Positions 1 through 50,350 of a stretch of 50,350 nt of DNA are shown one piece after another (positions within the stretch are counted from its first letter, which is position 1; each line of letters starts with the position of its first letter). Source of the stretch: Phycisphaerales bacterium. Its GTDB lineage: Bacteria; Planctomycetota; Phycisphaerae; Sedimentisphaerales; Anaerobacaceae. Where the stretch lies: contig CP070806.1 in assembly GCA_020343675.1 (NCBI GenBank), positions 3,853,510-3,903,859 on the forward strand, given 5' to 3'. Made by a program: the position numbers and the translations under genes. The notes beneath the pieces are model-generated. The model did no database searches. It worked only from the letters and a program-made list of their open reading frames with translations, and had not been told where the DNA came from.

Positions 1-354
1 GGACGGGTCTGGGACGTCATCGCCGCGGCTCGCTACCTGCACGGCAAGTACGGTGGCGATGTTGGCGTCTATGTGCTCGGCGAAGGTTCTGCCGGTGTCC
101 TGGCGGCCTACGCGGCGCTCCTGGAGTCGGAGATTGCCGGCGTGGTACTGGATAGGCCGATGCTCTCGCACATGAATGCCGAAGCGCCCCGGTTTCTGAA
201 CGTCCTGAGAGTATGCGATATTCCCGATGTTTTGGGTATGCTCGCTCCGCGGGCGTTGACCGTCTACGGCAGTCGCCACAAAGCGCTGGAAAAAGTCGCA
301 GATATTTATGCCGCTGTCGGAGCTTCAGAGAATTTCACACGAAGCGGGAATTGA
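1..354 (+). CDS. Alpha/beta hydrolase, C-terminal part (5' truncated by window edge)
   Basis: The reading frame is open from base 1, so this is the 3' end of a longer gene. The visible 117 residues contain a nucleophile-elbow sequence G-E-G-S-A-G, followed by a segment reading FLNVLRVCDIPDVLGMLAPR. That segment resembles the C-terminal half of the secreted acetylxylan-esterase/dienelactone-hydrolase-like proteins common in planctomycetes. In this fold the Ser in G-x-S-x-G is the nucleophile. The family suggests ester hydrolysis on sugars or glycans, but the substrate is unknown and the N-terminus is not visible. The gene ends 46 bases before the end of the convergent gene at 401-1600. Just before the stop, another frame stays open and encodes a plausible peptide (about 311-475), so a late frameshift cannot be excluded. 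Confidence 0.6.
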   Translation, partial: GRVWDVIAAARYLHGKYGGDVGVYVLGEGSAGVLAAYAALLESEIAGVVLDRPMLSHMNAEAPRFLNVLRVCDIPDVLGMLAPRALTVYGSRHKALEKVADIYAAVGASENFTRSGN

Positions 355-400
355 CCCGGCTCGAATTCTGCGTGCTTACGAGAAGTTTCTCTTTGACTTC

Positions 401-1600
401 TCAGAGCGTCAGATCGAAGCGCACGCGTGCATGTGCGGCGAAATTTTTCTCGTTGATTTTGAGGCCGAACCCCGGTGAATCCGGAACCGTCGCGTAGCCG
501 TCACGGATTCGGTAGCCCTCTGCGATCAGGATGTTGTTGGAGAGCGGGTCGTGCTCGGCTCTATAGAGATTGGTGATGGCCCGCCCGACGTGCAACTGCA
601 TGTAGAAGCCGACCAGCGAGCCCCAGTTGTGAGGCGCGACCTGTAATCCTTGAACTTTGCACCAGGCCGCCTCCGTGAGGATGCCTTCGAAGCCGAAACG
701 ATTCATGTCACCCTGAAAAATGTCAATGGCTCGGGCTTCAATGAAGGGCTTGTAGGCATCCAGATTCCCCTGCGTCTCGCCATCTGCCACGAGGGTTTTC
801 CAGCCGTGCCTGGATATGAAACGCTTCAGTGCCAGGCACTTCTGGACCTCCTCCGGGAACATCTCTTCCAGGAAAGCGAAATTGTAGTCGGGCAGGTCCT
901 GCAGAAGCCGTTCGGTTTTCGCTGGGTCATAACCGTTATTGGCATCCACGCCGATCACAATCCCCCGGCCGGCGTGGCGGCGAATGGTTTTGAGCACTTC
1001 TATGTCGCGAGCGTATCCTGCTTCGGGCGACATCCATTTGGCCCCGCGGCCGATCTTCACCTTGAAAGCGCGGTGGCCCAGGGCCAGGCCCATGTCTATT
1101 TCTTCTTTGAACCGGTCCAGCGGCTTCTCGGCGTATTCGGCAAGAAGGTCGCTGAAATAGATCGACCCGTCATACACCGGCACCTGCTCGGCGCCGGCTC
1201 CTCCCAAAAGTTGACAGACGGGTTTGTTAAGAACTTTGCCGATCAAATCCCATACCGGCATCGTCCCGACGCCCAGCGGCCCACTTACTTTCTTTTCTGC
1301 TCGCCGGTAAAGCTCAAAGGGATTCTTTCCCAGCAGTTGTGCCACAGCCGCCTGTTCCGCACGACAGTTGCCGATGCCCTCGATGCCGGCATTCGTGTAC
1401 AACCTGACCATCCGATCCGTCGCCCGCCGGCCATGCACGTCGCGTCTCGAATTCTTGCCCACGAGCTTGGGCCGGTCACTGACCAGGTCAAAACCGACGG
1501 CGCGCGTGATCTTGATGTCATCCGGTTGCGCTGCGAATGCGCCCGGCCCGGCGAGAAATAAACTCCCTGCGACTGCCTTGAGAAATTCACGTCGTCTCAT
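401..1600 (-). CDS. Mandelate racemase/muconate lactonizing enzyme family protein, Tat leader
   Basis: This is a 399-residue enolase-superfamily enzyme of the usual length for the family plus a leader. The N-terminus MRRREFLKAV is Tat-like and suggests export. The barrel carries the MR-type acid/base and metal residues: K180-x-K182, metal ligands D219, E245/E246 and E275, and D298 with H324 as a probable Asp-His dyad. Family members abstract the proton alpha to a carboxylate to racemise, dehydrate or cycloisomerise acids; sugar-acid dehydration is the commonest role. The specific substrate cannot be read from sequence. The start is supported by GGGAGGAT six bases upstream. It lies 37 bp downstream of a co-directional sulfatase gene, so the two are probably co-transcribed. 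Confidence 0.85.
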   Translation of the reverse strand: MRRREFLKAVAGSLFLAGPGAFAAQPDDIKITRAVGFDLVSDRPKLVGKNSRRDVHGRRATDRMVRLYTNAGIEGIGNCRAEQAAVAQLLGKNPFELYRRAEKKVSGPLGVGTMPVWDLIGKVLNKPVCQLLGGAGAEQVPVYDGSIYFSDLLAEYAEKPLDRFKEEIDMGLALGHRAFKVKIGRGAKWMSPEAGYARDIEVLKTIRRHAGRGIVIGVDANNGYDPAKTERLLQDLPDYNFAFLEEMFPEEVQKCLALKRFISRHGWKTLVADGETQGNLDAYKPFIEARAIDIFQGDMNRFGFEGILTEAAWCKVQGLQVAPHNWGSLVGFYMQLHVGRAITNLYRAEHDPLSNNILIAEGYRIRDGYATVPDSPGFGLKINEKNFAAHARVRFDLTL

Positions 1601-1637
1601 TCTGGATCCTCCCGTCAGAGGTTAAAATTCTGCGTTC

Positions 1638-3080
1638 TCACTTTTGCCGGTACGGTGCCACGGGCGGCAGCAGCGGCCTGAGTCTGGCTACGATCTCCGG
1701 ATGCTGATCGGCGAGATCGTGTATCTCGGCCGGATCAGTGTTCAGGTCGTAAAGTTCCAGCGTGGGTGCGGTCTTGGCCTTTTTAGCTTTCCTCCCGCCG
1801 GCGCCGGTGGCGATGAGCTTGTACCGCCCGTCAAAGACAAGTGACCAGTTGCCCAGAGAGCTGATTGCATGGGTGCGGGGCAAGTCGCCTCGGCCCTCGA
1901 GGAAGGGACGCAGCGATTTGGAATCCATGTCTTTGGGGATCGCAATGCCGGCGAAGTCCAGGAATGTGGCCGTCAGGTCCAGCGTCTCGGTGGGCCGCTC
2001 ACACACGACACCCTCTCGAATTCCCGGCCCGGCCGCGACCAGCGGCACGCAGACCGAGGGATGATAGGGTTTGGACTTGCTGCTCATGCCGCGGTCGCCG
2101 AGCATTTCGCCGTGGTCCGAGCAATAAACAATCAGCGTGTTCTCAAGCTCGCCTCGTTTGTTCAGCTCCTGCTCGAACACGCCAAGCCATCGATCGATGT
2201 TGTGGATCATCGCGGCGTAATTGCGCCTCTTGGCGGACCAGTCATTCCCCTTGCCCGCTCGCGGCGGCGGAAATTTCTCATCCCTCCACTTCTTGTACAT
2301 ACTCTTGGTGACATCCATCGGCGGGTGCGGCCCATTGAAGTTGATCTGAATAAACCAGGGCGTTCCCCGGGGCACTGAGCGGATAAGATTCAGGCCGTTG
2401 TTGGCAATCCAGTTATCGCAGTACACATCCTCAGGGACCAGAGACGGCCCCGCATAGTCGTGGTCCAGCGTTTTGAAATTCTTCAGGTGAGCCTCCACAA
2501 GGCCCCGGCTTTCGAGAAAGGCAAAATAAGGCTCGGGTTTGTCACCGTCTTTGTAGGCATTCGCGCCGTCCATTTTGCCCGCGTTGTCGATGCCGTTGGT
2601 GAATCCCCAGGCGTCCAGCAGCGAGGGCTTGCCTTGCCGGTGATGCTTTCCGTCCAGGCTCCAGTTCTTGCCCGGCTTGTCCAGGTCGAACTTGCCGCAT
2701 CCGAGCACGCGGTAGCCCGCCTTGCGAAGCAGGCTGTACAACGTAGTCTGCTCCAGCGGATAAGGAATGCTGTTGCTCGCTACGCCGCAGTTCGCGTAGG
2801 CCTTGCCCGAGGCCAGGCACGCTCGCGCCGGCGCGCAGACGGGCGCCGGACTCAGCGCGTTGGCCAAATGCACGCCGCGATTTGCCAGCCGTTTGAGATT
2901 CGGCGTGATCTCCGGCAGCTCCGGATTCATGCTCGTCCAGTCGAACCGATGCTGGTCGGGGTAGAAGAACAGAATGTTCGGTCGGGAAACATGTCTGCCC
3001 CATGTGACCTGATCGGTCACCGACAGGCCCGCAACGGCAGCGCCGGAAGCCTTCAAGAACGCTCGTCGATTCATCTTCAT
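1638..3080 (-). CDS. Sulfatase (formylglycine type), Tat leader
   Basis: A 480-residue alkaline-phosphatase-superfamily sulfatase. The leader MKMNRRAFLK is twin-arginine type. The N-terminal domain has the metal-site aspartate in F-Y-P-D-Q (D42) and the modification motif C82-A-P84-A-R86, matching the C-x-P/A-x-R consensus whose cysteine becomes formylglycine. The segment DHGEMLGDRG later in the chain is the usual second metal/active-site region. It should hydrolyse sulfate esters, probably on carbohydrates, outside the cytoplasm. The start has GGAGA six bases upstream. It is the first gene of a two-gene minus-strand run with the enolase-superfamily gene, and is divergent from the PD40-amidohydrolase gene. 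Confidence 0.92.
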   Translation of the reverse strand: MKMNRRAFLKASGAAVAGLSVTDQVTWGRHVSRPNILFFYPDQHRFDWTSMNPELPEITPNLKRLANRGVHLANALSPAPVCAPARACLASGKAYANCGVASNSIPYPLEQTTLYSLLRKAGYRVLGCGKFDLDKPGKNWSLDGKHHRQGKPSLLDAWGFTNGIDNAGKMDGANAYKDGDKPEPYFAFLESRGLVEAHLKNFKTLDHDYAGPSLVPEDVYCDNWIANNGLNLIRSVPRGTPWFIQINFNGPHPPMDVTKSMYKKWRDEKFPPPRAGKGNDWSAKRRNYAAMIHNIDRWLGVFEQELNKRGELENTLIVYCSDHGEMLGDRGMSSKSKPYHPSVCVPLVAAGPGIREGVVCERPTETLDLTATFLDFAGIAIPKDMDSKSLRPFLEGRGDLPRTHAISSLGNWSLVFDGRYKLIATGAGGRKAKKAKTAPTLELYDLNTDPAEIHDLADQHPEIVARLRPLLPPVAPYRQK

Positions 3081-3208
3081 CGCAGATCTCCAACCCGGGT
3101 TATTAACTGATGTTCCAAACCTTTCGATGTGATTCTACCAATTCAAATGCAGGATTTCCACCAGATTCCTGCTTCGGTAAGAGAGCCGGCAGCCGAGAGA
3201 TATTGTTG

Positions 3209-3238
3209 TTTTCAAATCAATGCCTTCTGACGTATAAT
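3209..3238 (+). promoter_or_regulatory. Candidate sigma-70-like promoter for the PD40-amidohydrolase gene
   Basis: A perfect -10 hexamer TATAAT (3233-3238) lies 18 bases after a TTTTCA -35-like element (3209-3214). It sits in the 230-base divergent region between the sulfatase and the gene starting at 3311, giving a leader of about 65 bases. This is seen by eye only; planctomycete promoters are poorly defined. Confidence 0.45.
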
Positions 3239-3310
3239 CTTCTCGCCCGCAGGCAATAGGGACAAGGTCGTATTTGCAGACTACTTAGACTTCATAGTGG
3301 GAATCACAGA

Positions 3311-6300
3311 ATGAGACCACGGCTCCAAACGATGAGACAATCCCGGATTCGGATTCCGTTGTTGATAATGTGTGTGCTCTTGCCCATTCCGGCAATGGCG
3401 AACGCGGCCAACGACCTGGGAATTGTCAACACACCCCCGGTGGAAGCTGATGTGAACGACAAAGGCAAATGGGAAGTCGCACATCCGCCCGGTCCAGCCG
3501 ATGTAGTGCAGATCGATACCCGTGAGGGCACCTGGATGAGTGTCGATGTCAGCCCTGACGGCTTGGATATCGTCTTCGATTTATTGGGAGATATTTACAG
3601 GATACCCATCACCGGCGGTGAGGCTGAGGTTCTGACCGAGGGCGTTCCGTGGGATATGCAGCCGCGGTACAGTCCGGACGGTTGCTGTATTGCGTTCACG
3701 AGTGATCGAGGGGGCGGCGATAACATCTGGATTATGGATCGCGACGGGTCCAATCTCAGACAAGTCACGAAAGAAGATTTTCGTCTGCTGAACAGTCCGG
3801 CCTGGACACCGGATGGTCAGTACATTGCTGCGCGGAAACACTTCACTTCGAGACGTTCGCTGGGGGCCGGTGAGATCTGGCTGTATCATACCTCGGGCGG
3901 CGAGGGAGTCCAGATGACCACGCGACCCAACGACCAGAAGGATTTGGGCGAACCGGCGTTTTCGCCGGATGGCCGCTATCTTTTCTACAGCCAGGATGTC
4001 ACGCCGGGCAAGACCTTCGAGTACAGCAAGGACTCCAACACGCAGATCTATGCAATTCAGCGTCTGGATCGTCAGACCGGTGAGATCGAGAGGTTCGTCA
4101 CGGGTCCCGGCGGCTCTGTCCGACCGACTCCTTCTCCCGACGGGCAGTATCTGGCTTTTATCAGACGGGTCCGCTTCAAGACGACGCTCTTTTTGCATGA
4201 GATTGAATCGGGCGCCGAGTGGCCTCTCTATGACAAGCTCGACCGGGACATGCAGGAGACATGGGCGATACACGGTGTCTATCCCAACATCGCCTGGATG
4301 CCGAAGGAGCCGTCCATCGTTTTCTGGGCCGGCGGCGGAATCCGCCGCATCGATATACGCACCGGAGACGTTGCCACCATTCCATTCCGCGTTAGAGCAC
4401 AACGAGAGGTCGTCAAAGCCTTACGCTATCCGGTCGAAGTGGCCCCGGATCGGTTCAAGACCCGGATGCTCAGGTGGGTCAGCGTTTCGCCGGATGGCAA
4501 GCAGGTCGCGTTCCAGAGTCTCGGCCATATCTATGTCCGCGATTTGCCCGATGGCGAGCCGCGGCGCCTTACACGACAGAACGACCACTTTGAATTCTAT
4601 CCGGCCTGGTCCCGCGATAGCCGGCGCATTATCTACACGACGTGGAATGATGAAAAGCTGGGGACGGTTCGGATAATCCCGGTCGGAGGGGGCCGTACCC
4701 GGACGATCACGAATAAGCCGGGCCATTACGTCGAACCTGCGTTCTCGCCCGACGGCGCGAAAGTTGTTTACCGGAAGGTATCTGCTGACAGGCTTCGCAG
4801 TCCGACATGGACGCGGGACACGGGCATCTATTGGGCGCCGGTGCGGGCGGGTGAGCCCAAGCTTGTCTGCAAGAAGGGATTGAAACCGCACTTCGGTCTG
4901 GACAGTGAGCGTCTTTACCTGGTGGATATCGAGAATGGCGATGCGGATGATCGGCGTGTGTTGATGAGCGTCGAGCTTGACGGCAGCGATGAGAGAACGC
5001 ACTTTGTCAGCAGGAATGCCACCGAATTCCAGGTCTCACCCGATGGGCAATGGGTCGCGTTCAGGGAGCGTTTCAACGCTTACATTGTGCCTTTTGTGCG
5101 TTCGGGCAGAGAGGTTGAAATCGGTCCGAAAACCAAATCGATTCCGATAAAGCAAGTTTCGCGTGACGCCGGCGAGTACCTGCACTTCTCAGGCGACAGT
5201 GGGCGCATTTACTGGTCACTCGGTGCCGAATTGTTCGAGCGTGACTTGACCGACGCTTTCGCCTTCTTGAAGGGCTCGGCCGAAGAGCATCCTGAGCCGC
5301 CCTCAGGCGGTCTGGATATCGGGTTCGAGACCGACGCGGATGTTCCATCGGGGACTCTGGCCCTGGTCGGTGCCCGCATCATTACCATGCGCGGCGATGA
5401 GGTCATCGACGAGGGGACGATTGTTCTTGAACGAAATCGCATCAAAACCGTCGGGTCAAAGGACACCGTGACTGTACCGGCCGGCGCACGGGTCATGGAT
5501 GTATCGGGCAACACGATTATGCCTGGAATCATCGATGTTCACTCGCACGGGCCGTACGGAAGCGGCGGATTGATACCCCAGCGTAATTGGTGGCGATATG
5601 CTGATCTGGCTTTCGGCGTCACGACGAATTTTGATCCGTCCAGCAAGACAGAGACCATCTACGCCGCCGCCGAAATGCAGCGGGCCGGCCTGATCACTGC
5701 CCCGCGGATATTCTCCACCGGAAGAATTCTCTACGGCGCTGCCGGCACGTTCAAAGCCGAGATTGACAGCCTCGACGATGCACGCTCGCACCTGCGGCGC
5801 CTCAAGGCCATCGGAGCGTTCTGTGTGAAGAATTACAATCAACCCCGTCGAAATCAGCGGCAGCAAATTATCGCTGCGGCCAGGGAGCTCAATATGATGG
5901 TTGTGGCCGAAGGGGCCTCCCTGTTTCATCTCGATATGTCACTGATAGCGGACGGCCAGACGGGCATTGAACATTCAATACCGGTCGAACGTGCGTATGA
6001 TGACGTACTTCAGTTCTGGTCGGCGACGGGAACGGGATTGACACCCACACTGATTGTCGGTTACGGGGGAATCTGGGGCGAGAACTACTGGTATCAGCAC
6101 ACTGATGTCTGGCGGAACGAGCGGCTTCTGACGTTTGTCCCCCGCGCGGTTGTAGATCCTCGATCGCGCCGGCGCACGATGGCTCCCGAAGAAGAGTATA
6201 ACCATATCGCGATGGCCCGGTTCTGCAAACAGCTCATCGACGCCGGCGGCCGCGTGCAGCTTGGGGCCCACGGCCAACTCGCCGGTTTGGGCGCCCATTG

Positions 6301-6601
6301 GGAACTTTGGATGTTTGCCCAGGGAGGATTCACGCCGATGGAGGCCATCCGGGCGGCCACTCTGGATGCGGCGAGATATCTTGGATTCGACGATGACATC
6401 GGTTCGCTCGAGCCGGGCAAATTAGCGGACCTTGTGGTTCTGGAAGGCAATCCGCTTGAAGATATCCGGCAATCCGAGCGAATCCGCTACACGATGGTCA
6501 ACGGCCGGATTTACGATGCGCGCACTCTGGATCAGGTCGGCAATCATCCCGAGAAACGCGGACCATTCTACTGGGAGGTCGATCACAAGGTGGATAGATA
6601 G
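3311..6601 (+). CDS. Secreted PD40/TolB-like beta-propeller fused to amidohydrolase
   Basis: A 1096-residue protein with a Sec-type signal peptide (hydrophobic run PLLIMCVLLPIPAMA). Residues ~70-660 carry repeated PD40 blade motifs of the type F-S-P-D-G and W-S-R-D-S seen in TolB and tricorn propellers. From ~690 to the C-terminus is an amidohydrolase with H744-x-H746, the bridging Lys K840 (CVKNY), an I-E-H-S histidine, and a C-terminal GSLEPGKLADLVVLEG block typical of cyclic amidohydrolases. The usual HA motif after the Lys reads A-E-G-A, and the terminal Asp region reads GAHGQLAGLG; as I recall both are normal for this propeller-linked subfamily. It probably hydrolyses an amide or peptide-like substrate in the periplasm, with the propeller serving in substrate gating. 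The gene stands alone between divergent and downstream units. Confidence 0.88.
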   Translation: MRPRLQTMRQSRIRIPLLIMCVLLPIPAMANAANDLGIVNTPPVEADVNDKGKWEVAHPPGPADVVQIDTREGTWMSVDVSPDGLDIVFDLLGDIYRIPITGGEAEVLTEGVPWDMQPRYSPDGCCIAFTSDRGGGDNIWIMDRDGSNLRQVTKEDFRLLNSPAWTPDGQYIAARKHFTSRRSLGAGEIWLYHTSGGEGVQMTTRPNDQKDLGEPAFSPDGRYLFYSQDVTPGKTFEYSKDSNTQIYAIQRLDRQTGEIERFVTGPGGSVRPTPSPDGQYLAFIRRVRFKTTLFLHEIESGAEWPLYDKLDRDMQETWAIHGVYPNIAWMPKEPSIVFWAGGGIRRIDIRTGDVATIPFRVRAQREVVKALRYPVEVAPDRFKTRMLRWVSVSPDGKQVAFQSLGHIYVRDLPDGEPRRLTRQNDHFEFYPAWSRDSRRIIYTTWNDEKLGTVRIIPVGGGRTRTITNKPGHYVEPAFSPDGAKVVYRKVSADRLRSPTWTRDTGIYWAPVRAGEPKLVCKKGLKPHFGLDSERLYLVDIENGDADDRRVLMSVELDGSDERTHFVSRNATEFQVSPDGQWVAFRERFNAYIVPFVRSGREVEIGPKTKSIPIKQVSRDAGEYLHFSGDSGRIYWSLGAELFERDLTDAFAFLKGSAEEHPEPPSGGLDIGFETDADVPSGTLALVGARIITMRGDEVIDEGTIVLERNRIKTVGSKDTVTVPAGARVMDVSGNTIMPGIIDVHSHGPYGSGGLIPQRNWWRYADLAFGVTTNFDPSSKTETIYAAAEMQRAGLITAPRIFSTGRILYGAAGTFKAEIDSLDDARSHLRRLKAIGAFCVKNYNQPRRNQRQQIIAAARELNMMVVAEGASLFHLDMSLIADGQTGIEHSIPVERAYDDVLQFWSATGTGLTPTLIVGYGGIWGENYWYQHTDVWRNERLLTFVPRAVVDPRSRRRTMAPEEEYNHIAMARFCKQLIDAGGRVQLGAHGQLAGLGAHWELWMFAQGGFTPMEAIRAATLDAARYLGFDDDIGSLEPGKLADLVVLEGNPLEDIRQSERIRYTMVNGRIYDARTLDQVGNHPEKRGPFYWEVDHKVDR

Positions 6602-6805
6602 TCTTTCGGACTTATGACGGAGAATACAGAATATAGAAGTCTGAGCCTTGTCATCTGTCCCGGGGTGGGTATAATCGCTCACATTCAAGAGTCAAAATGT
6701 GGCCTCGCCACACCAAGGGCGCGATACTGATGAAGGCAGCCGCCTTTGGCGGATTTCACAGTTTTGATTATTAACCTTTAGTGTTTGTTTTTTAAGGAGT
6801 CCATT

Positions 6806-8401
6806 ATGAGCCACAGGAGAGTTCTCTGCTTCGTTAGTTTGCTGTTGGTCCTCTCGGGCATGAGCCTGGCCGGTCAGCGCCGGGAGGACGCATGGATACC
6901 GCTGTTCGACGGCGAGAGTCTCAACGGCTGGACCGTCCACAGCGGTTTCGCCAGCTACCGCGTCGAGGACAGTGCCATCGTCGGCACGACGGTCAAGGGC
7001 AGTCCCAACAGCTTTCTCTGTACCGACCGGGAATACGGCGATTTCGTGCTGGAGTTCGAGGTCCTGCTGGATCCGAGACTCAACTCGGGCGTACAGATTC
7101 GCAGCCACATCGCTGAGGCCGAGAAAGTCTTTGTTTTCACGGGCCGTGACGGTGCGGCTCGCAAGCGGGTCATACCGCCGGACCGTGTGTACGGCTATCA
7201 GGTGGAAATCGCCACCGAGAAGTCCGGCTCCTCCGGCAGTATCTATGACGAGGCCCGCCGGGCGTTTATGCTAGCCGAGACGAAGTCGAACCCCGCGGCG
7301 AGCAAGGCGTTCAAGGACGGCCAGTGGAACAAGTTCCGCATCGAGTGCGAGGCCGACCGGGTCCGAACGTGGATCAACGATGTCCCGTGCGTCGATCTGC
7401 GCGACGGCATGAGCTGCCGGGGCGTCATCGGTCTGCAGGTGCACGGGATCGGCAAGCAGGCCGGGCCGTACGAGGTGCGTTGGCGAAATATCCGCATCCA
7501 GGCCGCGGACGAAGGCATCGAGCCGCCGACGATTTCCAGCCGGGCTCACGCGCTGCAGTGCACGCCGGGCTGGACAGGTGCTCGGATGGAAGACGGCCGG
7601 CCCTATGTGCCGGATGATATTCTCAAACGAATGAGGAATGTCTCGGTGACCCAGGCATGGAGCATCGTCAAAGGTGCCGGCTATCCGAACTGCTATGAGA
7701 CCGCCGTCGGCTGGATGATCATGTACCCGCACGAGGCGATTGTCGGCCGGGTGCTGACCGCCCAGTATATGCCGTCGCACCCTGATTACAATCGCTTGAT
7801 CATGCGGCAGGGCAAGGCCGAGGGGCGCATCGGCAGCTCCAACTCGTGGCCTATTGATATGCTCAAGAAGGGCGACGTTTACGTCGCGGACTGCTTCGGA
7901 AAGGTTCCGGATGGAACGCTGATCGGCGACAATCTGGGCAACGCCATTTACGCCAACTCGGGCAACGGCGTGATCTTCGACGCCGGCGTCAGGGACCTGG
8001 AAGGCCTCGAAGAAATCAAAGGATTCAATGCATGGTGCAGGGGCGCCGATCCGAGCTTCCTTCGCGAGGTCATGCTCACCGCCATCAATGTCCCGATCCG
8101 TGTCGGCAAGGCTCTGGCCTGTCCCGGCGACGTCGTGCTGGCCAAGCGCGAGGGCATCGTCTTCATCCCCGCTCACCTGGCGGAAAAAGTCGTCGTCGAA
8201 TCCGAGGCAATTATGTTGAAGGATATGTTCGGGCATCAGCGCCTTCGGGAAGGCGAATACACGCCGGGACAAATTGACGGCCGATGGTCGCCCGAGATTC
8301 AAAGCGATTTCCGAAGCTGGTTGAAACAGAATATCGATAAGCTACCGGTGCCGCGGGACGCGATTGAACAGATGCTGAATTCGAAGACGCGAAACTGGTA
8401 A
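6806..8401 (+). CDS. DUF1080 (3-keto-glycoside hydrolase family) fused to RraA-like aldolase domain
   Basis: The start is ATG 6806, with AAGGAG six bases upstream, rather than the upstream in-frame TTG at 6785. The 531-residue product has a signal peptide (RVLCFVSLLLVLSGMSLA). A DUF1080/concanavalin-like domain covers ~30-233 (PLFDGESLNGW, then GVIGLQVHG). An RraA-like domain covers ~245-475, with GDNLGNAIYA and the V-R396-D397 motif that in RraA/HMG-aldolase proteins sits at the metal and substrate site. DUF1080 members cleave 3-keto-glycosides; RraA-fold enzymes cleave 4-hydroxy-2-oxo acids. Joining them in one secreted chain suggests coupled glycan cleavage and retro-aldol steps, but that is inference. 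It is the first gene of the plus-strand run to 15981. A small hairpin (8412-8428) separates it from the next gene. Confidence 0.85.
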   Translation: MSHRRVLCFVSLLLVLSGMSLAGQRREDAWIPLFDGESLNGWTVHSGFASYRVEDSAIVGTTVKGSPNSFLCTDREYGDFVLEFEVLLDPRLNSGVQIRSHIAEAEKVFVFTGRDGAARKRVIPPDRVYGYQVEIATEKSGSSGSIYDEARRAFMLAETKSNPAASKAFKDGQWNKFRIECEADRVRTWINDVPCVDLRDGMSCRGVIGLQVHGIGKQAGPYEVRWRNIRIQAADEGIEPPTISSRAHALQCTPGWTGARMEDGRPYVPDDILKRMRNVSVTQAWSIVKGAGYPNCYETAVGWMIMYPHEAIVGRVLTAQYMPSHPDYNRLIMRQGKAEGRIGSSNSWPIDMLKKGDVYVADCFGKVPDGTLIGDNLGNAIYANSGNGVIFDAGVRDLEGLEEIKGFNAWCRGADPSFLREVMLTAINVPIRVGKALACPGDVVLAKREGIVFIPAHLAEKVVVESEAIMLKDMFGHQRLREGEYTPGQIDGRWSPEIQSDFRSWLKQNIDKLPVPRDAIEQMLNSKTRNW

Positions 8402-8411
8402 GCGTTGTAAG

Positions 8412-8428
8412 GTGGGGTAGCACCCCAC
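8412..8428. other. Perfect 7-bp inverted repeat in the intergenic gap
   Basis: GTGGGGT (8412-8418) pairs with ACCCCAC (8422-8428) around a three-base AGC loop. No T-run follows, so a classical terminator is unlikely. It may act as a processing or attenuation hairpin between the DUF1080-RraA gene and the next enolase-superfamily gene. Confidence 0.5.
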
Positions 8429-8467
8429 TACTCCGCCTGAAGCATGTTTCTGACACGGAGAGCGACT

Positions 8468-9838
8468 ATGCAAAGCGAGCACAAAGAGCCGCACCAGAGG
8501 CCCGCGTGTTCCCGGCGTTCCATACTCAAGGGCTTCGGTGCAGGCGCTGCGGGCCTGAGCCTGGCGAATATGCTCGGAGCTCCCATTGAAGAGCAGGTAG
8601 CCTTCGCCTCGCAAAATGTCAGGCGAAGCTCCAGCCCCTCACAATTGCGAATCACCGACCTGCGCGTAGCGGTGGTCTCGAGAGCGCCGATGCGCTGCCC
8701 GTTGATTCGGATTGATACAAACCAGGACATCTGCGGCTATGGTGAGGTCCGCGATGGGGCCAGCGAGCGCTATGCTCTGATACTCAAGAGCCGCTTGCTC
8801 GGCGAGAATCCGTGCAACGTAGAGCGGGTCTTCAAACGGATCAAGCAATTTGGCTATCACGGCCGACAGGGCGGCGGCGTCTCAGGCGTGGAAATGGCCC
8901 TGTGGGACCTGGCGGGCAAGGCCTACGGCGTCCCGGCCTATCAAATGCTCGGCGGCCGATACCGAGACCGCATAAGGCTCTATGCCGACACGCCCGATGG
9001 AAGAGTGACCGGCCTCAAGAAAAGAGTCGAACAGGGATTCACGTTCCTCAAATACGATTGCGGCATTCGGAGTATAAGGAATGTCCCCGGGGCGCTGAGC
9101 TATCCGGCTGGCGGTACGAACTGGCACGGCAAGCACCCTTTCACGGGCATTCAACTCTCCGACAAAGGAGCGGCCTTGCTGGGCGAGCGTTTCGCCGAGG
9201 CCCGAGAAGCCGTCGGCTGGCAAATCCCGATCGCCTCGGACCACTTCGGCCATATCGGCGTCAATAGCTGCATCAAGCTCGCAAAGGCGGTTCAGCCTTA
9301 CCAGCTTGCATGGCTTGAGGACATGGTCCCGTGGGAATACACCGAGATGTTGAAGGAAATCAAAGGTGCAATTGATGTCCCGCTGCTGACGGGAGAGGAC
9401 ATTTACCTTCTCGATGGTTTCAAGCCGCTGATTGACGAGCATGCCGTGGATATGATTCATCCGGACCTGGCGACAGCCGGTGGTATCATGGAGACCAAGA
9501 AGATCGGCGATTACGCCGAGCAGGCGGGCATCGCGATGGCGATGCATTTCGCGGGCACTCCGGTCTCGTTCATGGCCAATTTGCACTGCGCTGCGGCCAC
9601 AGAGAACTTCACTGTCCTGGAGCACCATTCGGTCGATGTGGACTGGTGGGAGGATCTCGTGACCGGAATCGACAAGCCCCTGCACGCGGATGGTTTTGCC
9701 CGCGTGCCGGAAGGACGGGGGTTAGGCATCGAACTGAATCTTGATGTGGTCAAGGAACATCTTTCGCGCGGTCAGGAACTCTTCGCGCCGACCGAGCAAT
9801 GGAACAGGGACCGCTCCAACGATCGGCTCTGGAGCTGA
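8468..9838 (+). CDS. Mandelate racemase/muconate lactonizing enzyme family protein, Tat leader
   Basis: ATG 8468 is preferred over the upstream in-frame ATG at 8444 because ACGGAGAG lies 5-12 bases before it. The 456-residue product has a twin-arginine leader (CSRRSILKGFGAGAAG). The enolase-superfamily barrel shows K195 (LKYD), metal ligands D258, E284 and E310, then D333 and H360 as a probable dyad. The second Lys of the usual K-x-K pair is replaced by Asp, so the S-face acid/base differs from the paralogue at 401-1600. It likely acts on a sugar acid or similar carboxylate outside the cytoplasm. It lies in the run with the BASS transporter and two further enolase-superfamily genes. Confidence 0.85.
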   Translation: MQSEHKEPHQRPACSRRSILKGFGAGAAGLSLANMLGAPIEEQVAFASQNVRRSSSPSQLRITDLRVAVVSRAPMRCPLIRIDTNQDICGYGEVRDGASERYALILKSRLLGENPCNVERVFKRIKQFGYHGRQGGGVSGVEMALWDLAGKAYGVPAYQMLGGRYRDRIRLYADTPDGRVTGLKKRVEQGFTFLKYDCGIRSIRNVPGALSYPAGGTNWHGKHPFTGIQLSDKGAALLGERFAEAREAVGWQIPIASDHFGHIGVNSCIKLAKAVQPYQLAWLEDMVPWEYTEMLKEIKGAIDVPLLTGEDIYLLDGFKPLIDEHAVDMIHPDLATAGGIMETKKIGDYAEQAGIAMAMHFAGTPVSFMANLHCAAATENFTVLEHHSVDVDWWEDLVTGIDKPLHADGFARVPEGRGLGIELNLDVVKEHLSRGQELFAPTEQWNRDRSNDRLWS

Positions 9839-9876
9839 GATACGCCCACGTATGAAAACTCTTGCACGGGAGCACT

Positions 9877-11211
9877 ATGAGAACGGAAAGCTCGTTTCTG
9901 AGATACTTTAAGTTCATCTTCGGGATCTGCCTGACGGCGGTCGTGGTCATGCTTCTCACCGGGCATCGGGCCTGGGCGGGGCCGCCGCTGATTGCGATGT
10001 TTGGATCGCTGGCCCTCTATTTTATGAGCCATCGGATTCTCAAGAGCTTCGCCTTCACGGTGTGGGTTTTTGCGTTCGTCAGCGCCTCGATGGTTTATCC
10101 CGTTGCCTTTATGAGCTGGTTTGGATTCAATTTGGGCATTCTCATCGTTCCGCTGATTCAGGTTATCATGTTCGGCATGGGCACAACTCTGTGCCTGGCC
10201 GATTTCGGCCGGGTCTTCAAAATGCCCTGGCCCGTCTTCGTGGGATTCGTCTTGCAGTTCTCGGTGATGCCCCTGACCGGGCTGGCTCTGGCCAAAGCAT
10301 TCGGCTTCGACGCTGAAGTCGCCGCCGGTGTCGTTCTGATAGGTTCCTGTCCGGGCGGCGTGGCATCCAACCTGATGACATATCTGGCCGGGGGTAATGT
10401 TGCCTTATCAGTTACGATGACGTCCTGCTCGACATTGGTTTCGCCGCTCATGACGCCTTTCCTGATGGACAAGCTCGCCGGTCAGTTCATCGAGATAAAT
10501 TTCCTGGCAATGATGTTCGGAATCATCAATATGATTATTGTCCCGATAGTTGCGGGCTTAATCGCCAATCGCATCCTGTACGGTCGCCACAAGGCTTTCA
10601 GTTTGGGCGGCGTTTTGGCTTTCGTCGGAGCGGCCTGTGTCCTGCTGGCCGCTGGAATTGGCTTCCTGGCGCCCTCGGCTGTTCTGACCTACGGCGATGC
10701 TTCCCTGTCGAAGGACGGCTTCATCGTCGGGCTCCTGCTCATCGGTGTCGTTGCTATAGCGAAGCTGGTCATCAGTGTTTGGCTGAAGGGGCCGGAAAAC
10801 TGGATGAACAAGGCTTTGCCTATTGTATCCATGGCAGGGATTTGCTTCATCATCGCCATCATTACGGCCCGCTCAGCGGAGAAGCTTATAGCGGTCGGGC
10901 CCTATCTGATCGCCGCGGCGATTATCCACAACTTCGTCGGCTACATACTCGGCTACTGGCTGGCCCGCGCGGGCCGGCTGGACGAGAGTTCGTGCCGGAC
11001 CGTTGCCTTTGAGGTTGGCATGCAGAACGGAGGGATGGCCTCGGGACTGGCCATGAATGTACTCAAGAGCGCCCCGGCTGCTCTGGCCCCGGCCATCTTC
11101 GGCCCCTGGATGAATGTCTCCGGCTCTGTCCTGGCCACCTGGTGGCATCGCAAACCGGTGAGAAAGAACCAACAAGACGCGGAGACGGGTAGCAAAGGAG
11201 ATACACGATGA
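9877..11211 (+). CDS. Bile acid:sodium symporter (BASS)-type transporter
   Basis: The start is ATG 9877, supported by GGGAG four bases upstream; an in-frame upstream start at 9862 lacks one. The ~444-residue protein is strongly hydrophobic, with about ten predicted membrane segments. It carries the two signature stretches of the family, GSCPGGVASNLMTYLAGGN and EVGMQNGGMASGLA. Family members are sodium-coupled importers of organic anions such as bile acids, pantoate and keto acids. Its position between two enolase-superfamily enzymes suggests import of the acid they make or use. The stop overlaps the next start by ATGA (11208-11211), implying translational coupling with the mannonate-dehydratase-like gene. 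Confidence 0.9.
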   Translation: MRTESSFLRYFKFIFGICLTAVVVMLLTGHRAWAGPPLIAMFGSLALYFMSHRILKSFAFTVWVFAFVSASMVYPVAFMSWFGFNLGILIVPLIQVIMFGMGTTLCLADFGRVFKMPWPVFVGFVLQFSVMPLTGLALAKAFGFDAEVAAGVVLIGSCPGGVASNLMTYLAGGNVALSVTMTSCSTLVSPLMTPFLMDKLAGQFIEINFLAMMFGIINMIIVPIVAGLIANRILYGRHKAFSLGGVLAFVGAACVLLAAGIGFLAPSAVLTYGDASLSKDGFIVGLLLIGVVAIAKLVISVWLKGPENWMNKALPIVSMAGICFIIAIITARSAEKLIAVGPYLIAAAIIHNFVGYILGYWLARAGRLDESSCRTVAFEVGMQNGGMASGLAMNVLKSAPAALAPAIFGPWMNVSGSVLATWWHRKPVRKNQQDAETGSKGDTR

Positions 11212-12542
11212 ATCGGCGCAGTCTGATGAAGTCAGTAGGGTTTGGCATCGCGGCCGGTACCCTGGGAATTGCCTCGCGAGGCGACGAGACACTCGCGAAT
11301 GAATATGCAAAAGCAACGAAGGGACTGCCTCCGTTGAAGATCACGAACGTCAAGGCCATTCTGACGGCTCCCGAAGGCATACGCCTGTGCGTCGTCAAGG
11401 TCGAGACAAGCGAGCCGGGCCTGTATGGTCTGGGCTGCGCGACCTTCAATCAGCGGCCTTTGCCGGTGGTGGTGGCCGTGGACGAATACCTGAGTCCGTT
11501 TGCAAAGGGAAGGGACGCCGACAACATCGAAGATATGTGGCAAAACGCGTACACGAGTTCCTATTGGCGCAACGGCCCGGTTCTCAACAACGCCCTGAGC
11601 GGCCTGGACCAGGCCCTGTGGGACATCAAAGGCAAGCGCGCGAATATGCCCGTCTATCAACTGCTTGGAGGCAAGTGCCGGTTTGCGGTGGACTGCTACA
11701 CCCATTGCAGCGGTCAGGATCTTAGCCGGATCGAGGCCAGCGTCCGCCGGGGATTGGAGCGAGGATTCCGATACATCCGAATACAACGGGGCGGGTACGG
11801 CTCGCCTCACCTCTCGAAAGAGGCCGGGTACAAGGAGGCGGGATTTGCCCTGAAGTCGGATTCCACAATGGAGGTCAGACCTTACGTGGAAGGGACGGTG
11901 GAGATGTTCGGGCACGTCCGCAGCACGTTTGGCCCAGAGGTCGAATTGCTCCACGATATTCACGAGCGGATTCCGCCGATAGAGGCCATAAACCTGGTGA
12001 AACGGTTGGAGCCGTACAGGCCGTTCTTCATCGAGGATCCTTTTGCGCCCGAAGACAACGGATATTTCAAATTGCTCCGGCAGCAAACGAGCGTGCCGAT
12101 TGCCATGGGCGAGCTGTTCAACAACCCGCATGAATGGACGGGGCTCATCTGCGAGAGGCTCATCGATTTTATCCGGGTCCATATTTCGCAGGTAGGGGGG
12201 CTGAGCGTCGCGCGGAAGATCGCCACACTGTGTGAATGGTTCAACGTGCGCTCCGCGTGGCATGGTCCGGGCGATGTCTCACCCGTCGGGCACGCGGCCA
12301 ATGCCCACCTTGATCTGGCCATTCCGAACTTCGGTATCCAGGAAAGCGTTCGTTTCAGCGATAGAACAAGAGAGGTCTTTTCCGGCTGTCCCACGGTCAA
12401 GAACGGCTACATGTACGTGAATGAAGCCCCGGGCTTCGGTGTGGATATCGACGAAAAACTCGCGGCTAAATTCCCGTTGCCCGAACACCCGGGCTATTGG
12501 AGACCGGTGCGCAGAAGCGACGGCACGGCGGTTCGGCCGTAG
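11208..12542 (+). CDS. Mannonate-dehydratase-like enolase superfamily enzyme (ManD/RspA group)
   Basis: A 444-residue protein with a twin-arginine-like start (MNRRSLMKSV). Barrel residues D250, H252, E276, E302 and H352 match the spacing of the ManD group (D-x-H, E, E, H), and the C-terminal WHGPGDVSPVG stretch is characteristic. Known ManD enzymes dehydrate D-mannonate or D-gluconate to 2-keto-3-deoxygluconate; many homologues have low activity or other substrates. The substrate here is therefore not certain. The start codon overlaps the stop of the BASS transporter gene, tying dehydration to transport of an acid. The Tat-like leader would place it outside the cytoplasm, which is unusual for a catabolic dehydratase but recurs across this locus. 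Confidence 0.85.
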   Translation: MNRRSLMKSVGFGIAAGTLGIASRGDETLANEYAKATKGLPPLKITNVKAILTAPEGIRLCVVKVETSEPGLYGLGCATFNQRPLPVVVAVDEYLSPFAKGRDADNIEDMWQNAYTSSYWRNGPVLNNALSGLDQALWDIKGKRANMPVYQLLGGKCRFAVDCYTHCSGQDLSRIEASVRRGLERGFRYIRIQRGGYGSPHLSKEAGYKEAGFALKSDSTMEVRPYVEGTVEMFGHVRSTFGPEVELLHDIHERIPPIEAINLVKRLEPYRPFFIEDPFAPEDNGYFKLLRQQTSVPIAMGELFNNPHEWTGLICERLIDFIRVHISQVGGLSVARKIATLCEWFNVRSAWHGPGDVSPVGHAANAHLDLAIPNFGIQESVRFSDRTREVFSGCPTVKNGYMYVNEAPGFGVDIDEKLAAKFPLPEHPGYWRPVRRSDGTAVRP

Positions 12543-12581
12543 AAACGATAATGTCCATTTTACGACGGAGCAGCGTTGAGC

Positions 12582-14744
12582 ATGAACCGAAGAGATTTCA
12601 TGCAAACGTCGGTGGCCGCTGGCGCGTATGCAGCTCTTGGGGCGTCGTGGGGTGTCGCCGCCGAGAATGGCCAGTCGTGGTTTGACCGGCCGATGCGCTG
12701 GGCACAGTTGGTCCTTGTCGAGAATGACCCGGGCCGGTTCGATCCGGATTTCTGGCTGGATTACTTCAAGCGCGTGCACGCCGACGGCGCGTGCCTCAGC
12801 GCCGGAGGCGCCGTGGCGTACTACCCCACCGAGATTCCCTTGCATCATCGCAGCGACTGGCTCGGGGACACGGACCCGTTCGGCTATCTGGTTCGTGGCT
12901 GTCGAGCGATGGATATGGCGGTTATCGCCCGTACCGATCCGCACGCGACGTGGAACAACACGCACAAAGCTCATCCGGATTGGATAGCCGTCGATTCAAG
13001 CGGGCAGAAACGACGCCACTGGTCGAATCCTGAGCTGTGGGTCACCTGCGCGCTGGGCCCCTACAATTTTGACTTCATGACGCAGGTTCACGAGGAGATC
13101 ATGAAGCTTTATCAACTGGATGGAATCTTCTCGAATCGCTGGGCGGGCCACGGGACCTGCTACTGTGAGCACTGTGTTGAGAATTTCAAATCCTTCGCCG
13201 GGACGGAGCTGCCTAAGACCAGCAATCGCCATGACCCGGCGTACCGCAAGTACTCGCAGTGGCGCATCGAGCGGCTCAGGGAATTGTGGTTTCTCTGGGA
13301 CCGGACGATTCGCAACGTCAAATCCACGTCACGATATATTCCCAACGGGTTCCCCGATAATGTCGTGACCGGGGCTTTATCTGACATTTTCTTTACCGAC
13401 CACCAGGCGCGGAGGGGAGTCATTCCCCCCTGGTCGAATGGCAAGCGGGCCAAGGAGCTCCGCGCAACGATGGGCATGAAGCCTTTGGGCGGCATATTCA
13501 GCGTCGGTCTGGAGGAGCCGTACCGGTGGAAGGATTCGGTGCAAAGCGAGGCGGAGATCCGGATCTGGGTGGCCGAAGGAACGGCCAACAACATGCGGCC
13601 ATGGTTCGTCAAGTTCTCGGGAACCCTCTACGACCGGCGCTGGCTCAAGGTGGTTGAGGGAATCTATCAGTGGCACTACCGCAACGAACGCTACCTGCGA
13701 AATGTGGCTCCGCTGGCCCGGGTGGGAGTGATCTATTCGGAGCAGACCGAGCGTCACTATGGCGGCCGACAATGGCAAGAGCAGAGCAGCGGCCACGAGC
13801 TCGGGATGTACCACGCTCTCATCGAGGCGCGCATACCGTTCGAGATGGTCAACGACCGCCTGCTCGATGCCGAGCACCTCAAGCCGTTCAGACTGCTGAT
13901 TCTTCCGAACATCGCGGCTCTTTCCGACACTCAGTGCGGCCAGCTCAGGCAATACGTCAAGCACGGGGGTAATCTGGTGGCGACCTTCGAGACATCACTC
14001 TACGATGAACAAGGCAAAGCGCGGTCGGACTTTGGTCTGGCGGATATATTCGGAGTATCGTACGACGGGCGCGTCGAGGGGCCGATGAAGAACTCGTATC
14101 TGAGACTCAAGCCCGATGCCAAGAGCGGCCGGTTCCATTCCGTCCTGGACGGGCTGCACGACGCGTACAGAATCATCAACGGAATCTGGCGGCTTCAGGT
14201 CAAAGCGCAGGCGGATTTTTCTACTCCTGTCACGCTGATACCGAGCTATCCCGATTTGCCGATGGAACACGTCTATCCGCGCAAGCCCGATACGGATATC
14301 CGCGAATTGTACCTCAGAGAGTTTGGAGAAAGCCGGGTTGCTTATATTCCCTGGGACATAGACCGGACGTTCTGGAGAATAATGAATGTGGACCACGGCA
14401 GGCTTCTACGAAACATCGTCACGTGGGCGGCAAATGAAGAACCTGCCGTCGAAGTCACGGGTCCCGGGATTCTCGATGTCACCGTATGGCGGCAGGCCAA
14501 ATCAATGACCATCCATCTCGTGAACCTGACCAATCCCATGATGATGAAAGGTCCCTTCCGGGAGTTCATCCCCGTCGGGCAGCAGAAGGTCCGAATCCGC
14601 ATCCCGCAAAATACGAAAATTGAACGGGCTCATCTATTGGTGAGCGATAGAACTTTGGCCTTCCAAATCGAACGCGATACTATCGAGCTCACGGTGCCTT
14701 CGATTCTCGATCACGAAGTCATCGCATTGGATGTAAGCACGTGA
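12582..14744 (+). CDS. Putative glycoside hydrolase, GHL6-like barrel with GATase-like domain, Tat leader
   Basis: A 720-residue protein starting MNRRDFMQTSVAAG, a Tat-type leader. A TTG six bases earlier (12576) is better spaced from GGAG and could be the true start. Residues ~35-350 resemble the hypothetical glycosyl hydrolase 6 (GHL6) TIM barrel, including the C-Y-C-E-H-C segment near residue 195 that such proteins carry. Residues ~380-520 look like the beta-galactosidase trimerisation/class-I glutamine-amidotransferase-like domain (RLLILPNIAALSD). A beta-rich C-terminus follows. It probably hydrolyses an exposed glycoside; no catalytic pair can be assigned with confidence. It sits between the ManD-like and third enolase-superfamily genes. 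Confidence 0.7.
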   Translation: MNRRDFMQTSVAAGAYAALGASWGVAAENGQSWFDRPMRWAQLVLVENDPGRFDPDFWLDYFKRVHADGACLSAGGAVAYYPTEIPLHHRSDWLGDTDPFGYLVRGCRAMDMAVIARTDPHATWNNTHKAHPDWIAVDSSGQKRRHWSNPELWVTCALGPYNFDFMTQVHEEIMKLYQLDGIFSNRWAGHGTCYCEHCVENFKSFAGTELPKTSNRHDPAYRKYSQWRIERLRELWFLWDRTIRNVKSTSRYIPNGFPDNVVTGALSDIFFTDHQARRGVIPPWSNGKRAKELRATMGMKPLGGIFSVGLEEPYRWKDSVQSEAEIRIWVAEGTANNMRPWFVKFSGTLYDRRWLKVVEGIYQWHYRNERYLRNVAPLARVGVIYSEQTERHYGGRQWQEQSSGHELGMYHALIEARIPFEMVNDRLLDAEHLKPFRLLILPNIAALSDTQCGQLRQYVKHGGNLVATFETSLYDEQGKARSDFGLADIFGVSYDGRVEGPMKNSYLRLKPDAKSGRFHSVLDGLHDAYRIINGIWRLQVKAQADFSTPVTLIPSYPDLPMEHVYPRKPDTDIRELYLREFGESRVAYIPWDIDRTFWRIMNVDHGRLLRNIVTWAANEEPAVEVTGPGILDVTVWRQAKSMTIHLVNLTNPMMMKGPFREFIPVGQQKVRIRIPQNTKIERAHLLVSDRTLAFQIERDTIELTVPSILDHEVIALDVST

Positions 14745-14787
14745 GTGTATGGAACACCGTTCTCCAACGAAAGGAGAGGCAGATTGT

Positions 14788-15981
14788 ATGAAACGACGCA
14801 ATTTTCTGACGGGCCTTGCCGCTCTGGGTGCGATTCCTCATCTCGGCGGGGGTGCCGAAGATGTCCGTGAGACCCGCGCCGGTGCGCCGACGAGTGTGAA
14901 AATCACCAACGTCGAAGTCCTTCAAGTGACGGGAAGGAAAAACAGAAAGGCCCTCTATCTGAAGGTTCAAACCGACGAAGGCGCAGCCGGTCTTTATGGG
15001 CCTATCGATAACGAGGCGGCGTTGTTCGTCGATCGTTTCTTCAAGAGATCCCTGATCGGGCAGGACCCGCTGGCCTACGGAGCGTATTGGGACAAAATGT
15101 TCCGCGCCAGCCGGCACTCGCGGGGCAGTCACTATCTCATCGGGCTGTCCGCTGTGGACAACGCCCTCTGGGATCTTCGGGGCCGGCTGCTTGGGTTGCC
15201 CGTCTATCGGCTGCTGGGAGGCTCACGCAACAAGGTCAGGGCCTATGCCAGTTGTCTGGGATTCTCGCAGGAACCGTCGGCTCTACAGGCAAAGGTCCGC
15301 GAGTTGAAGCAACAGGGCTATCGGCATCAGAAGTGGTTTGTGCGGGATCGCGGCCCGGCGTACGGTCCGGAAGGTGTCCAGAAGGATGTGCAGGTCGTGC
15401 GACTGGCTCGCGAAGCGGCCGGGGATGATGTGGACCTGATGTTCGATGCGTTCTGGAAGTGGGACCTGCAATACGCATTGGCCTGGGCCAGGCGGGCTGA
15501 GCAATACAACCCACGATGGATAGAAGAACCTTTCCAGACCGCGGACCTGGACGCCTTCATCGAGTTCAGTCGCGAAACGTCGATTCCGGTGGCCACGGGC
15601 GAGCATTTCTACGGTCGATGGGACGTCCATAAATTCCTCAAGGCCGACGCCATCATGGTGGTCCAGGCGGACCCGGAATGGTGCGGCGGAGTCAGTGAGC
15701 TGGTGAAAATATGCACGTTGGCTTCCGTACACGGCGTGAACGTGATCCCGCATGGTCACAGCCTCCACGCCGCAATGCACGTGGTGGCCAGCCAGCCGGT
15801 CGAGGTCTGTCCTCTCGTGGAGTACCTCATCCAGAAGATGAGCGGTTATTACGATTTTGAGAAGCACCGGCCCAGACCCGTGGAGGGCATGCTGGAACTG
15901 CCCGACCGGCCCGGTTTCGGCATCGAGCTGGACGAGTCCAGGATTGAAGATATTCGCCCCGTGTCATGGCAGCAGGGGTGA
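14788..15981 (+). CDS. Mandelate racemase/muconate lactonizing enzyme family protein
   Basis: ATG 14788 is preferred over the in-frame ATG 14749 because AAGGAGAGG lies just upstream of it. The 397-residue protein begins MKRRNFLTGLAALGA (Tat-like). Barrel residues are K182 (Q-K-W), metal ligands D220, E246 and E272, D295, and a C-terminal H322-G-H324. It is about 20-25% shorter in leader and loops than the paralogue at 8468. The family role is proton abstraction from sugar acids or related carboxylates; the substrate is unknown. It is the last gene of the plus-strand run and ends 22 bases from the convergent sulfatase. Confidence 0.85.
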   Translation: MKRRNFLTGLAALGAIPHLGGGAEDVRETRAGAPTSVKITNVEVLQVTGRKNRKALYLKVQTDEGAAGLYGPIDNEAALFVDRFFKRSLIGQDPLAYGAYWDKMFRASRHSRGSHYLIGLSAVDNALWDLRGRLLGLPVYRLLGGSRNKVRAYASCLGFSQEPSALQAKVRELKQQGYRHQKWFVRDRGPAYGPEGVQKDVQVVRLAREAAGDDVDLMFDAFWKWDLQYALAWARRAEQYNPRWIEEPFQTADLDAFIEFSRETSIPVATGEHFYGRWDVHKFLKADAIMVVQADPEWCGGVSELVKICTLASVHGVNVIPHGHSLHAAMHVVASQPVEVCPLVEYLIQKMSGYYDFEKHRPRPVEGMLELPDRPGFGIELDESRIEDIRPVSWQQG

Positions 15982-16003
15982 AACACGTAGCCGTATCGAG
16001 CCC

Positions 16004-17500
16004 CTATTCTGGACGCCAGGGCTGTGGGCCGCCATCTTTCGGTTCCAGGAACTTCGCATCGACCTGCCTGTACCAGGCGTGCAGCTTGGCACGCATCTGC
16101 TCGACGCGCTGCGGGTATTGAGCTGCCAGGTCCTCACGTTCGCCGATATCCATCTGAAGGTCGTACAGATGGACCCGACCATCTTCGAATCGTTCGATAA
16201 GCTTCCAATCGCCCATGCGGATGGCGCCGCCCGGGAAGCCGCCTTGGTTGGAATAGTGCGGGTAGTGCCAGTAGATGGCGTCCCGGTCGATGTTTGTGGC
16301 ACCCTTGAGCAATGGGACCAGTGATGTGCCGTCCAAGTGCTGGCTCTTCTGCGGAGGCAGGCCCGCCATATCGAGAATGGTCGGGTAGAAATCCGTACTG
16401 ATTACGGGGACATCACATGCCGAACCGGGCTTGGTCACTCCGGGCCAGCGTATCAGGAAGGGCTCGCGGATGCCGCCTTCGTACAGCCAGCCCTTGCCCC
16501 CTCGCAGCGGCAGGTTGGATGTTGGCGATCCTTCGCTGGTGGAAAGCCCGCCGTTGTCGGACATCAGAATGACAGCCGTACTGTCGGCGATGCCCAGTTC
16601 CTCAAGCTTATCCAGCACGCGACCGATCTGCTCGTCCATGGCCTCGACCATAGCGCCGTAAACCGCGTGAGCCTGGCGGAGGCGTACCTGCCGCTCTTTC
16701 TTCGCAGGCCATACCTGCTCTTCCGGGCCGAACTCTCGCTCGTCGGTGTCCAATAGGTTCTGACGTTTGGCCTTGTACCTGGCGACCAGGTCCTCACGGC
16801 CCTGAAGCGGAGTGTGGACTGAGTAGAACGCCAGATAGAGCAGGAACGGTGTGTTTCTGCACTTGTCCAGAATCTTCATCGATGCATCAGTCAGGACCTT
16901 CGGCAGGTGCGAGCCTTTGGGATAATCGCCCAGCCGGGGGTTCTCGAACGGGGCAAAGTAACCGCCGCGAGGCGAACCGACCGACCAGCCGCCGACATTA
17001 ACATCGAACCCTTGATTCTCGGGCCAGTATTTATCCTCTGTGCCGAGATGCCATTTGCCGAGGAAGGCCGTTTTGTAGCCGTGTTCCTTCAGGGCCTCTG
17101 CCAGAGTAACTTCCTCCAGAGGCATCCAGTCATTGAGCGGTGCGCCGTTGAATCGCCCCGAGCGCTTGCCGCTGAACCAGTTGGTCGCATCGACCCGCGA
17201 GGGATACTTGCCCGTCATGATGCTGTATCGCGTGGGGCTGCACACCGGGTTGGCCGCATAGCCATTCGTGAAGTTCATGCCGGAACGAGCCAGGCGGTCG
17301 ATGTTCGGCGTCTCATAGAAACAGTTCGGATTATTCGCACCGATGTCCATCCATCCGAAATCATCGACGAGAAAGAACACGAAATTCATCGGCTTCCTGT
17401 CTGCAGCAGCGTGTATGGATGCGCGCGGGTGTAACAGCGTGGCCGCAAGGCCCCCGAGCAGGGTCTTCATGAATTCACGTCGCGTGGCATTCTCTCTCAT
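16004..17500 (-). CDS. Sulfatase (formylglycine type), Tat leader
   Basis: A 498-residue arylsulfatase-like enzyme. The leader MRENATRREFMKTLLGG is twin-arginine type. The metal pair D46-D47 (LVDDFGW) and the motif C87-S-P89-T-R91 are intact, so formylglycine conversion is expected. GKWHLG (the active-site Lys/His region) and MSDNGG (second metal region) are also present. It should remove sulfate from a carbohydrate or aryl substrate in the periplasm. GGAG eight bases upstream supports the start. It is a single gene between the plus-strand catabolic run and the divergent oxidoreductase pair at 17736. Confidence 0.93.
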   Translation of the reverse strand: MRENATRREFMKTLLGGLAATLLHPRASIHAAADRKPMNFVFFLVDDFGWMDIGANNPNCFYETPNIDRLARSGMNFTNGYAANPVCSPTRYSIMTGKYPSRVDATNWFSGKRSGRFNGAPLNDWMPLEEVTLAEALKEHGYKTAFLGKWHLGTEDKYWPENQGFDVNVGGWSVGSPRGGYFAPFENPRLGDYPKGSHLPKVLTDASMKILDKCRNTPFLLYLAFYSVHTPLQGREDLVARYKAKRQNLLDTDEREFGPEEQVWPAKKERQVRLRQAHAVYGAMVEAMDEQIGRVLDKLEELGIADSTAVILMSDNGGLSTSEGSPTSNLPLRGGKGWLYEGGIREPFLIRWPGVTKPGSACDVPVISTDFYPTILDMAGLPPQKSQHLDGTSLVPLLKGATNIDRDAIYWHYPHYSNQGGFPGGAIRMGDWKLIERFEDGRVHLYDLQMDIGEREDLAAQYPQRVEQMRAKLHAWYRQVDAKFLEPKDGGPQPWRPE

Positions 17501-17735
17501 TTTCGGTCTCCGTTATCATGGTGGTAATGGATTGGAGGTCGGCACATTCCTCAGTCATGGGCCGTCAACAAACGGCTCATTCCGTTGCAGAGATTCCTGC
17601 GTCAGGATATCACAAGCAGCTTGAAATGTGAAACTAAAAACGATAAGCTCCTTTGATGAGGTCTCATTAGGTGATGACCGTCTGGATCGGCGAGGAAACA
17701 CGTATGATGATCGCCAGCAAAAGTGGAGTTTGACT

Positions 17736-18761
17736 ATGGACAAGCTCGGTGTCGGAATTGTCGGTTGTGGTGCGGTGGCGGAAGAATATGTCAAGGCGTT
17801 TGGACAGGATGAGCGTTGCGAGGTGCGTGCGCTGGTGAGCCGGAATCGCGCCAATGCGGAACGCTATCGCGACCTGTACAGCCTAAACTGTGCGATCCAC
17901 ACCGATGCTTCGGCCATGCTTCGAGCCAGGGATACGAACATTGTCGTGGTCTGCACGCCTCACAATCAGCACGCCAAATATGTGGTCGCGGCGGCCGAGG
18001 CCGGAAAGCATGTCATTATCGAAAAACCCGTCGCTTTGACGTTGCAGGATGTGCGAAGGCAGCAGGAAGCCATCAAGAAGACCGGCGTCAAGACGCTGGT
18101 TGGTTTCGTGCTGCACTGGAATCCGCTGCTGATGACAATCGACCGGCTCATTACAGAAGGTGCCTTCGGACATATCTTCATGGTGGAGGTCGATTATATG
18201 CACCGGATATGGCTGACGACCGGACAGAAATGGTATGCGAGCCGCAAGCGGAGCGGAACGGCAATCCTGACCGGGGGCTGCCACGCGATCGATGCGATGC
18301 GCTGGTTTGCCCGCAGCGAAGCCGAGCAGGTGTGCGCCTATCAGGTTCAAACGGAGAATCCGATAGAGTACCCGGGGACTATATCGGTCAACGTCAGGTT
18401 CGAGAACGGCACCATCGGGCGCAGTACTACGACATTTGATGCGCGGATGCCGTACAGATTCAACATCGGAATCTATGGCACCGAAGGTACGCTTCGTAAT
18501 AACGAGCTTTTTGCTCCGAAGCTGTTTCCCGGACAGACGGACTTTTCGAAGATTCCCTGCATTCTGCCCGACAGCGCCGACGTCGCGCACCATCCCTTTG
18601 AGGGTGAGGTATCGCACTTTCTTGACTGCATCATCGAAGACAGACGGCCATTCCCGGACCTCGACGACGCGGCACATACTCAGGCCGTATGCTTTGCCGC
18701 CGACCTCAGCGCCGAATCGGGCCGAGCCGTAACGATTAGCGAATTGCATAGTGTACTATGA
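17736..18761 (+). CDS. Gfo/Idh/MocA oxidoreductase, cytoplasmic
   Basis: ATG 17736 has GGAG seven bases upstream and begins directly with the Rossmann motif (GVGIVGCGAVAEEY); the longer in-frame extension from 17628 adds no recognisable sequence. The 341-residue protein has the dinucleotide fold, the E-K97-P catalytic-lysine motif and G-G-C-H183-A-I-D186. Unlike most paralogues here it has no leader, so it should act in the cytoplasm with NAD(P). Family members oxidise hydroxyl groups of sugars and cyclitols. Its last four bases overlap the start of the URO-D-like gene, so the two are probably translated together. Confidence 0.9.
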   Translation: MDKLGVGIVGCGAVAEEYVKAFGQDERCEVRALVSRNRANAERYRDLYSLNCAIHTDASAMLRARDTNIVVVCTPHNQHAKYVVAAAEAGKHVIIEKPVALTLQDVRRQQEAIKKTGVKTLVGFVLHWNPLLMTIDRLITEGAFGHIFMVEVDYMHRIWLTTGQKWYASRKRSGTAILTGGCHAIDAMRWFARSEAEQVCAYQVQTENPIEYPGTISVNVRFENGTIGRSTTTFDARMPYRFNIGIYGTEGTLRNNELFAPKLFPGQTDFSKIPCILPDSADVAHHPFEGEVSHFLDCIIEDRRPFPDLDDAAHTQAVCFAADLSAESGRAVTISELHSVL

Positions 18762-19834
18762 GCCAAATTAGCATCTCCGGAACGCTTTCGAAGGGATGGA
18801 TGGCAAAAGCGCTGGGTCTGGCGTTCGACCGAGACTACTACTTTGACCCAGACAGGCGCTATGTTATCGACTGCCGCTGCAACGAATATGCAGCCGAGCA
18901 CTTTACCGGCATGCGTCTTTTCTATTCGGAATCCAACCTGGGACAGTTCCACCATTGGGACAAGAGCCAGGTTCAGATCGGAGGGATTCAGCCGAACCTG
19001 ATTCTGGGAATGTGCCTTGGCGCGGATTTTGTGCCTCAAGATGATCTGGATGCTGATATCACGCCGGGTTGTCTTGCGGGCAGGGCCCCCGGCGACCTGC
19101 CCGAACCTGAAAGTCTGCTCGGCAACGAGATGATCAAGCGCTTCGACGAACAGATTCGCCGGGTGCAAGGAGATTCTCGCAGATCGCTTCGCCCGATCCC
19201 GCCGTTCTTCTGGGACGCGTCGGGCCGGGCCGCCATACACGGAGTCCTGACCACTGCCCAGAAATTTCTCGGCGAGACAATCCTGCTGGACATGATGGCT
19301 GAACCACGGCGAAGCGCGGAACTGATGGGCTGGATCGGCGAGGCTTATATTGTTCTGGTTCGCCACTTCTCACAAGCTGCCGATCTTCCTGTCACCGGCA
19401 TCCACGTGGGCGAGTGTTCGAGCTGCATGGTCAGTCCGCAGCTCATCGAAACGTTCGTCATGCCGGCAACCTCCAAGATTGGCGAGCAGCTCGGCCCCAT
19501 TCGCTTTCATTCCTGTGGACCCAGCACGCGCCATCTGCAAGCCATTTCCAAAATAAAGAACCTCTGTTCACTCGATTTGGGGGGCGACACATCCGTCAAA
19601 AGAGCGAGGGAGTTGCTCGGCAACGAAATGCTCATCAGCGCTTCTCCGCTGCCACAGGATTTGTCTGCCACGAGCACGGAACCGATACTGCGCTGGGCCG
19701 AACAACTTGTTGGAGAGAACGCCGGCGGTAATATGGAGTTCGTATATCACGTTGAAGCCGATTACAATATGGATACGATTTGCGCTCTGACGGATTTCGT
19801 CAAAAGGCTGCCGGACTCAGGCCAAACGTGTTGA
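18758..19834 (+). CDS. Uroporphyrinogen decarboxylase-like / corrinoid methyltransferase-like protein
   Basis: A 358-residue protein without leader. The second half has the URO-D-fold features G-E-C220-S-S-C223 and R-F-H251-S-C253-G; the H-x-C pair is the start of the zinc site used by MtaA/CmuA-type methyltransferases. True HemE proteins have a different N-terminus and do not have this Cys-rich site. It may demethylate a methoxylated or methylated substrate, or be one of the uncharacterised URO-D-like enzymes often found near sugar genes in planctomycetes. No corrinoid protein gene is adjacent. The overlap with the upstream oxidoreductase (ATGA) suggests the same pathway. Confidence 0.75.
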   Translation: MSQISISGTLSKGWMAKALGLAFDRDYYFDPDRRYVIDCRCNEYAAEHFTGMRLFYSESNLGQFHHWDKSQVQIGGIQPNLILGMCLGADFVPQDDLDADITPGCLAGRAPGDLPEPESLLGNEMIKRFDEQIRRVQGDSRRSLRPIPPFFWDASGRAAIHGVLTTAQKFLGETILLDMMAEPRRSAELMGWIGEAYIVLVRHFSQAADLPVTGIHVGECSSCMVSPQLIETFVMPATSKIGEQLGPIRFHSCGPSTRHLQAISKIKNLCSLDLGGDTSVKRARELLGNEMLISASPLPQDLSATSTEPILRWAEQLVGENAGGNMEFVYHVEADYNMDTICALTDFVKRLPDSGQTC

Positions 19835-19871
19835 TGCAGTTGAATCAGATTGTTTGGACAATTCTCCCTTA

Positions 19872-21341
19872 TCAGATCTCATTGGCCGCCGGCACGACGA
19901 ATGGCTTGCGGTAGTCTCGCGTCAACATCGTGTTGGCTGCGGGGCTGTCGATGAATCGCTCGTTGTCCGAGTCGATCGTGAGCCAGGGGCCGAGGGTCAA
20001 TGGCGTCTTCTCGATATCCACGCCGTTGTCGGCCAGGTGTTCGCGTATCTCCTGGAACGTCTCCGCGACGTTCTCATTCACTTTGAGGGCTTCCAGCGCC
20101 CGCTGAATCTGCCTGGGCGAGGCTGGTTCACCCAGGCGCTGCGAGATGTTGGCCACGTTGACGACGGCGGTCGAGATGTGCCCCTGCTCAACCTCGGCGT
20201 TCAGGTCCTCGCGCTTGCGGCTGCGCACCGCCTTGATGAAGTTGTCAAAATGGTCCTCGTTGGGCCCCGAGAGCTTCTGGACCAGCTTTCCGTCGGGGTC
20301 ATAGTGCGATGTCCCGGAGGAGCCGCCGCTCAGATAGCCTTCGGTGCCGACGATCAGCGTCGAGCCCCGCTTCGGGCGGGTGGTCTTGAGGTTCCGGACT
20401 TCCTGGACGACGGTCATCGGCCCAAAATCGTGAATGGTAACCTGCACGCTGGGAGTCTCGGCGCAGTCGTCCAGACCCACGCGCCCGCCGTAGCTGAGTA
20501 CGCCTCGACCGAGCCCCTTGAGGTCCACGACCATGCGCATCGCATCGACCGGGTGGACACTGTTGTTGGCGAGCTCCCCGCCGCCCCAGTCCCAGAACCA
20601 GTGCCAGTCGTAGTGGAAGCTCTTGCGCCGGATCGGCAGCTCCATCGGTGCCGGGCCGGACCAGAGGTTGTAGTCCACGCTCGGCGGCGGCCCGTACTGG
20701 CCCGCCGGACCGATTGAGCTGCGCGACCGATAGGTGCAAACGTGGGCCAACTTGATCTGGCCGAGTTTGCCTTCGCGTATGTATTGGGCGGCCGCATGGT
20801 TGGAACCGCTGGAGCGGTACTGCGTGCCGCCCTGGCAGATCCGGTTGTACTTGCGTGCGGCCTGGACCATCCGCCGGCCCTCGCTGATGTTGTGACTCAG
20901 GGGCTTTTCCACGTAAACATCTTTGCCCGCCTGCATTGCCCAGATAGCCGCCAGGGAGTGCCAATGGTTCGGCGTCGCGATCGAGACGATGTCCACCGAC
21001 TTGTCGTCGAAGATCCGGCGCATGTCCTGGACGAACCTGGGCTTGCTCTCGAACCGCCCGGCGACTCGCTCGCCGATCGGGCTATCCGCATCGCAGATGT
21101 AGCTGAGGAAGCAATCGTCGCGGGAATTGAAGGCCTTGGCGTGATCGCCGCCCCGACTCCGCACACCGAGCACGGCCACGCTCAGCCGCTCGTTGGGGCT
21201 CTTGCTCTGTCCGGCTCGATCCGCAGCAGCCAGCACGCGGGATGGCCCGGCGGATGCAGCCGCCGCGGTCAAGAGGGTCTCCTTTAGGAACAAACGACGA
21301 CTGAGACGTTTGGCCATCTGAGATTTCCCATGAGTCTTCAT
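19872..21341 (-). CDS. Gfo/Idh/MocA oxidoreductase, exported
   Basis: The start is ATG 21341, with AGGAGC seven bases upstream; an in-frame ATG at 21359 has none. The 489-residue protein has an arginine-containing leader (KRLSRRLFLKETLL) ending near A-L-A-A-A. The dinucleotide fold is diverged (AVLGVRSRGGDH), followed by TPNHWH and V-E-K146-P. A WDWGGGELANN segment is typical of the planctomycete/Bacteroidota exported branch, whose studied members oxidise glycosides at C3 with tightly bound cofactor. It lies 89 bases downstream of another exported oxidoreductase, with a hairpin between them. Confidence 0.9.
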   Translation of the reverse strand: MKTHGKSQMAKRLSRRLFLKETLLTAAAASAGPSRVLAAADRAGQSKSPNERLSVAVLGVRSRGGDHAKAFNSRDDCFLSYICDADSPIGERVAGRFESKPRFVQDMRRIFDDKSVDIVSIATPNHWHSLAAIWAMQAGKDVYVEKPLSHNISEGRRMVQAARKYNRICQGGTQYRSSGSNHAAAQYIREGKLGQIKLAHVCTYRSRSSIGPAGQYGPPPSVDYNLWSGPAPMELPIRRKSFHYDWHWFWDWGGGELANNSVHPVDAMRMVVDLKGLGRGVLSYGGRVGLDDCAETPSVQVTIHDFGPMTVVQEVRNLKTTRPKRGSTLIVGTEGYLSGGSSGTSHYDPDGKLVQKLSGPNEDHFDNFIKAVRSRKREDLNAEVEQGHISTAVVNVANISQRLGEPASPRQIQRALEALKVNENVAETFQEIREHLADNGVDIEKTPLTLGPWLTIDSDNERFIDSPAANTMLTRDYRKPFVVPAANEI

Positions 21342-21382
21342 AAACAGTGCTCCTAACATAGTGTACTACGGCATTCCACTTG

Positions 21383-21398
21383 CCCACAGACTTGTGGG
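21383..21398. other. 6-bp hairpin between two oxidoreductase genes
   Basis: CCCACA (21383-21388) pairs with TGTGGG (21393-21398) around GACT. No T-run follows on either strand, so this may be an attenuator or mRNA-stability element rather than a terminator. Confidence 0.35.
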
Positions 21399-21430
21399 TA
21401 TTCGGATTAATACCAAGCCGGCCTGCGCCA

Positions 21431-22747
21431 TCAAACAAATTCGGTAACACCCGGCACAGCCACTTGCGCCTCGGGCGGTTGGGAGTCCCAGGTGTACCCT
21501 GACGGCGAAAGGTCTTGCCTGGAGTCAAGGGCCTGCTCCCAGGTAAGACTCTGTCCGGTGTACGCGCTCATCCGGGTCATGATTGCCATCAACGTGCTCT
21601 TGGCCATATAGTCGCCGTTGTTAATCACCTTTCCGGCCCGCAGCGCAGCAAGAAACGCATCCTGTTCCAGTTGATGGCTGTTGACCCGTTGCCGGCGCGG
21701 AGCCTTCCAGGGATTCGCGCCGGTAATCGTGCCTGCATTCAGGTCGATGACTCCCTTGGTGCCCATCACAATAGCCTGTGACTCGCTGGTGCAGCCGCGC
21801 TGGTGACGCGTCGTCGTGAACACGCGCACGCCCTGAGGATACTCGAACACCGAGCTGAAATGGTCATAGATGTGGCCGTGGTCCGGGCCCGTGCGCGATT
21901 GGCGCCCACCCGTGCTGTAGCAGCGGGCCGGGTACCGGTCGCTCATGATCCAGGCCATGCGGTCGATCTGGTGCACGAATTGCTCGACGTTAAAGTCGCC
22001 GGACAGCCAGGTGAAGTAGTACCAGTTGCGCATCTGGTACTCCATGTCGGTCATTCCTGGCTCGCGCGGACGGACCCAAACACCGCCGCCATACCGGGCC
22101 GCGTGCAGGGCGACAATCTCGCCAACGGCGCCGTCCTGGGTGCGACGGACGATTTCCTGCAGTGCGGGTGAGTACCGGCCGTTGAGCCCCGAGACGATGA
22201 ACAGGTCTTTCCGTTTGGCCAACTCTGTGGTTTCGAGCACGGAGCGGACTCCCGGTGCGTCAACAGCTACGGGTTTTTCGGCAAAGACGTGCTTCCCCGC
22301 TTCGATGCAGGCCCTCAGGTGCATGGGACGGAAATGCGGCGGCGTTGCCAGCAGAACCACGTCCACGTCGGAAGCGATGACGTGCTTGTAGCCGTCGAAT
22401 CCGGTGAATTGGTGATCTGAGTCCACGAGCACGCGATCTGCGATGTCCTTCTGCTGCTTCATGCTCTTGAGGCTCACTTGGAGCCGATCGGCAAAAGCAT
22501 CGCTTATGGCGACAAGTCTTGTCCCGCGATCGGCGTTGAGTACCTGTGTAGCCGCACCGGTGCCGCGACCGCCGCAACCCACCAAGCCCACGCGGATCAC
22601 ACCGCTGCCTGTTAAGTGCGCGCTGTGCGCAATGGACAGTCCCGTGACGAGGCCGCCCGCCACTGCGGTCGTGGACTGCTTCAAGAACGCGCGACGGGAT
22701 GTGCAGACCGTTCCTTTTTGACTATCTGCCATGGCTGAGTTCTTCAT
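21431..22747 (-). CDS. Gfo/Idh/MocA oxidoreductase, exported
   Basis: A 438-residue protein with a twin-arginine leader (CTSRRAFLKQSTTAVAGG). The Rossmann motif is VGLVGCGGRGTG, followed by ATPPHFR and A-E-K158-P. The C-terminal GYTWDSQPP element belongs to a distinct planctomycete subfamily. It probably oxidises a sugar hydroxyl in the periplasm. The start has GGGAGG six bases upstream and a candidate promoter at 22806-22833. The exported oxidoreductase gene that follows at 19872-21341 is probably in the same transcript. Confidence 0.9.
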   Translation of the reverse strand: MKNSAMADSQKGTVCTSRRAFLKQSTTAVAGGLVTGLSIAHSAHLTGSGVIRVGLVGCGGRGTGAATQVLNADRGTRLVAISDAFADRLQVSLKSMKQQKDIADRVLVDSDHQFTGFDGYKHVIASDVDVVLLATPPHFRPMHLRACIEAGKHVFAEKPVAVDAPGVRSVLETTELAKRKDLFIVSGLNGRYSPALQEIVRRTQDGAVGEIVALHAARYGGGVWVRPREPGMTDMEYQMRNWYYFTWLSGDFNVEQFVHQIDRMAWIMSDRYPARCYSTGGRQSRTGPDHGHIYDHFSSVFEYPQGVRVFTTTRHQRGCTSESQAIVMGTKGVIDLNAGTITGANPWKAPRRQRVNSHQLEQDAFLAALRAGKVINNGDYMAKSTLMAIMTRMSAYTGQSLTWEQALDSRQDLSPSGYTWDSQPPEAQVAVPGVTEFV

Positions 22748-22805
22748 GATTTACCTCCCTTTTTGCCTTGCTTGTTTCGAGACAAATTTCTCACAGTATC
22801 TATAC

Positions 22806-22833
22806 ATAATAGTCGCAATCCGCAAAATCTCAA
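22806..22833 (-). promoter_or_regulatory. Candidate sigma-70-like promoter for the 22747 oxidoreductase gene
   Basis: On the minus strand TTGAGA (22833-22828) is followed after 16 bases by TATTAT (22811-22806), about 58 bases upstream of the start codon. It lies in the 228-base gap between this gene and the GNAT gene. Confidence 0.45.
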
Positions 22834-22975
22834 AGCCTTTTCGCAATGTCAATAGCAGAAGGTGCCCGGCCCACGGAACAGGTTATTCGCAGCGAGAAAT
22901 GGCCTGCCAGAAGATATCGGCACACCCACCCAGCGAGCTTACAGCCAGAGAATCCCTGCCCGGCGGGCCCGACTG

Positions 22976-23533
22976 TTACAGGTGAAGTGGACACTTGATT
23001 TGCCTCTGTAGCCTCGTCCAGATTTGCCTGTCCGCTTCGGAGTCAATCACGGGGGTGAATCCGAATTTCGCATAGAGGTTGATGGCCGGTAGGCGGACGG
23101 TCTGGGTGGTCAGATAGACCCTGCTGTGCCCAAGGCTTCTGAGTCTGTTGCAGACAGTGGCCAGAAGTGGCTTGGCCAGGCCTTTGCCTTGTTCTTCAGG
23201 CCGTATTGCTATCCAGTGAATTCTGCCCAAGGGCCGGCCAGCAAGATGGCCGAACCACGCCGATGCGGTTCCGATTGTCTTGCTCGTGCCGTCATTGAGA
23301 AAACATTGGCGCTTGGAAAGTGTCTCGACGTCGCTTCCAAATTCTTTCTTAAAGAGGTCAGCATTCACTTTGGCATAGACGTCGGCCCGTGATTGAATTT
23401 CGAGCCACAGCTTCTCGTCCCCCGGCTGATACCATCGGATCGAATACCCGGGGCCAAATGTGTGATCCGGGATATCATCGAGATTCTCTCGGATCATTGT
23501 GACCGATTCCAGTGCGATTTCGTTCCTGCTCAT
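22976..23533 (-). CDS. GNAT family N-acetyltransferase
   Basis: A 185-residue protein, normal length for a single GNAT domain. Motif A is visible as I-A-I-R-P-E-E-Q-G-K-G-L, the acetyl-CoA pyrophosphate-binding loop. It is followed by VYLTTQTVRLPAINLYAKFGF, the usual strand-helix that ends the fold. It transfers an acyl group from CoA to an amine or hydroxyl; the acceptor cannot be predicted. There is no leader, so it is cytoplasmic. It is divergent from the esterase gene at 23832, and a 9-bp hairpin lies between them. It appears functionally unrelated to the flanking glycan genes. Confidence 0.85.
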   Translation of the reverse strand: MSRNEIALESVTMIRENLDDIPDHTFGPGYSIRWYQPGDEKLWLEIQSRADVYAKVNADLFKKEFGSDVETLSKRQCFLNDGTSKTIGTASAWFGHLAGRPLGRIHWIAIRPEEQGKGLAKPLLATVCNRLRSLGHSRVYLTTQTVRLPAINLYAKFGFTPVIDSEADRQIWTRLQRQIKCPLHL

Positions 23534-23570
23534 TTCCTTCTTACTCGCCCCTCAATTCACATCGCCTCAG

Positions 23571-23598
23571 GAGGGCTGCACAACGCCTTGCGGCCCTC
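23571..23598. other. 9-bp inverted repeat in divergent intergenic region
   Basis: GAGGGCTGC (23571-23579) pairs with GCGGCCCTC (23590-23598), with one G-U pair and a ten-base loop. The 298-base gap 23534-23831 otherwise shows no gene. The hairpin could be part of a leader or an operator for either divergent gene. Confidence 0.35.
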
Positions 23599-23831
23599 TG
23601 ATGGAAATACAACGTTACCGCATAGAGCCGGTCAAGCGTACAAAGGGCTTGAATGTCTGCGGCGACGACTGTATTCTATTCGCAATGAAGCTCAGAGGCA
23701 ACGTGTCGGCCTGGTCGAGCATGGAGCAAGACAGTGCACGATGGAAGATGAGGGTCGGATGGAGTTCTTACGAGTCAGCAAGGCAGAAGCCCCTGAGGCC
23801 AGGCCCTGGGCATTTTTGAAAGGACAACCCT

Positions 23832-25373
23832 ATGAACGGAACAATCAAGAGGACGCTCCGCATGGTGATGCGAGTCTGTCCGTGTTCTTTGGCGGCGATT
23901 ATTCTATTGCTTAACGGCGCGGCGTTCGCATCATCGACGGGGCCTGCAGTCAAGACGATGACGTACAAGACCGTCGGTGACAAAGAGCTGAAGATTCATG
24001 TCCATTACCCGTCCGGCTGGAAGGCGTCCGACAGGCGTCCCGCCATCATTTTCTTCTTTGGAGGCGGCTGGACCGGCGGGCGGGTCGAGCAATTTCGGCC
24101 CCAGGCTGAGTATCTCGCCGGTCGTGGACTTCTCGCGGCCCGCGCCGACTATCGCGTCAAGAGTCGCGACGGCGTCACACCCGACAAGTGCGTTGAGGAC
24201 GCCCGCAGCGCTGTGCGCTGGATGCGGCAAAACGCCGAGCAGTTGGGCGTCGATCCGCAGAAATTGATTGCGTCGGGTGGCTCGGCCGGCGGTCACTTGG
24301 CCGCGTGCATGATGATCCCCAAGAGCGTCGAGGCCGACGCCGACGACTTATCGATCTCGACGATCCCGCAGGCGATGGTGTTGTTCAATCCGGTGCTGAG
24401 CTTCGAGAACGATCAGTTGCTCGAACGCCTTAAAGGCGACGAACAGCTCGCCCGAAGGATTTCTCCGACACGATATCTGGACAAGAACGCCCCGCCTGCG
24501 TTGATTCTGTTCGGCACGAACGACCGGCTAAAGATCTTCGGCGACGAATACTGGAAAAAGGCCGAAGCCCTCGGCGTCCGAGCGGACAAATATCTTGCCG
24601 AAGGCCAGGGGCACGGCTTCTTCAACCGCTCACCGTGGACCGAACGAACGCTGATCGCCGTGGACAGGTTTCTCGCGTCCCTTGGATTCCTGAAGGGCGA
24701 GCCGACCGTCACGGTGCCGGAAGTCACCGGCGGACGCGCAAGAACCAGTTCTGTTCGTGACAAAACTCATCCCAATACCCGGAATTGGCCTGGTCTGTTT
24801 GCATCGGATCTGTCGAACGCGGTATTCCCCGAAGGAATCTGGACTTTAGAGGACCGTGTCCTGACCGCCAGCGAGGACCAGGCGATCTGGACCAAAAAGG
24901 ATTACGACAATTTCGTTCTGGACCTGGAGTTCAAAACGGCCTCTGGCACAAATAGCGGCGTCGTCGTTTACTGCACGGACATGAAGAACTGGATTCCCAA
25001 TTCGGTCGAGATACAGATTGCCGACGACTTTGCCGAGCAGTGGGCCAAGTCGCCCAAAACATGGCAGTGCGGCGCGATCTTCGGCCATCTGGCACCAGCC
25101 AAAAGCATGGTCAAGAAGCCCGGCCGGTGGAACCGTCTGACCATAAAGTGCGTGGGCGAAAAGATCGACGTGGCGCTGAACGACGAACACGTCACGTCGA
25201 TGGATATGCGCCTGTGGACGTCCGCCAAGACCAATCCCGACGGTTCGGAGATTCCGTCATGGCTGAACAAGCCTCTGGCCGAACACCCAACCAAAGGAAG
25301 GATCGGTTTGCAGGGCAAGCACGCCGGGGCCCCAATCTGGTTCCGCAACATCAAGATCAAGGAGCTAAAGTGA
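23832..25373 (+). CDS. Secreted alpha/beta hydrolase (esterase) fused to DUF1080 domain
   Basis: A 513-residue protein with a hydrophobic leader (CSLAAIILLLNGAAFA). The first domain (~40-290) is a carbohydrate-esterase/BD-FAE-like hydrolase, with oxyanion loop F-G-G-G-W, nucleophile S151 in G-G-S-A-G-G, D231 and H261. The second domain (~318-512) is DUF1080, the 3-keto-glycoside hydrolase/concanavalin-like family (VVVYCTDMKNWIPNSVEIQI). The fusion suggests deacylation plus cleavage of an acylated, oxidised glycoside, or a binding role for the second domain. An AAAGGA-like site precedes ATG 23832. A sulfatase gene follows after 59 bases. Confidence 0.87.
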   Translation: MNGTIKRTLRMVMRVCPCSLAAIILLLNGAAFASSTGPAVKTMTYKTVGDKELKIHVHYPSGWKASDRRPAIIFFFGGGWTGGRVEQFRPQAEYLAGRGLLAARADYRVKSRDGVTPDKCVEDARSAVRWMRQNAEQLGVDPQKLIASGGSAGGHLAACMMIPKSVEADADDLSISTIPQAMVLFNPVLSFENDQLLERLKGDEQLARRISPTRYLDKNAPPALILFGTNDRLKIFGDEYWKKAEALGVRADKYLAEGQGHGFFNRSPWTERTLIAVDRFLASLGFLKGEPTVTVPEVTGGRARTSSVRDKTHPNTRNWPGLFASDLSNAVFPEGIWTLEDRVLTASEDQAIWTKKDYDNFVLDLEFKTASGTNSGVVVYCTDMKNWIPNSVEIQIADDFAEQWAKSPKTWQCGAIFGHLAPAKSMVKKPGRWNRLTIKCVGEKIDVALNDEHVTSMDMRLWTSAKTNPDGSEIPSWLNKPLAEHPTKGRIGLQGKHAGAPIWFRNIKIKELK

Positions 25374-25432
25374 ATGCGTGCCGAGCGTCTATTTCGCAGG
25401 AGCCTCCGTACATTCCCGAAAGGAGATTTGCC

Positions 25433-26830
25433 GTGAAGACAGAACAGACCCGCCGAGATTTTCTGAGGGCCGCCGCTTTGTCGGCGGCGACGATAGGATG
25501 GCCGGGAATTTGCAGAGGCCGGCAACGTGAGAGACTTCCGAATTTTGTGATTATCTTCCTTGACGATTCGGGGTGGGCGGATTTCCACCCGTTCGCTAAT
25601 CCTTCTTACCGGACGCCCAATGTCGAGCAGCTCGCCGGAGAGGGCTGCCGCTTCCATCAGTTCTACGTACCGCAAGCGGTTTGTTCGGCCTCGCGATCAG
25701 CGCTGCTGTCCGGCTGCTACCCGGGCAGGACCAAGGTCTTCGGCGCCCACGGTCCGAACGCCCGGGGACTCGATCCGAAGTATGCCACAATCGGGCAGGT
25801 TCTGAAGGCACGCGGCTACACCACGGCGGTGTTCGGCAAGTGGCACATCGGCGACCAACCCGACACCCGGCCGCTGGCGCGCGGTTTCGACGAGTCGTGC
25901 GGGCTGATGTACTCCAACGACATGTGGGAGTTCCACCCGGAGAACCCGACACGCTGGGGTAAGTACCCGCTTCAGTTCTGGGACAACGGCAGGGTCACCA
26001 TCGATCGCGTGACCAAAGAACACCAGCCGATGCTCACGACCTGGTACACAGAGCACGCTGTCGATTTCATCAGCCGGAACAAAGACAAGCCGTTCTTCCT
26101 CTACGTCCCGCATTCAATGCCGCACGTGCCGCTGTTTTGCAGCGAGAAGTTCAAAGGCAAATCCGGCACGGGCCTCTATGGCGACGTGATGATGGAGATC
26201 GACTTCTCGGTCGGCGAGATTACCAAGGCGCTGAGGGCCAATGGCCTTGAGGACAATACGCTGGTACTCTTTACCTCGGACAACGGGCCCTGGATTTCCT
26301 ACGGCAACCACGCCGGTAAGACGCCTTACCGCGAGGCCAAGGGAACCGGCTTCGACGGCGGCACTCGCAGCGCATGCATTATGAAGTTCCCGGGAAGAAT
26401 CAAGCCGGGCACGATCTCACAGCGGGCCTTCTGCACGCTCGATGTCCTTCCGACGCTGGCTCATTTGGCGGGCGCGGAGCTGCCGGAGAACCCGATTGAT
26501 GGCAGGAACGTCTGGGACCTGATTGTCGGCAAGCCCGGCGCGAAGAACCCGCACGCATATTATCCCTTCTCCACGGGCAGGAATTTCGAGGGTGTCATTA
26601 GCGGCGACGGGCGCTGGAAGCTGCACCTTCCGCACGGCTACCGAACGCTCGTCGAGGCCGGCAAAGACGGCATGCCGGGTACGTATAGACAGGACAAAAT
26701 CGGCCTGTCGCTGTTTGATATGCAAAACGATCCGTACGAAACCACGAACGTGCTTGAGAAGTATCCGGATGTCACCAAACGCCTGGCAGCATACGCCGAA
26801 CAGCACAGGCAGAGATTCTACGCGCAGTAA
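25433..26830 (+). CDS. Sulfatase (formylglycine type), Tat leader, GTG start
   Basis: The start is GTG 25433, with AAAGGAG seven bases upstream. The same frame is open back to 25040, but that part overlaps the preceding gene and lacks family sequence. The 465-residue protein has a Tat leader (TRRDFLRAAALSAAT), metal aspartates D44-D45 (FLDDSGW) and the motif C84-S-A86-S-R88, which fits C-x-P/A-x-R. GKWHIG and TSDNGP are also present. It should hydrolyse sulfate esters in the periplasm. It follows the esterase-DUF1080 gene and probably shares its transcript, suggesting a substrate carrying both acyl and sulfate groups. Confidence 0.92.
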   Translation: MKTEQTRRDFLRAAALSAATIGWPGICRGRQRERLPNFVIIFLDDSGWADFHPFANPSYRTPNVEQLAGEGCRFHQFYVPQAVCSASRSALLSGCYPGRTKVFGAHGPNARGLDPKYATIGQVLKARGYTTAVFGKWHIGDQPDTRPLARGFDESCGLMYSNDMWEFHPENPTRWGKYPLQFWDNGRVTIDRVTKEHQPMLTTWYTEHAVDFISRNKDKPFFLYVPHSMPHVPLFCSEKFKGKSGTGLYGDVMMEIDFSVGEITKALRANGLEDNTLVLFTSDNGPWISYGNHAGKTPYREAKGTGFDGGTRSACIMKFPGRIKPGTISQRAFCTLDVLPTLAHLAGAELPENPIDGRNVWDLIVGKPGAKNPHAYYPFSTGRNFEGVISGDGRWKLHLPHGYRTLVEAGKDGMPGTYRQDKIGLSLFDMQNDPYETTNVLEKYPDVTKRLAAYAEQHRQRFYAQ

Positions 26831-28243
26831 CTACTTTTCGACGGCCACTGGGATGGGAATATCCTGTCGCAGGAATTGACACGTCCCGCCCGCATCTTCG
26901 CAAACGTAGTATAGAGCGTAGGCAGCAAGGTGTGATGTGCCGCCTGTATCCGCAGGCGCCTGGACTTCGAACTCGAGGCGCCGGGGCTCTGAAGTCTCCG
27001 GTTCCCGGCCCTGGGGGGCGGCGAGCAGTTGGGGCTGCACCTTCCAGCCGGCAGGTGCATCGATCCAAAGCCTTAACGGCTCAGCCTCATTGTTCCAATG
27101 GGCCTTGCGCTGCTCGTTCGGACGCAGTGTCACGTGGACCCGCGCAATCTCCCCCAGCTTGACCTGCGGCGGGACGACCGTCACTTCGGTTAGTATCAGG
27201 CTTTGCGTATCGCGGAAAATCCGCCCTTCGGGGTCCGGCGACTTCAACTTGCCTTGTTCGGTATCGAAATTTCGGTCCGGAGCTGCGAGCTCAGAGCCCG
27301 TGGGCAAGACCTCCAGTTTGACAGGTTCCTCACCGCGTTCGGTGATGTCGAGAGCGGCGGCTTGCACCCAATCGTAAAACGGGTAGGGCTTGGTCATGCG
27401 CGGGCCGTACTGCTCGATGCGCCGGCGCCAAATGTACTGGTTCGGCTCGATCCGCCGGGCTCGGGTCCAGCAGTCCACAGCCTTCTGGAAGTCGGCCGGT
27501 TTTCGCTGCGAAGACTCATACCGCATGCGATAACAGACGCCGAGGCGGAAATGCGCGTCACCGTCGTCCGATTTGACCTTGACGGCCTGCGTGTAAGCGT
27601 CTATAGCCTCGTCAATGCGCGCCGGTCCTGCCCAGAGCACCAGAGCGTCGCCCAGTTCTCGCCATGCGTCGGATGATGGGGCTTGCACGGCGCGGCGGCG
27701 CAAGGCGGCCAGATCCGGCTGAGTGGCCTCCTGTACTCTGGCCGCCGATTCGATGCCTTCGGTCGCGAAAGACTTGTTCAGGAACTCTTGCTCGAACGTT
27801 TCGGCCTTCGGCCGGAGGCTGCGCACAATACCGTGCTCATCAATAGCCACCTCAATCGGCACGCCCCTGACCTGCATGACGTTGATTGGATCTTGCAGGA
27901 TGGGCCAATCCAGCCGCTGCCACTGCGCAAACAGTCTCGAGCGCTGGCGATGCTGCTCCTGTGCGACTGCGAGCACAACAAGCCTGCCCTCTTGGACGTA
28001 CTGCTGCATTTTTGCATTCCAGGCCGGCACGGCCTGGCGGCAGCCCCTTCACCACGAGGCGAAGTGGACGAGCAGCACTTTTCGGCCGCGAAACTGCGAC
28101 AGCGATATGGGCGTCCCGTCCATGATGCTGGGCAACGTAAAGTCAGGGTGAGGTTCACCTATGCGGGGCGAGTAGATTGCGCCCGATGCGGCGACAGAAC
28201 AAAAACAGCCGCAAGTCAGAGTCAACAAATTCAGGTTTCGCAT
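26831..28243 (-). CDS. Candidate selenoprotein: thioredoxin-like (UxxC) - TPR - DsbD-alpha-like protein
   Basis: The frame from ATG 28243 reads a signal peptide (NLLTLTCGCFCSVAASGA) and a redoxin N-terminus (RGRKVLLVHFASW). It then meets a single UGA (28051-28049) and continues R-G-C-R-Q-A to a stop at 26833-26831. The UGA occupies the first cysteine of the thioredoxin CxxC, so with selenocysteine the product is 470 residues with U65-R-G-C68. The cis-proline region G-V-P139 and V-A-I-D-E-H-G follow, confirming the fold. TPR-like helices cover ~190-270. Residues ~350-470 resemble the DsbD alpha domain, with C448-x6-C455. A bSECIS-like hairpin directly follows the UGA. It is probably a periplasmic thiol oxidoreductase. 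It lies 27 bases downstream of the NHL-repeat gene in the same direction. The alternative, a nonsense-mutated pseudogene, is less likely because the rest of the frame is intact and the UGA position is exact. Confidence 0.8.
28019..28051 (-). promoter_or_regulatory. Candidate bacterial SECIS element with UGA codon
   Basis: On the minus strand the UGA (28051-28049) is followed by 11 bases, then CCAGGCC (28037-28031), loop GUGCC (28030-28026) and GGCCTGG (28025-28019). The 7-bp stem is perfect, the 5-base loop starts with G, and the loop begins 18 bases after the UGA. Known bacterial SECIS models ask for a small apical loop with G in its first two bases, about 16-37 bases from the UGA. An outer CUGC/GCAG pairing may extend the stem. 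It would recruit SelB to recode the UGA as selenocysteine. Confidence 0.72.
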
Positions 28244-28270
28244 CTTTCAGCTCACATTCGCAGCATAACA

Positions 28271-29266
28271 CTATGGTTGTAGCAGGAATTTCTGCGCCCG
28301 CGAGCCCTGGATGTCGCCAAGGTAAAGATTGCCCTTCGTATCCAGGGCGATGCCGTGGACCCAGTCGAGTTCCCCCAGCTTGCCCGGAGGGACCGTTGTT
28401 TTTGGCAGCGGCACGCGCAGGAGAACCTCGCCCTTCAGATTCAACTTCATAAGGAGCTGGTCCGCCGGCGGGGTAACGAGCCACTCATCTGCTCCCTCTT
28501 TCCTCACGCGCGAAGAACCACAAACCCAAAGCTCCCGATCCTTCGTTATCCAAAGGCCCCACGGTGTCATCAGGTCCGCCCAAACCGCGAGCAGCTTGCC
28601 GCTGCTATCGAAGACCTGGATGCGGGCGTTTTCGCGATCGGCGACGTAGAGCCGCCCTTGGGAATCGGCTACGATCGAGTGCGGCAGGGCAAACTGTCCC
28701 GGCCCATCGCCTTCGGTGCCCCACTCGTCCACGTACCTGCCGTTCGCGTCGAAATGCACGATGCGTCTGTTGCCATACCCGTCGCTGACGAAGATATCAC
28801 CGCTCGGCAGCACGGCCATATCCGTTGGCCTGTCGAAGCGTCTCTGGTCGGCCCCAGCGTGGCCCGGCTCGCCAAGCGTAAGCAGCAGTTCGCCTTCGGA
28901 GCTGTACTTTCGCACCGTGTGACTTTCGATGTTTGCCGTCCAGACGTTGCCGGCCGGATCGATCCTGATGAAGTGCGCGCCGGCGAAATCCTCCATGTCC
29001 CAGGCACGGACGAATCTTCCATCAGTTCGGTAAACCTGCACGGCCGGCTGGCTGCGGGTGAAGATATGGACCTGATCCTGAGCATCAATTGTGATACCGG
29101 GCATTTGGGCCCAGGTGAAGTGGTCCGGTTTTTGAGGCCACGTGACATCGACAACGCAATGGATTCCGCCACTGTCCGCCCGTTCTGTGGGCGAGCACGC
29201 GCACCCATGACATAGCAGGGTCGAGAGCACCATTGCGACGGCAAGAAGATAAGGGGTCGAACGCAT
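28271..29266 (-). CDS. NHL-repeat (six-bladed propeller) secreted protein
   Basis: ATG 29266 has AAGGAG eight bases upstream; the frame extends to 29365 but the extra part is repeat-derived and lacks a ribosome site. The 331-residue product has a signal peptide (YLLAVAMVLSTLL) followed by C-H-G-C-A-C, possibly a lipid-attachment site although the -3 residue is not the usual Leu. NHL blades are visible as G-Q-F-A-L-P-H-S-I-V, G-R-L-Y-V-A-D-R-E-N and G-D-I-F-V-S-D-G-Y-G-N-R-R-I. NHL propellers bind proteins or small ligands. Pairing with the thioredoxin-TPR gene immediately downstream suggests a shared extracytoplasmic redox or binding function. Confidence 0.85.
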   Translation of the reverse strand: MRSTPYLLAVAMVLSTLLCHGCACSPTERADSGGIHCVVDVTWPQKPDHFTWAQMPGITIDAQDQVHIFTRSQPAVQVYRTDGRFVRAWDMEDFAGAHFIRIDPAGNVWTANIESHTVRKYSSEGELLLTLGEPGHAGADQRRFDRPTDMAVLPSGDIFVSDGYGNRRIVHFDANGRYVDEWGTEGDGPGQFALPHSIVADSQGRLYVADRENARIQVFDSSGKLLAVWADLMTPWGLWITKDRELWVCGSSRVRKEGADEWLVTPPADQLLMKLNLKGEVLLRVPLPKTTVPPGKLGELDWVHGIALDTKGNLYLGDIQGSRAQKFLLQP

Positions 29267-29296
29267 AGAACACACTCCTTTCAAGGAACACCAAAT

Positions 29297-29324
29297 CAGA
29301 ACACAGAATACAGAATACAGAACA
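29297..29324. repeat. Four tandem copies of a 7-bp unit, CAGAAYA
   Basis: CAGAACA, CAGAATA, CAGAATA and CAGAACA run without gaps just upstream of the NHL gene's start region. A shorter relative (GAATACAGAATATAGAA) occurs near 6621-6637, downstream of the PD40-amidohydrolase. Function unknown. Confidence 0.7.
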
Positions 29325-29368
29325 CCGCCGCAAGTGGCTTCAGTACGATATTCTGCCCCTTTCAACTA

Positions 29369-30667
29369 TCATAAAGACCAGGGCGACCTCATGGCCCTTG
29401 CGAGCATTCTGTTGGCCGTCTCATTGTTGAGAAATCGCTCGTTCTCGGGATCCCACCGCAGTTTGCGCCCCAGCCGCAGACAAATGTTTCCTGCATGACA
29501 CGTTGTGACCGAGCGATGCGAGACTTCGGCGTTGGATATCGGCTGACTTCGGGTCTTGACGCAGTCGAGGAAGTTGCGATGATGGCCGGTCATGTAGTTA
29601 TAGTCTCTCTGACTGACTTTAAGCTTGTCCATGATCGCCTTGCTCGATGCGGTCACCTTGCCCGTATCGTCAACGCTTACCCAGCCATCGTCGCCGACGA
29701 ATTTGTTTCCCCTTGGCCCTCTGCCGGGCTCGGTCTCGTCGTGATAGACCATCTTGACGCCGTCGGGATACGTTGCCACTACCTCAAAACGCACGGGCGT
29801 GTTGAATAAACCGTCTCGCGGAAACTCAGCCCAGCCTTCGTATTCCACAGGACCCGAGTACTGGCTGTCATGCGCCCACTGGGCCAGGTCATTAAAGTGT
29901 GCTCCGAGGTCTGTAAGCTGCCCGCCGGAGTAATCGTATAGCCAGCGAAACGAGCCGTGACATCTCCTGGGCGTGTAGGCCTCGAAGGGGGCGGGGCCAA
30001 GCCACCTGTCATAGTCAAAACCTTTCGGCACCGCCTCCGGTTTCTGCGGGGGACAGGTCGGGCCATTGTGGTAATAACAATGTAACGTGCGAAGCGGGCC
30101 GAGCATTCCGCTTCGGGTGACGTCAACTGCAAACCGAAAACAGCCGATGCTTCGGCGTTGCGTGCCGGACTGATAGACGGTTCCCAGGCGCTTGATCGTA
30201 TCAGCGACGGCCCGGCCCTCGGCGATGGTCAGCGAAATCGGCTTTTCGCAGTAGATGTCTTTTCCTGCTCTTGCAGCCTCGACGGAAATGATGGCGTGCC
30301 AGTGATCGGGCGTCGCGATAAGCACCGTATCGATGTCATCTCGCATGAGAATGTCACGGAAATCGTTGTACGCTGCACAGTCCTTGTTGCCGTACGCTGC
30401 ATCGACGGTATCCTTTGCCCTGCTGCGGTGCTTGGCATCGACGTCGCAGACGGCCAGCACGCGCAAATCCACGCAGGTCAGGAAATTCCGTAAATTATGC
30501 ATCCCCTGGCCGCCCAGGCCAATCGCCCCCATGGTCAGCCGCTCGCTCGGTGCGACGGATGCGTCCGCGCCGAGAGCCGAGCAGCGCACGAGATAAGGGA
30601 CCGTTACAGTCGTTGCCATCAGTCGGGCTGTGTTCTTCAGCAGGCTTCTTCGCGTCAGTGTATTCAT
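29369..30667 (-). CDS. Gfo/Idh/MocA oxidoreductase, exported
   Basis: A 432-residue protein with a twin-arginine leader (TRRSLLKNTARLMATT). The Rossmann motif is AIGLGGQGMHN, followed by ATPDHWH and C-E-K142-P. The C-terminal DPENERFLNNETANRMLAR block is typical of the exported planctomycete branch. It is expected to oxidise sugar hydroxyls in the periplasm, with cofactor loaded before Tat export. The ribosome site is weak (GAG, eight bases upstream). It lies 32 bases downstream of a sulfatase gene and about 100 bases upstream of the NHL gene, so the four minus-strand genes probably form one unit. Confidence 0.9.
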   Translation of the reverse strand: MNTLTRRSLLKNTARLMATTVTVPYLVRCSALGADASVAPSERLTMGAIGLGGQGMHNLRNFLTCVDLRVLAVCDVDAKHRSRAKDTVDAAYGNKDCAAYNDFRDILMRDDIDTVLIATPDHWHAIISVEAARAGKDIYCEKPISLTIAEGRAVADTIKRLGTVYQSGTQRRSIGCFRFAVDVTRSGMLGPLRTLHCYYHNGPTCPPQKPEAVPKGFDYDRWLGPAPFEAYTPRRCHGSFRWLYDYSGGQLTDLGAHFNDLAQWAHDSQYSGPVEYEGWAEFPRDGLFNTPVRFEVVATYPDGVKMVYHDETEPGRGPRGNKFVGDDGWVSVDDTGKVTASSKAIMDKLKVSQRDYNYMTGHHRNFLDCVKTRSQPISNAEVSHRSVTTCHAGNICLRLGRKLRWDPENERFLNNETANRMLARAMRSPWSL

Positions 30668-30699
30668 ATGGAATTCTCGGCTTTGCTCTGATTCTATGC

Positions 30700-32346
30700 T
30701 TAGGGTTTAGGCGGGACATCCCTGGACCAGTTGTATTCGACGCGATCGGGTGGAAATATCCTCGCCACTAAACGTCCACGCAGCTCCTGGCAGACCTTGC
30801 GATAATTCCGGTCATGTCCGAGGTTGTATCGCTCAGCAGGGTCGTTCTTTCGGTCGAAGAGGCTGATGTCAAGATCCGTCAGCGGACTCTTCGCGGCCCA
30901 GTCCATCTCTTCGCTTCTGAGCCGTCGTCCGCTTCGCGGGTCGGGAGAAACCTGCATCTCGAATGACCAGTGTTCTGTCCGAAGCATGGCACGGCGCCCG
31001 TATGTGAGCTTCTCACTGATTGCTTCAGTGCGAGGGGCCAAGCGGCCCTGAGCGGTTACGGCCAGGTCCCGGCCCTCCAGATGCCCGGGCAGCTTCACCC
31101 CGGCGGCATTTAGGAACGTCGGCGCCAGATCGATAAGCTCGACAAAATCATCGCAGACCCTCCCTCGCGGCAGGCGTCCGTCCGAAGAAGCGGCGATCAG
31201 CGGCACGTGCACGGACACGTCGTAAAACGTGAACTTCTCCTGCATCCCGTGCTCGCCAACCTTGCACCCGTGGTCGGGATTGAACACCATCAGCCAGGGA
31301 CGATCACCGCAAGACGCTTTGAAAGCCCTGATGACCCGGCCGATTTCGCTGTCCACGTAACTTGCCAGGCCGTAGTAGTCCGCTCGCATCTTGCGGATCT
31401 CCGCCTCTTTCATGCCATGGACGCGCAGGTTCTCGTAGGCGGTTCTTGTCTGCCGGCCGAAAGACTCGATCTCAGCTTGCGTTACGCGCGGAAACGGAAT
31501 CGACGCTGGGTCGTAGGCTCTATTAAATGGAGCGGGCGGAAGGACCGGCGTGTGCGGATAGATGTACGAGACACGCAGGCAGATGGGCCGGTCGTTGAAC
31601 GTATTGGACTGAAGATGCTCAATCGCCATGTTTGACAGATGAGCGGTCAGCGTCTGGTCGGCCGAGACGGGATTCGTTCCGCCGATGATCAGTTTCTTTT
31701 CGGTCAGGTACCGCCTGAGGATGCCAAGCTCGGACTCGCGTTCGGCGCCTTTGACCAACTCCGAAGGTCTGGCCTCCTGAATGTTGGCCCGGCCCCAGGA
31801 GTGAAAATCCTTGTCTGCAAAGGCATTAAGGACGTTGTACCACCTGCCGTCAGGCGTGTAAGGCCGGTCTTTCGAGGCCAGCCGGTAGTGGTGCTCCTTG
31901 CCGAAGCTGGCCAGCTCATAGCCGCTGCGGTGCAGCAGCTCGGTGAAGAAGGGCACCGAGAATTCCGTATTCGGATGGGAGTATTCGAATCCATAGACAC
32001 CCGTGTGGTGCGGATACCGGCCCGTGAGCATTGAGACACGAGAGCCCACGCACAGCGGGGCCTGACAATATGCCTGGCGGAACAACACTCCTTCGGCGGC
32101 CAGGGCATCGAGATTGGGCGAGCGGACCCAGTCGTGCCGGCCGTAGGCGCGGATCGTGTCCCAGCGGTGCTCGTCGGTCATGATCCAGAGAATGTTCGGG
32201 CGTTCCCTGCTTGCGGCTTGACCGTAATCGGCGGCGCCGCCCAGCAGCACTGCGCCCGCACTGCCGATGCGTTGGAGGAACGCGCGTCTGGAAATACCGT
32301 GGGGCGACTCTTTCATTTGCTTTTGCTCTTGTGGTCTGGACGTCAT
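30700..32346 (-). CDS. Sulfatase family protein with atypical CVGSR motif
   Basis: A ~548-residue alkaline-phosphatase-superfamily protein with a leader (ISRRAFLQRIGSAGAVLLGGAA). The start could be GTG 32352, ATG 32346 or ATG 32316; none has a strong ribosome site. The metal aspartate lies in M-T-D-E-H-R and a second metal region in N-P-D-H-G. Counting from GTG 32352, the modification site reads C101-V-G103-S-R105, with Gly where formylglycine-generating enzyme normally needs Pro or Ala. It may still be converted by another route, be inactive as a sulfatase, or act as a phosphodiesterase-like relative. It heads the minus-strand unit that continues to the selenoprotein candidate. Confidence 0.85.
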   Translation of the reverse strand: MTSRPQEQKQMKESPHGISRRAFLQRIGSAGAVLLGGAADYGQAASRERPNILWIMTDEHRWDTIRAYGRHDWVRSPNLDALAAEGVLFRQAYCQAPLCVGSRVSMLTGRYPHHTGVYGFEYSHPNTEFSVPFFTELLHRSGYELASFGKEHHYRLASKDRPYTPDGRWYNVLNAFADKDFHSWGRANIQEARPSELVKGAERESELGILRRYLTEKKLIIGGTNPVSADQTLTAHLSNMAIEHLQSNTFNDRPICLRVSYIYPHTPVLPPAPFNRAYDPASIPFPRVTQAEIESFGRQTRTAYENLRVHGMKEAEIRKMRADYYGLASYVDSEIGRVIRAFKASCGDRPWLMVFNPDHGCKVGEHGMQEKFTFYDVSVHVPLIAASSDGRLPRGRVCDDFVELIDLAPTFLNAAGVKLPGHLEGRDLAVTAQGRLAPRTEAISEKLTYGRRAMLRTEHWSFEMQVSPDPRSGRRLRSEEMDWAAKSPLTDLDISLFDRKNDPAERYNLGHDRNYRKVCQELRGRLVARIFPPDRVEYNWSRDVPPKP

Positions 32347-32533
32347 ATTCACTCGGCCGCTCTTATTCCCGGTGATGGCACAGCTTCTTAGTCAACCGAT
32401 GCAGAGCTCATCGTAATCCTCCATGCTCTTGTGTCAAGACTAAATGACTGTGGCCATTGACTGTGCCGGTCGAATCGCTTATTTATGGGATGCTTTCGAG
32501 AAGAAGAATGCGTTTACGGATGGATGGCGCTAC

Positions 32534-33688
32534 ATGAAGACGCTTCGATTCGGAATAATCGGCTGCGGCATGATGGGGCGAGAGTTTGCCAGCGCTGCGG
32601 CGCGCTGGTTTCATCTGCCCGGGATGGCGGTACGGCCTGAAATTGTCGCAATCTGCCGGCGGAACCTCTCACCCGAGAACGTCCATTGGTTCCGCGACAA
32701 CATCCCCACAATTAAACAGGTCACCGATGACTTTCGCGAGCTTCTGGACAATCCCGATGTCGAAGCGGTGTATATCTCCGTTCCGCACAATCTGCATCAG
32801 AGGTTCTACTGTGCCGCTCTGGAGGCGGGCAAGCACGTGATGGGCGAGAAGCCGTTCGGCATAGACAAGCGGGCAAGTGATGCGATTGTAGCCTGTGCCG
32901 GCAAGCACCCAGACCTGTTTGTACGATGCTCGTCACAGTTCATGTTTTTCCCGGCCGTGCAGAGGATCGGCCGGATGATTGAGGCGGGCGCCTTCGGCAC
33001 CATTATTGAGGTCAAGGCCGGTTTCCTGCATTGTAGTGACCTCGATCCCGCTAAACCGATCAACTGGAAGCGAATGGTCGAATACAACGGCGAATATGGC
33101 TGCATGGGTGATCTGGGCCCTCACGTCTGCTCGGTTCCTTTTCGAGCAGGTTGGGTCCCCGTCAACGTGCGTGCGGTGCTGTCCAATATCATGCCCGAGC
33201 GTCCCGACAGCGATGGTCGGATGGTGCCTTGCCGGACGTGGGACAATGCAACGTTGCTTTGTGAAGCACGCGATTCGAGGTCGGGTGATATCTTTCCACT
33301 GACGCTCCGGACGCAGCGCATCTGCCCGGGCCGGAAAAACGATTGGTATCTTGAGATATTGGGCACCAAAGCGTGTGCGAAATTCAGCACGACTGATGCC
33401 AATACGCTTGGAGTCCTCGAATACACCGGCGGCGAGCAGCGGTGGCAGAAGATAGCGATGGGGCAGGAAGTCCCATTCGAATCCATAACGCACGGCATCT
33501 TTCAGTTTGGTGTCTCGGATGCGATTCTTCAAATGTGGGCCGGATTCCTGTACGAGTTCGACAAAGGCCGGTCGTTAACCGGATTCTCAGGGACTGTGAC
33601 GGTGCAGGAGACGACGTTGTGGCACCAATTGTTCACCGCCGCCTTGGAGTCTCACAGGACCGGCTCGGTCGTCACCGTTTCCAGCTAA
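32534..33688 (+). CDS. Gfo/Idh/MocA oxidoreductase, cytoplasmic
   Basis: ATG 32534 begins directly with the Rossmann strand (MKTLRFGIIGCGMMG); the frame is open to 32444 but the extra 30 residues show no leader or family sequence. The 384-residue protein has V-P-H-N-L-H-Q, G-E-K106-P and G-D-L-G-P-H-V. The region near residue 160 and the CPGRKNDWYLEI block place it in a sugar/inositol dehydrogenase-like subgroup. It lacks a leader, so it should act in the cytoplasm. The substrate is not predictable. It is divergent from the sulfatase at 30700-32346. Confidence 0.87.
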   Translation: MKTLRFGIIGCGMMGREFASAAARWFHLPGMAVRPEIVAICRRNLSPENVHWFRDNIPTIKQVTDDFRELLDNPDVEAVYISVPHNLHQRFYCAALEAGKHVMGEKPFGIDKRASDAIVACAGKHPDLFVRCSSQFMFFPAVQRIGRMIEAGAFGTIIEVKAGFLHCSDLDPAKPINWKRMVEYNGEYGCMGDLGPHVCSVPFRAGWVPVNVRAVLSNIMPERPDSDGRMVPCRTWDNATLLCEARDSRSGDIFPLTLRTQRICPGRKNDWYLEILGTKACAKFSTTDANTLGVLEYTGGEQRWQKIAMGQEVPFESITHGIFQFGVSDAILQMWAGFLYEFDKGRSLTGFSGTVTVQETTLWHQLFTAALESHRTGSVVTVSS

Positions 33689-33711
33689 CCTGCTCAAAGA
33701 AAAGGATTCTC

Positions 33712-34326
33712 TTGACAGATATGAATATTGCTACGATGGAAGTCCCCGATGTCGGCCCGGTGACGGTCATAAAGTCCGACAGGGCCAAATACATTCGCAT
33801 CACGATACGACCCGACGAGACTATCCGGCTGACCGTACCCAAACGCGTATCGGTCGAAAAGGGCAGACGGTTTCTACGCTCCAAAGTCCCATGGATCAAA
33901 AAGAGTCTGCGCAGGCTCGAACGTCTCAAGAGCACAGAACAGAATTCACCCCTGGGATCAGGCCTACCGTCCGAAATCGACGAGTTGGAGACCCAGGATG
34001 TACTCATCGGACGGCTGGAAGAGATGGCACGAATCCATCATTTGAAATACGGCAAAGTCACAATCAGGAATCAGAAGACCAAATGGGGCAGTTGTTCATC
34101 TAAGAACAATATCAGTCTGAACGTCAACCTTCTGAGGCTGCCCGAGCCGTTGAGGGACTATGTGATACTGCACGAGCTGGTACACACCCGGTTCAAGAAC
34201 CACGGCAAAGAGTTCTGGGCGGAACTGGACAGAGCTGTCGGCGGCGGCGCCAAAGAGCTGGCCAGGAAACTGAAAAAACACAGGCTTGGCCCGAGCACAA
34301 CCGGCGGCATGGAACGATTGATCTAA
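33712..34326 (+). CDS. YgjP-like (DUF45/M48-type) metallopeptidase domain protein
   Basis: The product is ~204 residues and matches the single-domain length of the YgjP family (PF01863). It has K-W-G-S-C-S, then H154-E155-L-V-H158 and a third histidine H164 (F-K-N-H-G), a gluzincin-like zinc site. TTG 33712 is chosen because AAAGGA ends five bases before it; ATG 33721 is the alternative and would be 14 bases from that site. YgjP proteins are predicted zinc-dependent hydrolases of unknown substrate. There is no leader. It sits 23 bases after an oxidoreductase gene and 35 before a beta-helix gene, and has no obvious link to glycan use. Confidence 0.87.
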   Translation: MTDMNIATMEVPDVGPVTVIKSDRAKYIRITIRPDETIRLTVPKRVSVEKGRRFLRSKVPWIKKSLRRLERLKSTEQNSPLGSGLPSEIDELETQDVLIGRLEEMARIHHLKYGKVTIRNQKTKWGSCSSKNNISLNVNLLRLPEPLRDYVILHELVHTRFKNHGKEFWAELDRAVGGGAKELARKLKKHRLGPSTTGGMERLI

Positions 34327-34361
34327 TACGGTTGTCCGGCACAGGCAATGGAGCGTGACCT

Positions 34362-36044
34362 ATGATATGCACTAATCACATCCATTGGGTCTTTGCGGGC
34401 CTGATGGTCACCGCGGAGGCAGCTCTGGCATCGACGGCCGGGGTTTATGATATTCGAGACTACGGTGCGGCCGGCAACGGTCAGACCCTCGATACGCCGG
34501 CAATCCAAAAGGCCATCGAAGCCTGTGAGGCCGCGGGCGGCGGCCAGGTTCTTTTCCCGCCCGGCAGATACCTCTCGGGCACGGTGCATCTCAAGAGCCG
34601 CGTGACGCTGTATCTCGAAGCGGGCGCCACGCTGGTCGGGACCAAGAGTCTCGATCAGTATCAGCATCCGATACTTCCGGCGTTCCTGCCCGAAGCCAAA
34701 TGGGGCAAGTGGCACCGGGCCTTAATCCTCGGCGACGGGATAGAAGATATCGCCGTTGCCGGAGAGGGGGTCATCGACGGCAACAAGGTTTTCGACCCGA
34801 CCGGCGAAGAACGGATGCGCGGCCCGCACACGTTTGTGTTCATCAATTGCCGCAACGTTTCGGTCCGCGACGTATCGTTCGTGGATTCGGCCAACTACGC
34901 TGTCTTCTTTCAGGTCAGTGACCACGTGGAGATTCGCAATGTCACATTTACCGGCGGCTGGGATGGCGTGCATTTTCGCGGCGGCCCGGGCCGGCCCTGC
35001 CGGGATGTGAGCATCGTGGGCTGCCGGTTCTTCACGGGGGACGACTCGATTGCGGGCCGTTATTGGGAAAGTACATTGATTTCCGGCTGCATCGTGAATT
35101 CCTCATGCAATGGGATCCGGCTCATCGGCCCGGCTGCGCATCTGATCATCCACGACTGTCTCTTCTACGGTCCCGGTGTGCGTCCCCATCGCTCGTCGAA
35201 GCGAAACAACATGCTCGCCGGCCTCAATCTCCAGCCCGGTGCGTGGGACGCAACCAAAGGCACGCTCGACGATGTGCAGATCTCCGATGTTACCATGCAC
35301 AATGTTTCGACGCCGTTTCACTTTTCGCTCAAACCCGGCAACACAGCCGGCAATATTGTCGTCAGTCGCGTGACGGCCACCGGTGTGTACCGGGCCGCGT
35401 CTTCGATTGAAAGCTGGGCGCAGACGCCGTTCACGAATGTCATCTTTCGGGATGTGACGATTCAATACGCCGGTGGAGGGACGCGCAAACAAGCCCGCAC
35501 GAACGTCAAATCACCCGGCGTCGATGCCCGGGCGCTGCCGGCGTGGGGATTCTATGCCCGGAACGTCGATTCGCTCCAGTTTGACAACGTCCGGCTGCGC
35601 TGCGAAAAAGAGGACCTTCGGCCCGTGCTGATCTGCGACGGTGTTAACCGACTTACACTCGACGGCTTCAGGTTTCGCCGCTCTGCAGGCGCCGCCGAGC
35701 CGCTTATCTTGAGCGGTGTTGAACAGCTTGCCGTTCACGACAGTGGCCTCTCGATTGTTCAGCCCCGGTTTCGGGATATGGAGCTTGTGACACAGGATAG
35801 TTCGGACCGTTTCGTGGCGGGCGGGAAATATGCCGTGAGCGTGATTATGGAAAACGGCAACGAGCAAGGACTTGCCCGGATCGAGCTGATGGCGGACGAG
35901 CAAAAGACGACGCGTTGGGTGTGGCTGGAGCCGGGCGAGGAGAGGAAGGTGGTTTTCGATGGATTAGCCACCCCGGATGCCGGGACGCACCAGGTCACGG
36001 TGGGGGATCTGACCGCGAGTCTGATTGTCAAGGAGCGGCAATAG
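34362..36044 (+). CDS. GH28-like/pectate-lyase-superfamily beta-helix protein, secreted
   Basis: A 560-residue protein with a leader (WVFAGLMVTAEAALAS). Residues ~28-440 form a right-handed parallel beta-helix, with the N-terminal D-Y-G-A-A-G-N-G motif of polygalacturonase-like proteins and the aspartate pair T-G-D227-D228-S. The following G-H-G and R-I-K motifs of true GH28 enzymes are not preserved (C-N-G and R-L-I at the matching places), so the substrate or mechanism may differ. The C-terminal ~100 residues resemble a CARDB-like beta-sandwich. It probably cleaves an acidic polysaccharide outside the cell. GGAG eight bases upstream supports the start. Confidence 0.8.
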   Translation: MICTNHIHWVFAGLMVTAEAALASTAGVYDIRDYGAAGNGQTLDTPAIQKAIEACEAAGGGQVLFPPGRYLSGTVHLKSRVTLYLEAGATLVGTKSLDQYQHPILPAFLPEAKWGKWHRALILGDGIEDIAVAGEGVIDGNKVFDPTGEERMRGPHTFVFINCRNVSVRDVSFVDSANYAVFFQVSDHVEIRNVTFTGGWDGVHFRGGPGRPCRDVSIVGCRFFTGDDSIAGRYWESTLISGCIVNSSCNGIRLIGPAAHLIIHDCLFYGPGVRPHRSSKRNNMLAGLNLQPGAWDATKGTLDDVQISDVTMHNVSTPFHFSLKPGNTAGNIVVSRVTATGVYRAASSIESWAQTPFTNVIFRDVTIQYAGGGTRKQARTNVKSPGVDARALPAWGFYARNVDSLQFDNVRLRCEKEDLRPVLICDGVNRLTLDGFRFRRSAGAAEPLILSGVEQLAVHDSGLSIVQPRFRDMELVTQDSSDRFVAGGKYAVSVIMENGNEQGLARIELMADEQKTTRWVWLEPGEERKVVFDGLATPDAGTHQVTVGDLTASLIVKERQ

Positions 36045-36048
36045 AGGC

Positions 36049-36077
36049 TTGTGAACCGGAGTTGGGGCAAGTATAAT
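36049..36077 (+). promoter_or_regulatory. Candidate sigma-70-like promoter for the 36120 gene
   Basis: TTGTGA (36049-36054), a 17-base spacer and a perfect TATAAT (36072-36077) lie just after the beta-helix gene. This gives a leader of about 36 bases before ATG 36120, and suggests the oxidoreductase/transglutaminase-like pair has its own promoter. Confidence 0.6.
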
Positions 36078-36119
36078 TCCGTATGATTTCTGGCTTACTC
36101 TGCTATTTGGAGGACTATC

Positions 36120-37481
36120 ATGGATCGTCGTGAGTTACTTAAGGCCGGTGCGGCGGGGGTCGCCTTGTCCTCTCTGGCTTCGGGATGGACTATCTACGCC
36201 GGTGAACCGGCAGCGCGGAAGACGAAACGCTATGGGCTGATTGGCTGCGGCTGGTACGGTAAGAGCGCTATGTTTCGCCTGCTCCAGGTTGCGCCGGTCG
36301 AGGTGGTTGCGTTGTGCGATGTGGACTCGAAGATGCTGGCCGAGGCTGCCGAGATGGTCGCTGCTCGCCAGGGATCCGGGAAAACGCCCCGCATGTACGG
36401 TGATTACCGCGAGATGCTCAAAGCCGAACAGCTCGATATTGTTCACGTTGCAACGCCCGACCACTGGCATGCGTTAGCGATGATTGCGGCCGTCAAGGCC
36501 GGGGCGGATGTCTATGTCGAGAAGCCCATCAGCGTCGATGTCGTCGAGGGCCAGGCCATGCTCGCTGCGGCTCGAAAGTACAATCGGGTCGTGCAGGTGA
36601 ACATGCAGCGGCGCAGCACGCCGCACCTGATCGAGGCTCGCGAGAAGATCATCAAACCCGGCAGGCTCGGCAAGATCGCATACGCGGAGATTTGCTGCTA
36701 CTACCACATGCGGGCCCGGGGTAACCCACCCGATATGGATCCGCCCGAGAATCTCAATTATGACTTATGGACGGGACCGGCTCCGATGCGGCCCTACAAT
36801 TCACTGGTGCATCCGCGGCGCTGGCGCGCCTTCATGGAATACGGCAACGGCATCATCGGTGATATGTGCGTGCACATGCTCGATATGGTCCGCTGGATGC
36901 TCGATTTGGGCTGGCCCGAACGAATCGGCTCGGCCGGCGGAATCTTGGTGGACAAGGACAGCAAGGCCAATATCTCCGACACCCAGGTTGCCACATTCGA
37001 TTTCGGCAACACCCCTGTGACCTGGACACATCGGACGTGGGGAACTGCACCCGACCCGGATTATCCGTGGGCAGCCTTCATCTATGGCGAAAACGGAACG
37101 CTCAAGGCCGATGTTCACAAGTACGATTTCGTCCCCCGCGGCAAGAGCGAAGCCGCGCATGGCGATGCGCTCTATGAGTATGACAAGTATCCGGAAGACA
37201 AGACCGAGAAGGACCTCGAGCGTCACGTGGCCTCGGCCATGCGGTGGCACTGGAGGAACTTCCTGGACATGGTCGAGACGCGGGGACGGCCCGTCTCCGA
37301 TATCGAGCAGGGCTATATCACGGCCACCGCGTGCATTCTGGCCAACATCGCGTGCCGGCTCGGCCGGACATTGGTCTGGGACGCTGATAAAGGCCGGGTC
37401 GTGGGCGATGATGAGGCGAACCGCTTGTTGCGCCGGCCATATCGCCGGCCGTGGGTCCATCCCGACCCGCAAACCGTTTGA
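36120..37481 (+). CDS. Gfo/Idh/MocA oxidoreductase, exported
   Basis: A 453-residue protein with a twin-arginine leader (MDRRELLKAGAAG). It has the Rossmann motif GLIGCGWYG, ATPDHWH, V-E-K135-P and the MQRRSTPHLIEA substrate-domain entry. The RPYRRPWVHP C-terminus is typical of exported family members. It is expected to oxidise a sugar hydroxyl in the periplasm. GGAGG seven bases upstream supports the start. The next gene, encoding the transglutaminase-like protein, starts 28 bases after its stop, so the two are probably co-transcribed from the promoter at 36049-36077. Confidence 0.92.
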   Translation: MDRRELLKAGAAGVALSSLASGWTIYAGEPAARKTKRYGLIGCGWYGKSAMFRLLQVAPVEVVALCDVDSKMLAEAAEMVAARQGSGKTPRMYGDYREMLKAEQLDIVHVATPDHWHALAMIAAVKAGADVYVEKPISVDVVEGQAMLAAARKYNRVVQVNMQRRSTPHLIEAREKIIKPGRLGKIAYAEICCYYHMRARGNPPDMDPPENLNYDLWTGPAPMRPYNSLVHPRRWRAFMEYGNGIIGDMCVHMLDMVRWMLDLGWPERIGSAGGILVDKDSKANISDTQVATFDFGNTPVTWTHRTWGTAPDPDYPWAAFIYGENGTLKADVHKYDFVPRGKSEAAHGDALYEYDKYPEDKTEKDLERHVASAMRWHWRNFLDMVETRGRPVSDIEQGYITATACILANIACRLGRTLVWDADKGRVVGDDEANRLLRRPYRRPWVHPDPQTV

Positions 37482-37508
37482 ACCAGTATGCCCTTGTGAG
37501 GCACCAGC

Positions 37509-40034
37509 ATGATGCGGGAATTGAGCGCTTTTGCGTATATTGGATGGATAATACTGAGCTTTTCGAGTACGGCCCGCTCGGGTGAATGGGGCACACCGGT
37601 AAAGTGGCAAGATAACGAGTTGCCTCATGTCAGCAAATCACACGAGGAACTGATCGCCGTCGGCCGTCATGAGTATGGAGTCAAGATGGGGGGGACGGTC
37701 GATATGAATCACGCTCTCACCCGTGAGTACGGTAATTGGCGCCTCGCCTGGCAGCCCAACGAATCGCTGACCGTCGAAAACGTCGGATCGGTGCCGGCGG
37801 AGAACTGCAAAATCATCATCAATGGTCGGGGGGACTGGTACTCCATGGAGGGATTGCTGCGCGAAGCCATCGAATCGGCCAGGAACGACCAGGAGAAGGT
37901 CTATCTGATCTGGCAGTTTCTTCGCTCGAACCGCCATCACGATGATCCTTTGCATAGCGGCCGGTGGGGCGACGAGCTTCACGACCCCGTTAAGATGCTG
38001 GCGGTTTACGGTGCCGGTCTTTGCGATGACTCTGGCGCGATTGGAGCCAGCATGTACTGGGCCGCTGGCTTTCGCGAGCCCAGGCCGTTCGTTCGCGGCC
38101 TTCACGGACACATGATGTGCGAGGTCTTCGCCGAGCGACGATGGCAGTTCATGGATATCGACGAAAACGTCTTCTATCTGGACCGCGAGAATGAGCGGCC
38201 CGTTTCGGGGGACATTGTCGCCGTCGATCACGACTTAGCGCAGCGTGAGATTCACTACGGGCCGAGCTTCAGCGGCTGGGCCCGGTCAGCCAGAGCCGCC
38301 GCACTGTTCGGTCGAGATGATGGCCGAACGACGCGACTGGCCAAGGGCTACGAAATCCGCGTGAACCTGCGGCCCGCCGAGCGGATCGAATATCGATGGG
38401 ACAATATCGGCAAGTGGTCGATGAGCCAGCCAGACCGGCAGCGCCGATGGGTGGGCAACTCCCGAAAGATTTATCAACCGGCGCTGTGCACGACGGTGCC
38501 GGAAGCACAAGAAGCGCACGAGGTCTCATCCATCATCTTCGAAAGCCGGCCGGCCATCGCCGCCGAGAGCGCCGATGGAAGCATCACCTATCGCATGAGC
38601 AGCGCGTTCGTTTTTTGCGGCGGCAGCGTCACCGCCTCCTTCAATCTGCGCGACGCTTCCGACGAGGCGCGCATCGAAGCCTGGGCGATGGACAACAAAG
38701 GCGCGGACAAAACGGAGCCATTTGTCCTGTGGCATACGAACGGCCCCGGACCGAAACGAGCCGAGGTCTCGCTCGACGATGCGCTGCATCCGACCAGCGG
38801 GCCGCCGGAATATGAATTCTGGGTCCGGGTGTGTTTATCTTCCAAGAGCGGCAAGGCCGCCGCCGTCCTGACCGAATTATCTATCCGGGGCGACATCATG
38901 GTCTCGCCGATTTTTTTGCCCCGTTTGCGTCTGGGTGAGAATAAGGTGGTATATACCGACGAATCCGGTCCTGACCGAAAAGTCCGGGTGACGTATAAAT
39001 GGCACGAGACGACGGCGACGAAGCCTCCGGCCGCGCCGAAGCTGATATACCCGCCGGACCGACAGACGCTGCGCGACGATATCGTCACGTACAGGTGGCA
39101 GCCGGCGGATGACGCTGTGACCTATCATTTCCAGGTTTCTCGCGATCAGGCTTTTCGCTGGCCGTACAGGCCCAGCCTCGATGTGAGGTATGACGACGTG
39201 GAATACAGCGTGCCGTTCTGGGGGATTTACTCTCCGGAGGGTGATTATTACTGGCGCGTCCGGGCGCAAAACGACAAAGGCGTATGGGGCGACTGGAGCA
39301 AGGTCGGTACGTTCCAATGGGCCGGGCCTTGTACGCCGAGGCATGTGAAGCTCACTCCCGGCGACGGCGAATTCATCTTGTCCTGGGAGCCGAATCCTCG
39401 CGGCCAGCGCCCGGTCGCCTACGAGATTTATGGCAGCGACATCAAAGGCTTCAGCGTCAATAAGGCGTCTCATGAGGTAGAGACGCTGGGGACGGTTCCG
39501 CCCAACTGCCTGGGCCGAACCACCTCGACGCAGATGATTGTCGCAGGTCATCGAGCTGCGGAGAGCATCCCTGCCGGCGTCGAAAATCCCGACAACCTGA
39601 ATCGCTGTTACTATCGCGTCGTGGCCGTCGACGCGTACGGCACACACAGCGCCTGCAGCGCGTACGCGGAAATGCCTCACCCCTACGTCTGGACGGTTCC
39701 GCCGGCTACAGTCCATGCGGGTCGGGATTATCGTTATCAGCCTCGCCTCATTCATTCACTGGGCGATCTGCAATTCCGCTATATCGAGCCCAACTGTAGG
39801 TTCTGGGAGCGAGAGCAGCTCAGCTACCTGCTTTTGATAGCCCCGAAATGGCTCAAGATTGATCCCGAAACGGGCCTGCTTACCGGTACGGTTCCGGCTA
39901 ACAGTTCCGGGCGCCACCCCATTTCTCTCCAGGTCACCGCTACCTTCGAGAAGCGCGTCGGCAAAGACACCTTCACAGAAGACCTGCCCCCGCTAACCTG
40001 CACCCAGGATTTTGAGCTTACCGTCTCTGACTGA
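37509..40034 (+). CDS. Secreted transglutaminase-like protein with FN3/Ig-like repeats
   Basis: An 841-residue protein with a short hydrophobic N-terminus (FAYIGWIILSFSSTA). The first part carries a transglutaminase-like catalytic triad: C172 (G-L-C-D-D), H201 (L-H-G-H) and D216 or D218 (F-M-D-I-D). A beta-sandwich region follows. FN3-like repeats then appear from ~510 (YRWQPADDAVTYHFQVSRD; PVAYEIYGSDIKGF), with a cadherin/putative-Ig-type C-terminal domain from ~750 (LLTGTVPANSSGRHPISLQV). The fold includes peptidases and amidases as well as cross-linking enzymes, so the reaction is open. It could process a protein or peptidoglycan component on the cell surface. Confidence 0.75.
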   Translation: MMRELSAFAYIGWIILSFSSTARSGEWGTPVKWQDNELPHVSKSHEELIAVGRHEYGVKMGGTVDMNHALTREYGNWRLAWQPNESLTVENVGSVPAENCKIIINGRGDWYSMEGLLREAIESARNDQEKVYLIWQFLRSNRHHDDPLHSGRWGDELHDPVKMLAVYGAGLCDDSGAIGASMYWAAGFREPRPFVRGLHGHMMCEVFAERRWQFMDIDENVFYLDRENERPVSGDIVAVDHDLAQREIHYGPSFSGWARSARAAALFGRDDGRTTRLAKGYEIRVNLRPAERIEYRWDNIGKWSMSQPDRQRRWVGNSRKIYQPALCTTVPEAQEAHEVSSIIFESRPAIAAESADGSITYRMSSAFVFCGGSVTASFNLRDASDEARIEAWAMDNKGADKTEPFVLWHTNGPGPKRAEVSLDDALHPTSGPPEYEFWVRVCLSSKSGKAAAVLTELSIRGDIMVSPIFLPRLRLGENKVVYTDESGPDRKVRVTYKWHETTATKPPAAPKLIYPPDRQTLRDDIVTYRWQPADDAVTYHFQVSRDQAFRWPYRPSLDVRYDDVEYSVPFWGIYSPEGDYYWRVRAQNDKGVWGDWSKVGTFQWAGPCTPRHVKLTPGDGEFILSWEPNPRGQRPVAYEIYGSDIKGFSVNKASHEVETLGTVPPNCLGRTTSTQMIVAGHRAAESIPAGVENPDNLNRCYYRVVAVDAYGTHSACSAYAEMPHPYVWTVPPATVHAGRDYRYQPRLIHSLGDLQFRYIEPNCRFWEREQLSYLLLIAPKWLKIDPETGLLTGTVPANSSGRHPISLQVTATFEKRVGKDTFTEDLPPLTCTQDFELTVSD

Positions 40035-40171
40035 ATAGCCGTCCATGTGCCTCGCGAGAGTCACATTGTCATGCCAAGTGGAGCAGCTCAGTCGAGATAT
40101 CTGGCTGCCGACGCGACACAATGCTCCTTACGGCCAAGCCCCCATTCCTGATACAACCGACGAATCTGGAT

Positions 40172-41650
40172 TTATGCGTTTATCTCCGGCAGATTCCACC
40201 CCTTGCGGTAGGGGCGACGGATAAGCGCATCTGCGTCGGGGGCATTTTTCGCCTTCAGGGCGTCACCGTCCCATTCGATTTTTTTTCGCAAACGCACGGC
40301 GAGATTGCCGAGCAAAACCATTTCGGTAAGCTGGCCGGCGTAGTCGAAACTGGATAATGGTTTGGGGCCTCCTCTACATGCTTCGAGCCATTCGACGTCC
40401 TCATTGGGCACCCGGTGGATGGTCTTGGGGACGTTCGCGAACTGCTCGCTCCGGCGTCCCGGCATGATGATCCAATCGGTTGCGCTTCGCCGAAATGACA
40501 TCATTCCGTCATCGCCGACGAGAACCACATCCCAGCGTTTCGGGTCGTCGATGCCGGGCTGCGGCTTCTTCCTTTGTCTGCCTCTCGGGTTGACAGTCGT
40601 CTCGTCCGGATCCTTCTGCTTGACATCTTGCGTCACTTGTTCGAGCAGATTGTATGGCGCATTTTGTTTGCCGTCCTTTTGGCCGTCGTACCAGACATAT
40701 TTGACCGCAGGTCCTTCGACGGCGGCCCGTGGGCCAACGGCGCTGCCGAGGCTACCGCCGCCCATGGATTTTCGCGGGGCAAACCGGTACGTGATGGTGG
40801 ACCAGTCAGGGCCTGTCTCACGGGTCTGCCCGCCCGATTCGGCTTCGACGGACAGCGGCGCGCCCAGATCGAGTGCCCAATATGCCATGTCCATGATGTG
40901 GCACGCCATATCCCCGAGTGCGCCGGTGCCGAAGTCCCACCAGCCTCGCCATTTGAATGGAACATAGCACGCGTTGTACCGGCGCGACGGCGCCGGACCG
41001 AGCCAGAGGTCCCAGTCCAGGTCCGCCGGTTTGGGTCTGCCTGCAAGGCGCCTGCGTTCGTCGATGGCCTTCTGTCCCTGGGGCCAGATCGGCCGGTTGG
41101 TCCATGCATGCACTTCACGCACCGGGCCGATGACGCCCGCCCGCACCAGCTCAACGGCGCGGCGGATTGGCTCGCCTGCATGGGCCTGATTGCCCATCTG
41201 CGTTTGCACCTTGTAGTACCGGGCCGCACGCCTCATCAGGCGCGCCTCATGGAGCGAGTGCGTCAATGGCTTCTGGCAATACACGTGCTTGCCCAGAGCC
41301 ATCGCCATCAGGGACGCAATCGCGTGTGTATGGTCGGGTGTGCTCACCGTGACGGCGTCAATGCCCTTTTCCTTTTCGAGCATAACGCGAAAATCCGTGT
41401 AGCGTTTGGCGTCTGGGAAGCTCTCGAAGGTCTTGCCCGCCCGGGCCTGGTCCACGTCGCACAACGCGACAAATGTCCCGCCCGCTCGAGTCAAATCCCG
41501 CACTTCGCCGGCCCCCTTACCGCCGACGCCGATTCCCGCCAAATAGAAGCGGGCGTTGGCGCCCCAGACGCGCGAGGGAATGAATGTGAACGCAAAGGAA
41601 GAGGCAGCGGCCGCCACAAACTCACGACGGGAGATTGGATGATTGCGCAT
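40172..41650 (-). CDS. Gfo/Idh/MocA oxidoreductase, exported
   Basis: ATG 41650 has AAAGGA nine bases upstream and starts a Tat leader (ISRREFVAAAASSFAFTF); the upstream in-frame start at 41698 is not supported. The 492-residue protein has the Rossmann motif GIGVGGKGAGE and TPDHTHA. The catalytic motif reads Q-K127-P instead of E-K-P, which I recall from one exported planctomycete subfamily. A lysine/arginine-rich insert (PRGRQRKKPQPG) sits late in the chain. It probably oxidises a sugar hydroxyl in the periplasm. It is convergent with the transglutaminase-like gene and is followed upstream by 245 bases with no clear gene. Confidence 0.88.
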   Translation of the reverse strand: MRNHPISRREFVAAAASSFAFTFIPSRVWGANARFYLAGIGVGGKGAGEVRDLTRAGGTFVALCDVDQARAGKTFESFPDAKRYTDFRVMLEKEKGIDAVTVSTPDHTHAIASLMAMALGKHVYCQKPLTHSLHEARLMRRAARYYKVQTQMGNQAHAGEPIRRAVELVRAGVIGPVREVHAWTNRPIWPQGQKAIDERRRLAGRPKPADLDWDLWLGPAPSRRYNACYVPFKWRGWWDFGTGALGDMACHIMDMAYWALDLGAPLSVEAESGGQTRETGPDWSTITYRFAPRKSMGGGSLGSAVGPRAAVEGPAVKYVWYDGQKDGKQNAPYNLLEQVTQDVKQKDPDETTVNPRGRQRKKPQPGIDDPKRWDVVLVGDDGMMSFRRSATDWIIMPGRRSEQFANVPKTIHRVPNEDVEWLEACRGGPKPLSSFDYAGQLTEMVLLGNLAVRLRKKIEWDGDALKAKNAPDADALIRRPYRKGWNLPEINA

Positions 41651-41895
41651 CGCTTTTTTCCTTTCAACAAGATCTGATGAGTATTCGCTACGGCTCATAT
41701 CAGAATACCCCGATTTCGCTCAATTTCAAGGATCAGTCAAATCCGTCCGGAAAAGCTTTGCAGGGAGGGAGATGCCCTCTGGAATCGACTCTACGACGTC
41801 TCGAAGCACGCCGACGGTGTTGCTTGCCAAGCGACCCATGTGACAAAGATAATCCACTGTCGAGGTCTCCGAGGTCTATTCGGCCGGGCGTTCTA

Positions 41896-42792
41896 TTATG
41901 GAGAAGCATTCCTGACACAGCGAAAGCCGTAGATGTCGTAGCCGAAGCAGACATCGGCGTAACCCGGGTCCTCGTTGTAGCGATAGGCAGAGCGGCAGCT
42001 CTCGGCGCTGAACTTCCACGCGCCGCCTCGCACGACTTTGGTCTCGCCGGTCTTCGGGCCTCTCGGATCCTCCTTCGGGCTTTGTTGATAGTAATCCACC
42101 TGGTAAAAATCGTTGCACCATTCCCAGACGTTGCCGTGCATGTCGCACAGCCCCCAGGGATTCGGCGGCTTCTGACCCACAGGTTTGGGTTTGCCCCCGG
42201 AGTTCTTCTCGAACCAGGCATAATCAGTCAGTTTTGACGGATTGTCCCCGAAGAAATAGGCCGTCTTCGTTCCTGCCCGGCAGGCGTATTCCCACTCCGC
42301 TTCCGTGGGCAGCCTGTAGCCGTTCGCTTCGAAATTGCATTTCCACGTCTGTAAATCATAGCAAGGGTCGAGCCCTTCCCGTTCGGAGCGGGCGTTGCAG
42401 TATCTGGCCGCGTCGGACCATCGCATCTGCTCGACGGGATTCCCGGGGCCCTTCCAGCGGGAGGGATTCTCTCCCATCACTTTCTCGTATTGCTCTTGAG
42501 TCACCAGGTTCTTGTCCATATAGAACGGGCTGATGACAACCTCATGGGGCGCTGCATCGATTTCCGTCTGGTCTCCCATAGTGAACTGTCCGCCCGGGAT
42601 GTGAATCATGGGGACGTCCGTCTGGAGATGGCTTGCGCCGCCGGATTCGGTCTTCGATGTCCCCGGCGCATCATCCGGGGCTCTCGCGCCATCGTCCGGC
42701 GTTTGGCGCTTGCAGCCTTGAAGCACAACCAGGGTCGTAAGCAACGCAAATACAGTGGTCAAATAATGTTTCATGAGTCTCACTTTCCTCAT
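41896..42792 (-). CDS. SUMF1/FGE-like domain lipoprotein
   Basis: ATG 42792 is chosen for its lipoprotein signal (LTTLVVLQGCKR, a clean L-Q-G-C lipobox) and a GAGG just upstream; the frame is open to 43029 but overlaps the neighbouring gene. The 298-residue protein has the formylglycine-generating-enzyme fold: F-T-M-G-D, RLPTEAEWEYACRAG, D-M-H-G-N-V-W-E-W and G-F-R-C. In the active-site stretch GGAW....ESC, the first of the two copper-binding cysteines is Phe261 and only C266 remains. It is therefore probably not a working sulfatase activator, despite the four sulfatases nearby. It is co-directional with, and 28 bases downstream of, the unknown secreted gene at 42821. Confidence 0.87.
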   Translation of the reverse strand: MRKVRLMKHYLTTVFALLTTLVVLQGCKRQTPDDGARAPDDAPGTSKTESGGASHLQTDVPMIHIPGGQFTMGDQTEIDAAPHEVVISPFYMDKNLVTQEQYEKVMGENPSRWKGPGNPVEQMRWSDAARYCNARSEREGLDPCYDLQTWKCNFEANGYRLPTEAEWEYACRAGTKTAYFFGDNPSKLTDYAWFEKNSGGKPKPVGQKPPNPWGLCDMHGNVWEWCNDFYQVDYYQQSPKEDPRGPKTGETKVVRGGAWKFSAESCRSAYRYNEDPGYADVCFGYDIYGFRCVRNASP

Positions 42793-42820
42793 CTTCGCCT
42801 CTTGACGCCGACAGTTGCGA

Positions 42821-44674
42821 TCAATAGTCCGCCCATATTTCATAGCCGTCGGGATTTCGCAGGCACTCCCTGCACCGTCTTCTGATCTCTTGTGCTGTTT
42901 CAACCGCTTCAGGCTGATTCGCACAGCCATAGCCCGCTTCCTGGAACAGCCTGCGGGTAGTCGTGTGATATAGTCCGAGCACGGAGTCCTGGGCGCCGCC
43001 CATGGCTCTCCACTGCTTGCCAAGCTCAAGGCAGGCGGGCAGGTTTTCCGGATCTGTCTGTCGAGTCAGGGCTTTGGTTTTGACAGCCAGCTCATCCGTG
43101 TATTTCAGGGTTTTGATGTTCTCCCGCTGCCTCTCGTATTCCTGCGGCAACTGCTGCACAATCGCCTCAAGGTTGTCCAGATAGGATTTCAGAGCGGGAG
43201 AGGACGTTCTTGTCTGATTTAGATACTCTATCATCGTGCGGGCGAAATCCTGATATTCGTCGAGTCGCTCCATGTGCCGCCTGACAAAATAGACCATGTC
43301 ATCGACCGCCCCATTGATGTACTGCTGCTTCTCGACTTCTTTGCCTGCGTTGAACACGGCCTCAATCGCCTCGGTACACCCGCATGTGCAGGCACGCCGG
43401 ATGCCCGCAGCGCCCCTTCTGTGATGGGTTCGCAGCTTGCGCCCTGCGATATCGAGCACCCTTTCTGATGTCTGCCTGCCCAGCGTCGCCTTTAAGATGT
43501 CCACAGGCGTCTGCACGGAAGCAGGTGTATGGCTTGCCTCCAGAAAATAGACGATGGATTCGCCCTTCGGCAGAATCTTCTTGCTGAAATGGTACTGGGC
43601 GAACTCGTTGTCGAACCAGACGGGCAATACGTACGAGCCTGTGACACCCCGCCAGATTTTCTCCTGTTTGGATTCTTTAAAAGTGAATCTCGTCTTTACC
43701 CCCGCTTCATATAACTGGGTGACCCATTTGGCCCGAAAAGGTCTTTTCCATTTGCTCGCGACGTCCCTTTCCAGGTAGGACGGTGTCAGCTCTTCTCTAT
43801 GCCAGATCCCCGGCGCGCTCAATATAGATAGATAAACACTCTTGCCGTCATTGTCTATGTCAATAGATTCAATGAGGCGCGGCTTTTGCTGTTCGCCGCC
43901 CAACACTAGGTGTACTTGTTGCTTCCCCTCCGGCCAGGTGACCACGAGCATGTCGTTTCTTCCCTTGAGTAATCCGAGGAAGAGATTCTCGCGAGGAATA
44001 CAAAGCGCATTTGTCGAAGGATATTCTCCCGGATCATATATCAGATCATCGCCGATGAAACCGGGTACGATACCGTACTCGATGGGGCTCAGAAGGCTTA
44101 TTCCTCTCATATTCTCAGGGGCTTTGATCTCGACAATCCCGGTCTCGTCGAACGCAACAACGGCTGAGATGCTCTTTCCCGCCTGGCCGGCGGAAAAAGT
44201 CACTTCCAGAACGGCTTCGTCGCTCGTATTCCGCACGATCGCGCAATTGGTAATTTTCGCCGCCGCTGCTTTGAATTCAAGAGGGGTAAATTCCAGTTTC
44301 TTCCCGTCCGAATTTGCCTTCGAGTAGATGACTATTTTGCCTTCTTTTGACCAGAGCACAGCGGTTATATGTGCATTCTCTACGACTACGTCGCCTTCGA
44401 AGGCATATTCTCTTCCAGAGTAGCTGGGGTCCGAAGCGGCAACAGATGGATCGGCTTCAAGTGTCAGAATATCCGGCGGGACCGGTTTCCAGTTGGCTCT
44501 ATCCCGCAAATCCACCGCATTGGCAAATGGTGACGCCGTGTCCCAAATGAGCGTATGCGCCGTCGAATCGTCACTGTGAGCCGTGGATATCAACAGAACC
44601 GTTACAAGCAGAAGAGCCGGCATGGCTTTCCACGAAATTAACCCATAGTTGCTCGTGCTTTGGCTGAACTTCAT
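42821..44674 (-). CDS. Secreted protein of unknown function with CTCGC cluster
   Basis: ATG 44674 has AAAGGA nine bases upstream (that site lies inside the longer in-frame start at 44692). The 617-residue protein has a signal peptide (MPALLLVTVLLISTAHS). I do not recognise a family. The first ~400 residues are rich in beta-strand-like sequence. Around residues 430-445 is a basic stretch followed by A-C-T-C-G-C-T-E-A, a compact cysteine cluster that could bind metal. The last ~170 residues look helical, with further cysteines near the end. It heads a two-gene unit with the SUMF1-like lipoprotein. Confidence 0.75.
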   Translation of the reverse strand: MKFSQSTSNYGLISWKAMPALLLVTVLLISTAHSDDSTAHTLIWDTASPFANAVDLRDRANWKPVPPDILTLEADPSVAASDPSYSGREYAFEGDVVVENAHITAVLWSKEGKIVIYSKANSDGKKLEFTPLEFKAAAAKITNCAIVRNTSDEAVLEVTFSAGQAGKSISAVVAFDETGIVEIKAPENMRGISLLSPIEYGIVPGFIGDDLIYDPGEYPSTNALCIPRENLFLGLLKGRNDMLVVTWPEGKQQVHLVLGGEQQKPRLIESIDIDNDGKSVYLSILSAPGIWHREELTPSYLERDVASKWKRPFRAKWVTQLYEAGVKTRFTFKESKQEKIWRGVTGSYVLPVWFDNEFAQYHFSKKILPKGESIVYFLEASHTPASVQTPVDILKATLGRQTSERVLDIAGRKLRTHHRRGAAGIRRACTCGCTEAIEAVFNAGKEVEKQQYINGAVDDMVYFVRRHMERLDEYQDFARTMIEYLNQTRTSSPALKSYLDNLEAIVQQLPQEYERQRENIKTLKYTDELAVKTKALTRQTDPENLPACLELGKQWRAMGGAQDSVLGLYHTTTRRLFQEAGYGCANQPEAVETAQEIRRRCRECLRNPDGYEIWADY

Positions 44675-44851
44675 AAATTGTGTTCCTTTCATGTTTTCGA
44701 GGCGTTCACCAGGTTCAGGAATCTCCCCGCATAGACCCCCTCACAACCTTACTGAACAGCGCCGGGTCCAGATATTCACAGAGACTGCCTGACGACAGCC
44801 TATCATAGTCATATCCTGCGAAATCTCAAGCCGGCTGGCCGGAATTTTTAC

Positions 44852-44881
44852 TTGACTCGCGGCATTTTCAACCGGTAGAAT
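44852..44881 (+). promoter_or_regulatory. Candidate sigma-70-like promoter for the TIGR03546/TIGR03545-like gene
   Basis: TTGACT (44852-44857), an 18-base spacer and TAGAAT (44876-44881) precede ATG 44949 by about 67 bases. It lies in the 274-base divergent gap 44675-44948, which has no other clear feature. Confidence 0.6.
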
Positions 44882-44948
44882 CGCGCCGTGTGCCTGAGAT
44901 GGCGCCAAGAGGTTATCAGCAGGTTATTTCTGACAGGGAGGTGCAAAT

Positions 44949-46796
44949 ATGATTCTTCCAAGACCTATCCGCAAAATCCTTGCTATATTCCGGGGCAGCG
45001 TTTCGCCTGTTTTGATCTTTCTGTCCATCACCCTGGGATTTTGGTTTGGCCTGGTCCCCGGCTGGTCGGGTTTCCACACGGCTGTCGTCGCGGCGGTCTT
45101 CGTGCTCAATGTCCATTTGGGCCTGTTCCTGCTCTCGGCGGGCATCGCCAAGTCACTGTGTCTCGCCGCGGCGCCGGTCTTTTTTTACATCGGCCAGGGC
45201 GTGCAGGATCACCTGCCAGGTCTGCTGAAAGTGTTGGCGGCGATACCGATTGTGGGAATTACTGATTTCAGCAATTATTCGGTTTCCGGCGCCATCGTGG
45301 TCGGTCCGATTATTGGCGGTATCATCGGGTTGCTCATGGCCCAGTCGGTCATAAGCTTTCGCCGGATGCTCCTGAAGTTGGAGGAGGGGTCCGAACAGTT
45401 CAAAAAGTGGTACTCCCGTCGTTGGGTGCGCATTTTGGATCGCCTGCTGATAGGCAAGCGGACGAAAGATGCCAAGTCGCTCTTTACCGGCAAGACCAAG
45501 ATCATCCGAAAAGCCGGCGTCGCTATCGCGGCTGTGATTCTTCTCGTATCCGCGGGAGCGATTTTCCTGACCAAGGGTGACGTGACCAGGAATTATGCCG
45601 CCACCACGTTGACGCGGGTCAATGGTGCAGAGGTCAATATCGAGAGCCTTGATTTATCGGCGCTGACGGGCGCCGTCTCGGCATCCGGGATACAGGTGAC
45701 CGATGCGAAAGAGCCGCAGAATAATCAGGTGGCCATCGGGAAGATTGCTGCCGATACGAGTCTTTATCATCTGCTCTTGGGCAAAGTATTCATGGAAAAC
45801 GTTGAGGTCTCCGATGTGCGTTTCAATCAGAAGCGCGATACTGCCGGCAAGGTGGTCGAGACCGGTGCCCAGGAGGTGCCTTCGACGTTCGATCCCTGCG
45901 ATTATAAAGTCACCGCCGCCGATATCAGCAAGCTCGAGACCTATTTCAAAGACGCCAAGGCCCTGAAAAAGAAGCTGCAGAAGGTGCGTCAGTGGCTGCC
46001 CAAAGCCGAAGGAGGTGACACAGCCCAACCTCAAGCCCAGCAGGTGCCCCTGAAATACCTCGATTATCTTGTAGCGCGGGCCTCGGTTCCGCCTTCGCCT
46101 CGTATGATGGCTAAGAAAGTCCTGCTTGATAAGGTTCAGACCGGCTCACCTCTTTTCGGAAGCAGCCAGATTCTCATGACGAATATCAGCGATTCGGTTC
46201 AGACAGTGGGCCTGCCAGTCGGCCTCGAGATGAAATCACTTGATACGGAAGCTTCAGTGAATGTCACAGCCGATTATTCGACGGCTGGGGGTGTGCCGGA
46301 GATCTCCGGGGCCTTCGGCGGTCTTGATCTAAGCAAGATGCAGTCGAGCCTGAGCGGCAGCCGGGGCCTGATGTTCGAGTCGGGAATCGCTTCGGGTAAA
46401 TTCCAGGGACAACTGACCAGTGAATTGATCGACCTGACGCTCGATGTTGCCGTTCGCGACATGAAGGCCAGAGCCGGTGAGGGTGGCGTCTTAGGATTGG
46501 ATTCCAAGACGGCATCTGAGGCTCTTGCGGTCCTGAATAATCTCCAGACCCAAATACGTATCGTCGGGCCGGTCACCGAGCCCCGGCTGGTCTTTGACGT
46601 CAAGGGTCTGGAGAGCGAGTTCAAGGAAGCTCTGGTCAGGGCCGGAAAGGAGAAGCTCGCCTCTGAGATCGATAAACAAATCGATGAGCAGTTGGATAAG
46701 CAACTGGGTGACGAGGTCCCGGAGGAAGTCAAGGATGTCGTTGATCAATCCAAGGAATTGCTCAAAGGATTGCTGGGAGGAAAAGAGGACAAGTGA
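44949..46796 (+). CDS. Membrane protein fusing TIGR03546-like and TIGR03545-like domains
   Basis: A 615-residue protein; GGGAGG seven bases upstream supports the start. Residues ~1-140 are a small multi-pass membrane domain (TLGFWFGLVPGWSGFHT...NVHLGLFLLSAG), as in TIGR03546. A second membrane segment at ~197-214 is followed by a long periplasmic part (~215-615) that matches the TIGR03545 pattern: AsmA-like NVTADYSTAGGVPEISG segments and a DKQIDEQLDKQLGDE coiled-coil-like tail. The two families are, as I recall, usually separate adjacent genes. The AsmA-like character suggests lipid or envelope traffic, but no role is established. Confidence 0.8.
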   Translation: MILPRPIRKILAIFRGSVSPVLIFLSITLGFWFGLVPGWSGFHTAVVAAVFVLNVHLGLFLLSAGIAKSLCLAAAPVFFYIGQGVQDHLPGLLKVLAAIPIVGITDFSNYSVSGAIVVGPIIGGIIGLLMAQSVISFRRMLLKLEEGSEQFKKWYSRRWVRILDRLLIGKRTKDAKSLFTGKTKIIRKAGVAIAAVILLVSAGAIFLTKGDVTRNYAATTLTRVNGAEVNIESLDLSALTGAVSASGIQVTDAKEPQNNQVAIGKIAADTSLYHLLLGKVFMENVEVSDVRFNQKRDTAGKVVETGAQEVPSTFDPCDYKVTAADISKLETYFKDAKALKKKLQKVRQWLPKAEGGDTAQPQAQQVPLKYLDYLVARASVPPSPRMMAKKVLLDKVQTGSPLFGSSQILMTNISDSVQTVGLPVGLEMKSLDTEASVNVTADYSTAGGVPEISGAFGGLDLSKMQSSLSGSRGLMFESGIASGKFQGQLTSELIDLTLDVAVRDMKARAGEGGVLGLDSKTASEALAVLNNLQTQIRIVGPVTEPRLVFDVKGLESEFKEALVRAGKEKLASEIDKQIDEQLDKQLGDEVPEEVKDVVDQSKELLKGLLGGKEDK

Positions 46797-46836
46797 GAAT
46801 TCTACATACTCCGTTGTGAATCCCGAGGGCTCCATT

Positions 46837-46850
46837 CCCGGACAGCCGGG
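46837..46850. terminator. Weak GC hairpin in convergent gap, possible terminator
   Basis: CCCGG (46837-46841) pairs with CCGGG (46846-46850) around ACAG, in the 57-base gap between convergent genes. Only a loose T-rich stretch (TATTGTTT) follows on the plus strand, so support is weak. Confidence 0.3.
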
Positions 46851-46853
46851 GGG

Positions 46854-47201
46854 CTATTGTTTCCTGTAAATGACGATCTTGTCCATCGAGTCCGAGAAGG
46901 CTCGAAGCGGTTTTCTCATGACGGCCAGAGCCGGGCGCCTGTAGTCCAGCCCGCCACACGTTGCCTTCCATAAGTCGAGCAGTGTGACGATCCGTGCTCT
47001 CATCCGGACGCCGCCTATTCTTCCGCGTTTACACTCCACGATGCCCTGTTTGCTGAGCATTTGTATTACTTTCTGTAGATAACCCACGGAAAAGTCCAGC
47101 GCCTTTGCAATTTCCGAGGCTTGAAGATAATCGCTGTTCTTCCTTTTCTTGAGAAAGACAATCATCTCGACCGCCATGGCAAAATCCTGATTGATCTTCA
47201 C
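46854..47201 (-). CDS. Short Rrf2-like transcriptional regulator, GTG start
   Basis: GTG 47201 has AAGGAGG five bases upstream; the frame is open to 47441 but the extra residues show no family similarity. The 115-residue protein has the Rrf2 winged-helix pattern: ALDFSVGYLQKVIQMLSKQGIVECKRGRIGG-type helix, turn and wing (residues ~28-66). Rrf2 proteins such as IscR, NsrR and CymR sense Fe-S state, NO or cysteine, often through a three-cysteine cluster. Here only C57 and C82 remain and the usual C-x5-C-x7-C region is absent, so a bound Fe-S cluster is unlikely. The target is unknown. Confidence 0.8.
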   Translation of the reverse strand: MKINQDFAMAVEMIVFLKKRKNSDYLQASEIAKALDFSVGYLQKVIQMLSKQGIVECKRGRIGGVRMRARIVTLLDLWKATCGGLDYRRPALAVMRKPLRAFSDSMDKIVIYRKQ

Positions 47202-47424
47202 ACTGACCTCCTTCCTCAGATTAGCTTCACCACACGACCACCTCGGGCAAATCTGTCGTGCCCGTTCCTTGCCCTCGGCATACAGGGCCATTGCCTGACA
47301 AAAAGCCGGAGTGGGCCGAATGCCCCCAGATGATCGGCAGTTGCGAACCCTGAACTCCTTACCGGTCACGATAATCAGGCGTGTCCGATAATGCAAGGAA
47401 TTTTTATCCAAATTTGCCGAATAT

Positions 47425-48036
47425 TCAGGATTCGGTCGCAAGTTCTTCCGACGTCAGGACTTTCCGGCACGTGCAATGATTTGCCAGGTGACATAAGGCC
47501 AGTTGGGCGGCGTGAAACTCGATGGCCGCGGGCAAGTCAGTGATTTGGCCGTACCCGATTGTGATGTGGGGGCTGAAGTTCTCGAAGCTTGATTTTTCCG
47601 GATAATCTCGAATCCAGCGCAATGTTGATTCGCTGGCCGCCGGTGGAGAAAGGACCATATCGGCGCCCAGATGGTAGCTGAAATACGGCGTCAATTCCCG
47701 CATAACGGTTTCGTGAAGCGACTGGAGCCTGTCTGTTCTCTTGAGCTTGAACACGGATACTGTATCGCCCGCCACGTCTGTTTCGACAGATGCACCGACA
47801 ACAGTGAGCGGCCCCGGAGCGCTGTTTTTCGCGATGGGGCGCAGGATTCTCCCAAGATTAACAATGTCCGTTTCTTCGATGCAACCCATTGCAAGAGAAA
47901 TGTGTGGCAGGCAATCTGCTTTGTTCAGCGTGATTTTATCGGCATCTCGTCTGAGCAACCCTCGATTGGCTTCGATGGCCATGTCCATCACCTCTTCAGA
48001 GGGCAGCAATACGACATCGACTGCTATTCTGGCCAC
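47425..48036 (-). CDS. 2H phosphoesterase / 2'-5' RNA ligase-like protein, GTG start
   Basis: GTG 48036 is preferred; GAGG lies eight bases upstream, and the longer in-frame ATG at 48153 adds unrelated sequence. The 203-residue product has two H-x-S/T motifs, H45-I-S and H157-I-T, spaced as in the 2H superfamily (LigT, CPDase, AKAP18). Such enzymes act on 2'-5' or cyclic phosphates of RNA or nucleotides. There is no leader, so it is cytoplasmic. It lies about 220 bases upstream of the Rrf2-like gene in the same direction and is divergent from accB. Confidence 0.82.
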   Translation of the reverse strand: MARIAVDVVLLPSEEVMDMAIEANRGLLRRDADKITLNKADCLPHISLAMGCIEETDIVNLGRILRPIAKNSAPGPLTVVGASVETDVAGDTVSVFKLKRTDRLQSLHETVMRELTPYFSYHLGADMVLSPPAASESTLRWIRDYPEKSSFENFSPHITIGYGQITDLPAAIEFHAAQLALCHLANHCTCRKVLTSEELATES

Positions 48037-48147
48037 TTGAACAACCTCGATAGGGGATCTGAAATCCGCCTGGAGACGGCCGGCGCCACTTGTGTTTCTG
48101 AGGGGCCGAATGTAATCCCAAGTGTGGCTGGGCACAAGGAAAAACTC

Positions 48148-48175
48148 TTGCAATGGCGCCCCCTTGGATTATACT
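48148..48175 (+). promoter_or_regulatory. Candidate sigma-70-like promoter for accB-accC
   Basis: TTGCAA (48148-48153), a 16-base spacer and TATACT (48170-48175) precede the accB start by about 90 bases, in the divergent gap shared with the 2H phosphoesterase gene. Confidence 0.5.
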
Positions 48176-48265
48176 CTTTTTGACTGAAATGGGAGTATGC
48201 GCCCCGGTTTTATGAGGGTCCGGCGGCAGGACAGTCGCGCTTGGGGTCTCAGAAAGGATGTGGCG

Positions 48266-48769
48266 ATGGCGGAAAAAGACAAAGATGCAGATTTGAAAAA
48301 GATAAAACAGCTTATTGACATAATGAAAGAAAACGGGCTTGTGGAGATTGAAATCAAGCACGATGACGACAAGATTGTGTTGAAACGGGCACAGCCTCAG
48401 CAGGCCATCACCGGCGTGCCGGTGATGGTGCCTGAATCCGGCGTCAGGGGCCCCGGCGACGGCGCCGGATCTGCCGATCCCTCAGTCACGCGTGTTGTGA
48501 ATGAGCCGGGCGTTGCGGCCCAGGAAGAACTGGTCGAGATCACCTCGCCCATCGTTGGGACCTTTTATGCGACCCCAAGCCCTGATTCCGAGTCGTATGT
48601 GGAGGTCGGCTCAACAGTGAATCCCCACACGGTCGTCTGTATCATCGAGGCCATGAAAGTCATGAATGAAATCAAGGCCGAGACCGATGGGACGATTGTG
48701 GAGATACTCGTGACCAACGGCCAGGCCGTCGAATACGGCCAGGTGCTCTTCAAGGTCAAACCGGATTGA
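48266..48769 (+). CDS. accB: Biotin carboxyl carrier protein of acetyl-CoA carboxylase
   Basis: ATG 48266 has AAAGGA nine bases upstream; a frame extension to 48197 is not supported. The 167-residue protein has the N-terminal helical segment of AccB, a Pro/Gly/Ala-rich linker (~50-90) and a biotinyl domain. The domain contains S-P-I-V-G-T-F-Y and E-A-M-K131-V-M, where K131 is the biotinylation site. It carries CO2 from biotin carboxylase to the carboxyltransferase in the first step of fatty-acid synthesis. accC follows 75 bases later, a standard order. Function is secure from motif and context. Confidence 0.96.
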
Positions 48770-48844
48770 CAAATGGTGCGTCGGGCATCCGGCGCGATCC
48801 GAGCAGTTCGGCCCTGAGCTCACTGCCGAAGGGATCATAGCACT

Positions 48845-50182
48845 ATGTTTTCAAGGATTCTGATTGCAAACCGGGGCGAAATAGCGCTGCGGATCATCCG
48901 TGCCTGCCACGAACTTGGGATCGGAGCCGTGGCTGTCTATTCCGAGGCCGACAGGGGGGCTGCGTACCTTCAGCTTGCCGACGAAGCCGTGTGTATCGGC
49001 CCGGCCGAATCGGCGAAAAGCTACCTCAACATTCCGCGCATCATCAGCGCCGCCGAGATCACTGATGTTGAAGCCATTCACCCCGGCTATGGCTTCCTGG
49101 CCGAGAACATAGAGTTTGCCCGGATATGCCACGAGTGCGGGATAACATTCATCGGTCCACCCGTCGAGGCAATGGTGCTGCTTGGCGACAAAGTCCGGGC
49201 CCGTGAGCTGGCCCAGGAGGCCAATGTGCCGGTCGTGCCAGGGTCCGATGGCGCTCTCGAGAGCAACTCCGACGCGCTGAAGCTGGCCAATAAGATAGGC
49301 TACCCCGTAATCATCAAAGCGGCTGCCGGTGGGGGCGGACGCGGCATGAGAGTCGTCCACAACAACATGAATCTGCGTTCGGCGTTCAGCGCCGCGCGAG
49401 CGGAGGCCAAAGCCGCTTTTGGGGACGGAAGCGTCTATCTGGAGAAGCTCGTCGTCGAACCCAGGCACGTGGAAGTCCAGGTCATGGCCGACCAGGCTGG
49501 CAACGCACTGCACTTCTACGAAAGGGATTGCTCCATTCAACGCAGGCATCAGAAAATGATCGAGGAGTCCCCATGTCCGGTTTTGGACAAGCGAACGAGA
49601 GAGGAGCTTGCCGACGCGGCATTGAGGATCATAAAGAAGGCCAAATACTTCAATGCGGCGACCGTCGAGTTTCTTCTGGATAAGGACAAGAGATTCTACT
49701 TCATCGAAGCCAATACTCGCATTCAGGTCGAGCACCCTGTGACCGAGATGGTCACGGGTCACGATTTGATTAAGTGGCAGTTGAAAATCGCCGCCGGGCT
49801 GCCGCTGAAGCTCAGCCAGAAGAGCATCAAACAGACCGGTGTGGCCATTGAGTGCCGGATAAACGCCGAGGATCCACGCAATGATTTCGTTCCCTCGCCC
49901 GGCACGATTACCCGGTATATTCCCCCCGGCGGCCCGGGCGTCAGGGTCGATGCCTACGTCCACCAGGGATGGACGGTTCCGTCGAGCTACGATTCGATGA
50001 TTGCCAAGCTCATTGTGCATCAGAGGACCCGCGCCGAGGCCATCGCCACAATGAAAAGAGCACTGCGCGAGTTTGTCATCGAGCCTATCAAGACCACCAT
50101 CCCGGCTTGTCTGGATATTCTCTCGCATAATCTCTTTGTCAAAAACAAAGTGGACACCAGCTTTGTCGAACGCAACTTTTAG
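48845..50182 (+). CDS. accC: Biotin carboxylase subunit of acetyl-CoA carboxylase
   Basis: A 445-residue protein of standard AccC length. It has the N-terminal [20 protein letters not shown], the glycine-rich ATP loop G-G-G-G-R-G-M (162-168), and the ATP-grasp catalytic segment [14 protein letters not shown]. It carboxylates the biotin of AccB using ATP and bicarbonate. The start at ATG 48845 follows a weak GGGA site. It forms an accB-accC pair with no carboxyltransferase genes in the window. Confidence 0.97.
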
Positions 50183-50247
50183 CGAATCGCGCTGCGCGGG
50201 GAATGTCGGTATTCGGATTTCCGCGAAGCGACGGAGGATGAACCATT

Positions 50248-50350
50248 ATGCGGAACACGATGAACTCGATGAAGGCGTCGTTTGGCAGACGCCATTTCTT
50301 GAAGGCTGCTGGCTTCAGTACGGCGGCATGGGTCCTGCCTTGCACGGCGC
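50248..50350 (+). CDS. Start of an exported protein with Tat-like leader (3' truncated by window edge)
   Basis: ATG 50248 has GGAGG ten bases upstream. The 34 visible residues read a basic N-terminus, then G-R-R-H-F-L-K-A-A-G-F-S-T-A-A, a twin-arginine leader like those of the exported oxidoreductases and sulfatases here. No domain is visible before the window ends, so the product is unknown. Confidence 0.6.
   Translation, partial: MRNTMNSMKASFGRRHFLKAAGFSTAAWVLPCTA

Follow-up and report, generated by a model that had tools for sequence, protein, structure and literature searches.

A minus-strand gene in the 50,350-nucleotide stretch of Phycisphaerales DNA analyzed here (the window) very probably encodes a selenoprotein, a predicted exported thiol:disulfide oxidoreductase in which the UGA at codon 65 is read as selenocysteine (Sec). 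The first-pass annotation had proposed a selenoprotein from the letters of the window, and this proposal is supported by the UGA found at position 65 in all homologs, by a covarying SECIS and by the presence of selA and selD. Sequence comparison strongly supports the reading on three grounds, namely the conservation of the UGA, the covariation of the SECIS and the co-occurrence of the Sec machinery with the gene; the redoxin–TPR–Ig-like architecture is taken from a predicted structure. The features of the gene and its candidate active site are the following.

26831–28243 (minus strand): putative selenoprotein gene of 470 codons plus a TAG stop, coding for a predicted exported redoxin–TPR–Ig-like protein; single in-frame TGA, full-length homologs
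28049–28051 (minus strand): in-frame UGA, predicted Sec65, first position of W-U-x-G-C; TGA at codon 65 in each homolog spanning the site
28040–28042 (minus strand): Cys68, the putative resolving cysteine of U-x-G-C; column invariant in alignment A1

Conservation of the in-frame UGA

Codon 65 is the sole internal TGA of the frame that runs from 28243 to 26831 on the minus strand and ends in TAG, which confirms the earlier description of a 470-codon frame interrupted solely by the UGA at 28051–28049. Also confirmed was the replacement of the first cysteine of a W-C-x-x-C motif with redoxin sequence on both sides: the context of the UGA is KVLLVHFASW-U-RGCRQAVPAW, within the redoxin domain, and the window protein matched the Pfam families PF00578 (AhpC-TSA, E 2.7e-13), its best Pfam match, and PF08534 (redoxin, E 4.3e-10). 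Ordinary gene callers would end the product at codon 64.

The UGA was present in every one of the approximately 55 distinct homologous sequences that span the site, which come from five bacterial phyla and have identities down to about 40%; no Cys version of codon 65 was found among them. In the taxonomic family of the window, seven other loci from six genomes and five genera were 58–73% identical to the gene over nearly its full length, with exactly one TGA each, and outside this family identity in the aligned set was 41–50%. A wider scan, with one genome per species and peptide seeds chosen to skip codon 65, found loci in Planctomycetota, Acidobacteriota, Verrucomicrobiota, Gemmatimonadota and Armatimonadota (names as in the record titles). 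TGA occupied codon 65 in 31 of the 31 family hits covering the codon, a count to which the copy in the window and sequences present in more than one collection also contribute. The Cys-bearing matches in the same table were TlpA/ResA-like proteins with the alignment confined to the redoxin domain. When 392 genomes of the phylum were searched with a profile, the gene was detected in 42, and all 29 loci read from this search had TGA at codon 65. The homolog check thus supports Sec without exception, and the 31/31 family hits and 29/29 further loci bear out the argument of the first-pass annotation that the placement of the UGA is beyond chance. The x-G-C-R residues between the UGA and the GTG codon at position 72 were conserved at the protein level.

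Some loci required separate reading. The early end of one homolog (L022) is a homopolymer frameshift, and another frame continues GGTCEFLRQDIPITVTV. An apparent second internal TGA in genome G143 was rejected, being the terminal stop of that gene. One genome (G034, contigs C93 and C125) carries two copies of the gene, with the UGA in both.

A pseudogene, with the UGA arising by nonsense mutation or sequencing error, would agree with the presence of a lone break in an otherwise open frame, and with the origin of the sequence in a fragmented metagenome-assembled genome (MAG). This explanation is vanishingly improbable, given the same UGA in all homologs, from five phyla and independent assemblies. 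In addition, dN was approximately 0.2–0.3 and dS was near or above 1 both before and after the UGA; the region downstream of it is therefore under purifying selection, which disfavors a pseudogene.

Hairpins downstream of the UGA

The published model of the bacterial SECIS comprises an upper stem of 4–16 bp, a loop of 3–9 nt with a G in its first two positions, a distance of 16–37 nt from the UGA and a minimum free energy (MFE) of at most −7.5 (PMC13188914). In the window, one element of this kind follows the UGA.

28019–28037 (minus strand): SECIS-like hairpin CCAGGCC-GUGCC-GGCCUGG, +12 to +30 after the UGA, with the loop starting with GU at +19

This hairpin has 7 bp, a GUGCC loop, a spacing of 18 nt and an MFE of −14.5 kcal/mol, and none of 200 shuffled sequences did as well. 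Across 10 sequences of the window's family, 95.7% of the cells of the +12 to +30 hairpin were paired, with one compensatory pair. In the other lineages, positions +19 to +23 pair with +29 to +33 around a 5-nt loop, and all 220 cells were paired in 44 distinct sequences; pair 21:31 appeared as GC, GU, AU, CG and UA. None of 500 shuffles matched this helix in cells paired, in double-changed cells or in covariation score, a control that leaves shared ancestry in; several sequences that look unrelated nevertheless show the pair swaps. The second loop position was G, followed by G or U, in 44 of the 44 other-lineage sequences. With spacings of 18 or 23 nt, within the published 16–37, both geometries satisfy the loop and spacing constraints of the model (PMC13188914); in some distant members the hairpin taken by itself is less stable than −7.5. 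Taken together, comparison of the sequences strongly supports the hairpin after the UGA as a covarying SECIS in line with the published bacterial model.

A single hairpin common to all members was rejected, because in most members of the window's family the +19/+33 helix is disrupted at pair 21:31 and the +12/+30 helix takes its place. One locus (L057) is able to form both hairpins, which suggests that one hairpin was swapped for the other. Folding of the longer stretch that follows the UGA in the window did not stand out from shuffles (z about −1), so that the case for a SECIS rests on the comparison between sequences. Searches of this region against Rfam gave no SECIS match; the lone hit was to a snoRNA at 16 bits and is attributed to chance.

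The strongest synonymous (codon-level) constraint in the gene (z 13.6) fell on the Val codon at codon position +7 after the UGA (codon 72), which was GTG in 27 of 27 distinct sequences. The UGA might instead be a true stop, with the downstream part made as a separate product initiated at this GTG, which was invariant in the first 27 sequences and at which a listed open reading frame begins. Other members, however, have GTA, ATA, GTC or GTT at this codon, each with a matching change across the helix, and internal initiation therefore fails. The protein-level conservation of x-G-C-R upstream of the GTG also speaks against it, and a start at codon 72 would cut the redoxin fold. Overall, internal initiation is very improbable.

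Selenium machinery and decoding of the UGA

In the window's own genome, both selA and selD scored above cut-off, and an N-terminal piece of selB adjoins selA and ends at a 100-N gap. Covariance model and DNA searches of the assembly gave no selC candidate, the top covariance model hits being Ser, Leu and Tyr tRNAs. Because this genome is a gap-joined MAG, 82% complete and made of short contigs (about 2.65 kb around selA, locus L009) joined by 100-N runs, one of which cuts selB, the missing selC is weak evidence. A selC with a UCA anticodon was found in six of the six tested relatives that carry the gene. A search for all four Sec genes in the same genome, which the first-pass annotation had named as a check, was thus answered for selA, selD and the beginning of selB, and not for selC in this incomplete assembly.

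The distribution of selA followed that of the gene. In a sample of the family and order, selA was present in 7/7 gene-bearing versus 17/92 gene-less genomes (p=2e-5, relatedness not removed), and in the phylum sample in 39/42 versus 237/350 (p=2e-4, relatedness again not removed). All three gene-bearing genomes of the phylum without selA had a tRNA-Sec match over the cut-off, one of them barely (49.4 vs 47). The SelD of the window's genome (L127; G000:C1:3028903-3029829, minus strand) carries a Cys within the active-site loop; the C-terminal stretch fused to it contains a CxxC (RCEPCLKMHL) and by eye looks AhpD/CMD-like.

An open frame across the UGA could also result from its decoding as Trp or Cys, through general recoding or a suppressor. 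TGA, however, is the usual stop of most genes neighboring the selenoprotein gene in the window, which points to a standard genetic code. This normal use of TGA, the co-occurrence of Sec genes with the gene and the conservation of the SECIS make such decoding extremely improbable. Under the Sec reading, ribosomes would decode UGA65 as selenocysteine via SelB, tRNA-Sec and the downstream hairpin.

Architecture, proposed chemistry and relation to known families

The AlphaFold model of the whole protein (pLDDT 87, pTM 0.87) and profile searches gave the following domains.

27764–28171 (minus strand): redoxin (TlpA/ResA-like) domain, residues 25–160, with VP129 at the cis-Pro position; Pfam matches, and model fold Z ~15 to ResA/TlpA-type chains
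27377–27715 (minus strand): TPR region, residues 177–289; TPR profiles in 24 of 25 members, and fold Z ~13 to TPR chains
26834–27241 (minus strand): C-terminal Ig-like beta-sandwich, residues 335–470; AlphaFold pLDDT 94.8, with generic Ig-like sandwiches in fold searches
26879–26902 (minus strand): Cys pair C448-EDAGGT-C455 in a beta-hairpin; conserved in alignment A1

A signal peptide is likely present, as judged by eye. The W-U-x-x-C motif, the cis-Pro and the redoxin fold are those of a TlpA/ResA-like thioredoxin, and the best folds for residues 25–160 were of the ResA/TlpA/DsbE type. The window protein's own TPR scores just below the Pfam cut-offs. The C-terminal domain, which reached its pLDDT of 94.8 when folded alone, had been called DsbD-alpha-like. 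DsbD-alpha is an Ig-like sandwich with two nearby cysteines, a likeness that the domain shares, but no sequence relation was found: hhalign gave E 0.22 to E. coli DsbD, the DsbD_N profile (PF11412) matched only 3 of 25 members, with E 0.064 at best, and the listed fold-search matches were generic Ig-like sandwiches with no DsbD chain among them. Of the chain first described, then, the redoxin and the TPRs stand; the C-terminal end is an Ig-like beta-sandwich, and its identity with DsbD-alpha is not supported by sequence. In A1, C448 was invariant and C455 was at least 90% conserved, one locus (L024) being without the second Cys; the pair was retained in the phylum loci with a visible C-terminus. 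A 669-residue stop-less open frame in another genome (G044:C391:25924-26226) matched the C-terminal domain alone (query 358–461), so this domain may occur in other architectures.

By analogy with TlpA/ResA-type W-C-x-x-C enzymes, Sec65 would be the nucleophile that attacks a disulfide or other oxidized substrate, and Cys68 the thiol that resolves the resulting selenenylsulfide. The TPR domain may hold a partner or substrate, and the C448/C455 pair could act as a second redox relay or as a structural disulfide. A Sec-peroxidase of the peroxiredoxin type would suit the best Pfam match, AhpC-TSA, and the AhpE and Bcp chains found in the fold list at Z 13–14. The best folds, however, are of the ResA/TlpA/DsbE type, and because Sec is at the first position of the CxxC (W-U-x-x-C) and not at the peroxidatic one, a role in reduction or disulfide exchange appears likelier, which leaves the peroxidase an unlikely alternative.

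The surroundings of the gene give no genomic hint of the substrate of this putative reductase, since neighboring genes do not recur across loci; a conserved operon was rejected for the same reason, and the gene looks stand-alone. In the window, the gene of an NHL-repeat beta-propeller protein (28271–29365, minus strand) lies just upstream, its end some 28 bases from the start of the selenoprotein gene; this neighbor is not conserved at other loci. Several sulfatases, GFO/IDH/MocA oxidoreductases and 3-keto-disaccharide hydrolase-like proteins (1638–3080, 16004–17500, 25040–26830 and 30700–32352) indicate that the region around the gene is probably devoted to sulfated-polysaccharide degradation.

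Among known proteins, the ResA, TlpA and CcmG (DsbE) thioredoxins share the fold (Z 13–15), the W-x-x-x-C motif and the cis-Pro, but have Cys in place of Sec and neither a TPR nor an Ig-like part. No NCBIfam model claims the window protein. The nearest, NF041054 (WAxxUGC_long, ResA-like WAxxUGC motif-containing protein), matched 25 of 25 members, and the window protein scored well under its cut-off (62.7 bits vs 300). It too describes a ResA-like redoxin that has Sec in the equivalent place and is followed by a TPR-like stretch, at the end of which stands a related W-x-Y-x-R-Q...KPYY motif, but its active site is U-G-C, versus U-x-G-C in every member of the present family. NF041054-like loci (L117 and L118) with ASW-U-GC and an in-frame TGA, scoring below the NF041054 cut-off, occur alongside the present family in two genomes of the phylum; unlike the present family, these loci are extended at the N-terminus and lack the C-terminal Ig-like domain. 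Because of the U-G-C site, the extension and the related redoxin–TPR core without the Ig-like end, we read NF041054 as a sister family.

Two reviews of prokaryotic selenoproteins (PMC9312934, PMC13188914) list no redoxin–TPR protein in their tables. Two entries in the second, the Prx-like thiol:disulfide oxidoreductase (PF00578, UxxC) and the thiol-disulfide isomerase-like protein (cd02966, UxxC), share an AhpC-TSA/TlpA-type domain and a Sec placed first in UxxC, but are listed with no TPR or Ig-like parts (PMC13188914). Another entry is the "Redoxin family protein" (PF08534, UxxC, HEU0032618.1 / MBA3499694.1), which both reviews list; as described in the tables, it is bacterial and shares the redoxin domain and the UxxC, and the window protein matches PF08534. 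It is somewhat unlikely, even so, that the gene is a real selenoprotein already published under this name, because no entry mentions a TPR or C-terminal domain. The pfam08534 row of the 2008 GOS paper, "Prx-like 3", which we infer to be the same as the review entry, has 2608 Cys homologs and weak pfam matches, whereas no Cys version was found here. The family is likely, though not certainly, undescribed; the earlier claim to this effect is qualified by the sister family NF041054, which is already known, and by the "Redoxin family protein", with which the present family may be identical.

Most known selenoprotein families have Cys homologs, and none was seen for the present one. Tentatively, we consider it possible that the gene represents an undescribed, Sec-obligate, multi-phylum family with no Cys form, in which Sec65–Cys68 and the C-terminal Cys pair would make up a two-center relay in one polypeptide, and in whose branch in the window's family the SECIS would have moved 5 nt upstream by the hairpin swap. 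On the comparisons made here, this is almost certainly a real selenoprotein of a widespread family, each copy found using selenium and no sulfur version seen. Most selenoprotein finders depend on Cys-containing homologs, and the deep-Sep authors state that their own finder may miss families lacking them (PMC12013277); the present family appears to be such a case. If no Cys form exists, it would offer a natural test of when Cys cannot replace Sec, a long-standing question. The two geometries of the hairpin at this one site should also make it possible to trace changes in a SECIS whose bases simultaneously encode protein.

Follow-up and report, generated by a model that had tools for sequence, protein, structure and literature searches.

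An in-frame UGA followed by a putative SECIS hairpin in a redoxin-domain gene of a Phycisphaerales bacterium, and two hairpin positions within one UxxC protein family

The window analysed here is a stretch of 50,350 nucleotides from a Phycisphaerales bacterium (assembly GCA_020343675.1, contig CP070806.1, positions 3,853,510 to 3,903,859 of the forward strand), and all positions below are counted from its first letter. Besides four sulfatase genes it holds several GFO/IDH/MocA oxidoreductases and 3-keto-disaccharide hydrolase domains, and is a polysaccharide-degradation region. On its minus strand, directly downstream of a gene for an NHL-repeat beta-propeller protein, lies a gene whose reading frame is interrupted by a UGA codon. 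No conserved gene neighbourhood was found around this gene among 80 relatives, the largest neighbour cluster comprising five of the 80 loci. The features of the locus are as follows.

1638-3080, 16004-17500, 25445-26830 and 30700-32325: four sulfatase genes.
28271-29266, minus strand: NHL-repeat beta-propeller protein, directly upstream of the putative selenoprotein gene and on the same strand.
26831-28243, minus strand: putative selenoprotein gene, with ATG at 28243-28241, an in-frame UGA and a TAG stop ending at 26831 (470 residues with readthrough).
27881-28162, minus strand: AhpC-TSA/Redoxin (ResA/TlpA-like) domain with a UxxC site (Pfam 2.7e-13; ResA-like structures at Z 14-15).
28049-28051, minus strand: UGA codon, residue 65 from the ATG, in the motif W-U-R-G-C (TGA in 95 of 103 distinct loci).
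28019-28037, minus strand: hairpin H1, the SECIS candidate (from sequence, folding, pairing counts and a codon test).
28016-28030, minus strand: place of hairpin H2, broken in the window (GUGCC/GGAAU); fully paired in 84 of 84 sequences outside the window's family and in 0 of 10 within it.
27338-27712, minus strand: TPR-like helical region (weak Pfam TPR matches; helices at residues 178-302 of the model).
26834-27196, minus strand: C-terminal beta-sandwich with a conserved Cys pair, C448 and C455 (model pLDDT 94.8).

Homologues of the encoded protein align along its full 470-residue length, on both sides of the UGA. The N-terminus is predicted to carry a probable signal peptide and the product is probably secreted. 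The Pfam AhpC-TSA/Redoxin scores lie above the gathering thresholds (50.4 versus 26 bits and 40 versus 26.6 bits), and the active-site stretch of this domain reads F-A-S-W-U-R-G-C-R. A fold search showed the thioredoxin part to resemble ResA-type oxidoreductases, with Z reaching 15.1 across about 130 residues. The thioredoxin-like fold is thus shared with the ResA/TlpA/DsbE oxidoreductases (Z about 14-15 over about 130 residues), from which the protein differs in having UGA, as selenocysteine (Sec), in place of the first active-site Cys, and in possessing the TPR region and the beta-sandwich. Fold and motif make the role of a thiol-disulfide (selenosulfide) reductase working outside the cytoplasm the likeliest one.

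The C-terminal Cys pair (codons 448 and 455, at 26879-26902 on the minus strand) forms a CxxxxxxC motif within YYVCEDAGGTC; among homologues the first Cys is invariant and the second is kept in at least 90%. A link between the Sec site and this pair is only a lead. The motif is reminiscent of the N-terminal active site of DsbD, which suggested a DsbD-like C-terminal domain. PF11412 gave weak matches in four of 42 members when E values as high as 10 were admitted (the best being 0.032), and no solved nDsbD fold was found among the 50 rows listed by either of two fold searches, in which the matches listed for this domain are general beta-sandwich domains. With weak PF11412 matches and no clear fold match, a DsbD-like identity remains tentative and was set aside.

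No NCBIfam model matched the window's protein above its curated cut-off. The nearest curated family is NF041054 (ResA-like WAxxUGC motif-containing protein), which matched residues 33-276 at 62.7 bits against a cut-off of 300 and was also matched by all 44 of the 44 family members scanned. Judged by its name, NF041054 is a UGC-motif family too; however, the W-U-x-G-C motif described here is one residue longer between U and GC (the NF041054 motif being taken from the name only), and the match leaves the C-terminal domain uncovered. The available part of PMC13188914 contains a table listing a 'Redoxin family protein' (UxxC) and a 'Thiol-disulfide isomerase-like protein' (UxxC), which, compared by description only, share with the window's protein the UxxC site and a redoxin/thioredoxin-like domain. 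The family could already be included under these two general names.

The UGA is conserved well beyond the window. Within the order, the protein was identified in 10 of 161 genomes and each of its 11 matches contained one TGA. The class sample yielded matches in 31 of 397 genomes and the phylum sample in 43 of 392; all 43 of the latter have a match with one TGA in its N-terminal part (TGAs being counted per match and not by individual position), while six TGA-less matches span C-terminal parts only. A scan of a collection holding one genome per species (84,980 species), using two peptide patterns that avoid the Sec site, found 217 relatives, and TGA occupies the aligned codon in 80 of 80 among the best 80 of the 217, which were kept. 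By record title these relatives belong to Planctomycetota, Acidobacteria, Gemmatimonadetes, Verrucomicrobia, Poribacteria, Armatimonadaceae and others; the records are mostly metagenome bins, so individual phylum labels may be wrong. A set of 122 loci was reduced to 103 that are distinct by their 300-nt context, and TGA was present at the site in 95 of these. The other eight (L047-L049, L052-L055 and L058) have CAC, CAC, CAT, GAT, TCA, TCG, TCG and TGC, encoding His, Asp, Ser or Cys. Among the 103 distinct loci there was no CxxC homologue. As none of the eight non-UGA relatives has an intact CxxC, they may be non-redox paralogues; most of them are on long branches of the protein tree. Recoding of the UGA in this gene is strongly supported.

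Read 5' to 3' on the minus strand from 28051 to 28019, the UGA and the bases after it are TGA AGGGGCTGCCG CCAGGCC GTGCC GGCCTGG. The initial annotation had described here a perfect 7-bp stem with a 5-base loop starting with G, at distances of 11 and 18 bases from the UGA, and the sequence agrees in every detail, coordinates included. The arms of H1 (28037-28031 and 28025-28019) form seven of seven Watson-Crick pairs, the loop GTGCC (GUGCC in RNA) occupies 28030-28026, and the gaps from the UGA to the stem and to the loop are 11 nt and 18 nt, respectively. Folding of about 60 bases after the UGA had been proposed as a check. The predicted fold of 61 nt from the UGA has H1 as its core, with one extra G-C pair inside the loop (8 bp and a UGC triloop). 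The total folding energy of these 61 nt is unremarkable (z -1.70; 15 of 200 shuffles equally stable). The two strands of the window together contain 1583 TGA triplets, and comparable hairpins (at least seven Watson-Crick pairs, a loop of 3-9 nt, G in the first two loop positions and a spacing of 16-37 nt) follow seven of them, or about 0.4% per TGA. No Rfam model matched at gathering score anywhere in the window. The hairpin had also been put forward as independent support for recoding; it is real and suggestive, but taken alone it is weak evidence, and conservation carries the case.

H1 (nt 12-18 after the UGA paired with nt 24-30) characterizes the window's own family, a single clade of 11 loci of which 10 are distinct over the hairpin stretch. 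There, 97% of cells are paired and eight of the 10 distinct sequences are fully paired; when the partner is slid by one to three columns, pairing falls to at most 60%. Locus L020 carries a double compensatory change (G-C to A-U) and L024 the intermediate G-U. Covariation of the stem among UGA homologues, which the initial annotation had proposed to check, is thus seen as one double change in a paired stem, but alone it is not significant across the 10 distinct sequences (103 of 500 shuffles as good). The expectation that the stem itself would be conserved in UGA homologues held in the window's family but not elsewhere. Outside it, H1 is fully paired in none of the 84 distinct UGA sequences (three of them, L031, L043 and L046, have six of seven H1 pairs), and a second hairpin, H2, lies five bases downstream in all 84, these three included. 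The hairpin census covered 94 of the 95 TGA loci, one lying too near the end of its locus.

H2 pairs nt 19-23 with nt 29-33 after the UGA (GUGCC/GGCAC), placing its loop 23 nt from the UGA. Its loops include CGGGU, CGUGU, GGUCU and AGGUU, with a G in the first two positions in 83 of the 84 sequences. The outer pair varies among G-C, C-G, G-U, U-G and A-U, requiring seven changes on the tree, and another pair is changed from G-C to A-U in L150. In all, 10 cells are changed on both sides, a count reached by none of 1000 shuffles (the shuffle ignores relatedness). The bare 5-bp H2 has a free energy of -4.0 to -6.8 kcal/mol, and the 40-nt region lies below -7.5 in 84 of 84 sequences. H2 is fully paired in none of the 10 distinct sequences of the window's family and in two of the eight non-UGA loci.

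Limits for bacterial SECIS elements (bSECIS) are given in the available part of PMC13188914: an apical loop of 3-9 nt, an upper stem of 4-16 bp, a G at one or both of the first two loop positions, 16-37 nt from the UGA to the loop, and a free energy of at most -7.5 kcal/mol. H1 lies within the stem and loop limits both as 7 bp with a 5-nt loop and as the 8 bp with a 3-nt loop of the predicted fold. The required G is present in GUGCC as it is in the triloop UGC, the spacings of H1 (18 nt) and H2 (23 nt) are both within range, and H1 alone has a free energy of -13.3 kcal/mol. Structure is conserved among the UGA homologues as well, with H1 in the window's family and H2 in all others, not as one common stem. 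The match to bacterial SECIS geometry proposed at the outset therefore extends to every limit in this part of the source that could be tested. H1 stands directly after an in-frame UGA, is stable and has G first in its loop, and no difference from bacterial SECIS elements appeared among the tested features; this protein family has two alternative positions, at 18 nt (H1) and 23 nt (H2). Since H1 lies within all testable limits, the hairpin at 28037-28019 is very probably the bacterial SECIS element of a selenoprotein gene. The bacterial SECIS is an element type already known, and H1 is a further instance of it. H1 would bind SelB carrying Sec-tRNA(Sec), and the SelB-bound hairpin would in turn lead the ribosome to incorporate selenocysteine at this UGA (28051-28049).

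It is unlikely that the gene is a real selenoprotein gene in which SelB reads a structure other than H1 as drawn, such as the UGC triloop on the 8-bp stem or a degenerate H2. The minimum-energy fold does contain the extra G-C pair and the triloop, but this form is the same hairpin and also has a G within its first two loop positions. Related genes use H2 and covariation of H1 falls short of significance by itself; against this, each of the 10 distinct own-family sequences has a disrupted H2, and the pairing of H1 is kept there through codon choice.

That role of codon choice was assessed from pairing, because whole-region folding energy proved too weak a measure. A test of folding energy against synonymous recodings fell below 0.05 for four of 31 TGA loci and separated loci poorly (mean z of -0.61 for TGA and -0.25 for non-TGA loci); pair counts and a codon-based pairing test were therefore used. 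The SECIS signal resides in the pairs and not in overall stability. When synonymous codons are sampled according to the usage of the gene concerned, leaving the protein unchanged, full H1 pairing is expected in 0.8 of 11 own-family rows (7% of draws) and is observed in nine. H2 is fully paired in 83 of 83 rows versus 32.1 expected (39% of draws), one of the 84 rows outside the family having been dropped for a stop in its first 12 codons. Among the non-UGA rows, two of eight have H2 versus 0.9 expected. The rows of this test are related and not independent draws, but the H2 set is diverse. For the Val residue encoded in the H2 arm, 73 of 74 sequences use GTG (28.4 expected), the single GTA facing a U, and most codons near it vary more freely. 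Codon choice keeps both H1 and H2 beyond the demands of the protein. It is true that conserved residues (V, P, W) fix part of both stems, that such a hairpin follows about 0.4% of the window's TGAs and that relatedness makes the row counts non-independent; yet, given how much less often recoded genes are fully paired than the real ones and that just two of eight non-UGA relatives keep H2, it is very unlikely that the hairpins play no part in decoding and simply follow from protein conservation and GC-rich codons.

In a mechanical list of the window's long non-overlapping open reading frames, 18 of 35 end in TGA, so UGA is an ordinary stop here; that the UGA in this gene is such a stop, a nonsense mutation or a sequencing error, the remainder starting at GTG 28030, is nevertheless extremely improbable, as 95 of 103 distinct loci share the UGA at this codon and homology extends to both sides of it.

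The genome to which the window belongs (5.06 Mb, 82% complete; N runs occur elsewhere, none in the window) encodes complete selA (550 bits) and selD (364.6 bits) genes. Directly after selA lie the first ~180 aa of selB, followed by an N run. In this region (L017, G000:C1:1728000-1744000), N runs were observed inside several genes including selB, with unlike gene halves on either side. Because N runs fall within genes of this assembly, absences from it mean little. The tRNA-Sec was not found in the 82% complete assembly with the Rfam model, an IUPAC pattern or a relative's tRNA as DNA query, nor by ARAGORN on 16 kb around selA. This absence would suit a reading of the UGA as Trp, Cys or Gly through a changed code or a suppressor tRNA, which is scarcely credible given that UGA commonly serves as a stop in the window, that both selA and selD are complete and that the UGA replaces the first active-site Cys of a thioredoxin motif.

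Among the 37 genomes with a protein match, a tRNA-Sec scoring above the Rfam cut-off was identified in 32, including 22 of 22 of good quality; the five without it are 81-84% complete. Within the order it is present in 41 of 161 genomes, namely eight of the 10 with the gene versus 33 of the 151 without (p 0.0003). It also occurs in seven of seven genomes having non-UGA relatives only, so its presence is not specific. In three of eight tRNA-Sec regions (G252, G420 and G460; L185, L186 and L187), selB, selA, tRNA-Sec and the gene lie within about 6-7 kb; these three genomes belong to different families, and the arrangement is on a single strand in two of them. In the five tRNA-Sec regions from the window's own family, no selA, selB or selenoprotein gene was found within the stretch examined around the tRNA-Sec.

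The history of the element was traced on a protein tree of 102 rows, from which the residues under the hairpins were removed and L112 was left out; the tree was built by a quick method with no bootstrap. All 11 H1 rows fall into a single clade (SH-aLRT 100) nested among H2 rows, and three changes explain all hairpin and codon states. The nearest rows outside this clade (L099, L105 and the group with L102 and L116) retain H2, and L102 and L116 already possess five of the seven H1 pairs. H2 is most likely the ancestral form and H1 the derived one. A single shift, by five bases in the direction of the UGA, would have taken place in the ancestor of the window's family, with loss of the earlier stem GUGCC/GGCAC, its 5' arm GUGCC becoming the new loop. 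In most H1 rows the His codon before GUGCC is now Ala (GCC), and the His codon that closes H2 is now Asn. The SECIS thus seems to have moved once, accompanied by amino-acid replacements.

The fuller reading is that of a Sec family that is widespread and for which no Cys form was detected, its SECIS having changed place a single time, by five nucleotides, as the 5' arm of the old stem turned into the new loop, with His-to-Ala and His-to-Asn replacements that suited the RNA; we hold the chances for and against it to be evenly balanced. Were it true, an RNA recoding signal would have driven amino-acid replacements beside an active site. Co-evolution of element and factor may have occurred if SelB in this family has its own way of reading loop and spacing. 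In the accessible text of the literature compared (PMC13188914, PMC4807772, PMC1088965, PMC2398784, PMC12013277, PMC1794560 and PMC9312934), no description was found of a single five-base SECIS relocation in one clade or of this protein architecture.

These results point to a broadly distributed UxxC selenoprotein family with no curated NCBIfam model above cut-off; standard annotation would truncate such genes at the UGA. Searches based on Cys/Sec pairs would miss the family if it is truly without a Cys form, a limit that the deep-Sep authors themselves name in the available part of PMC12013277. The two hairpin positions within one protein family amount to a natural experiment on what SelB needs in spacing, loop and stem, and on how an RNA signal in a coding region can shift while the protein is retained. 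Finally, the UGA-bearing locus L112 also carries an in-frame TAG at the fifth codon after the UGA, where its kin have CAG, and may represent an error, a dying gene or something else.
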